The notes below the pieces were generated by a model. It saw nothing but the letters and a program-made list of their open reading frames with translations. It searched no databases and was not told the origin of the DNA. A stretch of 64,000 nt of DNA from Deroplatys truncata (lineage: Eukaryota > Arthropoda > Insecta > Mantodea > Mantidae), in assembly GCA_030765065.1 (NCBI GenBank), contig CM060979.1, positions 21,171,001-21,235,000 of the forward strand, in the 5' to 3' direction. The position numbers and the translations under genes are program-made. Position 1 is the first letter of the stretch; each line of letters starts with the position of its first letter. Shown piece after piece: positions 1 through 64,000 of the stretch.

Positions 1-475
1 TGAACGACTTTTGCATAACCGGTAAACCATAAGAGATAGAGAAAAGTTTACTACACAAAAAATGTACATCGCGTTAAAATATACAATATGTCATATACAT
101 TTTTTTTTTTTGTTGAGTGAACCATTTTCGAGATATTGCTTGTTATTCTCTTAAATTTTTCAATACTTATTTTCTCAAATGGGAATCCGTTTTTCATTTT
201 TTTGTCTTTGATATGCAAAGAGTATTAATCTGTGGCAAAGGGAATGGTGCTGCACCTAGCAACCAGCTATTAAGAGATATGTATGTGCTTAAAGGCTACT
301 GTATTTCTATATTGCCCTTGTAAATATATATTCCCCTTACATCTACAAGAAAATTAGCAATAAGATAGAGTCTGCAAATGTTTATCTCGATTAACATGAA
401 GTAGATGGGGAATAAGCGTTTATAAAAATAGTTTGTACAAGAGTAGAGAAAGTCATGTGAGTGTAACACATCAGA
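1..475 (+). mobile_element. H9 repeat (sub-type a), cut by the window edge
   Basis: This is the distal half of an H9 copy. It enters at the window edge and runs to the terminal sequence: the 12-mer AGTAGAGAAAGT, then the hairpin ATGTG-AGTGTAA-CACAT, then ATCAGA and a T-run. It closely matches the whole copy at 56809-57713 (same GTATTAATCTGTGG block). It is inserted in an older, oppositely oriented H9 whose sequence resumes at about 482. Confidence 0.85.
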
Positions 476-480
476 TTTTT

Positions 481-1090
481 TAATCAAAAACGTTAGTCGT
501 ATTGAAAAATAAAAGCTAACGAAAAGTTTCCATGTTGGTTTGGGGTAGGGGGATTTTGTTTTGTCTTCGTGTTGCATCTTGGCAAGATATTGTACTTAAA
601 TTAAATTGAGTTTTATTTATGGACGCTCTTTAACTGCTGTGGTCCTTAGCGTCCCATTCTATATTGGGCGTGAAAGACCGGTAATTTTGCTCAGAGGCCT
701 CTTCATCAGGCTTGAGGTTCTTTTACGTGCAGTAAATATACGACACGGGACCACCGGCTTTGCTTCCCTTCCGAAGGAAGCTATGCTAAGGATTTTTATG
801 CCCGAAAAAAATACATCGGCCTCCGCCGGGTTTGACCCCGCGATCCTGGGAACTAGAGGGTAGCATGGTAACCACTACACCACGGAGGACGACATATTGT
901 ACTTAGATTCCAAATTTGGTATATATCTTACGTTTCGTTTTTAAGTTATGCTGTTCACAAACAGTACCTTTTTCTAATTTTTTTTTTAATTCAGGGGGTT
1001 CTGAAAACGTGTTTCCATTGAAATCTTGACATCAAATTTTTGGGGTGGAATGCAATACTTCCTCAACGTGGTAGAAAACGTAAAAGTATG
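481..1090 (-). mobile_element. Old diverged H9 copy, interrupted by a SINE1
   Basis: An old minus-strand H9 is recognisable from its order of blocks: the AATCAAAA-CGTTAG block, the GGGGTAGGGGGATTTT block, the tandem-T block, then GGGTGGAATGCAATACTTCC and a degenerate AGAAA-GTAAAA end at about 1085. A SINE1 splits it at 599-893. The young H9 to its left is inserted in it. Many substitutions separate it from the young copies, so it is an older insertion. Confidence 0.65.
599..893 (-). mobile_element. SINE1 (tRNA-derived SINE) with 12-bp target duplication
   Basis: This is a full-length reverse-oriented SINE1. Read on the minus strand it starts GTCGTCCTCCGTGGTGTAG, has an A-box-like TGGTGTAGTGGT and a B-box-like GGTTCAAACCC (here diverged). 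It ends CATAAATAAAACTCAATTT. The flanks carry a perfect duplication, ATATTGTACTTA, at 587-598 and 894-905. That is the signature of LINE-mediated insertion, and the target was an old H9. The tRNA-like head pairs CCTCCG with CGGAGG. Confidence 0.9.
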
Positions 1091-1624
1091 TTGTTGCCTC
1101 ACTTATGAGAATTGTGTTTTAGTTATTTAAGCAAGGCGTAAATAGAGATTACATTCAAGAACAGCATAAAGTGATCCGTTTTGGGAAGCCAGAACACTCA
1201 TGGACCCAATATACTTTATTACTTATAGGGTAATATCACATTTGTTTAGTGTCCGCAATCTCTTTGTAGTTATTATTTGGGCAAAGTGACAACACAATGT
1301 ACTCTATATTGAAATAAATTAATTTTGTGAGATCGATGACGTTTTTGTTTTCGACCATAGTGTTTTTTGATTCACTTCTCGTTCATGGCGTCATGGTTGA
1401 AGATAAATTTCCTTCAAGCAGTGTTGGTAACCTAACGTATCTGAGTGTTTTGTCTATATTACTGCACGTATTTGCATGAACTATATTAAATCTTCTAACT
1501 TTTGACATATTTATTACTGCAAACATGGCATGTAATCGTATTTGATAGTTGGATTTTACCACTTAAATCTTACCTGAGCTTTTACTTCCTTTTTATTTGT
1601 GAATACATACTTGTTCCTCTTAAA
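1091..1624. other. AT-rich stretch, nothing recognised
   Basis: No open frame longer than about 95 codons begins here and none resembles a known domain. No inverted or tandem repeat structure stood out by eye. Confidence 0.5.
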
Positions 1625-1937
1625 CGGATTACCCTCCTGTTTGTAGCACTTACAAACCAATGTCTTGTGTCAGTAGTCTCTCAAGGAGCAAGCAAACTCT
1701 GGATCATAGCATATCCAGGATGGGTGATCAGCCCAATGTCTGATATGGCGGTGAACAAGAAGGAAATGAAATGTAGTGACGAATAAATTTGTGAAACAAA
1801 TTATCCAACTCAGCATTCACCTAGCGACCAAGCAAAAACATCTTCGGTCAAATTAGCCTGTCCCTGGGTTTCAACCTGGGACCTCCCGAATGGGGGGCCA
1901 AAGACGTTACGGTCTCAGCCATCCCTTTACGGGGTTA
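1625..1937 (-). mobile_element. tRNA-headed SINE, old copy (SINE5 family)
   Basis: The right end, read on the minus strand, is tRNA-like: TGGCTGAGACCG resembles an A box and GGTTGAAACCC a B box. The body contains ATCCAGGATGGGTGATCAGC, also found in the copy at 36896-37285, and the flanking order is the same in both. The copy is diverged and has no clear target duplication. Confidence 0.6.
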
Positions 1938-2676
1938 ATATATACTTAATTCATGAAGCATGTATGAGTATAAGCTGCAAGTTATTGATTTTTTTAAGGT
2001 CAACAATCAAGCGTGGATAATAGATCGCCAGTTTGCCACCATGGTGACCTTGCTACTGAAACCACCATGTTCAACAGTTGGTAGTAATTCATTTTATCTT
2101 CCCCTAAGTACTATTTCTATTATTCACTGTCGTCAAAAAAAAAAGATAGTGTGTAGGTAATAGCGTTAAATGCATTGGAGAATCTCGGAAGTAGAAAGTG
2201 CTCGAATTCGTCTCATATTTTCAAACTCTTTTTGTTCTCCAATGATGTACTCACCGAAATAGCGATTGTTGAACGTTTGCTCTAAATTCATACACTTTCT
2301 GCATTTTGTAGCCAGCTACTGCATGCTACACTACATGTTACAAACGAAATCGTTAAATCACAGATTTATAGTCGTGAGGTAGGCCTAAGCTTTTGAGCAA
2401 CAGGAGTGTCGAGAAGAAGATATTGTCAATAAAGCTTCACTGCGTACCCTGCAAGCTTTACGTCAGGAGATAGCATACAGTTTGTGAGTAGTTTCCCCTC
2501 GCAGCAGTGGTGTGTTTATTATATTATTGGAGGGGGGGCGGTTAAAGTGATTAACCTCCATACAATTAAAAATTTGGAACAATTGCAAATTACACACAGG
2601 CAAAATACTCTGATATATACACACAATTGCCAAAGAGTTACCTATTACTTTTAAACAAGTATAGGTTATACAACGC
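1938..2676. other. Unassigned AT-rich stretch
   Basis: It holds a short A-run near 2137 and a G-run near 2529. No repeat copy, RNA gene or protein domain was recognised. Confidence 0.4.
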
Positions 2677-3104
2677 AGGAGGACACCCCGCGCGCTGCGA
2701 TTTACATAGATTCATTGTGGCTAACACCCCCAGGAAGAAGGGATGAAGTGAAGGAATCACAGGAAGCTACAGGCCACAGTCGCGCGGAAGACCCCAACAG
2801 TTCCAGGCTCGAAAACGCGTTCCACTGCTGGAGTGCCTAGAGGGCGATGAACGACCCGTCGACCAAGCAGCCCTGTATGACCAAATGGGTCTTTTCCTTG
2901 AGCAAGCAATGAAGCCTAGAAGTAAACCTGAAAGATAAGGAAACGGGATGAATGGGAAATGATAGAAAGGAAGTTATGAGAATCCACCCTAGCATTCGCA
3001 TATCGACCAGGGAAAAACCCAAGGTCAGAGTGGTCGGTCGACAGGAATCGAACCCGAAACCTCTGAATACGTCTCACATGTTACCGCGGAGCCATTTCCC
3101 TTTG
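2677..3104 (-). mobile_element. SINE2 (tRNA-derived SINE)
   Basis: This is a reverse-oriented copy of a SINE family also at 36390, 40090 and 58122. The tRNA-like head lies at the right end (GGCTCCGCGGTAACATGTGA, then a B-box-like GGTTTCGGGTTCGATTCC on the minus strand). The body contains AAGGGATGAAGTGAAGGAA and the CGCGCTGCG end shared with the 40090 copy. The family matches by block order although bases differ. Confidence 0.7.
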
Positions 3105-4090
3105 TTTCAAACAAGTAAACTCTTTGGATTCTGAGATAATCTCTTATTTTCTGTGAGTATACTGATTCTTACAAAGTGGATTTTACAAAATTGTTCAGAA
3201 GTGTTAATATATTTTAAAATGAAAATTTTAGAAACAGTTTGAAAGTAGAAACATGTTGATAATACAAAATCAAGTCTTGTTGGACCATAAACAAACTTCA
3301 TCATCAGACACATGAATATCACTGTGAACTGCCAGCAAAGCACGTATGTGCTTTTTAAGCATGTTTTTACTGTCTTAGAGTAGAAAAAGGTTATTTCTGC
3401 AGAAACGGTGGAAGCTGTTAATACCTTGAAAACAACACAGGGAACCAAAGAAGTCACATCTTTGAACCTTTCCATGTTGTCATATTGTCTTAAAAAAATT
3501 CCCATTGAAAGAATAAAGATTTCCTATCTAAAGAAGTACTTCATCTGGGACTGAGTTTAGCTAAAATGTTTGCGATGGTCCTTTCTTATCAAATCACTTT
3601 CATTACTGCTGTACAAGAAATAAAAAGTTTCAAGGGATTCACGGCCTCACCCTCCCAAACCAAATACGCCCCTTGCCTCGCAGTTCTTTCCTTAACCAAT
3701 TCGATTTAATGTCTGTTCCCTTTGTCGTATTTGCTGTGTGATAGGTGTAGACGTAAGCATGTGTTTTTAGCTCATCACGTGTTTTCGCCTTTCGACGAGG
3801 TATAATATATACATATTGCAGCAGGCAACTGTTATTGTTATCAGTCAATTTCCTTAACAGATGAGCGACGACCCTGACATTGCTTGCCAGAGTTCCATGA
3901 TTAGCCTTATCTGTTTGTGTTTTTTCCTTCTGCCATATACATGGCAAGGGCAAACATTTTGCAGTGGCGGATAAAACTGATCATGTCAAAAATGAAACAC
4001 GTACATTGAGTAAGACGAGATTATCCTTCCTGCTTTCTATGCCCGGTTTACTGCCATAGCGAGCAGATCCGGCCAGCGGACTATTCGCTT
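3105..4090. other. Unassigned stretch with two unidentified open frames
   Basis: Two minus-strand frames of 132 codons (3107-3505) and 104 codons (3639-3953) lie here. Neither shows a domain I recognise, and codon content looks like translated AT-rich noncoding DNA. No splice context was evident. I see no support for calling either a gene. Confidence 0.35.
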
Positions 4091-5645
4091 TTTACCTTCT
4101 GAACTGCGTACTTACAGTAACTACAGAGTGAGCCAAAAAACTACGAACCGCCTGCGCGGTGTTTTTCCTGTCCGCATTCTCGGTGCTTGTTGCCGTCTGC
4201 TGCTATCATAGAAAGGTGCGGCTGAAACCATACATCATTTTTAAAGGCTTTACTTACCAACTTTATGAAAGGAGATGCTGAAACTGTCCACCGTCGTTGT
4301 CCATACGTTTTTGGCACCTCTTTAGGAAACTATCCATCATGGAATTTTTGGGGGGAATTTTCCAAACGATGACCGATGTCGTCTAATGTTTCGTCGGTAA
4401 GAACCGAACGCTGTGTTTTAGATTTCTTAGCCTGAACACTTCCTGTGGCCTGAAATTTACTATAAAGTCCATGGATTGTTGTACGGCGTGGAACTTTTAC
4501 ACCTAGAAATCTTTCTGCAAATCGTACTTTCACTTGACGAGCTGACCGAGTTAACACATACGAATCATAAATAAATACACGTTGTGCAGTAGAAAGCATA
4601 TACTGAGACATAATATACTTTGTGACTAAGTACAGGACAAAATAATAAATAACTCGTAATAACTGAACCACATCACATCACCGTCAACTCAAAACTGCAC
4701 TTCACACTGCACAGCAAAGTCACAACAGCGTGACTTTGTTTATAGCAGCAGTGCGTTATCATGTTTTATCATATTTCCACACGCCCAGTGGAAAAACACC
4801 GCGCAGTCGGTAATATTGTTCATAAAATAGCCCTCCGTGGTAACTTAAAACATAAAGTGTACAAGACAAATCCACACACCCTGGCAGAATTAAAACAAAA
4901 TATCCGCCAGGAAATTTCTCTACGTGAACTACGACGAGTGATGGGTAGTTTCCTAAAGAGGTCCCAAAATGTATGGACAACGACGGTGGCCAGTTTCAGC
5001 ATCTCCTTTTGTAAAGTTGGTAAGTAAAGCCTTTAAAAGTAGTTTTAAAAACGTTGTATGGTTTCATCCGGGCCTTTCTATGATAGCAGCAGACGGCAAC
5101 GAGCGCCGAGGACGCGGACAAGAAAAATACCGCGCAGGCGGTTCGGAGTTTTTTGGCTCACTCTGTAGAAGAGGTACTGTATTTCACCCAAAGGTTCGAT
5201 ATAGATATTTCAATACATACATGTTTTGAACCCCTCTGAATCCAAAAAAGCGCACGCACGTGTGTGTCTGTGAACAGCATTAGCAAAACGAAGACGCGAA
5301 TAAATACCAAACTCAGGACATAAGTTCAGTATTTACAAGAAAATTCCCCCATCCCAAACTACTCTTTACATGGAAAAATGTTTGATATTTTTTTATTTTC
5401 TCAAACATGCGTAACGATTTCGATTAAAATACCACATATTGAAGATATTTGCTTGACATAAAAATTTTATAGCTTAAATTTTCTGGATATAGCCTATGAA
5501 GTCTTCTTCATTCGGAAGGGATTTTGTGATATGAGTTTATTTCAAATAACTTTTTGTGGTGTCGGTAATTTCCAAGATATCCGTTGATATTGGTTTGAAT
5601 TTTTCATTTCTTTTGCCATTTGCTTAAAGTCCTGAGCTATTTGGC
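4091..5645 (+). mobile_element. Old H9 copy split by the TcA element
   Basis: The 5' start of an old H9 is at 4091-4121 (a TTTACCTTCTGAACTGCGTA-like start). The body resumes at 5168 with GAAGAGGTACTGTATTTCACC and runs to about 5645. The intervening 4122-5167 is a TcA transposon bounded by a TA dinucleotide. Rejoining the flanks across one TA restores the normal H9 order, so H9 is the older of the two. The 3' terminus is not clear. Confidence 0.7.
4122..5167. mobile_element. TcA: Tc1/mariner-superfamily element, inverted-duplicate (foldback) form
   Basis: A non-autonomous element flanked by TA, with ends ACAGAGTGAGCCAAAAAACT and the inverse. Terminal arms are unusually long (about 210 bp) and each includes DNA coding for the end of the transposase. 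On the minus strand, 4330-4671 encodes an N-terminal helix-turn-helix region of the DUF4817 type (RVFIYDSYVLTRSARQVKVR). It is fused by deletion to the 3' arm. On the plus strand, about 4838-5027 encodes the C-terminal part (AELKQNIRQEI, then ELRRVM). At about 4790-4813 there is a piece of a native end (AACACCGCGCAG) where the two halves meet. The catalytic core is missing, so it cannot make active transposase. It is nested in an old H9. Confidence 0.8.
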
Positions 5646-6824
5646 TGTCGATTATGTTTCCTCTACCCTTTTTGTACAAACAGCGCCAAAGAAAATCTCA
5701 CTGCACCTCGCGTATGTCACATTATTTATTGTTGTACGTGGACTTGCGTAGCCATGGCCATTTCATTGGTTGCTTTAGACTATGGTGCAAGGGTGCGCTA
5801 CTCCTGCTAAATAGTTACACCAATAACCACAAGAAACGTTACAAAATGGCGTATAAACGAAATATATGTTTACGCTCTCGATCGTATTGGCTAAGAGAGA
5901 GAGAGAGAGTGAGTGCATTCAGTTTGTCATACAGACCTCTTATCGTAATTGGTAGCCCATAACTTATCGGGTAGTGCAGGACACGCCTTTGAAAGGGTTA
6001 AAAGCTAAGGGGAAAACTTGATGAGCGCCCAGGTTAGCGAAATGTAGAATGTGTAGTGTGAGAAGATTTTCAGGGGGTGCAAATTAAAGCTTGAATGGTA
6101 TTCATTAAATACATATCAACGCAGCACTTTATTCTCACAGTGATATCAATGCTTGTTGCTGCATAGAAGCAAACGTAACTAAATAATAAATAAATAAAGC
6201 AGCATGTTTTCCCTCTAATTAAAACTATAATTGGTTAATATACCTTTACTAACATATTGCTGATCATAGGAATACAACAAGATTATAGACAGAAATATAA
6301 CCCAATGTTATTGCTATAATATGTATGGTATATACCATATTCGGTAAACCATATACATATTTATCTCTAGTTTCTGCACATGATCAGTGAATTATAACAA
6401 AATAGCCATTTGCGTTTAGTAAACAAATATCATCTGCGGATGTTTTACGGGGAGTGGCCACTTTCTGACGAGTATGTAGACCGTCTTCCCCACTTTCCTG
6501 GAATATTTTAAACTAGAAATTTACTATAAAAACACTTATGCACTGCCGTTGCAATTGCTGTAACAGTGCGACCAGCCTCCCACATACCCACGATACGTCC
6601 ACGAGTAATTTTGCTAGTATATGGCATGACTGGTTCTGAGATAATAAACATGTTTTGGTTTTAATAATACCAGAAATAGCAAAGGCATCAACCTCCCCTC
6701 TTTTCCCGCTTATTGATGTGTTGAAGTCACCACGCTCTGTGATAGGTAAGGTGAAGGACACGCCTCAAAAGACCCCAGAAATACAAAATCCCCCGAAGAT
6801 TTTTTTTGGCGCTGTGTGTACGTA
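5646..6824. other. Unassigned stretch; short (GA)n run and a small palindrome
   Basis: It contains a (GA) run near 5898-5911 and a 16-bp perfect palindrome TATGGTATATACCATA near 6324-6339. No repeat family or protein domain was recognised. Confidence 0.4.
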
Positions 6825-6950
6825 CAACCCAAGCCTGATAAAAGAGGCCCCTGAGCAAACTTTCTGGTCTTTCACGCGCATACAGAATAGGACGCTAAGT
6901 ACCATAGTAGCTAAAGAGTAAAATAAAGATTTAAAAATAAAACTCAGTTT
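6825..6950 (+). mobile_element. SINE1, 3' part only, diverged
   Basis: It matches the distal half of SINE1: AAGCCTGATAAAAGAGGC, then CTTTCACGCGCATACAGAAT, then the AATAAAACTCAGTTT tail. The tRNA-like head is absent or unrecognisable. Just after it (about 6985-7040) is a weak fragment resembling the H9 distal block (CTGCAAATGTTTAGCTCGAT). Confidence 0.65.
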
Positions 6951-7237
6951 AATTTTTGCACCTACATCGAAACGTGTAGATAATGAAATTATTTCTGCAA
7001 ATGTTTAGCTCGATCAAGAAGCAGAGAAAAAATGACCTTTCGCAAGAACATTGTATAGAAGCTGTATAGAAATAAACGAAACTGGACAGAGAAAGACACG
7101 GAACTAATTCAGTGTTTTTATCGTATAGTATACAGCAGAGAATATTGTGTTGGACACTAGTTAAGAAAACCAGGACTAGTTGCTTTTTTAACTTTTCAGT
7201 GCGTTCCGTTTCTCTATCGTTTTTCGCTATTTTTATT

Positions 7238-8289
7238 ACTTTCTCTACTACGTATAGTAAGCAGGGGAAGTATTGTATTCCACCCAAAAATTCGATACCG
7301 CGATTTCACCGGAAATACATGTTTTGAGACCCCCTGAATCATCCAAAAAAAGCATTTTTGGAAACATGTCCGTGTGTGTGTTTGTCTCTGAACAGCATAA
7401 CTCAGAAACGAATAGTCGGATAAACACCAAACTTGGTATTTAGGTTCAGTATCTTTCAAGGATGCGACACGAAGGTTTTCAAGAACCCCCCCACCCCAGA
7501 GTACCCTTTACATGGAAGATTTTTCGAAAATTTTAATTTTCTCAAAAATGGCTCTAACGATTTTGATTAAAATATCATATGTTTAAGATATTTTTATGAC
7601 AAATAAAATGTATATCTTGAATTTCCTGGGAATGTCTCCAAAAGTATTCTTTATTGTGAACGACTTTTGTATAACTCGTAAACCATAAGAGATAGACAAA
7701 ATTTTACTACACAAAAAATGTAGATCGCGTTAAAATACGCAATTTATGTCATATACATTTTTTTTGTTGAGTGAACCATTTTCGAGATATTACTTGTTAT
7801 TCCCTTAAATTTTTCAATACTTATTTTCTCAAATGAGAATTCGTTATTCATTTTTTTGTCTTGGATATGCAAGGAGTATTAATCTGTGGCAAAGGGAATG
7901 GTGCTGCAGCTAGCAACCAGGTATTAAGAGATATGTATGTGGTTAAAGGCTACTGTATTTCTATATTGCCTTTGTAAATATATATTCCCCTTACATCTAC
8001 TAGAAAATTAGGAATAAGATAAGAGTCTGCAAATGTTTATCTCGATTAACATGAAGTAGATGGAGAATAAGCGTTTGTATAAATAGTTTGTACAGGAGTA
8101 GAGAAAGTCATGTGAGTGTAACACAGATGTTTTATGTCTTGGACATGCAAAGAGAATGGAATGCGCCACATAGTAACCAGCTCTTAAAACATTTGACTAT
8201 CGCTTAAAGCCTACCAATTCCCCTTGCATCTACAAGAGAATAAGCGTTTGTAAACAGTAGAGAATGTCATGTGAGTGTAACACATCAGA
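7238..8289 (+). mobile_element. H9 copy with doubled 3' end (sub-type a body plus b tail)
   Basis: The start ACTTTCTCTACTACGTATAG is at 7238. A sub-type a body runs to a first terminal hairpin (ATGTGAGTGTAACACA) ending near 8127. A second, partial unit follows directly. It starts in the TCTTGGACATGCAAAGAGAA block, has the sub-type b sequence (GCGCCACATAGTAACCAGC, then TTTGACTATCGCTTA), and ends with its own hairpin and ATCAGA at 8289. So the copy has one 5' end and two 3' ends in tandem. The flanks are T-rich. Confidence 0.85.
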
Positions 8290-8867
8290 TTTTTCCATTA
8301 ACTGGTTTATTTGCTTGAAGTTCTTGTTTACATTACCGCTGTATTCTACGCTTTTCTAGGCTTTGAATCCTTTATATTCTAAAAGTGTTATTATTAAGAA
8401 GCGACCGACTGATTTATAAGCATGTTAAGTAGATGTGCGAGTAATATAAGAGAAGTAAAATACGATTAAATTTAGAGCGATTTAAAAGAAATTTTGAAAT
8501 ATCTATATTCTCTGAGTTGCTTTCGTTTTTCTCTTACAACTGTCTCCTTTTTGCTTCGCGTTTATTTCATCATAAATACAATTGCTATTAATTTGTCCCT
8601 GCATAAAAATCACTCGTGTAAAAGAAGAGGAAAATGTGGTGGTACAAAGGCACACAAGCATTTCTGACAATGTAGCACACGTGCTTGAGATAAAATTTAA
8701 AATGCCTCATGTTATGTGCATCTTATCGCGACCATTAAAACTTTCAGAGCATGCAGAATACAGATAAAGCTTCGCTCACGTAAGACTTCCGGCTCGTTTT
8801 ATTACTATTAAATATTATGTGGCTTTTAAAATAGAGACATTCCAATAATGTAGTTTTCTGCTTTCTC
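8290..8867. other. Unassigned stretch
   Basis: No repeat or domain was recognised. The longest open frame here is about 61 codons. Confidence 0.4.
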
Positions 8868-10138
8868 TGCCACCCGCTCGTAACGATTTGTATGTTGATT
8901 TTTCACGACAAAACAAATGTATATCTTGAATTTTCTGAGAATAACCCTTGAAGTCCACTTCATTCTGAATAATTTTTGTATCAAATGGTAAACCTAAGAG
9001 ATAGCAAAATCTTGCTGCACAAAAAAATGATAGATCTCGTTAAAGCACACAATTTGTCAGATAATTTTTGTGGTGTTGGCCATTTCTGGAATATTCTTTG
9101 TTACTGGTTTGAGTTTTCAAATATCTGAACTTTTCTTAAGTGGAAAGTCGCTATTCGTTTTATTTTTCATGTTCATACAAAAAGCACTAAATCTCAAGGC
9201 CATCACATAGCTATCCGCTTTTTATTTTCTCTACCATGTACCTAGCTAGTAGGTAGAGAAGGTATTGCGACCACCCAAAAAATTTAATATCGAATTTCAC
9301 CAAAAATACATGGTTTGAGGCACCTTGAATCCAAAAATAGCATTTTTATTTTCTCTACCAAGTACATAGTAGGTAAAGAAGGTAATGCATTCCACCCAAA
9401 AATTCGATACCAAGAGCACCAGAAAACAATTTTTGAGGCCCCCTGAATCCAAATAACGTATTTTGGAAACGTGTGTGTGTGTGTCTGTGAACAACATAAT
9501 CCAAAGATGAAAAGTCAGATAAATACCAAATACCATCCCAACTACCCTTTACATGGAACTTTTTCGAAAATTTTGATTTTCTAAAAAATGGCTCTAACGA
9601 CTTTGATTAAAATACCATATATTAAAATTATTTACATGACAAATAAATTGTTTATCTGGAATTTTCTGGGAATAGCCTGTGAAGTCCTCTTCATTCAGAA
9701 AGAATTACGTATAATGTATAACTTGTAAACGTTTAGCGATAGATAAAAACGTACTGCACAAAAAATGTAGATCTCTTTAAAACACACAATTTATTTCAAA
9801 TAAGTTCTCTGTGGCATAAGTTATTTCTGAGATATTTATTATTAATGGTTTGAATTGTTCATTACTTGGTAATTCTTTTCAAGTTATGTCAACATTCAGT
9901 TTTTTTCTCGCGATGTCATGGAAACAGTATGTAATTTTAAGGCCAGCATATAGCGTCCAGTTCTTTATCATTTGACTATCGCTGTTCTCTTTGTATCTAT
10001 AACGAAATACGTGATGTGGCTATTTGTATAAAAGGTTTATTTAGATTAAACGTAGTAGATAGAAAAATAAGCTTTTGTAAGAATTTATATACCCACAAAC
10101 AGCGGTTAGAGAAAGTCATTTAAATCTGTCATATCAGA
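8868..10138 (+). mobile_element. Stacked old H9 copies (three 5' ends in a row)
   Basis: Three successive H9 5' ends point the same way: about 8868 (GCTTTCTCTGCC), 9224 (ATTTTCTCTACCATG) and 9348 (ATTTTCTCTACCAAG). The third interrupts the second inside its GCATTTTT T-run. Only the last runs on as a full body, through GGAAACGTGTGTGTG, ACGACTTTGATTAAAA and the GAGAAAGTCATTT end, to ATATCAGA at 10138. The first copy has an internal deletion. All are of the older sub-type. Confidence 0.75.
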
Positions 10139-10340
10139 ATTTTTTTAAGATTGTAACTATCACTTTAGCTCATTGTATTCTTGTTATACCTAGAACGAAA
10201 CGTATAATAAAGTTTATCTTGGTTGCCAAGAAGTTCTTGCATAGAAGAATAAGCTTTTGGAAAATATAGTTTGTAGACGAGTGAGTAGAGGAAGTCATGG
10301 GAATGTTCCATGTCAGATTTTTTATTTTCTCTAAGCAGTC
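10139..10340 (+). mobile_element. Extra H9 3' tail and a following H9 5' end fragment
   Basis: After the end at 10138 a second distal block appears (TAGAACGAAACGTATAATAA, then GAGTAGAGGAAGTCATGGG), with a terminus ATGTCAGA at 10317 and a T-run. It is followed by ATTTTCTCTAAGCAG, which resembles another H9 start that soon becomes unrecognisable. This may be the tail of one of the copies whose 5' ends lie upstream. Confidence 0.55.
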
Positions 10341-11447
10341 ATTTTCCTTTATGGTCCACCCCTGTCTTACAAAGGACCGCTAAAATGTAAATTTAATTCT
10401 TTCGGAGGTTTTATACGTTTTCGGGATGACATATTCTTTGATTTCGGTATACAAAAGTTTGCAGATTTTAATGTAAAAACAATCTGCTTGTATAACAGAT
10501 AAAGACTAACCTTGGTTAACCGAAATAATGAAAACTCGGGATTTCTAATTAGCAAATTTTGAAAGATATAAAAAAAATTTATTGCATTAAAATTACAAAA
10601 ACCTAAAAAAAAAAAAAACCATGTAAAACTCAATTAAATACAATTAAAAATTAAAATGTTGGTGTAATCAAATAAAGATTGCTTAAGTAGTATTCACAAT
10701 ATTCCAATTTATTTAGAATCAGTTTATCATTTTGTTTCAGAAATTCAGAACTTGTATAGCAATCAAACAGTGACTTGTTGAAATTAATGTAATGTTTAGC
10801 AGTATCTGTGTGGTTAAATAACCAAGTTAACAACCCACGAGTTTTATTCTGGGGAAGTGCTTATAAGCAGAAACATATGGTTTGATAAGTGTAAAATAAA
10901 GCATTTAAAATTATTTTACCCATTTCCACAACTGTGTGTACGCGCGCCCGTGTGGTTATTCGTGTGAGAATTTGATGGAGTTGGGTGTTGCTTCCTTCTC
11001 ATTATAAATGCGCGTTTAGTTTGTTTTTACTTGCGATATTTAACTAGCATATTCTTCTGTGTTTGTATGTAAGATTTTATATTGCACATAACTGCATATT
11101 TCATTATTATTTCGTATCCAGCATATAATACACGTCTTTTTAAAATTTAATTCTAAGATTAATATTTAAACACATTAGTAACAAAAGAATAATACGTTAA
11201 TATTAGTTCTCAATGAGGTTCAGAGTAAACTTGATAGTGAAGAAAATTAAGTGACAAATTGTACAGTGTTTTTATAGAGAAATCCTGACAAAGTTTTGTG
11301 TTCTGTGTATAAATGCCTTCAAGGTGAAAACACAGTGCTTGCTGAAGAAATTTCCCAAAGGTCTGTAAACTATAACATCTGTAGATGTGAAAGATCCTTC
11401 TGAGCATAAGTACATACTTGCGTTAACTGAAAAATGTCATAAACTTA
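10341..11447. other. Unassigned AT-rich stretch
   Basis: Only short AT-rich frames occur (60-88 codons), with no recognised domain, repeat or RNA gene. Confidence 0.4.
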
Positions 11448-11743
11448 TACAGAGAGAACCAAAAAAACTGAGATGCTGAAACTGGCCACGTCGTGGTCCA
11501 TACATTTTTGTGCACCTCTTTAGGAAACTATCCATCACTCGCCGTAGTTCAGGTAGAGAATACTGGCAATTTCCTGGCGCATATTTTGTTTTAATTCTTC
11601 TTGTTTTAAGTTACCCCAGAGATAGAAAACGCAGGGTGTTAGGTCGGGGGACCGAGGGGGCCACAAATCTCCGCTAATAATTCTGTCCTCAAACACATTT
11701 TCATAAAGTTGGTAAGTAAAGCCTTTAAAACTAGTTTTAAAAA

Positions 11744-12637
11744 TCTGATGTGTTACACTCACATGACTTTCTCTACTCTTGTACAATCTATTTTTACAAA
11801 CGCCTATTCTCCATATGCTTCATGTTAATCGAGATATCGAGATGTCAATCTTATTGGTAATTTTCTTGTAGATGCAAGGGGAATATGGTAGGTTATAAGC
11901 GATAGTCAAATATTTTAACGCTGGTTGCTATGTGGCGCATTTCATTCTCTTTGCATGTCCAGGGCATAAAAAAAATGAATAACGAATTTGAGAAAAAGTA
12001 CAAGTATTGAAATATTTAAGGAAATAACAAGCAATATCTCGAAAACGGTTCACTCAACAAAAGAAATGTATATGACATAAGTTCTGTATTTTAACGCGAT
12101 CTACATTTTTTGTGTAGTAAAATTCTGTCTATCTCTTACGGTTTACCAGTTATGCAAAAGTCGTTCACAATGAAGAATACTTTTGGAGACATTCCCAGAA
12201 AATTCGAGATATACATTTCATTTCCCATGACATTATCTTAAACATATGATATTTTCATCAAAATCGTTAGAGCCATTTTTGAGAAAATTAAAATTTTCGA
12301 AAAATGTTCCATGTAAAGGGTAGTCTGGGGTGGGGGGATTTTCTTGAAAACCTTCGTGTCGCATCTCTGGAAGATACTGAACCTAAATACCAAGTTTGGT
12401 GTTTATCCGACTGTTCGTTTTTGAGTTATGCTGTTCACAGACACACACACACACACACACAGACACACACACACACACACACAGACACACACACAGACAC
12501 ACACACGGACATGTTTCCAAAAATGCTTTTTTTGGATTCAGTGGGTCTCAAAACATATATTTCCGGTGAAATCTCGGTATCGAATTTTTGGGTGGAATGC
12601 AATACTTCCCCTACTTACTATACGTAGTAGAGAAAGT
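11744..12637 (-). mobile_element. H9 sub-type b inserted in TcA; defines both ends
   Basis: This copy fixes the H9 termini. The TcA sequence TTTTAAAAATGTTG, known intact at 17400-17420, is here split after A5. H9 starts TCTGATGTG (the inverse of its 3' end) at 11744 and ends GAGAAAGT at 12637, with A5 again beside it. The target is therefore a T/A run. Either five bases are duplicated or a short T-run belongs to the element. Length is 894 bp. It contains the (CA)n block and the GCGCCACATAGCAACCAGC-type sub-type b segment. Confidence 0.9.
12437..12507 (+). repeat. (CA)n microsatellite inside H9
   Basis: This is a (CA)n run with GACA interruptions, at the place in H9 where shorter copies have a few CA units, between TGCTGTTCACAG and GGACATGTTTCC. 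Long His-Thr frames on both sides are by-products of this run. Confidence 0.95.
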
Positions 12638-12758
12638 AAAAATGTTGTATGGTTTCATCCGCGCATTTCTATGATAGCGGCAGACGGCAACGATCGCCGA
12701 GGACGCGGACAGGAAAAACACCGCGCTGCCGGTTCGTAGTCCTTTGGCTCCCCCTGTA

Positions 12759-13469
12759 CCTGAGCATTTTGAGTCATTGTGTACCATAAATCAAATAATA
12801 ACGACCGGAATGATGCCTAAGTAAGAATGTACACTGTGAGTACTAAAATATATAAGCTTGAAGTTAATTTTAGCGCATAAGTGCATTTTTGAAAACTATA
12901 GAGCATATTTTAAAGATTTTGACGACATAAATACATGCATCTTTTAGATATATTAAGACGTAGTACAAATCCATTTTCTAATGAGTTCTTTTCTTAGTAT
13001 TCTTAAATGTCCTCTTTTAATCGCTGTAGTTGTTTGCCCTTCAGTATAGTTCTGACTGAGCCTCCAAGAGCCCTTCTTGGATTTATACCAACTGTTCTGT
13101 GGTGAGAATTTCCACTCTTATTCAGACTAAGTTTGAATGTTGCATATATTTCTTTCTTTTCTCGTTCCGCGTCTCTTGTTTCTGTTTTTTTTTTCAAGAT
13201 ATTCCCATCTCAATTTCCAAAATTTGTACATGGGGGAAATCCATTTGAGATGCATATCTGTCTTTCATAATAGTTCAATTAGTTGATGTGATATACTTGT
13301 TCCAGTTTCATCGTAAACATCCTGGTAATATTGGAAGTGGTCATTGAACTTCTGTTGTCTAAATGCCCAAGGTTTTTGTACCGATATGCTGCAAATGGGT
13401 TGCTGTTAATTGGTATCTAACTACTGAGCATCTTTTTATCCATGTTACTTTCTATTATAAAGGCTCCGC
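12759..13469. other. Unassigned stretch
   Basis: No repeat family or coding domain was recognised. A minus-strand frame at 13003-13197 (64 codons, Lys/Arg/Glu-rich) is not convincing. Confidence 0.35.
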
Positions 13470-13960
13470 AATGCCTAGAATATTGTGACGGAACGGCTGT
13501 CCCAAGGTTATAGGAAGGTCGGCGCCAGGCTGTCATAGATAAACAAAGATAAGTCGCGCTCTCGGCTTCCTCCAGAACTTGTGCCCAGATAGTTCTAGAA
13601 TGTTCTGTGGAAGATTCCATTGGCGAGAGTCGGTCATTGAGTTGGTGAGCGCGTTTCTATTGTGACATCAAGTGCGGTTCTCCGAGCGAGTTGGTGACGA
13701 CTACTGTGACGTGCAGCGAATGCTACTGCGGAGCGACAGATTGTAAAAGTCTTGTGTTCGACTCCCCAGCAAGTGAATCGTTTGGAAGAAGGGGCTACGT
13801 CACGAAGAAAGTGAAGTGGCGGGGAAAAAATGGACTAGTTCACATAAGTGAAGTGACACTGTGCACCAAGTGAAGTCCCAGTGTAAGTTGAACCAGATCA
13901 AAACGGCGACAGTGAGAACTGAGGGAAGTGACAGTTGAAAAACCGGACAAAGTCACAATA
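13470..13960. other. GC-enriched unassigned segment, possibly an LTR-type fossil
   Basis: This block is clearly richer in G and C than its surroundings. It begins near TGTGACGGAACGGCTGTCCC and contains two loosely similar GAGTTGGTGA units (13639 and 13688). It has no coding domain. The TGTGACG start and composition would fit part of an old LTR-element terminal region, but no second copy lies in the window, so the family is not established. Confidence 0.15.
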
Positions 13961-14189
13961 TCAAGAGATATGCCCTGTCTCAGTTCACATTGTTTCTTTG
14001 GAAAACGGAGTAGGTTTCGTCATATTTCCAGGGCTACTGTCCAGGAACACATAATGATTTAATGAAGCCGTCCGGGATAGCATTCAAAATGTTACGAATT
14101 TTTTATGAATTTTACGCAAAAACATCTTTAGATTATTCCGGTTTGTTGCATCTCTCTATATCTCGTAATTTAATAGAATTTACTGTCAG

Positions 14190-14890
14190 AAGTTGGTGTA
14201 GATAATGTGCATATTTAAAGAAGACACTGGCAGAATGACCAATTGGTAATCAAATACAAGGATCAAGTAGGTACTGAAGAAAGTAGAAGCTACGAGTACC
14301 TAGGAACCAGAATAAGCACGCTGGAAAAATAGAAGAGGAAGCAATAAATGTCTACTACGGAATAAGTAATACAATAGCAGGAAAGAAGGAGGTTAGCAAC
14401 AAGACGAAAATGCAAATATCTCAATCAATAATGGTTTCGACAGTACATATGGAACAGAAACTTACCCATGCAGGATAAACTTAGGAACAGAATGACAGCA
14501 GTCGAAATAAAATACTTGAGAAGAATGGTGGGAAAGACAAGAAAAGATAGGATCAGGGACGAACAAATCAGGGAAGAGGTAAAACAAGAAAAACCGCTAA
14601 TAAAATATATTGAAGGAAGACAATTTAAACAGTTTGGACACGTTTTAGGAAGCCAGAAGAAAGGCAAAGTAAAGTAAATAATGGAAATGAGAGCAGAAGG
14701 AAGGAGTAAGGGACGACCGAGGATAAACTGGGAAGAGAGAATGCCAAGAATCGGAAGAATGAGGGGAAACGATCGGTGAAATGAAGAAAATGTGTGGAGA
14801 CCGGATTGCTTGGAGGGTTTGGACAGAACAAAGTGAACCCAACACTTAAACGACATCAAGGGACGGAGAAGTTGGTGTCATACACACAAC
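14190..14890 (+). mobile_element. LINE remnant: end of the reverse transcriptase ORF
   Basis: A broken non-LTR retrotransposon tail. A block reading SYEYLGTRIS, typical of the thumb region after the RT fingers and palm, comes first. Then 14468-14677 reads EIKYLRRMVGKTRKDRIRDE and FKQFGHVLGSQ, then GRSKGRPRINWEE in another frame. These are hallmark C-terminal motifs of many arthropod LINE ORF2 proteins. Several stops (for example after LEK and after KGKVK) and frameshifts kill it. The 5' part (endonuclease and RT core) is absent. The clade cannot be told from this part. Confidence 0.75.
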
Positions 14891-15579
14891 ATACTGCAAC
14901 TTGCAGCTGAGTTCAGAGTGGAAAGAATAACTAACATGTTTATACCAGAGTCAGTGGTCACATACTTGGGATTTGCTGTCGGTATACAGAGTATATTATA
15001 CACCAGATTCTGTTGGTGTTCACAGTTCGTGCACAGCCCATTCGTCACTTTAATATTTCTTCTAGTAGTTGTTTATGGATGTATTCAAGCCTGTAAGTGA
15101 CATAGCTCCACAGTTTGTTTGTTTGTTGTTCTTTCATTTGTTTAAGAGTTCTGTCTGGATTAGCTTATTGCTCACCATCTTCTGATTCGTCATCACATGT
15201 CTTTAGCATTTCGACTTTTATTTCACGCTACACAGCTTCTGCATTAGGCCATTCAAAAACTACTCAGAATCAGGGGCATAGTAGGGGCGCTCAGGAGGCT
15301 CGTTTTATACTTACAGGTGTAGCACACCACTTTGTACCTGTTAAAAACCAAGCAAATAAAAATACTGTGTGCATTAAAACAGTAGTAGCTATTGAGGGAT
15401 AACGGGGGATTTAATCCGGTATTTTGGAAAGTTATCATTCCATATGATGGTTGGCAATATTGATTAAACGGCTCTCTCCACTCATTTTACTTCCGCACAT
15501 AATTTGTCACAGGTAGTTTTAGATGGTTACAGAGTACTTCCTGTAGTTGCAAAAGTGAGTCGGCCCCTGCATAACCTAA
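14891..15579. other. Unassigned stretch
   Basis: No domain or repeat was recognised; the longest frame is 95 codons with no familiar motif. Confidence 0.35.
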
Positions 15580-15846
15580 TACAGGGAAAGCCCAAAAACA
15601 ACAAACCGCCAGCGCGTTGTTTTTCCTGCCCGCGTCCTCGGCGCTCGTTGCCGTCTGCCTCTATCATACAAAGGCGCGGATGAAACCATGCAACATTTTT
15701 AAAACTACTTTTAAAGACTTTACTTATCAACTTTATGAAAGAAGCTACTGAAACTGGCCACCGTCGTTGTCCGTACATTTTTGGCACCTGTTTAGGAAAC
15801 TATCCATCACTCGCCAATTTTTTTCGAGTCAACAATTTAAGCCCGT

Positions 15847-16985
15847 ACATATAGGGTAGTTAAATTATATTGAACCCACTCGCAGCCTCTCTCTACTGCG
15901 CGAGACAGCCGGCAGTCGCCGGGGAAATTACGCCGGCAGAGGCGGACTAAAATTCTTACCTTATAATAGATGCTGGAAATGTTGACCTGCTTTCAAACAG
16001 GCAGTATATCTCGTGCAAATATTCTCGCTCACTCTCCGAAGCTCAGCAGCAGGAATTCTTGTGATTTCTTGCACAATGTTTTCTCTAAGTTCCTGTAGTG
16101 TGCGAAGATTGGAACGATACACTTTGTCTTTTAAAGAACTTCATAAATAAAAATCACAACTCGTTAGGTCAGGAGAACGAGGGGGCCAAAAATCAACACT
16201 AATTATTGTGTCATCAAACACCTCTCTTATTTCATGTAATGATTCGGCAGCCGTATGTGCTGTTGCAGAATCTTGCTGGAACCAACCGTACGATTTCTCT
16301 TCTTCTGTCAAGCGATTTGCAAAACGGCCTCAGAATTAATCTCTGATATCGCCCTGCATTCATTGTTTCATCAAAGAATATGGGCCGTATTATTCTTCTA
16401 GCACTTATCGCACACCACACTCCAATTTTATGATCATAATGAGGCGTTTCATTCAGTAGCAGAGGTTCTTCTGAAGCCCAGTATCGATTGTTGTGAATAT
16501 TCATACGTCCACTTAGATGAAACCAAGATTCATCAGTGAAAAAAAAAAGTTGTGGGCCAATGAAACCCCTTTCTATGGATTGGAAAAACCAGTTACAATA
16601 ATTCACACGTTTAGCGGGATCATTTGGCTTTAACGCTTGCACTCGTGTGTAGCGATAGGGCTTCAGTTTCAACAGACGTGTAGCATTTCTCGCAGAAGAT
16701 CGAGATACACCTGTTTGCTGCGCTAGTTTTTCAGCGATTATCGAGGCGAACGCTCCAAAGCGGCACCAATCACAAGAATTCCTGCTGCTGAGCTTCGGAG
16801 AGTGAGCGAGAATGTTTACAATGCTGCCTGTTTGAGAGCAAAAAGTCAACATTTCCAGCATCTATTATAAGGTAAGGATTTTAGTCCGTCTCTGCCGACG
16901 TAATTTCCCCGGCGACTGCCGGCTGCCTCGCGCAGTAGAGAGAGGCCGCGAATGGGTTCGAATATAATTTAACTACCCTATATGT
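15847..16985 (-). mobile_element. TcB: second Tc1/mariner-type family, foldback ends, nested in TcA
   Basis: The ends are perfectly inverse (ACATATAGGGTAGTTAAATT at left). Arms run about 220-230 bp and both hold the transposase 3' codons (ITRIPAAELRRVSEN on the minus strand at left). The exact TA target is ambiguous because the ends read TATA. The transposase 5' end appears to have been replaced by an inverted copy of its 3' end. The target was a TcA element, so TcB came later. Confidence 0.8.
15970..16861 (-). pseudogene. TcB transposase, broken
   Basis: Minus-strand transposase of the Tc1/mariner (DDE/D) superfamily. Residues in order: a winged-helix-like IIAEKLAQQTGVSRSSAR (16690-16745), then FTDESWFHLSGRMNIHNNRY with the first catalytic Asp, then IGVWCAISARRIIRP, then a frameshift near 16290-16320. 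In the shifted frame come WFQQDSATAHTAAESLHEIR (second Asp), DFWPPRSPDLTSCDFYL (third Asp) and a stop near SSLKDKV, and then AAELRRVSEN. The first ~20 residues of the long frame are read-through of the inverted arm, so the original N-terminal HTH is missing. It is inactive. Confidence 0.8.
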
Positions 16986-17821
16986 GAATACAATTTTGTC
17001 CCCCCCCTTTTTTAGAGAATTAACAGCCAGAGAGCGTGATTTTGCCTTTTTTCAACAAGACTCTGCAACAGCTTATACGCCCAATATTTCGACGAGAAAA
17101 ATTGAAAGTGTGTTTGAGGACAGAATTATTAGTACAGATTTCTGGCCCCCTCGGTCCCCCCCCGACCTAACCCCCTGTGATTTCTATCTCTGGGGTAACT
17201 TAAAACAAAGTGTACAAGACAAGCCCACACACTCTGAAAGAATTAAAATAAAATATCAGCCAGGAAATTGCCAGCATTTCTCAATGTGAACTACGGCGAA
17301 TGATGGATAGTTTCCTAAAGAGGTGCCAAAAAGTATGGACAACTACGGTGACCAGTTTCAGCATCTCCTTTCATAAAGTTGGTAAGTAAAGCCTTTACAA
17401 GTAGTTTTAAAAATGTTGTATGGTTTCATCCGCGCCTTTCTGTGATAGCGGTAGACGGCAGCGAGCGCTGAGGACGCGGACAAGAAAAACACCGCGCAGC
17501 CAGTTCATAGTTTTTTGGCCCACTCTGTATTTAGCACAATTCAGTCATGGTTGAGGAGTTTAGTTTTTATTTACTCTTGTATTTTGGATCTATAGGTACT
17601 TAAAAGTGCTTATTGGTCCTTTATTTGTTCAGTATGCGCTGTTCAGTAATTCAATTGATATCCTTTCTCTAAAAGTGAGGACGGAGTGAAGGTGTGATTG
17701 CCTTCGTCTCTCTGTCATTTCTGTTTCAGCATCCCTGCCCCAAATGCACTTTCCAGGCACGCCCCTGCTCAGCTGCAATTTGCTAGGTATTGCTTCCTGC
17801 ATTGCCTTCTTTCATTTGCAG

Positions 17822-17965
17822 GCACAGGAGCTTGTTTTGTCAGAGTTCTGTTCGCTGAAAAACAAGCAACAGCTGCTGTATGACATTCGCTCAAGACCGC
17901 AGCGGAAAGTGAAGTTTCTTGAGATGCAAGATACTTTTAGTCTGATGCTTGTGGAAAAAACATGA
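17822..17965 (+). CDS. Candidate 3'-terminal exon of a host gene (47 codons plus stop)
   Basis: A strong acceptor site precedes this frame: a pyrimidine-rich tract from about 17792 ending TTTCATTTGCAG at 17821. The frame then runs in phase 0 from AQELVLSEFCSLKNKQQLLY to a TGA at 17963-17965. The last part reads FLEMQDTFSLMLVEKT. The base composition is unlike the AT-rich surroundings, with well-used codons (CTG, GAG, AAG, CAG) and a plausible soluble C-terminus rich in charged residues. I do not recognise the protein. A second acceptor-like site (CATTTCTGTTTCAG, ending at 17729) lies upstream, but its following sequence opens no convincing coding exon. No AATAAA is obvious in the next 200 bases, and no partner exon is visible in the window. 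It could be a chance ORF behind a chance acceptor. Confidence 0.4.
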   Translation, partial: AQELVLSEFCSLKNKQQLLYDIRSRPQRKVKFLEMQDTFSLMLVEKT

Positions 17966-18232
17966 AAGAAGGGAATATAATTTTTTCTTCAATTTCTTCA
18001 TCAAACTCATTTTTACTTCAAAACTCAGTTCCATGGAAATCTTTGGAGCATACTACGGATGTTTTGGACGGTGTAAAATCTTCTCTGGCGAATCTCTTCA
18101 CCCATGCAGCTGTGACTCTGCAGTAACTTTCCGTTTGTAAAATATGAAACACATCCTTTCTATACGTTCTCTACTGCGCGCGCACACACCTATATTTGCC
18201 AAAGGAAACGTTTTCGATCCCTGGTTCGAGCG

Positions 18233-18445
18233 AAATAGTTCCGCGTAACGTGTGAGGCTCTAATTCGGGAGGTTCCGGGTTCAAGTCCCACCGGGCCGAC
18301 CACTCGGACCATTTTTTTTCGTCATTTCTCCCGATCAGAAGGCGAATGCTGGGGTGGTTCCTTTTCTACCACGAATTTCCTGCCCCCTCATTTCGTTTCC
18401 CCTGTCATGTCTCAGGTGGTCTTCGAGGCTGTGCAGTATCGGTCG
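18233..18445 (+). mobile_element. SINE2, head portion
   Basis: The tRNA-like head is in plus orientation (CCGCGTAACGTGTGAGGCTC, then the B-box-like GGTTCCGGGTTCAAGTCCC). The body continues through CTCGGACCATT and a T-run into GAAGGCGAATGCTGGGGTGG and ATTTCGTTTCCCCTGTCATG, the same order as the inverse of the 40090 copy. The 3' part beyond about 18445 is unclear. Confidence 0.6.
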
Positions 18446-18820
18446 GTGTCGGATAGATGGCGCAGATACTTATTCATTGGAAAGTTCTTCTGACCCTGCC
18501 TGATGGTAGTTTCCTTTTGAGCCGACTCCGCCGGAGGGAAGCCTTCTCTAAGCAGACCGATGGTGTGTTCAGTTCATCAAACGTGGAATCGTTAGGGACT
18601 TCTGCGCGTCTCGTCACTCGTCTGCTTGTGAGCTATAGTCTCCTTCCTCCTGGAGGGTGGTAGCCACAAAGATCTGCTTAGGATCGAGGTGAGCGAGGTG
18701 TCCCTCTCCGTTACTTTGTCATGATCATAGTCCTATTGTGAAAGTTGTACATTTTTTCTAGAACTGGTATAAGCAGTGGAAAACTGCCCTAAATGCTTAA
18801 GATAAGGAAAATTCAAGGAA
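18446..18820. other. Unassigned stretch of mixed composition
   Basis: It is more GC-rich than average near 18480-18700. No domain or repeat was recognised, though it could be a longer SINE2 tail. Confidence 0.3.
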
Positions 18821-19105
18821 ATGTCGTAGTGGTTACCATGTTAGCCTCTGGTTCCCGAGGTCGCGGGTTCAAACCCGACGGAGGGCAATGGATTTTTTCG
18901 GGCGCAAAAATCCTTAGCATGGCTTCCTTCGGAAGGGAAGTAAAGCGGCGGTCCCGTGTCCTATATTTACGGCACGTAAAAGAACCTCAAGCCTGATAAA
19001 GAGGCCTCTGAGCAAGGTCTTTCACGCCCAATATAGAATGGGACACTAATGACCATAGTAGTTAAAGAGCGTCCATAAATAAAACTCAATTCAATTTAAC
19101 ACTAG
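18821..19105 (+). mobile_element. SINE1
   Basis: It runs from TGTCGTAGTGGTTACCATGT through the B box GGGTTCAAACCC and ATGGCTTCCTTCGGAAGG to CATAAATAAAACTCAATTC. The first bases of the family consensus (CCTCCGTGG) are deleted, damaging the tRNA-like acceptor pairing and A box. No clear target duplication was seen. Confidence 0.85.
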
Positions 19106-20651
19106 GAATCTTTTTTAACTGGAAACGGCTTCATTGAATTTTAGAGCTGATGACTGCTGATATTTGTGCTAGCTTGGGAATGCATCGGAAGAAGCGTGAA
19201 GCATAAGATGAGCTTGTAAACTTGGACCTGCAGGTTAACTTTCGCTCCACGAGGAATGTTCTTTTCCAGATGGACGGAATTGACCGAAATCCTGCAAATA
19301 CTTTTCATTTGTAAGGGAAACTACAGTCTTCTTTTACTTGACCTTGATGAATTGCCTCGTTTTACCAGGTAAATGTGCTTGCTTGATAAGATAAGCCTTT
19401 ATGGAACAGTAAATGTTACCTACACAAGCTTCACGTTGAGGTAGCGCGTGGCTGTTCAGGCTCAACATTTTTATAAACTTCTTTTTAACCTTGAATTACG
19501 AATTAATTAATTTTATTTACCTCCCTCCGTCTTAATGTAATTGTCGTACAATGATCTGTAAGAAGTTAATGGTTAATCCTCCCCTTATAGTGCGCCCCTG
19601 GTTATTCCTAATAACGGATGGAAAATCCCCTGATATTCGCACAAAAGGATGTGAAACAGCGACGGAACGCTCGACTTCCTTAACCTTCCCCCGACAGTCT
19701 TCCAAGTTCTGGAAATGCCGCATAGCCCATGGCGGTGGAACAATCATCGGTCGGAATGGTTGACTCATTACAGTAGGTGAAATTTTAAACCTTTTACTTT
19801 CTCTTTGGCCCGTAGGTATTTAATAACATAAAAGCTACACAGCTTTCACATAACGCAGAAACCTTAACATATACAACGAAATAGAGATGAAGCTGATGAA
19901 TAAGACTCCCAGACCACCGGGTTAACCTCTTTGGAAAAGACACAGTCTGCGAACACCCAGAAAATAATATTCTCAGTTGTTAATTATAAAATATACATTC
20001 ACTGATTTGCAATGTTAGCACTTTTCTCTCTTTATATAATTATTTAGGATACCCTTCTAACAGACTTGATTACAACATAGGTACAAAGGAAATAAAGTAA
20101 AGCTTTCTCACATGAGTGCTATTAAAATAATTTGGCATTGATATCGCATGCATATCGTGGCGTTATAATCGGATTATATTCTCTTTTCTTTTGCTGCGTC
20201 TTCTGTTTTCTTAGTTGCTAAATCTGCATATTGTTTAGAATGCAATATCCGCGACATTAGTCTTATTTTACTTACATATTCTGTGGCGTAACAATTGTTT
20301 TGTACTCCATGACATTCTCAACGAAAAGTCAGCCTTCTGCGCAAGTATGTCCTTTTATAACTGCAATGCGTTCGTATTCTAGTACACAGAGTTTGTAAAT
20401 CCTTTTTAGTCTTTCAGTAATTTATGAACTGAAATTAGGTGCCTTATACCCTATATCCGTTAGAAAAAAAATAGGGCTTTTCAATGGTGAAATAATTATC
20501 AAAATAAATTGAGTGGTTTTTCACCTTACCCTTTGTACATACACACCAATTTTCTCTCTTTATAATATTAGTTTTGGGTTATATAAAAAGGCGCCCTGAA
20601 CATTTAAAACACGTCACGTACCTTCAAAAGAAAATCGTTTTTTGGTTTTTT
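19106..20651. other. Long unassigned stretch
   Basis: Overlapping frames on both strands at 19532-19768 (78 and 70 codons) are in a moderately GC-rich patch but show no known domain. The rest is AT-rich with no repeat recognised. Confidence 0.35.
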
Positions 20652-20807
20652 ATTTTAACGTCCTTTAACCTGGGAGGACGTAACAGACGATGGATGAATG
20701 AATGAAATGACCCTCACTTATCCGAGTAACTCACCCTAACCGGGATTCGAACTCGGGACCTCTTGAACGTGAGGTAGACACGCTGTCACCAGACCACAGA
20801 GGCGAGC
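20652..20807 (-). mobile_element. tRNA-headed SINE (SINE3)
   Basis: Read on the minus strand, the head CTCGCCTCTGTGGTCTGGTG is followed by the B-box-like GAGTTCGAATCCC. The left end is TTTAACGTCCTTTAACCTGG. The A and B boxes and their spacing fit a tRNA-derived SINE, not a functional tRNA, because the acceptor ends do not pair well. Fragments of the same tail appear near 28495 (TTTAACGTCCTTTAACTGGG) and perhaps 43649. Confidence 0.55.
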
Positions 20808-20983
20808 CTGAAATCTTTTGGTGCTGACTGAACAGAATAGTGTCCTAGGAGTAGTTTGGTATAGTGCATGCAAATTACTGCGTGATTTTCTAAAACTGTG
20901 TATTTAAAAATATTGTGCACAAAGAAAGACATAGTATGTAAGCAGGAAATATCGACATAACAAAATAACAAAAAACAAAAAAA

Positions 20984-21627
20984 TCTGATATGTTACACTC
21001 ACATGACTTTCTCTACTCTCGTACAAACTATTTTTACAAACGCTTATTCTCCATATGCTTCATGTTAATCGAGATATCGAGATGTCAATCTTATTGCTAA
21101 TTTTCTTGTAGATGCAAGGGGAATTGGTAGGCTTTAAGCGATAGTCAAATATTTTAAGAGCTGGTTGCTATGTGGAGTATTCCATTCTCTTTGCATGTCC
21201 AGGACATAAAAAATAAATGAATAACGAATTTGAGAAAAAGTATAAGTATTGGAAAATTTAAGGGAATAACAAACAGTATCTCGGAAATGGTTCACTCAAC
21301 AAAAAAAATGTATATGACATAAATTGTTTATTTTAACGCGATCTACATTTTTTGTGACGTAAAATGTTGTCTATCTCTTATGGTTTACCAGTTATGTAAA
21401 AGTCGTTCACAATGAAGAATACTTTTGAAGAACATGATATTTTAATCAAAATCGTTAGAGCCGTTTTTGAGAAAATTAAAATTTTCGAAAAATATGCATG
21501 TAAAGGGTAACCTGGGGTGGGGTGATTTTCTTGACAACCTTCGTGTCGCATTTCTGGAAGATACTGAACCTAAATACCAAGTTTGGTGTTTATCCGACTC
21601 TTCGTTTCTGAGTTATGCTGTTCACAG

Positions 21628-21658
<31 letters not shown>

Positions 21659-21784
21659 CATGTTTCCAAAAATTTTTTTTTGATTCAGGGGACATCAAAA
21701 CGTGGATTTCCAGTGAAATCTTGGTATCGAATTTTTGGGTGGAATACAATACTTCCCCTGCTTACTATACGTAGTAGAGAAAGT
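20984..21784 (-). mobile_element. H9 sub-type b, about 100 bp shorter
   Basis: The termini are clear: TCTGATATGTTACACTCACA at 20984 and GTAGTAGAGAAAGT at 21784, each beside an A-run. An internal deletion near 21430 removes the GACATTCCCAGAAAATTCGA part. It carries a (CA)n block at 21629-21656. Confidence 0.9.
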
Positions 21785-22217
21785 AAAAAAAGGAGAAAGA
21801 AGAAAGTGAAAGCGAAAAAAGAAGGCAACGAAAGAAAGAAAAAAAAAAAGAACGCGTTTATAAATTTAATCCTTCGAGGCTATGAAGGCCAGACCACCCA
21901 AATTTGATTGCAAGATTTGGTAAAGTCTGCAGATGAAATAGCCAAACTTAGAGATCAAAAAGTCAGTTATTATAGCATCATTTGTCTGAAATCAAAAGCA
22001 TTTATAACCTCGGTTTCAGAGTTCGAACTAGCAGCTGGCAGCTCCTTATTTAATGAAAATTAAAATTTAATTAATTTTTAAAGACTGAAATTCATTTTTG
22101 AATGCTGGTCATGTATTATTAAAAATCTTATGTGACAACCACACAACTTTCTACAAATTATTCTATTAAAGCTTGTTTTTCTATGTCTAGCTGTTAATTC
22201 TTACTATTTCATTAATG
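21785..22217. other. Purine-rich run, then unassigned sequence
   Basis: An A/G-rich tract with GAAAGAAG motifs at 21785-21860 directly follows the H9 end, so the H9 target was a long A-run. The remainder shows nothing recognisable. Confidence 0.5.
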
Positions 22218-22503
22218 CTGTCCTCCGTGGTCTAGGAGTACTATGCTGGCCTGTAGTTCCCGAGATCTCGTGTTCAAACCCGGCTGAGGACGATGGATTT
22301 TTTCGGGTGTAAAAATCATTAGCACGGCTTCCTTCGGTAGTGAAATAAAACCGGTGGTTCCGTGTCGTAGTTACGGCACGTAAAAGAACCTCAAGCCTGA
22401 TAATGAGGCCTCTGAGCAAAATTGCCGGTCTTTCACGCCCAATATAGAATGGGACGCTAAGAACCATAGTAGTTAAAGAGCGTCCATAAATAAAACTCAA
22501 TTT
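22218..22503 (+). mobile_element. SINE1
   Basis: TGTCCTCCGTGGTCTAGGAG at the head, B box GTGTTCAAACCC, body ATGGATTTTTTCGGGTGTAA, tail AATAAAACTCAATTT. Near full length with scattered substitutions; the A box is damaged by TCTAGGAGT. Confidence 0.85.
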
Positions 22504-23276
22504 AACTATTTCACTCATGTATCGATTGACCGTTCCCAGATAAGTCCTACAAATTCGATCAGTCACAGTTGTCTATCTCAATTATTTTATCTTTTTAATT
22601 TTATAGGATTCCTTATCGCTTGAACGTGCAATTTTATTTTTTCCTTAAGAGTCGCCAACTATTTTATCCGGTAAACAATTTTAATTTCCACTGTCGGGGG
22701 AAATCTAAATGCCGGACTGGGTATTTATAACTAATTTTTTTTGTGATTACCAGTATTTTTATAAACGTACTACATGTATATACTAATTAATTGGTTTTTA
22801 TCATTTTTAGTGAAATACCCCAAAATAAATGCAGCCCGGGTTCCAAATTCTCTCACGTTAAATTCTAGAGCTCTCGTCATACTACTTTAGATGAATATTC
22901 CTCAGAAATGGTTTCTGTGTTACAGGCACGCAGACATATAGAGAAGGCTGGGATGTGTTGCTAAAATGCAAATGGAATGTGCGAGCCTCATATCGCATAT
23001 TTGTATGAACTGACAAGAAACAAAAAGGTCTAAAGTCTACTGCTTAAAATGGTAAATAATACGAAATATCTCTGAAACAATTAATGCTTCATAAAAGCCT
23101 AAAACTATATTTTAATGCATTCTATATTTCTTTTACAGTAAGTTTTTATGCACCTTGCAAGGCTCATACATACATTTCTACGAAGACCTCAAAGGCTTTT
23201 CATAGAAAATTCAAGTTACCCAGACATTTTATTTGCCATTACATTAACATATAACAGATTAAAAAATCTGATGTGT
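22504..23276. other. Unassigned AT-rich stretch
   Basis: A faint resemblance to old H9 near 23050-23145 (AAATATCTCTGAAACAATTA) is too weak to call. Confidence 0.35.
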
Positions 23277-24099
23277 TACACTCACATGACTTTCTCTACT
23301 CTTGTACAAACTATTTTTACAAACGCTTATTCTCCATATGCTTCATGTTAATCGAGATGTTAATCTTATTGCTAATTTTCTTGTAGATGCAAGGGGAATT
23401 GCTAGGCTTTAAGCGATAGTCAAATCTTTTAAGAGCTGGTTGCTATGTGGAGTATTCCATTCTCTTTGCATTACCAGGACAAAAAAATGAATAACGAATT
23501 TAAGAAAAAGTATAAGTATTGGAAAATTTAAGGGAATAACAAGCAATATATCGAAAATGGTTCACTCAACAAAAAAATGTATATGAAATAAATTGTGGCG
23601 ATCTACATTTTTTGTGTAGTAAAACTTTGTCTATCTCTTATGGTTTACCAGTTATGCGAAAGTCGTTCACAATGAAGAATACTTTTGGAGACATTCCCAG
23701 AAAATTCGAGATATACATTTCATTTGTCATGAAAATATCTTAAACATATGATATTTTAATCAAAATCGTTAGAGCCATTTTTGAGAAAATTAAACTTTTC
23801 GAAAAATCTTCCATGTAAAGGGTAATCTGGGGTGGGGGGATTTTCTTGAAAACCTTCATGTCGCATCTCTGGAAGATACTGAACCTAAATACCAAGTTTG
23901 GTGTTTATCCGACTGTTCGTTTCTGAGTTATGCTGTTCACAGATAGACACACACAGACACACACACACGGACATGTTTCCAAAAATGCTTTTTTTGGATT
24001 CAGGGAGTCTCAAAAGATATATTTCCGGTGAAATCTCGGTATCGAATTTTTGGGTGGAATACAATACTTCCCCTACTTACTATACGTAGTAGAGAAAGT
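23277..24099 (-). mobile_element. H9 sub-type b
   Basis: From TCTGATGTGTTACACTCACA to GTAGTAGAGAAAGT, flanked by A-runs. The (CA)n block is at 23945-23967. It lacks a short piece near 23590 and is otherwise close to the copy at 11744. Confidence 0.9.
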
Positions 24100-24184
24100 A
24101 AAAATTCGTTTGATATTTTGTGAGCACAAAAATAAACAAAAGAATTGATTGTTGTGAAGATTTTCATCGTGCTTTTAAGATGCT

Positions 24185-24388
24185 GTGTTTAAATACGTTT
24201 TGGCATTCATGAATTTTTGTTTTTGAGCTAATCTAATCACACAGGCACAAACACGTGCGCGGGTAATTTTTTTTTCTAGAGATTTCAAGAACCTCAAAAT
24301 ATGTAAGTCGGATGTAACATCGATCCCGAATATTTGGTTGAAATTCGTTACCACCTCTACCTATATCTAAAGCGGTAGAAAAAGTAAA
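24185..24388 (-). mobile_element. Very old H9 fragment
   Basis: Block order matches the 5' third of H9 on the minus strand: TTTTTGTTTTTGAGCTAATC, ACACAGGCACAAACACGTGC, then AACCTCAAAATATGTAAGTC, then GGTAGAAAAAGTAAACG at the terminus. It is highly diverged. Confidence 0.5.
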
Positions 24389-25998
24389 CGTTTGATACCG
24401 CAATATTGACAGGAAGGTATAAATAATTAAATAAAGAAATCATAGCAGAACGGAGAAATAATTGCAATAGATAATTTCCATATATTAAATTAATGTATAG
24501 TGTAATAAGGTGGAGTTGAAGCGATTTGTTCAAGGAAAATGTCATTAGCGAGTCATGTTAAGCAAAGTTATTAGCAACAGCCGAAGTGTCGAACCCGCTA
24601 GTATAAAAGATTCTTCGAATGCAGTTATGGAGTGAATTGAATACGCCTGAACCGCCACGTAGACAGAAATTGTGTAAAAGAAAAAGGGAATAAAATTCTG
24701 AGATTCAGGAAGGTACCCCGTAGCACCAAGGTAACAGACGCACACATAAAAATTGTAATATTGGTGGTATAGTTCTAAAGTAGGTGGAGCGTAATTTAAT
24801 AATAAGGGTTCTAATCAGAAGCACATTCCTTCGTGCATACATTTGTCATTCTGGATACTTGTGATGACTCAAGTGTTATTTTAAGCGCCCAGTGACGCGC
24901 TTGAATGAGTATGATTTAGCGATAGCTGCGAGATTTGTTGCCGGTAAGCATTCTAAGACTCACGGCAAATTATGCTTCTAATTTCTTTATTGCTGTAACA
25001 GCTATTTCAAACTGTAACATTGATATTGCAGATGTTAGTAGGTATAATAGTTCAATTGTTACAGGATCGAGTGATACTATTCATAATCAGTTAAATTCGT
25101 TATCTTCAAACGGTCTGCAACTCGATGCAAGAGCTCAAGTATTAGGTCACATTAAATTTTCTCAGTCAATTTAAACTGGTGTTATCCTTTCAAAACACGC
25201 CCACGCATCCTCTGAGAAAAATATCTCATAGCCAACCACTGTAGCAGCCGGCAGCAGAATCAACAGCAGATATTGAAACAAAGGGTACGGCTTCAAAAAG
25301 TGACCGGCTTGAAGTTTATGCTATGACAATACTAATGCATTGACTTGCCTTTCATAGTTAGAATTATTGAAATTGTTTCCATCAAGAAATAAAGAATTTT
25401 AAACACGTGTATCAAGATTTAAAATTTATGCTAAAGCTCCCATTTTAAGCACCAGACTTGTTTCTCCACCAAATTTCAAGGGTTTAAATTCTGGCAAGCT
25501 GTTCTGGTGTAGTACTAATTTATTTATAAACTAATAACAGAGGTAAAATAAGATATATTAGAAGCAATACAGCTGCTAAACAGTGTTGCCAACCCCTTGA
25601 TGATGAAAAGTGGCTGCCAGAAAGGTCAGAAACGTCTAACTATGGAGCCGCTTATAAGTAGTCATATGTGTGCAAATCAGGTTTTAGAGAGATGACGGGG
25701 ATTTCCCAACCTTTTAAAATTATTCCTCTGGCTTGCTAAAGGAATTTCTTTCATTCAGGAATATTTTCTGCCTTTTCGTCACAAAAATAATGCTCATGAG
25801 TAGTATGGTTATGCTACACGGGACTTCAGGCTCACAGCCATACAAATGTCACGTGACGTGCTACATGTAAACATTCATCAACACAAATTCTAATATGCAG
25901 CTTAAACTGGCAGTACTTCGGAACCTCCATGTCCCCACTCTGCGCAGACACCGAAGTGTGGAAATTTGGAAATGAGAGACTGTGATCGTTCCATTTTT
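24389..25998. other. Long unassigned stretch
   Basis: The frame at 24935-25174 (79 codons, plus) has an ordinary amino-acid mix but no known domain. No repeats were recognised by eye. Confidence 0.35.
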
Positions 25999-26908
25999 AC
26001 TTTCTCTACTACGCATAGTAAGTAAGGGAAGCATTGTATTCCACCCAAAAATTCGATACCAAGATTTCACCGGAAATACATGTTTTGAGACCCCCTGAAT
26101 AAAAAAAACCATTTTTGGAAACATTATCGTGCGTGTGTTTGTGTGCCTGTGAAGAACATAACTCAGAAACGAACAGTCGGATAAACACCAAATTTGGTAT
26201 TTAGGTTCAGTATCTTCCAGAGATGCGACACGAATATTTTCAAGAAAATCCTCCACCCCAGATTACCCTTTACATGGAACATTTTTCGAAAATTTTAATT
26301 TTCTCAAAAATGGCTCTTAACGCTTTTGATTAAAATATCATATATTTAAGATATTTTCAAGACAAATGAAATGTATATCTCGAATTTTCTGGGAATGTCT
26401 CCAAAAGTATTGTTCATTGTGAACGACATTTGCATAACTGGTAAACCATAAGAGATACACAAACTTTTACTACACAAAAAATGTAGATCGCGTTAAAATA
26501 CACAATTTATGTCATATACATTTTTATTTGTAGAGTGAACCTTTTTCGAGATATTGCTTGTTATTCCCTTAAATTTTTCAATACTTATTTCCTCAAATGG
26601 GAAATCGTTATTCATTTTTTGTCTTGGATATGCAAAGAGTATTAATATGTGGCAAAGAGAATGGTGCTGCACATAGCAAGCATCTATTAAGAGATATGTC
26701 TATGCTTAAAGGCTACTGTATTTCTATATTTCCTTGCAACTACAAAACAAGGGGAACATAGTAGGCCTTAAGCGATAGTCAAATATTTGACTATAGCTTA
26801 AAGCTTACCAATTCCCTTTGCATCTACAAGAAAATTAGCAATAAGATTAACATGAAGCATATGGAGAATAAGCGTTTGTAAAAATAGTTTTACAAGAGTA
26901 GAGAAAGT
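25999..26908 (+). mobile_element. H9 sub-type c lacking the terminal hairpin
   Basis: It starts ACTTTCTCTACTACGCATAG after a T-run and ends exactly at the internal 12-mer (AGTAGAGAAAGT at 26897-26908), followed by AAAAGGCTAGATG. The usual 22-bp hairpin end is missing. A palindrome at 26749-26819, centred on AAATATTT, joins an inverted and a direct sub-type b segment. Confidence 0.85.
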
Positions 26909-27099
26909 AAAAGGCTAGATGTAGCCATAAAAGGCTAGGTTGGCATCACTGCTGCTATAGACAGCCATAGGCACTTGGTTTCGGTAAACACTGGGAAATA
27001 TTTGTGGAATGGAAGCAGAAGTAGGGAACTTTTTGCTTGCATTTTACCAGGTATAGGAGAAAATAAATCTCACAAAAAATAACTAGACACGAAAGTGTT
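26909..27099. other. Unassigned spacer
   Basis: AAGGCTAG occurs twice (26911, 26929) as a minor direct repeat; nothing else was recognised. Confidence 0.4.
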
Positions 27100-27470
27100 T
27101 TAATATGCTTCCTGGAACAATGTTAAAATAAAAAGCAGCGTTCCGTTTCGAGGAATCGGGCCCCGCTGCATGATTGCTGCGTTATAAAGGGAAACCCTTC
27201 CAGGCCCCCTCGTTGATGTGTGTGTGTGTGTGTGTGAAGAGGAAGCGACTGCTAAATGTGCAACCTTGCGCAGAGCGTGTTGCGCCGCCGCAACCTTGAA
27301 CGAGTTCGCTGCACCCACCCCACCACCGTTCGGACGGTTAGAGCTGGCAGTGGCGGACCCGCTTCTACAGGCAACATAGCACGGATGCTGCACGGAAGGA
27401 ATGCATTTCCGTTTCGCGTGATGCTGCAGGAAGGGGTTGAAACCGTACACAGCAAAGAAACCCACTCACA
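27100..27470. other. GC- and CpG-rich patch with (GT)n run
   Basis: This patch stands out for GC content and frequent CG dinucleotides. It has a (GT) run at 27217-27236 and a small hairpin motif GTTGCGCCGCCGCAAC at about 27279. Open frames overlap on both strands (121 codons minus, 72 codons plus), as expected of GC-rich DNA, and none is recognised. It could be a promoter-type CpG patch or part of an unknown repeat. Confidence 0.3.
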
Positions 27471-27681
27471 ATGAAAATTAAGCGTAAGCATAACTTAAAC
27501 TTAAAAGCTTTGCCCTGTATCTCTTAACTGTCACGTGCACTAGTCACCTATCGTTGGCTGCTGTTGTGTGATGCAAACTAGTTCCTTATTTAACATAATT
27601 ATTTATCTTAATATATTCGAGGAGAATTGTCAAATTTATACATTTTCATAACCGTATGAATTAAATATACTTCGTAACAAA

Positions 27682-27962
27682 AATTAAATTAAATTGAGTT
27701 TTATTTATGGACGGTCTTTAACTGCTGTGGTCCTTAGCGTCCCTTCCATATTGGGCGTGAAAGACCGGTAATTTTGCTCAGAGGCCTCTTTATCAGGCTT
27801 GAGGTTCTTTTACGTGCCGTAAATCTACGACACGGGACCACCGGCTGTACTTCCCTTTCGAAGAAAGCCATGCTAAGGATTTTTACACCCGAAAAAATCC
27901 ATCGCCCTCCGCCGGGTTTGAGACCGCGATCATGGTAACCACTACACCACGGAGGACGACAA
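27682..27962 (-). mobile_element. SINE1 with target duplication
   Basis: Reverse-oriented and close to full length, from AATTGAGTTTTATTTATGG to CCACGGAGGACGACAA. The flanks carry TTCGTAACAAA at 27671-27681 and 27964-27974. The region around the anticodon-like part is shortened. Confidence 0.9.
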
Positions 27963-27974
27963 TTTCGTAACAAA

Positions 27975-28689
27975 GTTAATGTATCGGGAACGTAAGTAAA
28001 TTCATATCAATAAATAGGTAATATGATCCTTCGGTTTAAATTTGATTCTCAGGATTACGAAAGCACGTGCATCTATCATGGCAGTTTTTTCTTGCTTTTA
28101 TCGCCTGATCTTGCATCATCGTTCAAAGGTGCACATTAGCCAATCAAGGGAATGGTGAGCGGACGATTACATGTCAGCGTTGCAAGGTTATAAGAAACAA
28201 GTTTTAAATTATATGTATTGTAATTGAAGCTCCACAGTGAATCACGTAAGCAAAACACAAACACTGAATTGAACTTAAACTTACAAGCTTACAAGGTCCA
28301 AGCTTTCAAGTATTTGTTTACGTCAAACATAAGAAACTAGCCAATCAGAGAGCGATTCTCGTCACGTGCTTATGCTGCCATCTCCGTCGCCAGGTGTTGA
28401 CTCGCTAACTGCCTTTCTATGTAAGACCACGGGCAGGAAACATTGGGATATCTAGAAAAGACAAACTGTGACCGTAGATAGTGTTTTTTTTGTGAGTTTA
28501 ACGTCCTTTAACTGGGTAGCTAGCTCTTGTTCATTTTGATACAATTAGGTACATAACCTCTTTTGTCGTGTGTACTGTCGGTTTACGCTTCGCATGCACA
28601 CATATTAGCTCGCTTGCGATTGGCTGCTGTTTATGTTTCGTTTGTGGTTTCAAATACTTAAGCTTTACGTCGTCATGTTAATACTCAAT
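27975..28689. other. Unassigned stretch with a short SINE3-like tail
   Basis: Near 28490-28520, TTTAACGTCCTTTAACTGGG matches the end of the SINE3 copy at 20652. The rest is not recognised. Confidence 0.35.
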
Positions 28690-28858
28690 TTTCATTTATA
28701 AATGGCTATCATAGGATCTAGATTTTCTGATCAACAATTATGTTCTTACATTACCCTTCTATTAAGGAAGAGAGGATTTATTCTTAATTATACGGTTTTT
28801 TATCAAAATATATCAGCAATTGATTTTTTTAAACATAACCAACTTATTAATATGAAAG

Positions 28859-29737
28859 TACGAGGGCTGATCAACAAAGACAGACTGATTTTTCCTGTAG
28901 CTTCCGTGATAGTTTCGTATCTGTAACATAAATATTTGAAAAGAGCAGGTTTTTATGTATAATGTTGGTAGGCGGCAGCACTCTCGTATTGGTAGGTTGG
29001 TAGTAATGCTCTATTTTGTAGACCCTACGTGCATTTCGCATACCAACAATGCAGGTGATGCATTTTTTAAATCGATAATCACCGGTGATGAGTCATGGCC
29101 GCATCATTATGATCTTGAAGGAAAACAAGCCAGCACAGTGTGGAAATCGCCAGCTTCTCCAACACCAAAAAAGGCAAAAGTTGTTCCATCTGTAGGGAAA
29201 GTGATGGTGATCACATTTTTTGACTGTAATGGAATGATTTACCAGCATGCAGTTCCCCCTCACACTACTGTTACAGCAGCATACTACACGTCAGTATTGG
29301 CTACACTGAGGAAGCACATTGCAAAGAAACAACCAGAGCTTTCTCGGACTGGGTGGCGACTTCATGACAATGCAAGGCCTCACGTCGCAAATCAAGTCAT
29401 GCAGTTTCTGGCTCGATTCAACATTACCTGTGTACCGCATCCACCTTTTAGCCCCGATCTTGCACCCTGTGACTTTTTTTTATTCCCATCACTAAAGGCA
29501 AAGCTTAGGGGTATTCGATTTGAGAACTCTGAAGCAGTGCTCAAGAAAAGTGAGGCGATTCTAAAGGACCTGACAAAGAATGGTCTGCAGCACATGTTCA
29601 AGGAATGGCAGAGACGCTATAAAAAGTGCATTGAAGTAGGAGGGGACTACTTTGAAAAAGATCATGTAAATGTTGAATTGGAGTAATAAACATCTGTGAA
29701 AAAAATCACTCTCAGTCTTTGTTGATCAGCCCTCGTA
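28859..29737 (+). mobile_element. Mariner element, internally deleted, intact ends
   Basis: TA-flanked element of 879 bp. The terminal inverted repeats agree perfectly over the first 23 bases (TACGAGGGCTGATCAACAAA and onward, 28859-28881 and 29715-29737). A full mariner is about 1.3 kb, so about 0.4 kb of the 5' coding part is gone. It sits within the R5 repeat. Confidence 0.9.
28955..29686 (+). CDS. Mariner transposase, catalytic domain only (N-terminal HTH deleted)
   Basis: An uninterrupted 243-codon frame. After a short non-homologous start it reads as a mariner (DD34D) catalytic domain: ITGDESWPHHYDLEGKQAS with the first Asp, GKVMVITFFDCNGMIYQHAV, LHDNARPHVANQVMQFLAR with the second Asp, and PFSPDLAPCDFFLFPSLKAK with the third Asp 34 residues on. 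The end KKCIEVGGDYFEKDHVNVE is the usual mariner C-terminus, and a stop precedes AATAAA at 29685-29691. The two N-terminal DNA-binding helix-turn-helix motifs (about 100 residues) are missing, lost in the internal deletion. The Met used is simply the first in frame. It should not bind its own ends as it stands, though the catalytic residues are all present. Confidence 0.85.
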   Translation: MYNVGRRQHSRIGRLVVMLYFVDPTCISHTNNAGDAFFKSIITGDESWPHHYDLEGKQASTVWKSPASPTPKKAKVVPSVGKVMVITFFDCNGMIYQHAVPPHTTVTAAYYTSVLATLRKHIAKKQPELSRTGWRLHDNARPHVANQVMQFLARFNITCVPHPPFSPDLAPCDFFLFPSLKAKLRGIRFENSEAVLKKSEAILKDLTKNGLQHMFKEWQRRYKKCIEVGGDYFEKDHVNVELE

Positions 29738-30108
29738 TTATAAAAATTAGCATTGTGGTGGTGTTTTTATCAGTTCAAAATTTCATTGGGCTGTCTTCAG
29801 TAGTCTCTGTAGAAACGGATTGCTTATATCAGAAGATGTCTTTCACAGAAAATAATGTTCAGATTAAAAATGGAGTGTCATATTCACAATTAGCACCAAT
29901 GTGTAGTCCAAAACATGCCCTAAAATGAGCTAAAATGTACCTATCAGCCTACGAAATGACAGATGCAGTACCATTTTTAAAACTATATTTAAAATAAAAG
30001 TACTGTGCGTAGAATGTTAAAATGCATACGAAATTAAAGAGGCAATTGCGTTTACAACAACAAACAACTGAGATTTTTTTGGGGGGGGACCCCGTAGTCT
30101 CCCCTTAA

Positions 30109-30531
30109 ATTAGAAATGTTAATAAAAAAAACTGTCATTGGTGAAATAGTTAAGTTTTAACTGTAGTTGTTGGAGAGATGAAGTTTGTTACATCAGCATG
30201 ACACGAACTATGATCAAACTTAGCAACAATTTGCTGGAGAGTGAATGAAAAGACCGCAAAGTGAAAGGCGGGAGAAGCAAGCAAAGGGGAAAAGCGTCCA
30301 AAAGGATGAAAATGAACATTATAAACGCAATTTGGTGTTCTTTGGAGTAGAAATACATACCAAGAAAAATCTCGTCGATAAATCATTTCAGTAACATCCC
30401 ACGTCACCTTCTGTCCTGAAAGTTCTGTAATAGACGAATACATATAGCAGAAACGTTTTCTTTAGGGAAATTATTACATGAAATTACAACACCAACTCGT
30501 TTATTAACAGTGTATTTTAGTACCATTTTTT
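30109..30531. other. Unassigned stretch
   Basis: The minus-strand frame 30150-30443 (97 codons) has no recognised domain. Confidence 0.35.
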
Positions 30532-31111
30532 ACTTTCCCTATCACATACATACTCGTAGTAGAAAAGATATTGCACTCCACCCAAAAATACCACATATTA
30601 AATACATTTACGTGACAAATAAATGCATATCTTGCATTTTCTGGGAATAGCCTGTGAAGTCCTTTATTGGAAAGGAAATTGATATAATTTTGTATAACCG
30701 GTAAACGTCAAGCGATAGACAAAACATGCTACTAGAAAAATGTAGATCTCTTTAAAACACACAATTTATTTTAAATAACTTTTTTGTGGCATCAGCCATT
30801 TCCGAGATATCCGTTATTAATGGTTTGAATCGTTCAATATGTAGCCATTCTTTTGAAGTCCTGTCGATTTTCAGCTGTTTCTCGTGATATCATGAAGTAT
30901 GAAGACCAGCATATAGCGTGCAGTTCTTAAACATTTGACTATCGTTATTCCCTTTGTATCTATAACGAAATGTGTAATATAACTATTTTCGGTAACGTTT
31001 ATCTCAATTAAAATGAAGTAAACAAGAAAATAAACTTTCGTAAGAATAATTTGTGTACCTACTAATAAACATTAGAGGGTAGAGAAAGTAGTGTGAATGT
31101 AACACATCAGA
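30532..31111 (+). mobile_element. Old H9 with internal deletion
   Basis: It starts ACTTTCCCTATCACATACAT after a T-run and ends GGTAGAGAAAGTAGTGTGAA, then AACACATCAGA. About 250 bp between the CCACCCAAAAAT and ACCACATATTAAA blocks, including the CA region, are deleted. The body is of the older sub-type (ATTTGACTATCGTTATTCCC, GTATCTATAACGAAATG). Confidence 0.85.
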
Positions 31112-31449
31112 CTCTTTATTTACTATCAATTCTGATCACCTGTCTATGTATTCTTGCAGAAATTATCTTCCCGCGTCTGGTTCGGCATCATTCCGTGTTA
31201 TTTTACTTTTCAACTGAAACAGGTTTTTGAAATCGGACCGCATATAGTGGATACTTGAGCCCCTAGAAGTTATTGCTATTTGGTTTCGGATTTGTAGCCC
31301 AGTTGAATGGAACCTCACTGGCTAAATGTCAATATCAGGCTTACCTAGTTTTGAATCGTTGCTCCGGTGCGCCCATGTAAAGTAACGCCGATTTCCTTGC
31401 ACGATGACGGACTTCGCTAGCATTGTGGTGCTACACAAATGTTTATATT
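31112..31449. other. Unassigned spacer
   Basis: Nothing was recognised between the H9 copies. Confidence 0.35.
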
Positions 31450-31813
31450 TCTGCTTTCTGTACCACCTACCTATAGTAGGGAGACGTATCGTATTTCACC
31501 CAAAAATTCGATTCCGAATTTTCCCTCTAAATACAATTTTTTAAGCCCCACGGAACCGAGAAAAGTACTTTTAGAGAAAGGTCCGTCAAAAAAATACTCA
31601 CACCATAAACTAACCTTTGCATCAGGCATGCCATTTTGTGATTCTCGTTATGATTTACCTCTTTTCTCCCGTCAATTTCGTGTTTTGGGGATGACGGCGG
31701 TGCAGTGCTGATAGAACGGATAGTAGGCAAACCGAAGAAGAAAACAGGGGATTAAACCTCGTGTCCACTCCGGTGGCAACCCTGCTTTGCATGGGAAAAT
31801 GTTCGATATTTTT
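31450..31813 (+). mobile_element. Old H9 fragment, host for the next H9
   Basis: The 5' start region TTTCTGCTTTCTGTACCACC, CACCCAAAAATTCGATTCCG and AAAGGTCCGTC are present. The sequence is unclear over 31610-31780, then TTGCATGGGAAAATGTTCGA followed by a T-run matches the H9 middle block (TTTACATGG-AAATTTTTCGA). The younger H9 begins in that T-run. Confidence 0.6.
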
Positions 31814-32761
31814 ACTTTCTCTACTACGTATAGTAAGTAGGGGAAGTATTGTATTCCACCCAAAAATTCGATACCGAGATTTCACCGGAAATATATGTTT
31901 TGAGACCCCCTGAATCCAAAAAAAAAGCATTTTTGGAAACATGTCCGTCTGTGTGTCTGTCTGTGAACAGCATAACTCAGAAACGAACAGTCGGATAAAC
32001 ACCAAACTTGGTATTTAGGTTCAGTATCTTCCAGAGATGCGACACCAAGGTTTTCAAGAAAATCCCCCCACCCCAGATTACCCTTTACATGGAACATTTG
32101 TCGAAAATTTTAATTTTCTCAAAAATGGCTTACGATTTTGATTAAAATATCATATGTTTAAGATATTTTCATGACAAATGAAATGTATATCTCGAATTTT
32201 CTGGGAAGTCTCCAAAAGTATTCTTCATTGTGAACGACTTTTGCATAACTGGTAAACCATAAGAGATACACAAAATTTGACTACATAAAAAATGTAGATC
32301 GCGTTAAAATACACAATTTATGTCATATACATTTTTATTTGTAGAGTGAACTTTTTTCGAGATATTGCTTGTTATTCCCTTAAATTTTTCAATACTTATT
32401 TCCTCAAATGGGAATTCGTTATTCATTTTTTGTCTTGGATATGCAAAGAGTATTAATCTGTGGCAAAGAGAATGGTGCTGCACCTAGCAACCAGCTATTA
32501 AGAGATATGTATATTCTTAAAGGCTACTGTATTTCTATATTGCCCTTGCCATTACAAAACAAGGGGAACATAGTACGCCTTAAGCGATAGTCAAATATTT
32601 TTAGAACTGGTCGCTATGTGTAAAATGTAATTCTCTTTGCATGTCAAAAGATCGTTTATGCAAATGTTTATCTCGATTAATATTAGATAGATGGAGAATA
32701 AGAGTTTGTAAAAATAATTTGTACAAGAGTAGAGAAAGTCATGTGAGTGTAACGCATCAGA
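31814..32761 (+). mobile_element. H9 sub-type c with internal long hairpin
   Basis: Complete copy of 948 bp: start ACTTTCTCTACTACGTATAG, end AGTAGAGAAAGTCATGTGAG then AACGCATCAGA and a T-run. The a-type segment (32441-32547, starting ATGCAAAGAGTATTAATC) is followed after about 12 bases by an inverted b-type segment (32560-32642, ending TTCTCTTTGCAT). The two can pair as an imperfect hairpin with arms near 85-105 bases. Confidence 0.9.
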
Positions 32762-34261
32762 TTTTTTATTTTCGCAAAAATTGCTCCACGATAATGAATG
32801 TTAACAGATTAATCATGCATAACAATCTGTTAAGAAATAATCTAACTCGTGTTCTTGTTTTTGGAAAGCTTTGATTCCTACAGGCGGAAATGAATGTTTG
32901 CAACCATTTCATCGCGAACGAATTATAAAAAAGATAAATTACATGTACGCAAATAGGCCATATATTTTGTAATGTTTGCTTGTAAGGCTCAACAAAATAT
33001 TCATCAAGAATTTGCACAGCAACTTTCATTTGAATGGAACAGGTTTAACTATTGAAGAATCGTTAACATCATGTTAGAGCGGTTAGGGTGGGTTGGAATG
33101 TGGAATTTCAGGTTGACAGAGCTAATTTCGCTTAACCTGTTATTCCTTCCGCCAAATGTCTTTAATGGTTATCATCATCCGAGGGTGACATAATGATAAT
33201 ATTTGAAAACTGTGGAAAGCAAATGGCAACCGAGCTCAGATGTGCTAGAGAAAATGGCTTAAGAATTTAACCAAGGGTTCTCTGTACACTAAAAATAAAG
33301 AAACGCAAGATTATTTTTGGAACTACCTCATATTTTTTGTGCAGCAAATTTTCTTAAACGGGAGTGTTTCTGAATACCATAATGCAAAACTGAGAAGTAC
33401 GGTTGAACATTTTAATGATATTCAGATGCGGTCCGAGAACCGCAATTTGAGGCGAAGACGAGGATTTCCGCTCACTGAGGGGGAGGGGGGCAAGTAGTTG
33501 TGATTTGAGGAAATAAATACAAGTATAGATTCACTACTAAGCTTCATATACTGTGTCTGTGATAGTCATTTGTTTGTGTATTGTGTAATGTCTGAGTTTG
33601 TACAATTTAGAGTTGGACGAAAAGCTGACAACTTCGTCAAAAGGGAGAGAATTAATAATCGTCAACGGATTCACTTACAGAAAAAGAAAGAAAGAAAAAA
33701 TGAAAACTATTGAAGAGTGGTTCTATATTTAGGTTGGCATTTCTAAAATCTGAAGGCCTCGGCATTGCTTTGCTTTCGACTTATTTGAGCCTCAGCCGTG
33801 TGATTAAATTTAATTAAGTAATGAATCAGCAAATGCATCAAATGGACATGGAGGACCTAGCGGAATCTGAACCACAGTGGGTTAAGTTAAGCCCCACATA
33901 GCTTATGCTAGAGATCCAAGTGCCGATCAAGTTCAAAGCTAAAAATTAACAGAACTATCCGCTTACCTTCTTGAAGATATAGTCATTCAAATTTACCTCC
34001 AGAAATGTGGGCTCAAGCTACAGTTTCTTGGAAAACGCATCAGGAGTCCTCGTGTCCCTCAGCATTTAATATTGAGATTTGTAAGTCTAACCCCAATTTA
34101 TTCGCGTTTATTAAGATTTTAATACAGCTTCAGACTCCAACATACGTACTAATCGGCCACGATATGAATGCGTGCGGTGAGAAGAGGAACTAAACTTTTA
34201 CGGAACAAGTGGGCGGGGCATCAGAAAGAGAGGCTGAGACCTGCAAAATGTAGTAGTTTTT
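32762..34261. other. Long unassigned stretch
   Basis: A G-rich run lies at 33480-33491 and an A/G-rich run at 33677-33700. No coding domain or repeat was recognised. Confidence 0.35.
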
Positions 34262-34553
34262 TTTTTTAGCTTTATTTATGAACGCTCTTTAACCACTGTG
34301 GGTCTTAGCGTCCCATTCTATATTGGGTGTGAAGGACCGGAATTTTGCTTTGCTTTTACCTCTTTATCAGGCTTGCGGTTATTTTACGTGCTGTAAATCT
34401 ACGACACGGGACCACCGGCTTTACTTTCCTTCCGAGGGAAGCCATGCTAAGGATTTTTACGCCCGAAAAAAATCCATCACCCTCCGCCGGGTTTGAATTT
34501 GCGACCTCGGGTACTAGAGGTTAGCATGGTACCCCTAGACCACGGAGGACGAC
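34262..34553 (-). mobile_element. SINE1
   Basis: Reverse copy from AGCTTTATTTATGAACGCTC to CCACGGAGGACGAC. It has a T-run at its left edge (34257-34268) where the family's A-rich tail would be. Minor indels near 34350. Confidence 0.85.
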
Positions 34554-34869
34554 GTTTTCATTGCGCAACTGTACATTTCCCTATGGCCTTGCCCCTCATT
34601 CCCCTGTGATCCCTAGCCTTGATGACGTTAGGCAGTGCCAACAAATAACTGGCGCCCTCCTACAAGCACATTCGTAACGTGGCCGACTAGTAAAAATGTG
34701 TACGGCTGTCCGCCAACGTCAACAAACGCTGGTCCTATACGGAGGTGGAACATTAAATAGGTTCCATTTAGTCAGATACGCCAGTAATGTGTATCGTCCT
34801 AGAGAAGCGAGCAGTATTTTTAAAGCGGCACCCGTGAGACAAAGTTCAAAATATGATGTGTGGCATTCA

Positions 34870-35530
34870 TATAATTTTCTCCACTCACTCTTCCACAAAC
34901 TCTATCCCTACAAAAGCTTATTCTTCTATCTACTTGTTAATCCTGATAAGCGCATTGAAATTCCATGCTCTTTGTATGATCACAGAACAAGCGAAGAGCG
35001 ATTTACCACTTGATAAAAAAAGCATAAGCATTTGAAAATTCAAACCAAAGAACATCTCGTAAATGGTTAACGCTACAAAAAAAATTGACATAAATTATGT
35101 GTTTTGGTGAAGTATACATTTTTTGTGTAGTAAGATTTTGTCTATCTCTTACGGTTTACCAATTATACAACGGTAATTCATAATGAAGAGGACTGCACAA
35201 GCTATTCCCAGAACTTCCAGGCATACATTTGTCATGCATATATTTTAATAACAATCATTAGAGCCACTTTGGAGAAAATCAGAATAACGAAGATGTAGTT
35301 TGGGATGGGGGAATGTGCCTGTAAATCTTCTGAAAGACTGTGAACTTAAATACCAAGTTTGATATTTAAGCGACTTTTCGTTTTTTTTTTTAATTATGCT
35401 GTTCACAGGCACAGGCAGACCTTTTTGTAAAATTGCTTTTTCTTGATTCAGGGAGTCTCAAAACGTGTATTTCTGGTGAAATCTCGGTATCGAATGCAAT
35501 ACCTCTACTTACTGCTATAGAGAAACAGAA
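34870..35530 (-). mobile_element. Old H9
   Basis: Minus-strand block order: CTACTTGTTAATCCTGATAA, then TTTGTGTAGTAAGATTTTGT, then GTAGTTTGGGATGGGGGAAT, AAATACCAAGTTTGATATTT, GCTGTTCACAGGCACAGGCA, and TGAAATCTCGGTATCGAATG. The terminal AGAGAAAC lies at about 35520. The 5' terminus is damaged by a small deletion (GGGTGG missing). Confidence 0.8.
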
Positions 35531-35924
35531 GTTGTGCTGCAAAAAGCACAAGCAACATTTTGGACCACACACTAATATGCCAGTTCTAAGTCAGGAGAAA
35601 AGGAAGTTTTTATTTGCTATAAAACGTTGCACGATCACGTATATTTTCCTCAAATTACATTTCGGATTAGCGGCCCCTATACTTCTCAAATTGCATGTCC
35701 CCGAGATTTTAAATTTTAGTGTACCTTATACAAGTCTATTAGAGAATTATTTGTGTTTGAAGTTACTGAGAGAGCCTAGAAAGGCAATTATCATAGAAAT
35801 GCCGACATGTTGAGGTAATATTTGCTAAGTTTTAAAACCACATTTTCTTCTGTTTCAGGTAAGCGATTATGTAGACTGTGGCAGAGTGGTGAGCCTGGTA
35901 AGTGTGTTGCAGTTCATATCCAGC
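35531..35924. other. Unassigned spacer between two old H9 copies
   Basis: No domain or repeat was recognised. Confidence 0.35.
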
Positions 35925-36389
35925 TACTAGAAATTTCTACAAACTGTTCTTGCAAAACCTTATTTGTATCTACTTCATGTTAATTGAGATAAACTCTTTC
36001 GGAAATAACTCCATTACATACTTCGGGGTTCAGGGGCGATAGAAGAAACCGATACGATAGTCGGATGTTTAAATTGGGCTACATATATCTATGCTGGGCT
36101 TCAGATTGCGAGAAACCAGTGAATAGCGACAGCACTTTAAGAAATAAAGTTTTGAAAGATTTAAACTAATAGTAACGGACATCTCCGAAATGGCTGATGC
36201 CACAAAAATGGTTATTTAAAATAAACTATGTGTTTTAAACAGATCTGTATTTTTTGTGTGGAGAGTTTTTGTCTATGTGTTGTGCATTACCATTTATACG
36301 AAATTCATTCCGAATGAAGAGGACTTCACAGACTATTGCCAGAGAATTCAAGTTATAGTTTTCTTTAAATATCTTCAATATATAGTAAA

Positions 36390-36855
36390 GGTTCGGACGA
36401 TCGGAGGCAACCGGGGCAGAGCACCGCAAGCGGCCCTTTTTGCTTCTACCGTGACTCCTGGGAGGGAAGGATGAGGGGAGAGACCCGAGGGCGACCAAAT
36501 CGGGGTGACAACGGGCACAAGCATGGGCGGGGTCCCTAACGCTTCCAGTTGGAACGTATCCAACGTCGCTCGGGTCCACCCACAAGCCTCCTAACTCCCG
36601 GTGGTCAGCCCACTACTGGGGCCCACTTGGAAGCGGGTCTTGACAGTCTCGCAAAGGCGCCAGGGAAGTAAGCTCTACCAAGCGCACATCCACCCCACCG
36701 CCCCGCCGTACACTGTTGCCTGGTACTAACCACCGCAGCGTTCGCCTGCCAAGCCGGTGAAACCATGGGTCAGAGTGGGCGGTCGCCGAGAATCGAACCC
36801 GGAACCTCCCGAATGGAGTCGCACACGCTACGGCGGCGCTACCTCGCTCGGTAAA
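36390..36855 (-). mobile_element. SINE2 inserted in old H9
   Basis: The tRNA-like head at right reads, on the minus strand, GAGCGAGGTAGCGCCGCCGT, then the B-box-like GGTTCCGGGTTCGATTCTCG. The body contains CCGGGGCAGAGCACCGCAAG, also in the 58122 copy. GC-rich, like the others of its family, and its frames on both strands are not genes. Confidence 0.75.
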
Positions 36856-36895
36856 CATAAGTATGACCATTAATAAAAATTGTTATAACCATTTT

Positions 36896-37285
36896 TTCTT
36901 TCTTTCTTTCTTTCACTGTTTAACCTCCGCTTTTGTAGGACTTACACCCCCCCAGGACTTACAGGTGGGTGCCTGGGGTCAGAGGCCCGTCGACAAGGAG
37001 CAGACTCTCATGGAGCAGACAGAATATCCAGGATGGGTGATCAGCCCGATACCTGGTATGGGAGGAAGTAGATGATATGAAATGAAGGCGAAATGGATGA
37101 AAGGAAAGGTGATGATGGAGCAGTTGGTGGTATGAATGGCGGGGGAAACCGGAGAACCCGTTGAAAAGCCGCCCAGATGCCGCTTTGTCCACCACAAATC
37201 CCACATGCGGGTCCCTGGGATTGAACCCGGGACGCCTCGGTGAGAGGCGAGCGGTCTAACCACTCGGCCACGGCACCGCCAATCA
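36896..37285 (-). mobile_element. SINE5 with (TTTC)n tail and imperfect target duplication
   Basis: The head at right, read minus, is clearly tRNA-like: GGTGCCGTGGCCGAGTGGTT (A box), anticodon-like arm, then GGGTTCAATCCCAGGGACCC (B box). The left end is a (TTTC)n tail. The near-identical ACCATTTTTTC (about 36889) and ATCATTTTTTC (about 37287) flank it as a probable duplication. It shares its middle block with 1625-1937. Confidence 0.75.
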
Positions 37286-37445
37286 TTTTTTCAAAAAATC
37301 AAATGGATTCCCCTCCCCCCGATGTAAAGAGTAGTTTGTGGCTGAGGGATTTTGTTGAAAATCTTCGTGTGCCATTAAGGAACATATGCTGTATATACAT
37401 ATATAGGAGTTATGCTCTTCACAGACGTATATACAAGTTATTAGG

Positions 37446-37700
37446 TCGTCCTCCGTAGTGTAGTGGTTACCATGCTAGCCTCTAGTTCCCGAGGTTGCGG
37501 GTTCAAACCCGGCGGGGAGCGATGGTTTTTTTTTCGGGCGTAAAAATCCTTGGCATGGCTTCCTTCGGAAAGGAAGTAAAGCCGGTGGTCCCGTGTCTAG
37601 ATTTACGGCATGTAAAAGAACTTCAAGCTTGATAAAGAGGCCTCTGAGCAAAATTACCGATCTTTCAGTTAAAGAGCGTTCATAAATGAAACTCAATTGA
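37446..37700 (+). mobile_element. SINE1 inserted in old H9
   Basis: It starts GTCGTCCTCCGTAGTGTAGT, has B box GGGTTCAAACCC, and ends CATAAATGAAACTCAATTG. About 30 bases near 37670 (the CACGCCCAATATAGAATGGG part) are deleted. A short TTATTA at both sides may be the target duplication. Confidence 0.85.
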
Positions 37701-37832
37701 ATTTTCACATTATTAAAATGCTTTTTTGTGGGGGAGAGGTCTTAGGGGACCTTAGAACATGTATTTCAATTGAAATCCAATACAGAATTTTAGGTGGAAT
37801 GCAATACTTCCTCGGTACATGGTACGGAAAGT

Positions 37833-38788
37833 AAAAATATAATCTGATTCAAATCTGTATCTTATTTGAAATTTTAGGGGTACTTATTTGGTTTAAGTAT
37901 CAGTGAAATTGAATATTTGATAGGTAGAGCAAGTTGAAAGCGAGGCCTCTGCTAATTAGACCTCAACTCATCCCTCTCAGTACCAACTTGAAGTGTACTT
38001 AAGATGCGGCACGCCTTGTTGATCGCATGTATCAGAGAAACTGCAGGAAAGCAGGTCGAAGCCTTGACTTCGAAGGGATCTGTCATTCAAGGAGTCACGG
38101 ACTGCATTTCGCACGGATGCTTTTGAACGTGTTTGGTGCGACCATGTAGGATGTGTCAACGAGAGGATATTGATATTCTGGTTGGAATGCCTCTGTACTG
38201 TGGTCGCGATAACCATCTTATCTCTCTGGGAAGGTTGGAAACACTGTCAAAAGAATGAGTTATATGTTTTCAACACATTTGGAAGGAAGGCACATTAATT
38301 ATCTGCAGTCAGCAACCTGTGCACTTGTCCGTTCGAAATCGAAGATGTGCACTTACTATCAAGAGGTGCGATGTGGAAGTCCATTACTCCAGAATCGAAG
38401 AATACTCTGAACATACGAGACGAAGGAGACTCTGTTACGCATTTTACACAAAAGTATTGCACACTATTTTTTGCACAACCACGTGTTTTATTATTTTGTA
38501 TGAATTATTAGTAAAATAAAACAAATTCTAATGAACTTGCCCATCGTCACCTCGGATTTCCAGACGCAATGCTGCCAATTTAACAGTTATAACTATACGA
38601 TGGCTTGATAGAATACTATAATTTAGGAGGCTTTGAGTCAATTGTTTGATAGTTGATGGCGTGACTCAAAGTGAATTGTTTGAAAATAATGCCTCAAGAA
38701 GAATCTGAAGTCGAAGATTGGATCAGGAGAACACAGGTATGGAACAGGCATGGAGAATTGAACGCGCATCAGTGATTCCTTAAGAATC
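37833..38788. other. Unassigned stretch
   Basis: Frames reach 79 codons without a known domain. Composition is near average and no repeat copy was recognised. Confidence 0.35.
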
Positions 38789-39255
38789 TACAGAGAGAGC
38801 CAAAAAAACTACGAACCGGCTGCGCGGTGTTTTACCTGTCCGCGTCCTCGGCGCTCGTTGCCGTCTGCCGCTATCATAGAAAGGCGCGGATGAAACCATA
38901 CAACATTTTTAAAACTACTTTTAGAGGCTTTACTTACCAACTTTATGAAAGGAGATGCTGAAATTGGCCACCGTCATTGTCCACACACTTTTGGCATCAA
39001 TTTTTTTCTCATCGTGAACTACGGCGAGTGATGGATAGTTTCCTAAAGAGGTGCCAAAATGTATGGACAACGACGGTGGCCAGTTTCAGCATTTCCTTTC
39101 ATAAAGTTGGTAAGTAAAGCCTTAAAAGTAGTTTTAAAATATTGTATGGTTTTATCCGCGCCTTTCTATGATAGTGGCAGACGGCAACGAGCGCCGATGA
39201 CGCGGACGGGAAAAGCACCGCGCAGCTGGTTCGTAGTTTTTTGGCTCTCCCTGTA
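38789..39255. mobile_element. TcA foldback MITE (467 bp, arms about 208 bp)
   Basis: TA-flanked. The left arm 38789-38996 and right arm about 39050-39255 are near-perfect inverse copies. Outer ends read CAGAGAGAGCCAAAAAAACT, and the inner edges meet at TTTTGGCA and TGCCAAAA. The 53-bp centre still holds AACTACGGCGAGTGATGG from the transposase 3' coding region. This is the simplest form of the family: two inverted copies of the 3' end and nothing else. Confidence 0.9.
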
Positions 39256-40017
39256 GAATGAGGTATAAAATGTTCATTCGCCTTTAAATGCAGTCATTAA
39301 TTTTCAATAATATTGGAAATAACATAAGTTATTTTGTTCGAACTATGCCATTCACTATAGTTAATGTATTATTACTGTTCTATAAACATTGTAAATTGAG
39401 GCATCAAGTGTATTTTACTTCCCACCCTATTATGTACTGTATGTTATTACAGCCACCAAATTTACATTAGTAGACATGGTTTTCATTGGAAACCAATTAT
39501 GTGTTGAAATTCTAAACTTCCTTCTGTGTAAATATCATCCGGAAGACTTAGAAAACTCACGATCGGCAAAAATGCAGATTAAGCGGTTCCTTTTGTTCCC
39601 CACGCTGCGATAATTTGTATACGTAATTATTGCCACAGTCATTACGTTAACATCGGTAATCAAACACAACTTATCCCCTTGTCTTGCAACATGCCTAACG
39701 CCTGACTGACGGTGTCCTGTTTCTTATTTTCGTTCTGCTCTCCGAGCAAATCAACACAACAGGCTGTTGCGAAGTGCATGAAAAAAATGCAGCCGTGTAT
39801 TCCAAAACCACGCGGAGCTAATGTACAAAATAATGAGCGCGATGATTATAGTACTGCTGCTATATAAAGTGTGACAATTATCTTTCGCTTAGAATGCTTG
39901 CATGAAATTTGCACTGGAGGGTAACCAAGTTGTCGTATACATAATTTACTTTCACGAATCTGCTTCATGTACCCGTTTCTCAGATTCTTATAAATACTGA
40001 GACTAAATACTTTGGGT
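39256..40017. other. Unassigned stretch
   Basis: Nothing was recognised; short AT-rich frames only. Confidence 0.35.
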
Positions 40018-40089
40018 AGCAGAAGGGTAGTTTGGATTGGAGGATTTTCTTGAAAATAAAGTATCTTTGGAAAACGCTGAACTTATAGG

Positions 40090-40566
40090 ATATACATCAT
40101 AGGGGGGACATTTCGCGCACTGCGACCTACGGGAGATGTATTGCGGCTACCGCACCATGTTGGAAGGGATGAAGTGAAGGAACCACAGGAGGCAAGCAGA
40201 GCACAGAAATCCCTAACATTTCCTGGCTAGAAGACCCGTCCCACTACTGAAGCTGCCCAGAGAAGGCAATAAACGACCTGTCTAATCAGGCGGCCCTCGA
40301 GTGCTCATGGGAACATTCTTGCCTTGGAGCAAGCATCCGCGCCATCTGTCCAGCACCTCCATACATCAGGAAGCCTAGAAGCACACTTGAAACATGAGAA
40401 GAGGCGGAATGAAAGGGAAATGAGGGAAGGGAAATTGCGATAGATGAGAAACCATCTCAGTATTTGCCTACCGACCAGGGAATACCACGAAAACCCCAAG
40501 GTCAAAACTCGGGAGGTCCCGAATGCGAGCTTCACGCGTTACCGCGGAGCTAACTCGCTCGGCACC
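40090..40566 (-). mobile_element. SINE2 with target duplication
   Basis: Head at right (minus: GAGCGAGTTAGCTCCGCGGT, then a B-box region). Body with AGGGATGAAGTGAAGGAACC and a CGCGCACTGCG end at left. CTGAACTTATAGG (40077-40089) and CTGAATATAGG (40567-40577) are the probable duplication, with a 2-bp difference. Confidence 0.75.
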
Positions 40567-40620
40567 CTGAATATAGGTCAAGTTTGGTACTTAACCAACT
40601 TTTCGTTTTTGAGTTATCCG

Positions 40621-40622
<2 letters not shown>

Positions 40623-40655
<33 letters not shown>

Positions 40656-40674
40656 ACACACACACACACACACA
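40623..40674 (+). repeat. (CA)n microsatellite in H9
   Basis: (CA)n with one CT interruption, occupying the usual CA position of H9. Confidence 0.95.
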
Positions 40675-40816
40675 ACAATAGGATCGTTTGCTAAAAATTA
40701 TATTTTTATTCAAGGGACCCTAAAACTTGTATTTCCAGGGAAATTTCGATACTGAAGTTTTGATTGCGATGCAACACTCCCTCTACTTACTATAGGCAAG
40801 TAGTAAATGAAGTAAA

Positions 40817-41420
40817 ACATATGAATGAAGGAGAGGAAGGTTTAACAGAAGCTAATTACAAAATAAAAGAAATTGGTGAAGTGTTTAATCCGAGTACTAC
40901 AGGGATAATCTGTCCTCTTGTGCTTATAAAGTTAGTTGTTTCTGCAAGAGAATGGATGGTGTAACTTTCTCATCGCATCATGTAGTAACGTAAACAGGCA
41001 GAACCAAATATGGCTGGATGGAGAGGTCTCGAGGCGCCTTACTTCTAGGACAAGGTCTAACGTGATTGTCACTATTACACTTCATCGGGAGTACTCTGAA
41101 ATCGCCTTAAAGCGGGCATGTGCCTGGAATCCTAATTCTGCCTTGCCTTGCGTAATACCTGCGTGCGTATTTATCATGTACCACCAATGTTATTGATAAT
41201 TAATGCGAAGAAAGGTTCCATTAAAGTGCACATATGTCTTACAAATAGATTGCTTTCGTTTATGGCCAGAAGTACATTTTGTTTGTTTTACAAATGAAAA
41301 CCAAATTATTGAGTTTTCTGCTATTCGTAAGGTTTGAGCTTTCCCTACTAAGTACAGATCGGTAATATTACACTTTTTTTTTAATTTTCCAGCTGATTAT
41401 CTTGAAAGCAACACGTTTTT
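40817..41420. other. Unassigned stretch
   Basis: A weak H9-start-like sequence (CTTTCCCTACTAAGTACAGA) lies near 41341; nothing else is recognised. Confidence 0.35.
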
Positions 41421-41975
41421 ACTTTCTCTACTACGTATAGTAAGTAGGGGAAGTATTGCATTCCGCCCAAAAATACGACACCGAGATTTCACCGGAAATA
41501 CATGTTTTGAGGCCTCCTGAATAAAAAAAAAAAGCATTTCTAGAAAAAGTTCCGCGCGCGTGTGTGTGGATGTGTGTCTGTGAACAGCATAACTCAAAAA
41601 TGAACAAGTCGGATAAATACCAAACATGGTATTTAGGTTCAGTATCTTTAAAAAATAGGACACAAAGATTTTCAAGAAAATCGCCCCACCCCAGGCTACC
41701 CTTTACATGGAACATTTTTCGAAAATTTTGTTTTTCCCAAAAATGGCTCTATCGATTTTGATTGAAATATCATATGTTTAAAACACTTTCATGGCAAATG
41801 AAATGCACATCTTGAATTTTCTGGGAATGTTCCCAAAAAGTCATCTTTATTCTGAATGAATTTTGCATAATTGGTAACCCGTAAGAGATACACAAATTTT
41901 TATTAAACAAAACATGTGGATCTACTTAAAACACAATTTATGTCATATACCTTTTTTTGTCAAGTAAACCATTTC
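41421..41975 (+). mobile_element. H9, distal 40% missing
   Basis: A clear start ACTTTCTCTACTACGTATAG follows a T-run. The body runs through GGGAATGTTCCCAAAAAGTC to TTTTTTTGTCAAGTAAACCA, then stops matching at about 41975. The 3' end with its hairpin is absent. Confidence 0.8.
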
Positions 41976-42269
41976 TTATTAAATCAACCATTATATTGAA
42001 GAAATTGAAATAAGATTAACGTTGATACACGAGACTAACTTATATTTAATTTACTTAACTTTAACACAACACAAATACAATTAATATACTGACATTTTCA
42101 AAGTTAGCGTCTTTTCAAAAGCTCACTTCTGCAGGAATGTTTGTCTTCCTGGTCTTCTCGTGTGGAGCCCGTTCCCAGGTATTTTTAGCAATCGTTAACC
42201 ACACATTCGTTAAGTTATAAGTCTAATAAAGTTGACCCTCCCAAATTTGCTAAAACAAATGCTTAAAAA

Positions 42270-42730
42270 ACCTTGAGTCTACCCCCCCCCCCGCTTATGC
42301 AGGGACGGAAGTGGATACGCTACTTACTCGCGTCAAACCCAAAGCATAAAACTACCGTAACACCTCTGCAAGGCCGACAGCGATCTAGCACGTCGTCTCC
42401 GAGCTCTTCAGGCTGGCAACGGAGGGCTGAGAGGTCTCACAACCCCGTCTGGCATCAATGCCCCGCCGAGTACTACCCAATCCGAACAACTGGCTCAGGT
42501 ATTCGGCCCATCTTACTTCTGGTAACGTCGGAAGTGTTGCGGGTGCTAGGGGCCCGCAGCGCTCGCACCACGACAGTTGAAGGGGTCGGAACCCCTCCCC
42601 TAAATGGGTCCCTCAAACTTGTAAAGCCCGACGTACTTATGGTAACGTCAAAAGCACCCACGAGGGATAGGGGTTCGCAACATTGAACCACGACAGCTGA
42701 AGGAGTCGGAACCCCTTCCCTACGGGGAAG
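42270..42730. repeat. GC-rich island with two tandem ~121-bp units
   Basis: Two similar units begin TACTTCTGGTAACGTC (42513) and TACTTATGGTAACGTC (42634). Each continues to CCACGACAG, TGAAGG, a GTCGGAACCCCT element that can pair with AGGGGT (better in the first unit), and a C-rich end. A 137-codon plus frame (42273-42686) and a 72-codon minus frame (42473-42691) run through the GC-rich sequence; neither is recognised. Whether this belongs to a satellite, a retroelement or a gene is unknown. Confidence 0.5.
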
Positions 42731-42849
42731 AATCTAAGGATTAATTGGCATCCAAGAAAAGAAAATATAAATTTGTTGAGTTTACACTTCTAGTTCCTTT
42801 ATAATCACTCCTCTGACATCCTTTTTAACCTAGAGCAGAGAATTATACT

Positions 42850-42900
42850 AAAACTAACGAAAATAAGAGAAAGAAAGAAAGAAAAAAGAAAGAGAGATGT
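42850..42900 (+). repeat. A/G-rich GAAA repeat tract
   Basis: Irregular (GAAA)n-like run between the GC-rich island and the MITE. Confidence 0.8.
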
Positions 42901-42965
42901 GGATGAAAGGGTAATAAACATACTACAGCATGGATGAGCAAACAGAGAACAGAAGTACAGATTGA

Positions 42966-43285
42966 ATTTTGGCAAGCGCCCCGAATGCCGCTGAGCGGCA
43001 GTCCACCTGTTTGTCGAGCGTGACCATCTCTAGACGGGTGGGCCAACATCAAACAAAGCTACATTATGAAATATACGGTATTTAACTCTTACTGGAATGG
43101 TGTCCCTCGGCCTGCATGCACTGCTGACATCTGCTGATAAAATTTCCGTTGAGTCTTCAGAAATAAGAGTTAAGTAGGTCTGAACACTTCATGTCGGCTA
43201 ACTTGCCGATCGGAAAGCAGGTGGGATGCAGAAAAGTTGGTTGCCGCTTGGCGGCCTCTGGAACGTTAGGGGCGCTTGCCAAAAT
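42966..43285. mobile_element. Candidate MITE (320 bp) with 17-bp terminal inverted repeats
   Basis: ATTTTGGCAAGCGCCCC at 42966-42982 is a perfect inverse of GGGGCGCTTGCCAAAAT at 43269-43285. Weaker inverse similarity continues inward (GCCGCTGAGCGGC near 42987; GCCGCTTGGCGGC near 43243). No target duplication was identified and no coding was seen. It is the only copy in the window. Confidence 0.6.
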
Positions 43286-43924
43286 TACTCCTGTTCAAAT
43301 AAATAGTTGAGAGAAGACAAATTTCAGTGCAATGTTGAAAAAAATAAATAAAAAAACATGAGATGAAACTACTGAATAAATGAATATTCGAATTCACAGA
43401 AAACAAAGCAACATTGAATAGGGGACAAAGTAGGAAACAAGGGTATCAGGATGTTACATTCAGACGACTTTCTCTATCAACTACCATTTATTTTACTATA
43501 CTTTCTACAAACATTTCTTAAAAACTTCATTTTTCTACTTGTTTCATGTTAATAGAGATACACGTTTGCAGAATTAGTTACATAGCACATTTCGTTGTAG
43601 CTATTGTACAAGGGGGGATACAGAAACCGGAGCGATGCTTTTTATTGTAGTGTTTAACGCCCGCTCTTATTTTATACAGCACCATAGGGGTAGGGTACGT
43701 TAAATAAAATGATATGATAATTGCGAAGGAAACGTTCCAGGCATTTTTTTTATCGGTGAAGCGATAGTCAAATATTTAAAAGCGAGTGGGTATATACTGG
43801 CTTTGAAATTACTTACTCTCCATAATATTGCGAGAAAAACCGTATAGGACGGCACTGAAAATTCCAGCAATAGTAACGGATACCTACCAAAAGCTTAATG
43901 CCACAAAAAGAAACTTATTTGAAA

Positions 43925-45192
43925 TACGAGGGCAGTCCCAGAAGTACCCGACTTGACGTATATAAAGCAGTTGTTGTTTCAAACAAATGACTATGGTAGA
44001 AAGTACCAACCTTATAAAGCTTAAGTTTGACGATGCTACGTTGTTTAGTAATTGTTTGGCAGCCATTAATAGTGAACTCTCAGCGAATTTGTAAACATGG
44101 ATAAAACTGGCCATTGTTATGTGATACAATGCTTTCATTTGAAAGGTATTAGTCCAACTAATATTAAAGCTGAGCTAGATTCTACTCTGGGGGGGGGGGT
44201 CTGCTCCTTCGTTTACAACAGTAAAATATTGGGTGCCAGAGTTTAAGCAAGGCCGTACGAGCTGCCAAGACGAACATCGCAGTGGTCGACCAAATGAGGT
44301 GACCACGCCAGAAATTGTGAAGAAAATCCACAAAATGGTGTTGTATGACCGTCAACTGAAAGTGCGCGAGCTAGCAGACATCGTAGGCGTTTCAAAAAGT
44401 AGTCTACATCGCATACTGACTGAAAATTTGGATATGAGAAAGCTGTGCACAAGATGTGTGCCGCGTTTACTCACAAAGGAGCAAAGATAGCGTCATGAGG
44501 ATGTTTCAGTCGAGTGTTTGGCGATGTTTGCTGCAATAAAGCAGAGTTTTTGCGTCGGCTCATAACCATGGATGAAACATGGGTCCATCACTTCACACCT
44601 GAAACGAAGGAACAGTCAAAATAGTGGATTGAAAGGGGAGAATGGGCTCCTAAGAAGGCGAAAACAGTTCCATTCGCAGGCAAGGTCATGGTGTCAGTTT
44701 TTGGGATGCGCATGGGATAATTTTCATGGATTATCTTCAAAAAGGAAAAGCAATCATTGGCGAGTATTATGCAAACTTATTGCAGCGTTTGAATGATGAA
44801 ATCAAGCAAAAAACGGCCGCATTTAGCGAAAAAGAAAGTTTTGTTTCATCAAGACAATGCGCCAGTTCACACATCCATTACCTCCATGGCCAAAACCAAT
44901 GAGTTAAAGCTCGAATTGCTTCCTCATTCGCCAGACTTAGCCCCCTCTGATCATTTTCTGTTTCCAAAGTTGAAGAAATGGCTTGGTGGTAAAAGATTTG
45001 CCAACAGTGAAGAGCTGGAGTCTGCAGTTGATGACTATTTTGCAGAACTCGACGGTTCTCACTATAAACAGGGTATCGAAGCTATTGAGTGTATCGAACT
45101 GAAAGGAGACTATGTAGAGAAATAAATATGTTTTTTCCCAAAATGTTTGTGTTTTCTATGATAGGTCGGGTACTTCTGGGACAGCCCTCGTA
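43925..45192 (+). mobile_element. Full-length mariner, broken transposase
   Basis: TA-flanked element of 1268 bp. Inverted ends match over 28 bases with one mismatch (TACGAGGGCAGTCCCAGAAG at left, inverse at 45165-45192). Length is right for a whole mariner. The ends differ from those of the mariner at 28859 beyond the first nine bases, so this is another subfamily. Confidence 0.9.
44098..45125 (+). pseudogene. Mariner transposase pseudogene
   Basis: The start MDKTGHCYVIQCFHLKGISP is followed by NIKAELDSTLG and then a frameshift in the G-run at 44190-44199. Next come VPEFKQGRTSCQDEHRSGRP and KVRELADIVGVSKSSLHRIL (second HTH), to LTKEQR and a stop at 44488. In a further frame comes ITMDETWVHHFTPETKEQSK with the first catalytic Asp, then a stop. 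The last frame (44793-45125) reads KKVLFHQDNAPVHTSITSMA (second Asp) and HSPDLAPSDHFLFPKLKKWL (third Asp), to CIELKGDYVEK. About five residues normally before CIELKG are deleted. At least four lesions make it inactive; its DD34D core is still recognisable. Confidence 0.85.
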
Positions 45193-45633
45193 AATTGTGT
45201 GTCATCGAGAGATCTACATTTGTTGTGCAGTAAGGTTTTTTTCTATCCTTCAATGTTTACTTCTTGTACAAAATTCCTTCCGAATGAAGCAGGCCTCATG
45301 GGCTAGTTCCACAAAATTCAAGACATATCTACATTTATTTGTCATGTAAGTATCTTAAATACATGGTATTTTAATCAGAATTGTTAGAACCATTTTTCAT
45401 GAAATCAGAAATATATCGAAAAGTTTACCATCTAAGGGGTAGTTTGAGGTGAGGGGAGTTTCTTCTTGTCGCATCTTTGAAATATACTTAAATACAAAGT
45501 TTAGTGGTTATCCGACTTTTGGTTTTTTAGTTAATGCTGTTCACAGACAAACATCCTTTTCCAAAACCGCTGTTCAGTTCAGAGGTCCTGAAAACCTCGA
45601 TATGGAATTTTTAGGCGAAGAACCGAATTAATA

Positions 45634-45825
45634 ATGGATAATGTGCGTGGTGAGATGACATACAGGAAGATGATAGAAGCAGTGAAAGTATGCTTTGTTT
45701 TGCATTATTCAGGACTGCATGGCAGAAGATTGGCGCGAAACCAAGTGCTCCGAGAGTGGGCAAGAAGACAAACCGGTATTCGCGTGTCTAATAAATCCGT
45801 GAACTATTTAGTACAAGGTTGGTAC
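45634..45825 (+). other. Open frame resembling a transposase N-terminal HTH
   Basis: The frame begins MDNVRGEMTYRKMIEAVKVC and continues NQVLREWARRQTGIRVSNKS to VNYLVQG, after which it no longer looks conserved. The pattern (short helices, REWARR) loosely recalls DUF4817-type or Tc1-type DNA-binding heads. It may be the head of the remnant at 46935, but 1.1 kb separates them. Confidence 0.2.
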
Positions 45826-46151
45826 TGCTGCAACTTGAGCTGCTTTCGCTTCCAGCCGACTGTGGTTGCTTGTGGTTTACATCGAGACATCGGTTTACAT
45901 GTCATGCTGATCCATATTGGCCAACTTGGGTTAATGTAACATTCGACATTTATCTAGGCATTCCCTGATATTTGTTTGTTTTAGTTCACTTTCTTTTTCT
46001 CTAATAGCTACCGGAAAACGCCCATGGTTTGCAAAGGCTTTCCAACAGAAAACTATTTTCCTAACTTATCACTTCCTATCTCTGCGTAAAAGCAAATACT
46101 ATTTCTTGCCATTGCTGCTGTCAGCCGTTATAACGTAGTCATTATAAGAGC

Positions 46152-46854
46152 TTAAGGGAAGACTAAAAGCCCAATTACCTCAGAAACTACTTAAGATATC
46201 AGACTGAAATTTTTACATGTCTTCTAAGTTCACTCATTTATTTTCACCCAATAAGTTTATTTATTAAGAAAGATAGGATTTTTTCCCAAGCACTTATAGC
46301 ATATTTTGATTAAAATTTATCAAATTTTTTTTACATAACCATGTTATTAGCACCAAAAGTAGATTCAGAACAGCACTTATTGTTTTTGTCATCCTAAAAT
46401 GTAATGTACTATCTTCAGGTAGTTTCTGAGAAAACGAGTCATTTCTAGAAAGTATCATTCACAGAAAAAGCTGTCATGGAGAAAACAAACTCGTATATGT
46501 CTGCAAAGAAAGAAAACACGTGGTTTAAGTATTCAGAAGCTGCCATACTTAACAGAAGTAGTAATTTGCAGAGCGAAAATTCCTCTAAAGCATGGGCTAA
46601 AGTTTACCTCTCTACACCAACGTGTGTAGGAGTTAAACTGTTTTTTCTGTGAAATGGTGCAGAATTCATATTACAACTTGGCAGATGCCCTAAAATATTA
46701 AAAATTATATTTAAAATATAAATACTATGCCTAAAATGATTATATGTAATTAAAGATGAAATTCCCATTTATAACACCAAAAACTAAACCGGTAGACTAC
46801 ATAGCTGAAGCTACCCAAAAAATTTTGTTCTTATTAATCAGAATTTCCCCTTAA
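46152..46854. mobile_element. TTAA-type repeat (R5), apparently whole
   Basis: Bounded by TTAAGGGAAGACTAAAAGCC at left and TTTCCCCTTAA at right, with TTAA at both ends as in piggyBac-like elements. It shares blocks in order with the 28690 copy (TATTAAGAAAGATAGGATTT, CATAACCATGTTATTAGCAC, TATATTTAAAATATAAATAC). No coding capacity was seen, so it is non-autonomous if it is a transposon. Confidence 0.45.
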
Positions 46855-46934
46855 ATTTGACATACAGATGACATTACCTTTTCGTTTACATTAATTTATA
46901 TTCTAGGTTTTAATTCTGCTTTTGTGTGCGTGGG

Positions 46935-47480
46935 GGGGCTGTGTTTTACGTTAGTGGAGAGGTTTATAAGCAAAACATGCGATATTGGAGTCAGGATAAT
47001 CCTCATTGGAGAATGGACATTAAGGCAACAGGTGGTGAAAAGGTAATGCTGTGCTGCAAAATTTGTGACATGGACATCACCGGACTACTATTCATCCACG
47101 GAAAACCGAACGCCGCAAGTACAAGGGCGTGCTGAAATATTCTGTAATACCCTTGGCAACCAAATCTGATGAAACCGTTCTTCCAGCAGGATGGGGCTCT
47201 CCACACTTTGGGATTGACGTGCGATAGTGGCTTGACGCTAACTCCCCGGGGCAGTGGATTGAGAGACGAGGTCCTATCGAGTGGCCACCACGTTCGCCTG
47301 ATCTGACCGCAATGGGCCTTTTTCTGTGGGTTCACATCAAATCCAAGGTGTACGATGTGAAATTCAAGTACTTCGGTCACCTCATACAGCGCATCGAAGC
47401 GGCATGTCATGCCATCATTGGGGCCACCCTCCTAAAAGTGCAGGATGACCGGATGGATCGGATTAACCTTGCATGACGTG
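46935..47480 (+). pseudogene. Tc1/mariner-type transposase remnant (third family, TcC)
   Basis: Reads FYVSGEVYKQNMRYWSQDNP and HWRMDIKATGGEKVMLCC in the first frame, typical of the segment after the first catalytic Asp in arthropod Tc1-like transposases. Other frames hold FQQDGA (second Asp region), GLRDEVLSSGHH-like sequence matching the shifted IGRRGPIEWPPRSPDL block (47255-47310), and KSKVYDVKF. Several frameshifts and stops break it. No terminal inverted repeats were found, so only the core remains. Confidence 0.65.
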
Positions 47481-47668
47481 TGACTGGAGTCACATCGAAC
47501 AAATTCTTTAAAAGCAAACCTCATTCAGTTATGTACACGTCAGTAATAATTGTATGTTTAGTAATAAGTAATCATCATAAATATGAATTACCTACGTGTA
47601 TGGTGACTTATGCGCCATCCTGTATATTTTATCACTGTAGGCGAAATGCTTATATTTTAAATACGGTG

Positions 47669-47855
47669 TTACTTTTCTACAAGTATCTAAGTCGGTACCG
47701 AGATTTCACTATAAATACATACCCCGAGGCCCACTGAATCCGAAAAAAAAGCATATTTAGGAAAAGGTCTGTGTATTTGTGAACAGCATAACTCAAAAAT
47801 GAAAACTCTGATAAGTACCAAACTTGATATTTAAGTCAGCATCTTCAGTAATTTC
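47669..47855 (+). mobile_element. Old H9, 5' part only
   Basis: Reads TACTTTTCTACAAGTATCTA, then CCGAGATTTCACTATAAATA, AAAAAAAAGCATATTTAGGA, GTGAACAGCATAACTCAAAA and CCAAACTTGATATTTAAG; it stops matching near 47855. Confidence 0.7.
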
Positions 47856-48290
47856 CGGGATAGGCTTTATTATTTGAATCCATATCTACAATTTATTAGT
47901 GTAATATGAAAGAGTTTAATCATAAAATAATTAATTACAAAACTTGCATCGTGTGGACTAATTTTTCAAAACAGTAAAAACTATCATACAAAATTAGTAT
48001 AGCAGAACTAATTTTAAAATGTGAATGAAATTAGTGTACATGTTATACATTAAAAACTGACTTCTGTATTAAAATTTCAAACGAAACAAATTGAAATTGA
48101 GGATTTTAGAAATTTCGCAGATGGGTATCGTTAACTGCTACGTATGTAATATCGCGACGGTTTTTTTAAGTATTGAATGTATGTTAGACATTCTCTGTGA
48201 GGTAATAGCTTTCCTGTTCCATTTATTTATTACTATTCGTTTTAATCTACGTGGAACCTAGGTCGTGGAATTAGAAGTACCCAATTCGGT
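47856..48290. other. AT-rich unassigned stretch
   Basis: Nothing was recognised. Confidence 0.35.
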
Positions 48291-48733
48291 ACCCCCTGTG
48301 GAATGTGGGGGGTGGGGAGGAGCAGAGAGATTAGCCGGATTTGGTTTTGACTTGCGATCTGTTGAATGGGAGCTATAAGAGTTAAGATATCGTCATTTTT
48401 TACCACTACCAATGTCGTCGTTCCTAACGCTCCCCATATGGCCTATGACAGTCGTGTAATACCTCATTTCACCAAGCGATGACTGGACCCATTTCCGAGG
48501 TGGAGGCACCCAGCAGGCGGTAATCCGATGGTAGGGTGATGATGAGGATGGCGGTGAATGAAAGGACCTACAGCTTGTACCGAGTACTTCGAGCCACGTT
48601 GGGCCTTGTAGATACTTAACTTGAGCGTGGATAGGGCCGGCTTAAAATCGCCCATCCAGAGCCGGGAATCGAACCCCGAACCCTCAGTACGAGAGCCGGA
48701 AACGAAACCACCGCGCTACCCCCCGGCGCCCTC
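48291..48733 (-). mobile_element. tRNA-headed SINE (SINE4)
   Basis: The right end read minus gives GCGCCGGGGGGTAGCGCGGT (A-box region) and a B-box-like GGGGTTCGATTCCCGG. The body contains CCATTTCCGAGGTGGAGGCA and GGTAATCCGATGGTAGGGTG. Only one copy lies in this window, so the left boundary is approximate. Confidence 0.55.
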
Positions 48734-48774
48734 TGCTACTAATGCTAGACCTTCAATTCTTAGCTGGTGTTTTT

Positions 48775-49602
48775 ACTTTCTCTACTGCTTACCTATAGGA
48801 AGTAAAGCAAGTATTGTATTCCACCCAAAAATTCGATACCGTCATTTTACCTCAAGTACACGTTTGGTGACTTCCTGGGGGGGGGGGGGAAGAAAAGAAA
48901 AAAGAAGAAAAAAAAGGTGTTTGTGTGTGAACAGCACAATTGAAAGCGAAACATCGTTTAAATACCAAACTTGGAATTTAAGTTCAGTATCTTCCAATGA
49001 TGCAACACGAAAATTTCCAAGAAAATCCCCTCCCTTTACGTGGAAAGTTTTTTGTCGAAAATTTTCATTTTTTAAAAAATGACTAACGATTTTGATTAAA
49101 ATACCATACATATGTTTGAGATATTTTCATGACAAATGAAATGCGTATCTGGGAAATAGCCTCTGAAGACCTCTTAATGCTGAATGTCTTTTACATAACT
49201 GGTAGGTAAATCGTAAGAAATAGACAAAACCTTAATATACAAAAAATGTAGCTCTCCTTACAATTCATGTCAAATAAAATTTGTTTGTGGACTTAGACAT
49301 TTCCGAGATATTCCTTGTTTTTTTGGTTTGAATTTTCAAATATTTATACTTTCCTCAAATGGGAAGTGGTATTCGTATTTTTTCCTTTCTTTCTTTATTC
49401 ATGCAAAGGGCACGGAATTTCAAAGCGACACGCTTTTTGAAGGTCTGACTGTCACCTTACCTACTGTATCTTACAACGAAATGCGTAAATGTGAATTATC
49501 TTTTTTTCTGGATTAACAAGAAGTAGATAGAAGAATAAGTTTTTGTAACATTAGTTGGTAGAGGAGTGGGTAAAGAAAGTCATTTGAGTGCAACACATAG
49601 GA
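48775..49602 (+). mobile_element. H9, older copy, near full length
   Basis: Start ACTTTCTCTACTGCTTACCT after a T-run. End GGGTAAAGAAAGTCATTTGA then CAACACATAGGA. The 5' third has a G-run and an A/G-rich expansion at 48879-48916 replacing the CA region's left side. The body carries ATGCAAAGGGCACGGAATTT of the older sub-type. Confidence 0.85.
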
Positions 49603-51940
49603 TTATTAACATAGGTTAAAATCATCTTAATTTATCTAATTTATTTGTTTGTCATTTATTTAGTAAAAATAAATCCTGTTACTCGTAGAAACGGAAGAAA
49701 ATGCTTCAGCAGAAAAATGTATAATTTGTATTAACAGACTGATTCTTGTAATAAGATCTTAATGTTGACGTTACGTAAAGTCTCTACATATGAGTTAATC
49801 TCGAAATTTCCTATTAAAAAGCACAACGCGTGGTTTAATTGTAAGCAGAAGTAAAAGAAAGTGTTAAGAGCTGACCCCCGTGTTTTTTCCCCAAAGCCCA
49901 GAAGTATGAAACACGAGTGTTTACGACGTACGTAGACAGCAGCGACCTGGATTTCCGAACGTCGTGTCAAGGCGGACCGGCAGACATGGCAGGAAATTTC
50001 GCTGTCTGTCGCAGGAACTGGAAATGGCAAAGGAAAAAAAACAAGACAGGCTTCTAGTTGTGTAACTGGATATTCTCATTTCACAGCCACGCGCCACGGC
50101 GATTGTACCGTAGGGCAGGTCACATTATTCCGCTTCACGTGTCCTTTTCATTTCTTACTAGGATTTCTCTTAGAGCCTTCCGTAATAACAAATTAGCGTG
50201 AATTTCTTGCTTCAAGGAAACTCGGTATTCACTGCTTGGCGATTGTAAAATCAGAGATAGTGCTGGGCCCTAAGCGGGTTCGGACTTGAAAGTAAAGACG
50301 AACAAATTCATTAATCACACTCAACATAACATTTTCTTCTTTAACGTATGGTGTTTTAGCACGATTTTGTGAAAATAAAAAATAACGAAAACCTTCTATG
50401 TAAAAGGAAAATAAACACAAAAGGTTAACTTATCAGAATTTTTGGGCAGCTATATTGGAGATGTTCCGAACAGCACAGTTATTGCAGCATGCACACATCC
50501 ACAGCAGTAGTTATGTAGTGGTAACTGCGAATAACGTTACAATACACGGCAGCTGCAAACTCCAACTTCCTCCGTTCACCCACACCTAGGACATCCGGGG
50601 CAGAGTGCAGTAATAGGGGCGAAATGTGGTCAATAATGCAGTATGCAGCCAAAATTCCGTTTACTACATGAGGACTCCAGGACCTCAGCCACCACTATTT
50701 CTATAAACTCACTCCTCAATTGATCCCATGGACCTAAGTGAATCCCTTACTAGACCTCCCAGCGCGGGGGAAAAAAATCCCTCATGGCGGTACCGGGTCC
50801 CTTAGCACCGCAGGCAGCAGCGCTTGCTGGAATAATAACTGCAAAATGATTTTATTTAAAATAAAGGTAGACAGTCAGGTCCGCGTCGGGTGATACAGTG
50901 TAAGTATTCTCGGGCTCGAGTCTAAGTATTTCGGCCGTGCAGACCTCTAATGCATATAAATGTTACCTGTACAAGCGCATTTTCGAAGGGTTCTTCCCAC
51001 TGAAAAGAATGCATCCATATCTAACTGTTCTGGTATTCGGGGTCACTACTCCACAAACACTATGAACAACCCTACTTCTGCTAACTGAACAATCTTCCTA
51101 CGCCAGTAGCAAACCTTATAGATATACTACAAATGGAATATTTGAGTGCGTCCAAGTAACCTGGGAAAGTAGGCAACCCATTTTGATAATTGTTTCACTA
51201 TCGAAATGCACTGTTCACTACAAGATATTTCAGAAATATAAAGCTTTGGGATTACGTAGTTCTGTCAACAGATTTCATTTTAGTTTTGTTGAGACTAACT
51301 TCAGAAGAACAGCTATATGTACTATGATTAGTACTGAACAATCTTTGTGTTATTGCACAAATGCATCCATGAAAGATGGTACATTTAGAAAGCTCTCTGT
51401 ATAAACTATCCTTAATTTTGTACCAATCGAAACAGATATAAAGCGTATGCACAATTTTCCCTTAAGCTGTTAATTACAAAATGTCAATTCATGCTAATCG
51501 TTCGTGAGTTGTTTCATGTGAACCTGCTACAAAGTTACGTCAATTAGCACCTTGTACTAGCCAATGCACTTAAAAATGGCGCAAGTTGTGTATTCAGAGA
51601 GGACGTTAAATAGATGAAGAAACGATCTCCTAAGGATATGCAACGAAGGTTTGTTTTGATTAGAGTACTTCAGATTGTACAAGTTATCTAATGAGGTATT
51701 GATAGGTTTTTTTTTTTTCAACATACAGAAGCAACAGGTTATTTTGGGAACTCTAAACCATGCAGATGAGGCCTTCCAAATCTGTTTGCTTACAGCTGAG
51801 ATCTAGTTCCAGCAAATCACCTGCTCACGCACGGACGTGAGTTGATGCTTTTACAAAGCAGAGAGCATCAGGGATGGCGAGTTGATTTTGTGGCTTCAGG
51901 AACTGTCATATCATTGCCTAGCTGGGTAGATACACAAACA
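49603..51940. other. Long unassigned stretch
   Basis: The minus-strand frame 49731-50030 (99 codons) and a moderately GC-rich part at 50540-50830 show no domain I know. No repeat copy was recognised. It is the longest stretch in the window with no mobile element identified. Confidence 0.35.
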
Positions 51941-52222
51941 TGTCGTCCTCCGTGGTGTAGTGGTTACCATGCTAGCCTCTAGTTCCAGAGGTCGCGGGTT
52001 CAAACCCGGCGGAGGGCGATGCATTTTTTCGGGCGTAAACATCCTTAGCATGGTTTCCTTCGGAAGGGAAGTAAAGTCGGTGGTCCCGTGTCGTAGATTT
52101 ACGACACGTAAAAGAACATCAAGCCTGATAAAGAGGCCTCTGAGCAAAATTACCAGTCTTCCACGGCCAATATAGAATGGGACGCCCACAGCAGTTAAAG
52201 AGCGTCCATAAATAAAACTCAA
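51941..52222 (+). mobile_element. SINE1, best-preserved copy
   Basis: Head TCGTCCTCCGTGGTGTAGTG, A box TGGTGTAGTGGT, B box GGGTTCAAACCC. The acceptor-like pairing CCTCCG/CGGAGG is intact; the tail is AATAAAACTCAATTT. CAAACATG on both sides (51935-51942 and 52242-52249) is a possible duplication with spacing from the tail that leaves a T/A-rich end. Confidence 0.9.
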
Positions 52223-53426
52223 TTTATTTATTTACTCAAACATGCTGGACAGATCACTAACAGATTTCGCAAAACGGTGTGCTCGAAATGTGAGCATTAA
52301 AATGAAACACGAAACTAGGGATTTTAGTACAGGAACGAAAATATCTGGATATTTAATACTTTGATGTTGAAGCTAACCGAGATGCAATCTGGTGACTGCA
52401 ACTTAGTTGACAGTGAGGAAACTGCACTCAACTACGTCGAAGGTGGCCGCATTTTCTGAGAGGATAGCAGGAGTGGGTAAGGTATTCTGATGTTGCCCTC
52501 GAGCTTACATACATCAAGAAATTTGGGTGAAAAAGATATGAGTAATACCAACTTGACACTTGCACATTCAGAGCAGGAAGGAAGTCTCCGACTCCTCTAT
52601 GCTGGGCCTGAAAGCGACTGCACATGTATAAGTTTTTAGGAACTTATGGCTGGTTTTATTGCCGATTTCGTCATTTAAAAATTCTGTTGCCTCTCCAAGT
52701 ATTAACTTCCCAAGAGTAAGTTATATTGTTAGACAAAGTTCGTCATAGTGTCCAATGATGTTAATAAAATAATATAAAAATTGCCAACAGTGTGTTTTGT
52801 TGTCAGCCGAGCTCTTCTGAAATAACTGCACAACTTCTTATTATGCAATGTTCTGCTTGATTCGCAGTTATTTCTGTTTTACATGCAGTGAAGTAAATCT
52901 ATTGTCACATTATTTTCGTTCTGAAACTAAGACTTATGATTCTCACATGGGAATATCGCAAACCAACACAATGTTTTAACGCCTTGTTCTAATACCAATA
53001 ATACTACTACTAAATTTGTGTGTCGAATATCCGTGAAAGGACAAGGCACACCAAACCGACTATTGGGTTCACGCCCGCATGTTCATGGCAGAATTGGAAA
53101 ATCATCCAGCCTATATAGGGAATTCATGCGGTCGGCATCACGGTATGTTGGTTTTCGTGAACAACATGTCGTAGGTATTTGTATTCCTTACGATTCTGAG
53201 AGGACACCACTTCTAAAAATAGGCTAAAAAATCCGCATCCCCACCGATCCAGGCAAATCCCATGGCCAAGAACCGGAGCAACACACTGTGGCTCATCACA
53301 GGAGATTCTAAGTGGCAAATGTGGATATTTTATACTTAGTGTTATCTGATGATAGTTAATAGAAAAGTAAAGTTGGAAAGAATACTCTTGAATGAAGCAA
53401 ACCAGTGGACGAATTTGTGAAGTAAT

Positions 53427-53427
<1 letters not shown>
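52223..53427. other. Unassigned stretch
   Basis: No domain or repeat was recognised. Confidence 0.35.

Positions 53428-53479
<52 letters not shown>
53428..53479 (+). repeat. (ATT)n microsatellite
   Basis: About 17 uninterrupted ATT units. Confidence 0.98.
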
Positions 53480-53480
<1 letters not shown>

Positions 53481-53868
53481 CGAAGTAATCATTGCACAGG
53501 AAATTGAAGATATGGAGTATATATATGGTGAGAAAATTCTTAAGATGTATGGGATGTAGTACAGAGACTGAAGAGTTAGTTTGATATAAAAAGGTTTCAC
53601 AAGAGGTTGTGAACAATTTGAGTACTTTGGAGTTAGAATTGATAAAGAAACTGGACAGGAGAGTGAGAAAGACAGGAATAACAAAGCTAGAGCAACGACA
53701 ACCATGTTATGTAGTATTTTATGGGACAGAAATATAATCAATAAATTGCAAGTATACAAATCAATATTTAGCTGAAATTTGGAAACTCAATAAACACTTT
53801 TTTCGAAGTTACTGTATATGGAATTGGAATTTTTAAGGTCAGCAATGCATTCAAAATTAGAAAAAAAA

Positions 53869-54817
53869 TCTTATGTGTTACACTCACATGACTTTCTGTA
53901 CTCTTGTACAAACTATTTTTACAAACTCTTATTCTCCTTCTATTTCATATTAATCGAGATAAATATTTGCGTAAACGATCTTTTGACATGCAAAGAGAAT
54001 TGCATTTTACACATAGCGACCAGTTCTAAAAATATTTAACCATCGCTTAAGGCCTACTATGTTCCCCTTGTTTTGTGTTTGCAAGGGCAATATAAGCACA
54101 GACATATCTCTTAATAGCTGGTTGCTATGTGCAACACCATTCTGTTTGCCACAGATTAATACTCTTTGCATATAAAAGACAAAAAAATGAATAACGAATT
54201 CCCATTTGAGAAAATAAGTATTGAAAAATTTAAGGGAATAACAAGCAATATCTCGAAAATGGTTTACTCAAAAAAAAAGTATATGACAAATTGTGTATTT
54301 TAACGCGATCTACATTTTTTGTGTAGTAAAATTTTGTCTATCTCTTATGGTTTATCAGTTATGCAAAAAGTCGTTCACAATGAAGAATACTTTGGGAGAC
54401 ATTCTCAGAAAATTAAGATATACATTTTATTTGTCATGAAAATATCTTAAACATCTGATATTTTAATCAAAATCGTTAGAGCCATTTTTGAGAAAATTAA
54501 AATTTTCGAAAAATGTTCCACGTAAAGGGTAATCTGGGGTGGGGGGATTTTCATGAAAACCTTCGTGTCGCATCTCTGGAAGATACTGAACCTAAATACC
54601 AGGTTTGGTGTTTATCCGACTGTTCGTTTCTGAGTTATGCTGTTCACAGACACATACACACTCGCACAGACACACACGCGGACATGTTTCTAAAAATGCT
54701 TTTTTTTTTGGATTCAGGGGGTCTCAAAACATATATTTCCAGTGAAATCTCTGTATCGAATTTTTGGATGGAATACAATACTTCCCCTGCTTACTTACTA
54801 TACGTAGTAGAGAAAGT
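53869..54817 (-). mobile_element. H9 sub-type c in a LINE
   Basis: 949 bp from TCTTATGTGTTACACTCACA to GTAGTAGAGAAAGT, between A-runs of the LINE. Closing the gap restores the LINE frame around SKLEK and NIVIKEEMK, so the insertion site is within an A-run. It carries the same a-segment plus inverted b-segment as the copy at 31814. Confidence 0.9.
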
Positions 54818-54954
54818 AAAAATAGAAACATTGTCATTAAGGAAGAAATGAAAGTTAAGAATTCTGCGTTAGAATATGTAAGATATAAACTGCTAAACTC
54901 GTATGGACACTCAGGAGAATACCAGAGGAAAGAATACCCCGAAAAGTTTGGGGA

Positions 54955-55046
54955 TAAAAATTGAGTTTTATTTATGGACGGTCTTTAACTGCTACGGTTC
55001 TTAGCGTCCCATTGGGCTAACATGGTATCACTAGACCACGAACGAC
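54955..55046 (-). mobile_element. SINE1, internally deleted
   Basis: It keeps the tail (TTGAGTTTTATTTATGGACG) and part of the head (AACATGGTATCACTAGACCA) but lacks about 190 bases between. AGTTTGGGGA (54945-54954) and AGTTTGGAAA (55047-55056) are the flanking duplication inside the LINE. Confidence 0.8.
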
Positions 55047-55190
55047 AGTTTGGAAATGGCGTCCACCTGGGAGAAGAGGAAAGGGTAGACCCAGAAATGC
55101 TTGGATGCAGGAAATAAGCGGGGATGAAGTAAATGATAGGGATAAGTGGAGAAGAAAAATTAAACTTCAGGAACAGGAAGACGTGTAAGC

Positions 55191-55555
55191 ATTGTTTGTT
55201 ATTATCTTATCAGCAGCAGCAAAGGTCGAAGGCTTACATCCCACCAAAAATGCGGCTTGCAACCATGTGTTTTTTCAGAAAATTGAATTTGGAAGTAAGT
55301 TTGTGTGTGAAATGTTAGCGCACACTGGACACCCCTTGTTACACGGGCACCAAGTGTGTGGCACACTTCTCACAGAGTTGTCAATGATAATTTTGGAGAT
55401 AGCATTCTACTCAATGTCCTCGCAGCTCACGTAGGTTCGCATCCGCCGGTATCACTCACTGACAGATATTGCGTTACGTAACGTGCGCGGATGTGTTAAA
55501 TATAGGTACCGTTCCTATCTCGTGTTATGCTACTGTTTATTCACGCACGCTTGTT
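55191..55555. other. Unassigned spacer
   Basis: Overlapping 61- and 80-codon frames show no known domain. Confidence 0.35.
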
Positions 55556-56035
55556 ACTTTCTCTACTACTTACCTAGTGTAGGGAAAGCATTGTATTGTA
55601 TTCTGCTCAAAAACTGATATGGAAATTTCATTGGAAATACACCTATGAGGCCTCCTGAAACAAGAAAGAACATCTTTACTAAAAGCTCTGTGTGAACAGC
55701 ATAACTCAAAAATGAAATGTCGGAAAAATACCAAACTTGGTATTTAAGTTCATCTTTCAGAGATGCGACGTGAAGGTTTTCAAGAAAATCTCCACACCCC
55801 CAACTACTCTTTACATGGAAAGTTTTCATTGTTTTTTTTTTTTATGTTCTCAAAAATGACTCCGACGATTTTGATTCAAGTAACCCATGTTTTTTATACT
55901 TGTATGTCAAATGAAATGTATATTTTACATTTTCTGCGAATAGCCTCCAAAGTCCTGTTGACTGTTAAGTAATTTTGTATAACTTATAAACCGAAACAGA
56001 TAGAAAAAGCTTATTACATACAACATGTAATTTTT
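55556..56035 (+). mobile_element. Old H9, distal part missing
   Basis: Starts ACTTTCTCTACTACTTACCT. The body runs through GCGACGTGAAGGTTTTCAAG and CTGCGAATAGCCTCCAAAGT to about 56030, where an oppositely oriented H9 begins in a T-run. Confidence 0.8.
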
Positions 56036-57775
56036 TACATTGACATGACTTACTCTACCCTCTATCGTTTAATGGTGAGTATACAAATTATTCTTACTCA
56101 AGTTTATTTTTCTATCTACTACATTTTCATCCAATTAAACCTTTACAGAAATAGCTACATTACACATTTCGTTATAGATACAAAGAGAAATGTGATAGTC
56201 AAATGTTAAGAACTGGACGCTATATGCTGGCCTTAAAATTCCACATTGTTTCCATGACATCGCGAGAAACAACTGAATGTTAAAGGGACTTTAAGAGAAT
56301 GACCAAGAAATGAACAATTCGAATCTTTAATAACGGATGTCTCAGAAACAGCTTATACCATAAAAAAACTAATTTGAAATAAATTGTGTGTTTTAAAGAG
56401 AGCTACATTTTATGTAGTACGTTTTCGTCTGTCGCTTCACGTTTATCAGTTATATAAGATTATCAAAATTCCTTCCGAATGAAGAGGGCTTCATAGGCTA
56501 TTCTTCGAAAATTCAAGGTAAACATTTTATTTGTCATGTAAATATCTTTCATGTATGGTATTTTAATGAAAATCGTTAGCGCCATTTTTTAGAAAATAAA
56601 ACATTTCGAAAAATGTTCCACGTAAAGGGCAGTTTGGAGTGGGGGGATTTTGTTGCAAATCTTCGTATCGCATCTTTGGTAGTTATTGGACCTAAATACC
56701 AGTTTCGTATTTATCAAACGTTTTGTTTTTGAGTTATGGTGTTCAATGATAGACACACAAATAGACATGTTTCAAAAAATGCTTTATTTGAATTCCTAAA
56801 TTCCTATTACTTTCTCTACTACGTATAGTAAATAGGGGAAGTATTGTATTCCACCCAAAAATTCGATACCGAGATTTCATCGGAAATACATGTTTTGAGA
56901 TCCCCTGAATCCAAAAAAAAGCATTTTTGGAAACATGTCCGTTTGTGTGTGTGTGTGTGTGTGTGTGTCTGTGAACAGCATAACTCAGAAATGAACAGTC
57001 GGATAAACACCAAACTTGGTATTTAGGTTCAGTATCTTCCAAGGATACGACACGAAGGTTTTCAAGAAAATTCCCCCACCCCAGATTACCCTTTACATAG
57101 ACGAGTTTTCGAAAATTCTAATTTTCTCAAAAATGGCTCTAACGATTTTGATTAAAATATCATATGTTTAAGATATTTGTATGACAAATAAAATGTATAT
57201 CTTGAATTTCCTGGGAATGTCTCCAAAAGTATTCTTCATTGTGAACGACTTTTGCATAACTGGTAAACCATAAGAGATAGACAAAATTTTACTACACAAA
57301 AAATGTAGATTGCGTTAAAATACATAATTTATGTCATATACATTTTTTTGTTGAATGAACCATTTTCGAGATATTACTTGTTATTCCCTTAAATTTTTCA
57401 ATACTTATTTTCTCAAATGGGAATTCGTTATTCATTTTTTTGTCTTGGATATGCAAAGAGTATTAATCTGTGGGAAAGGGAATGGTGCTGCACCTAGCAA
57501 CCAGCTATTAAGAGATATGTATGTGCTTAAAGGCTACTGTATTTCCAAATTGCCCTTGTAAATATATATTCCCCTTACATCTACAAGAAAATTAGCAATA
57601 AGATAGAGTCTGCAAATGTTTATCTCGATTAACATGAAGTAGATGGAGAATAAGCGTTTGTAAAAATAGTTTGTACAAGAGTAGAGAAAGTCATGTGAGT
57701 GTAACACATCAGATTTTTTTGTGTGGAATGCAATATCTTTTCTACCTACTATGTGCATTGGGTTGCAATGTGCAC
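56033..57775 (-). mobile_element. Old H9 carrying a young H9 near its 5' end
   Basis: The minus-strand H9 starts with its 3' end (TTGACATGACTTACTCTACC) and runs to TTTATTTGAATTCC at 56802. It resumes beyond the young copy at 57718 with GTGTGGAATGCAATATCTTT and a degenerate 5' end near 57775. It is of the older sub-type (CGTTATAGATACAAAGAGAA). Confidence 0.75.
56809..57713 (+). mobile_element. H9 sub-type a, complete reference copy
   Basis: 905 bp. Parts in order: 5' 12-mer ACTTTCTCTACT at the very start; TTCCACCCAAAAATTCGATA; CATTTTTGGAAACATGTCCG; (GT)n at 56943-56969; CTGTGAACAGCATAACTCAG; CACCCCAGATTACCCTTTAC; ACGATTTTGATTAAAATATC; GAACGACTTTTGCATAACTG; GAACCATTTTCGAGATATTA; TGCACCTAGCAACCAGCTAT; CTGCAAATGTTTATCTCGAT. 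Then comes the inverted 12-mer AGTAGAGAAAGT (57680-57691), the hairpin ATGTG-AGTGTAA-CACAT, and ATCAGA at 57713. A T-run follows. No protein domain is encoded; a ~95-codon antisense frame recurs in several copies. Confidence 0.92.
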
Positions 57776-58121
57776 AGTAGTGCGTTGAGGAAGTTAGGTG
57801 AGTGAAAGAAGTTGTATATTACAAATCCAGCTTTCTCAAAATCTATTAATTAGGTAAATTAAACTAAGTAACAGCATGAACGAGTTATTAAACATTTACG
57901 GACCAGTTCATGGAGTGACAGTCGGATTAGGTTTTACCATATGTTTTTGTAGACCGTAAGTTGTATAACTAAATATGGCAATAGAAGGAGAAGGTATTGT
58001 TCTACCGCTAAACCGTTAGTTTGTAAGCTTTTTTTCCGTAAGAACTCCGGTAACAGTGAGCATATTCTTACGATTTGGCACTCATTTTCAAATAAGCAGG
58101 AGATGCAGTCATATATCAAAC
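57776..58121. other. Unassigned spacer
   Basis: Nothing was recognised. Confidence 0.35.
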
Positions 58122-58557
58122 AGGGCCCCCGAAACTGGGGCAGAGCACCGCAAGTGGGCCGGAGAGGCGTTTTTTGCTTACAACGTAACCCTTGGAAGGA
58201 AGGGTTGAGGGGGAGACTGGATGGGACGGGGTCCCTTACAGTTCCGGGTAGAACGCATCACATGCCAGCGAGTTCTGCCTACAAATTCCGAATCCCTCGG
58301 GGCCCAGAGTTACGCCCAGAAAGAGGGTCTGTCAACTGTCCAACCAACGCCAGGGAGAAACCTTTCCAAAGCGCATATCCATCTCACAAAATCTGGTCCT
58401 ACAACCTGAAACAGATGACAGGAAGTTCGTGGTAGAAGAGGATCCACCCAGGAATTTGCCTACCGACCCGGATTAAACACGATATAACCCTGGCCAGAAG
58501 GGAGTCGAACCCGGCACTTCCCGAATGCGAGCTTCACGCTTTACCGCACACCCAGTA
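58122..58557 (-). mobile_element. SINE2
   Basis: The head at right, read minus, has a tRNA-like GCGGTAAAGCGTGAAGCTCG and B-box-like GCCGGGTTCGACTCCC. The body contains GAAACTGGGGCAGAGCACCG as at 36390 and AATTTGCCTACCGACCCGG. The left half is GC-rich, giving spurious frames. Confidence 0.7.
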
Positions 58558-58990
58558 GTGAGCATACTTATTTTAACACCCAAGTACCATTGTAATGTGT
58601 GGTGCACAGCGTTACAGCTTGTACGGCAAGTACGTACGTATTGGGTTGTTATTCGTTAAACATTGCTGGTGGTGTAGTTCGTTCGTCCAATTTTGTTAAA
58701 ATCATTTTCTTACATACTGTAAAATATTCCCATTTCTTCTTAAACCTTCACTGTTTTATGTTTTTTTATTCACTAATATGTCCCGTAACATACTGTATTA
58801 CATGGTTTATAGAAACACAATTCAGTAATTTAAATGCAAAATAAAATTAGTATATACATTATTATTAACAAGTGTTCACGACTTCAAAATTTATTCTTTT
58901 ACCAAGAATTGTTTTGCTACATATGCCACTCCTCCTCCAATTCCTAAGCCGATTTAGATACCCCTATCACAGGCACCTTAATGCAAGCAA
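58558..58990. other. Unassigned spacer
   Basis: Nothing was recognised. Confidence 0.35.
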
Positions 58991-59225
58991 TTCGAATATC
59001 CATGTTCGTTAAGGCGAGACGAAATGGACTGGTCATCCATTCAAAGCCGAACGTCGTGAGTTCGAGTCCCAGCAGCTGCAATTTAAGTTGAGCATCAGCC
59101 TGTGGTAAAGGATGATGAGAGGGCCCACGTAAAATAAGCGGTGTGATGGCATGCGCGGATGATGACGGGCTTACACTTCACTGCAGTTGCATGGATTTTG
59201 CGTTTCGTTCTATAAAAGAAACACT
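58991..59225 (+). mobile_element. tRNA-headed SINE, plus orientation
   Basis: AAATGGACTGGTCATCCATT (tRNA-like D-arm to anticodon region) leads to the B-box-like GAGTTCGAGTCCC, then a body with CAGCCTGTGGTAAAGGATGA and GGGCTTACACTTCACTGCAG. There is no second copy in the window, so the boundaries are approximate. Confidence 0.45.
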
Positions 59226-59759
59226 CAATAATACTGAAATAAATGTGTATGCTTATGATATAAAATAGCTACAAATGCGCTTATTTTACTCTTAAATGCC
59301 AGCACATTATAGAATAACGAAAAACAGTGTTAAGATATTCTAATGCTTTGACAACACCATGCATTAGAGGATTGAAGTAGATATATGCATATTTATTATT
59401 GAGAATGTTATATTCTTTTGCTTACAACTGTTCAAAATTAATACCCTTAACGAAACGCACAGATGATTTTAAGTGCTTTGTATAGCAATTAATTGGACAA
59501 TTTCCAACACTTTTAACTGTGGTCTGGTGCATGCTGCGTTGTCAGTTTAATAACGAGCATAGGTGATGATCAACTGTTAGGTTTCCACTACCACATCCTG
59601 GGCTTTCCAACACAACCTGAGGTTCCAGTTAATACCGTTAAGTTTGCTGTAATTGTAGAAATGTTGGTCTTCAATCTGTCTGTCGCTGGTGATAAGAACC
59701 CCTTTCGTTGTGTCTGACCATATCCTTTGGCATTTTTCATACCTTCGTCCTCTCGGTTT
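59226..59759. other. Unassigned spacer
   Basis: AT-rich with no feature recognised. Confidence 0.35.
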
Positions 59760-61460
59760 CTGTTATTTTGTTTTTGGGCATCTTCCTTATCGGCATACGA
59801 TTATCTCTGTTGCTTTATCAGCTATTTCATTTCCGAATGCACCAGCATCTGCTTTTATCCATTTAAAATGAATTTGCCCAGTGCTGACTAAAGAGGATTT
59901 TAATTGTTTGCCCAATATGGATCCATGTTTGTTGTTATTTTTCAATAAGTCGTGAATACAACCACTGTCGTTCCATAGTTTGCAAGTATTTCGTTTCACT
60001 TTGTCCTTAGAGCTTGTAGGATTGCCACCTGCTTGACTGCTTGATTATTGGAACAATTATTATCTAACTTAAATAAAATTGTTGTTGGGCTACCTCTTGT
60101 TCCTAAATATGACTACTGCTGATCCTATTTTTACTTTCTCTACTACGTATAGTAAGTAGGGTAAGTATTGTATTCCACCCAAAAATTCGATACCGAGATT
60201 TCACCGGAAATATATATTTTGAGACCCCCTGAATCAAAACAAAAAGCATTTTTGGAAACATGTCCGTGTGTGTCTGTCTGAACAGCATAACTCAGAAACG
60301 AACAGTCGGATAAACACCAAACTTGGTATTTAGGTTCAGTATCTTCCAGAGATGCGACACGAAGGTTTTCAAGAAAATGCCCCCACCCCAGATTACCCTT
60401 TACATGGAACATTTTTCGAAAATTTTAATTTTCTCAAAAATGGCTCTAACGATTTTGATTAAAATATCATTTGTTTAAGATATTTTCATGACAAATAAAA
60501 TGTATATCTTGAATTTTCTGGGAATGTCTCCAAAAGTATTCTTCATTGTGAACGACTTTTGCATAACTGGTAAACCATAAGAGAGAGACAAAATTTTACT
60601 ACACAAAAAATGTAGATCGCGTTAAAATACACAGTTTGTCATATACATTTTTTTTTGTTGAGTGAACCATTTTCGAGATATTGCTTGTTATTCCCTTAAA
60701 TTTTTCAATATTTTCTCAAATGGGAATTCGTTATTCATTTTTTTGTCTTGGATATGCAAAGAATATTAATCTGTGGGAAAGGGAATGGTGCTGCACCTAG
60801 CAACCAGCTATTAAGAGATATGTATGTGCTTAAAGGCTACTGTATTTCTATATTGCCCTTGTAGATATATATTCCCCTTACATCTACAAGAAAATTAGCA
60901 ATAAGGTAGAGTCTGCAAATGTTTATGTCGATTAACATGAAGTAGATGGGAGAATAAGCGTTTGTAAAAATAGTTTTACAAGAGTAGAGAAAGTCATGTG
61001 AGTGTAACACATCAGATTTTTTCCATTTATTTTGCTGCCGTCTGTGAACACTTCTATTTTGTATTGGTCATTACTGGTTACACATATTTCTAGCATCTCT
61101 GCAGGATACATCCATTGCGTTTTATCAATTGGTGCATAATACTCTAGAGGTTCCCGTAGTAATCTCTGTATTACATTATATTATATGTTTATCTTCTCTT
61201 CTACTACACTGTTATTTGGTTCGACTCCGGCCAATGCATCAATTCATTGGATTTCTGTAAGCTTTTGTGTTTTAATATTCATCAATCTTTGAACTCTGAT
61301 ATTTCCTTTCATAGATGTGTTCTGTATGCAGTACGAAGGGATTTGCCAGCTTGTTCTAAAGGGGCAAGGGTTTCGATTGGGATTTTCCAATGGTTTATCG
61401 GCTGTAGGCAGTTTCATAACGGAGGTTCAGGTACAGAATGATATAACGTTATCTAATCTC
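59760..61460 (-). mobile_element. LINE remnant: RT-tail to RNase H region, carrying H9
   Basis: Minus-strand LINE ORF2 fragment. From right to left: RLMNIKTQKLTEI and ALAGVEPNNSVVEEKI (linker after RT, two frames), RLLREPLEYYAPIDKTQWMY, then the RNase H start IEVFTDGSKING (catalytic Asp in TDGSK). After the H9 come KIGSAVVIFRNK, a piece with QAVKQVAILQAL in another frame, and HFKWIKADAGAFGNEIADKA (59787-59999), the RNase H C-terminal His/Asp block. RNase H is found in the I, R1, LOA and related clades. Several stops and shifts are present. Confidence 0.8.
60133..61016 (+). mobile_element. H9 sub-type a in the RNase H frame of a LINE
   Basis: 884 bp, start ACTTTCTCTACTACGTATAG, end ATCAGA. 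The LINE codons GGA-AAA-ATA (Gly-Lys-Ile) are opened at their A-run: five T before and six after H9 replace an original five. This gives an independent exact map of the H9 ends, in agreement with the TcA case at 11744. Confidence 0.92.
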
Positions 61461-61847
61461 GGCGATACGAATGTGGGTCGCTGACCCAGTTGTAGGTACG
61501 GCCAGACGGGGACACGCGTGACGTCACAAGGCCGTCCGTGCATGATACCAGATGGACGACGCCGGGACGTCCGCTTCGCTTTTCCATTTCGCTTTGACTT
61601 CATCCGAAAACGGGAAACAACCACGATAAAATACACAGAGTTGTGTTCAATGTAGCATTTTCCTGCTTATTGCGTGGTTCTTAGGAAGAGTTGCAACAAC
61701 TTAAGTGCCTCTTACAAGATCCTAAAGCCTCGCCCGTGCAAGGCATTTCAAAACACCCAACTTAGTGTTTACCCATCTAATTCCGCGGTTATTAATCATT
61801 AGGTCCGCTAGAAGAATGATTTATTATCTCCGTTGGAACTGTTAAAT
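61461..61847. other. Unassigned spacer with a CpG-rich patch
   Basis: About 61495-61600 is GC- and CpG-rich (ACGCGTGACGTCACAAGG includes a CRE-like TGACGTCA). No gene was recognised nearby. Confidence 0.3.
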
Positions 61848-62513
61848 ATGTAGGTATTCCACCTAAAAATTTGATCCCGAGATTTCACCTGAAATATATG
61901 TTTTTAGGCCCCCTGAACCGCCAAATAAAAGCACTTTTAGAAAAAGGTCCGGGCGTGTGTGCCTGTGAACAACTCAAAAACGAAAAGTCTGTTAAAACCT
62001 AAACTTGGTATTTAATCATCTCCCAAGGATGCGAGACGAAGTACTCCTTACATATAACATTTTTCGAAAATGTTGATTTTCTCAAAAATGGCTAACGATT
62101 TGGATCAAAATACCATATGTTTAAGATGCTATCATGACAAATGAAATGTATATCTTAAATTTTCTGGGAATAGCCTCTGAAGTTCTCTCTCTATATTCTG
62201 AATGACTTTTGCATAGCTGATAAACCGTAAGTGATACAGAAAATCTTGTTTACAAAAAATGTAGATCTCGTTAAAGCATACAGTTCTCTCGGTCATGCAA
62301 AGAGACCGGAATTTCAAAGCTGCCACATAGCGACCCGCTCTTAAAACATCCGACTATCGCTTAAAGCCTACTGTAGTCCCCTAACATCCAAGGAAATATA
62401 CAATAAGAGAATTTCGGAAATGTTTATTTCGATCAACATAAAGTAGATGGAAGAATAAGCGTTTGTAAGAATAGTTTGTATAAGACTGAGTGTCATATGA
62501 GTGCAACACGTAA
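61848..62513 (+). mobile_element. Old H9, 5' terminus missing
   Basis: From TAGGTATTCCACCTAAAAAT through CGGGCGTGTGTGCCTGTGAA and ACAAATGAAATGTATATCTT to AGACTGAGTGTCATATGAGT and CAACACGTAACG. The b-type segment (GCCACATAGCGACCCGCTCT, CCGACTATCGCTTAAAGCC) is in direct orientation. The terminal 12-mer is deleted in part. Confidence 0.8.
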
Positions 62514-62854
62514 CGTTTTATTTGTTTCTTTTTCTATATGACGTAAATAAAGATTAGTTATATAAGCCGTTGCTTCAAACAAGTCGAATTAAACTTACTG
62601 AATGGAAAAACACTTTTTCATCTAATGCAAAAAATAATTAGCATTGTGTGCATTGAAACTCTAGCTTCTTAATTGCCGATTTCATTAATTAATAGTACTA
62701 CTTCGTTTAAATGGCAATGCTGCTGTCTGTGATTTATACTTTCGAGTACTTTATAAGCGCTTCCAGATAACAGATATTAAAACACCATGCATCTGGAAAA
62801 GTTGGTTTTGTAATTAACAACAACTGTTGGAGAGAATAAAAGGAATTCGAAAAA
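62514..62854. other. Unassigned spacer
   Basis: AT-rich; nothing was recognised. Confidence 0.35.
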
Positions 62855-62990
62855 AATCTTTGGTCTCGTCTTTGGAAAATACTGAAATTAAATACAAAGT
62901 TTGGTATTTATGGAACATTTTGTTTCTGAATTACACTGCTCACACACACACACACATACACACACACACACACGGATATTTTTCTTACAT
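62855..62990 (-). mobile_element. Old H9 fragment with (CA)n
   Basis: GGTCTCGTCTTTGGAAAATA, then AAATACAAAGTTTGGTATTT, CTGAATTACACTGCTCACAC and a (CA)n run at 62941-62973 with one CAT interruption. It stops where the next H9 begins. Confidence 0.65.
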
Positions 62991-62995
62991 ATCTG

Positions 62996-63833
62996 TTGTT
63001 ATACATTCACATGACTTACCCATTCTTCAACCAACTATTCTTACAAAAGATTCTTCTTCTTTGTACTTCATGTTGATCGAGATAAACATGAAGTACAATG
63101 GTTTTATTACATACTTCCTTATAGGTTCAATGGGTAAGGGCGAACACAGTAGATTTAAGTGATAGTCAATTTTTTTTAAAAGCTGGTCGCTATGAAACTT
63201 TGAAACTCCGTTGTCTTGGCATGATCAGGAGAGAGAGAAAAAATGAATGACTTCCTATTTGGGACAAGCATATGCATCTGAAAATTGCATCCAGTACTAA
63301 GGAATACTTCTAAAATGGTTAACGCCACAAAAAAGTTTATTTGTCATCAACTTTGTGCTTTAACGCGATGTACATTTTCTGTGAGTAAGATTTTGTGTAA
63401 CTCTTACAGTTTACGAGTTATGCAAAAGTCGCTCAGAATGCAGAGAGAGGACTTCAAGGCTATTCCCAGAAAATTCAAAATGTACATCTTATTTGTTATA
63501 AAAATACCTTAACCATGTAGTATTTAAATAAAAATTGTTAGAACCGTTTTTCAGAAAATCAAAAATTTTGACGTGTTCTACGTAAAGGGTAGTTTGGGGT
63601 GGGGGATTTTCTTAAAAGTATTCCTGTCGCATCTTTGGAAGATATGGAACTTAAATACCAATTTTGGTATTTATCCGACTTTTCGTTTTTGTGTTATGCT
63701 ATTCACAGAACACACACGGACTTTTTTTCTAATTTTTTTTATTCATGAGGCCTCAAAACATGTATTTACGGTGAAATCTGGATATCGAATTTTTGGGTAG
63801 AATGCAATACCTTCCGCATGTGGTAGAGAAAGT
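62996..63833 (-). mobile_element. Old H9, near full length, with small perfect hairpin
   Basis: Starts GTTGTTATACATTCACATGA (degenerate 3' end) and ends TGTGGTAGAGAAAGT at about 63833. At 63061-63098 a 14-bp perfect inverted repeat (TTGTACTTCATGTT and inverse, 10-base loop) has formed where the TTCATGTTAATCGAGATAAA block lies. Only a few CA units remain. Confidence 0.85.
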
Positions 63834-64000
63834 AAATATGACAGCCACGGCCGGCCTGATGTGTACGCGCCTACTGTATAAATACAAGAAGTTTCTAAGA
63901 ATACCTTGTACATGTGACATAGTAACCGATATAGTAGTGCCTATCCCAGCCTGCCCTCTGAAAGGGTGCCTGCCCCGTCTGAGCAACGTTGCCACGTGGG
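63834..64000. other. Unassigned end of window
   Basis: Moderately GC-rich, no feature recognised. Confidence 0.3.

Follow-up and report, generated by a model that had tools for sequence, protein, structure and literature searches.

The closest described systems are DINE-1/INE-1 of Drosophila and the HINEs, together with the accompanying Helentrons, of Culex and the mite Metaseiulus; in the portions of the account drawn on here (Thomas et al. 2014, PMC4067079) these elements have, like the element that we call H9, inverse repeats near both ends. According to the same portions, they share with H9 a 3' palindrome, a microsatellite and insertion at T-T targets without modification of the target, as well as a partner that carries Rep, helicase and endonuclease together with a GS motif, and GS in Rep motif 2 is given there as a mark of Helentrons (PMC4067079). 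H9 lies within the window, by which we mean the whole 64,000-bp stretch of DNA that was analysed. On the evidence set out below we consider it very probable (roughly 0.95) that H9 is a HINE moved in trans by an endonuclease-bearing rolling-circle Helentron of the same genome.

The sequence-only reading had described asymmetric 12-mer repeats, a 3' hairpin with a 5-bp stem and a 7-base loop between the inner repeat and the terminus, and an internal microsatellite, and all of these were found (Table 1). ACTTTCTCTACT opens H9, and its 3' end runs from the inverse 12-mer, identical at 12/12 positions and 22 bp from the end of ATCAGA, through the hairpin (ATGTG-AGTGTAA-CACAT) and CAGA to seven T's; the microsatellite is a GT repeat. 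Allowing at most one mismatch, ACTTTCTCTACT had 27 matches in the window against 0.40 expected (100 shuffles; the largest number in any shuffle was 3). HINEs and Helentrons are recognised by inverse repeats of at least 11 bp that are identical within a family, and here the identity was 12/12 in H9 and 11/12 at the 3' end of its coding partner. The H9 family also has the palindrome near the 3' end that is expected of this group: the stem of H9 was exact in 40 of 44 termini of standard length, two others kept pairing through G-T and two broke one pair. This tally began with 47 termini from the window and the loci read, excluding L001 and L074-L078, from which three of odd length, one of them spurious, were dropped. 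No compensatory double change was seen among the 47 termini, so the hairpin is backed by conservation and not by covariation. In a diverged window copy that ends at 10317, the hairpin appears compensated.

Table 1. Features of H9 and of its family in the window (positions are those of the window).
Feature	Position	Strand	Remark
H9, probable non-autonomous Helentron-type element (HINE)	56809..57713	+	about five flanking T's are also part of the element
5' repeat ACTTTCTCTACT	56809..56820	+	
GT microsatellite, internal to H9	56944..56968	+	
T-run at element positions 627-633	57435..57441	+	common self-insertion site, unoccupied in H9
3' subterminal inverse repeat AGTAGAGAAAGT	57680..57691	+	
3' hairpin of H9	57693..57709	+	5-bp stem and 7-base loop
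T-run past the 3' end of H9	57714..57720	+	partly element, partly target
Family copy, near full length	7238..8125	+	
Family copy, full length	11744..12637	-	paralogous empty sites within the window
Family copy, full length	20984..21784	-	
Family copy, full length	23267..24099	-	
Family copy, near full length	25999..26908	+	without hairpin end
Family copy, full length	31814..32761	+	
Family copy, full length	53869..54817	-	
Family copy, full length	60133..61016	+	
Empty site paralogous to the target of copy 11744-12637	38866..38950	+	

With six family members as queries and the microsatellite masked, the H9 family accounted for 16,624 of the 64,000 bp of the window (26.0%) in 41 merged stretches, and the same masked queries gave no hits in the reversed window. 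The unmasked count was 38 strand-wise clusters, some of which were microsatellite only. The earlier estimate of about 30 copies in 64 kb was thus fair as a number, but only nine are near full length. The genome that was searched comprises 4.29 Gb in 818 contigs; in it the 40-base 5' end of H9 had 114,152 exact matches and the 36-base 3' end 104,569, with none for either reversed pattern, these counts being of exact matches, without diverged copies, and taking in tandem units and composite heads. The window holds four exact 40-mer 5' ends, compared with about 1.7 from the genome mean. It also contains a Mariner-type Transposase_1 fragment (28940-29686, open frame of 248 codons) and a weakly scoring tRNA-like sequence (51944-52019; anticodon CTA; ARAGORN; Rfam tRNA 30.7 bits), which is perhaps a pseudogene or a piece of a tRNA-derived repeat.

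Several larger arrangements of family sequence were seen elsewhere in the genome. Contig C1 has at its start a tandem array (L074, G000:C1:17000-26999) whose units of about 3,409 bp are 98.5% alike in L074, with one HINE copy, 81% identical to H9, in each full unit seen; at least 26 exact 3' ends are listed there (C1:20511-119361), spaced at about 3,409 bp or multiples of it. L075 and L076 (G000:C1:13832500-13845300) form a near-perfect palindrome of 11.8 kb, 99.6% identical to its own inverse, and L077 and L078 (G000:C1:26122800-26133800) form another with arms of 4.9 kb at 98%; both have 76-bp steps mid-way and agree in the set and order of their HINE fragments, and the left edge lies beyond the stretch read, so that the sizes cover the read part only. 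C1:8177193-8187715 and C1:22028068-22033263 are palindrome-like by junction spacing. At L011:1061-2214, HINE 3' tails form a short tandem array (period 224 bp, higher-order period 457 bp at 97%) that looks like a satellite in the making from HINE ends.

In the strict-pattern set, T was present at -1 and -2 in 55/55 5' ends, the modal left flank was five T's (29/55), and at least five T's followed 33 of the 37 3' ends. The copy at 11744-12637 sits in another repeat, where the empty site reads ACAACATTTTTAAAAC and the filled site has five T's on each side; among the seven rows aligned for this site, TTTTT stood at the junction in four, and four T's, a deletion and a poor match were found in one each. 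The dispersed repeat that hosts these empty sites has five copies in the window (5012-5167, 15580-15740, 17369-17529, 38789-38950 and 39097-39255). Where the L008 copy lies inside a relative, the filled site has five more T's than the empty one. At filled sites in the T-run at 627-633, which has seven T's in H9, five T's stood left of the insert and seven or eight right of it in L009, L011, L012 and L013, and six left and four right of it in L010. For L002, empty paralogues (ten fetched of 40 listed) read CATTTCTTATTTTTGAA in seven and CATTTCTTACTTTTGAA in three, and the filled site reads CATTTCTTATT and TTTCTTTTGAA; for five of six joined flanks, no empty site was found among 40 candidates scored, the list being filled by the L002 repeat. 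The sharpest empty site was one in which the host sequence CCAATACTTATACTTTTTC became CCAATACTTATT, element, TTTTACTTTTTC in both L091 and L097; L080 had a mixed host sequence.

The five letters added at insertion, the modal flank of five T's and the identical 5-mers on both sides in 11 of 15 paired copies would all suit a MITE-like H9 mobilised by a DDE transposase whose insertions duplicate a fixed 5-bp target, TTTTT. The identical pairs are, however, what pure T targets must give. A separate class is that of copies with CTTATT on the left, of which the first 20 listed of 3,205 were fetched; nine without a recognisable end were dropped, and in the 11 with a recovered 3' end the right flank was TTTTT in seven, TTTTA in three, ATTTT in one and TTATT in none. 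At the CCAATACTTATACTTTTTC hosts, which have no T-run, the letters added by insertion were T's that the host does not offer. With the other empty sites compared, these two results indicate that insertion duplicates no target stretch of 3 bp or longer, although a 2-bp TT duplication would look alike, and that it brings about five T's that belong to the element. A 5-bp target duplication, suggested by the five added letters, was rejected on the same two grounds. A fixed five-letter T 5' end was also considered and is disfavoured, as TTATT left flanks were scattered on a tree of 52 5' ends, which was poorly supported, and one TTATT was present in the empty host. The sequence-only reading had placed insertions always in T-runs: the sites are indeed T-rich, but not all are pure T-runs, and of the flanking T's about five are part of the element. 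It had also named a true target duplication with symmetric terminal repeats as a finding that would overturn it, and H9 has neither such a duplication (of 3 bp or more) nor such repeats. Since the ends are asymmetric, and the partner encodes Rep, helicase and endonuclease, movement by a DDE transposase appears highly improbable. Insertion into T-T without modification of the target, apart from the possible TT duplication, is what is expected of a HINE.

The same reading had noted that the window holds no Rep or helicase, which agrees with the searches made here (no tblastn hits with the 2,324-aa partner protein at E 0.01, and no blastn hits with the inner part of the partner element), and had proposed that the class would be settled by finding a longer element that shares these ends and encodes such a protein. 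Such elements were found in the same genome, and H9-type termini were present at both ends in eight of eight copies. One was read whole, on contig C9 (L048 and L049): it is 9,786 bp long, with H9 position 1 at L048:2254 and the 3' end at L049:2039, and its open frame, 2,324 aa in length, begins at L048:4130 and ends at L049:1101. The predicted protein has, in order, a tegument-like protease, DUF6570, an HUH Rep, a PIF1 helicase and a C-terminal endonuclease. Herpes_teg_N, DUF6570, Helitron_like_N, PIF1, Pif1 2B and UvrD_C_2 all scored above the Pfam cut-offs; the C-terminal match to Exo_endo_phos_2 (E 5.1e-6, 26.8 bits) lies 0.6 bits under its cut-off of 27.4, and we count the AP-type endonuclease fused to the helicase, a further character of Helentrons, as present on this slightly sub-threshold match. 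Motifs found in the protein were TQC and DPH (protease), GSPHEH, YIIKY, GSAGVGKS, and QN, GDFN and SDH, the last three of which we take to be endonuclease motifs. GSPHEH is the Helentron form of Rep motif 2, with GS in place of GL. The tegument-like (VTD) protease domain stands at the start of the protein (L048:4241-4820, translated) with Cys and Asp-x-His in place, and among PDB entries this region matched a herpesviral large tegument protein (E 0.0022) and the solved deubiquitinase 8adb (E 0.016); no relatives in viral contigs were confirmed.

A genome search with the Helitron_like_N profile gave at least 152 matches, with 150 of 291 candidates scored, and at least 18 Rep matches lie in open frames of 2,108-2,543 aa. 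An in-frame minisatellite of 63 bp (21 aa) lies inside the C9 open frame at element positions of about 2,789-3,712 (L048), and 11 of the 18 listed frames are 2,324 aa long or depart from that length by a multiple of 21 aa, matching the copy number of this minisatellite. Among the forward-strand loci of L018-L047, in which Rep motif 2 was judged, it read GSPHEH in L041, L044 and L045 and GLPHAH in L020, L024, L028 and L033. The latter four represent a second lineage in the genome, of canonical Helitron type, which has probably mostly decayed; its Rep matches have stops or short frames, except L020 (849 codons).

All eight autonomous copies, of which C9 was read whole and the seven others at their two ends only, carried the same 3' terminus and, attached to the coding part, a 5' end of H9 type. 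A 56-base pattern of the partner 3' end had 30 exact matches in the genome, and all 30 lay downstream of a same-strand Rep match, at 4,379-4,419 bp in 29 and at 5,647 bp in one. A partner with the same ends that encodes Rep and a PIF1-type helicase, as Helentron-associated elements should have, is therefore present. The possibility that H9 belongs to canonical Helitrons, or to Helitron2 without endonuclease, deserves attention on account of the GLPHAH-type Rep matches in the same genome, but the 30/30 linkages tie H9 ends to the GSPHEH group, and the partner has the C-terminal endonuclease match. Canonical Helitrons bear TC at the 5' end and CTRR at the 3' end. H9 lacks both, having AC at its 5' end, CAGA followed by T's at its 3' end and a T-rich target, whereas canonical insertion is between A and T (PMC5148889, in the part consulted). 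Insertion of Helitron2 between TTTT and T or C, as given in the same part of that source (PMC5148889), does resemble that of H9. Taken together, we judge the Helitron assignment to be very unlikely.

The C9 element is 90% identical to H9 over positions 1-755 and 94% identical over the last 33 bp (873-905), whereas no blastn alignment of H9 756-872 to the autonomous copies read was obtained. On these alignments H9 is not accounted for by simple deletion from any of the autonomous copies read, and since only the last 33 bp align at the 3' end, the two would seem to belong to the same family and not to the same subfamily; a closer subfamily may exist or may have died out. The last 1.1 kb of the eight autonomous copies was 99.2-99.8% identical, which points to a recent spread, and the partner stands to the exact HINE ends (more than 100,000) at roughly one to 3,500. 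The putative autonomous engine is thus recent, and vastly outnumbered by its dependants.

The family also inserts into itself. Several loci read as H9 positions 1-631, then 1-905, then 632-905, that is, as a copy inside a copy. Exact patterns of unequal strictness counted 18,563 left and 18,919 right self-insertion junctions genome-wide, and these are pattern counts and not independent events, because composites are copied too. An excess of left over right junctions was considered as a mark of polarity and dropped, since genome-wide the two were about equal and no excess was seen. Among the first 100 listed of each kind, a right junction lay within 4 kb of the left in 37/94 and a left within 4 kb of the right in 35/100. 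An extra H9-type head directly preceded the main 5' end in seven of the eight autonomous copies (in L054 only head positions 378-630 lie inside the stretch), and C10 had a single head. The junction letters were identical in six of the seven two-headed copies. The corresponding 37-base head junction had 30 exact matches in the genome, and for at least 15 of these a listed Rep match followed at 4.6-5.1 kb, in a comparison made with 37 Rep places and, for the rest of the Rep matches, by eye. The repetition of one junction near Rep shows that the head is inherited with the element.

H9-type T-runs are frequent insertion sites, and heads and tails of H9 type enclose several Helentron copies, so it might be argued that the Helentron is merely nested in H9-type copies, with different ends of its own, and that the shared ends are accidental. 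In all eight copies, however, the 5' end that is continuous with the coding part and the terminus that follows are both H9-type, and in the C10 copy there is a single head, a tail is missing and the junction flanks show no family matches; such accidental sharing seems to us scarcely credible. Among the seven two-headed copies, a host tail followed the 3' end in C5, C8 and C1 at 33 Mb, and the DNA after the 3' end of C9, C1 at 248 Mb, C13 and C4 was unlike the other half of the host. A head without a tail is expected if transfer sets out from the outer 5' end and finishes at the first 3' end; we take the pattern to point to a rolling-circle route, not to prove it.

If H9 is moved by the Helentron, the HUH Rep would nick one strand at the 5' end and the PIF1-type helicase would peel off the nicked strand, until transfer would stop at the subterminal repeat and hairpin. 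A single-stranded or circular intermediate would then join a T-rich site without duplicating the target, bringing about five T's. As the element itself holds a T-run, copies would insert into copies, and a two-headed composite would be mobilised whenever transfer began at the outer 5' end and went no further than the first 3' end. It is a tentative, and in our view rather doubtful, extension of this scheme that a still active animal Helentron lineage owes its success to self-insertion, with the T-run at 627-633 serving new copies for docking and nesting shedding two-headed composites, and that one such composite turned into the main autonomous engine behind the more than 100,000 HINEs.

The coding partner settles the class of a very abundant repeat. 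The near-identical copies with long frames beside more than 100,000 dependants form a natural source for tests of Helentron transposition, for which a brief literature search, at the level of titles and the starts of abstracts, found no assay. The nested copies amount to natural experiments that bear on the start and stop points of transfer.

In comparison with known systems, canonical Helitrons such as Helraiser, reportedly a reconstructed Helitron, resemble the partner, as far as the source material consulted goes, in the HUH Rep, PIF1-type helicase and 3' hairpin, and differ from it in their ends, target and Rep motif and in the endonuclease that the partner carries. The distance from the 3' repeat to the end is 22-27 bp in the H9 family, as against 38-60 bp in mite HINEs in the portions used of PMC4067079, and relative to the HINE/Helentron set of those portions H9 also differs in that only 755 bp at the 5' end and 33 bp at the 3' end are common with the partner read, and in its more than 100,000 exact ends. 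FoHeli of Fusarium oxysporum, in the part consulted of PMC5148889, has several 5' termini and one 3' terminus, as do the two-headed copies here, and its composites are ascribed there to self-insertion and to transfer that begins at the outer 5' end and ends at the first 3' end. In FoHeli the repeated 5' part is typically shorter than 200 bp and that part of the source found no endonuclease (PMC5148889), whereas here 630 bp are repeated at 30 places, at least 15 of them linked to Rep. VTD domains in Helentrons have already been published: in the part consulted of PMC9741609 a tegument-like deubiquitinase lies in the Rep-helicase-endonuclease protein, to which the Cys and Asp-x-His of the predicted protein here would correspond, and, in contrast to the elements of that part, the scan of the 2,324-aa protein reported no OTU domain. 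The HINE/Helentron kind is known; what is uncommon here is the scale, the clarity with which self-nesting is recorded and the presence of recent copies that have long open frames.
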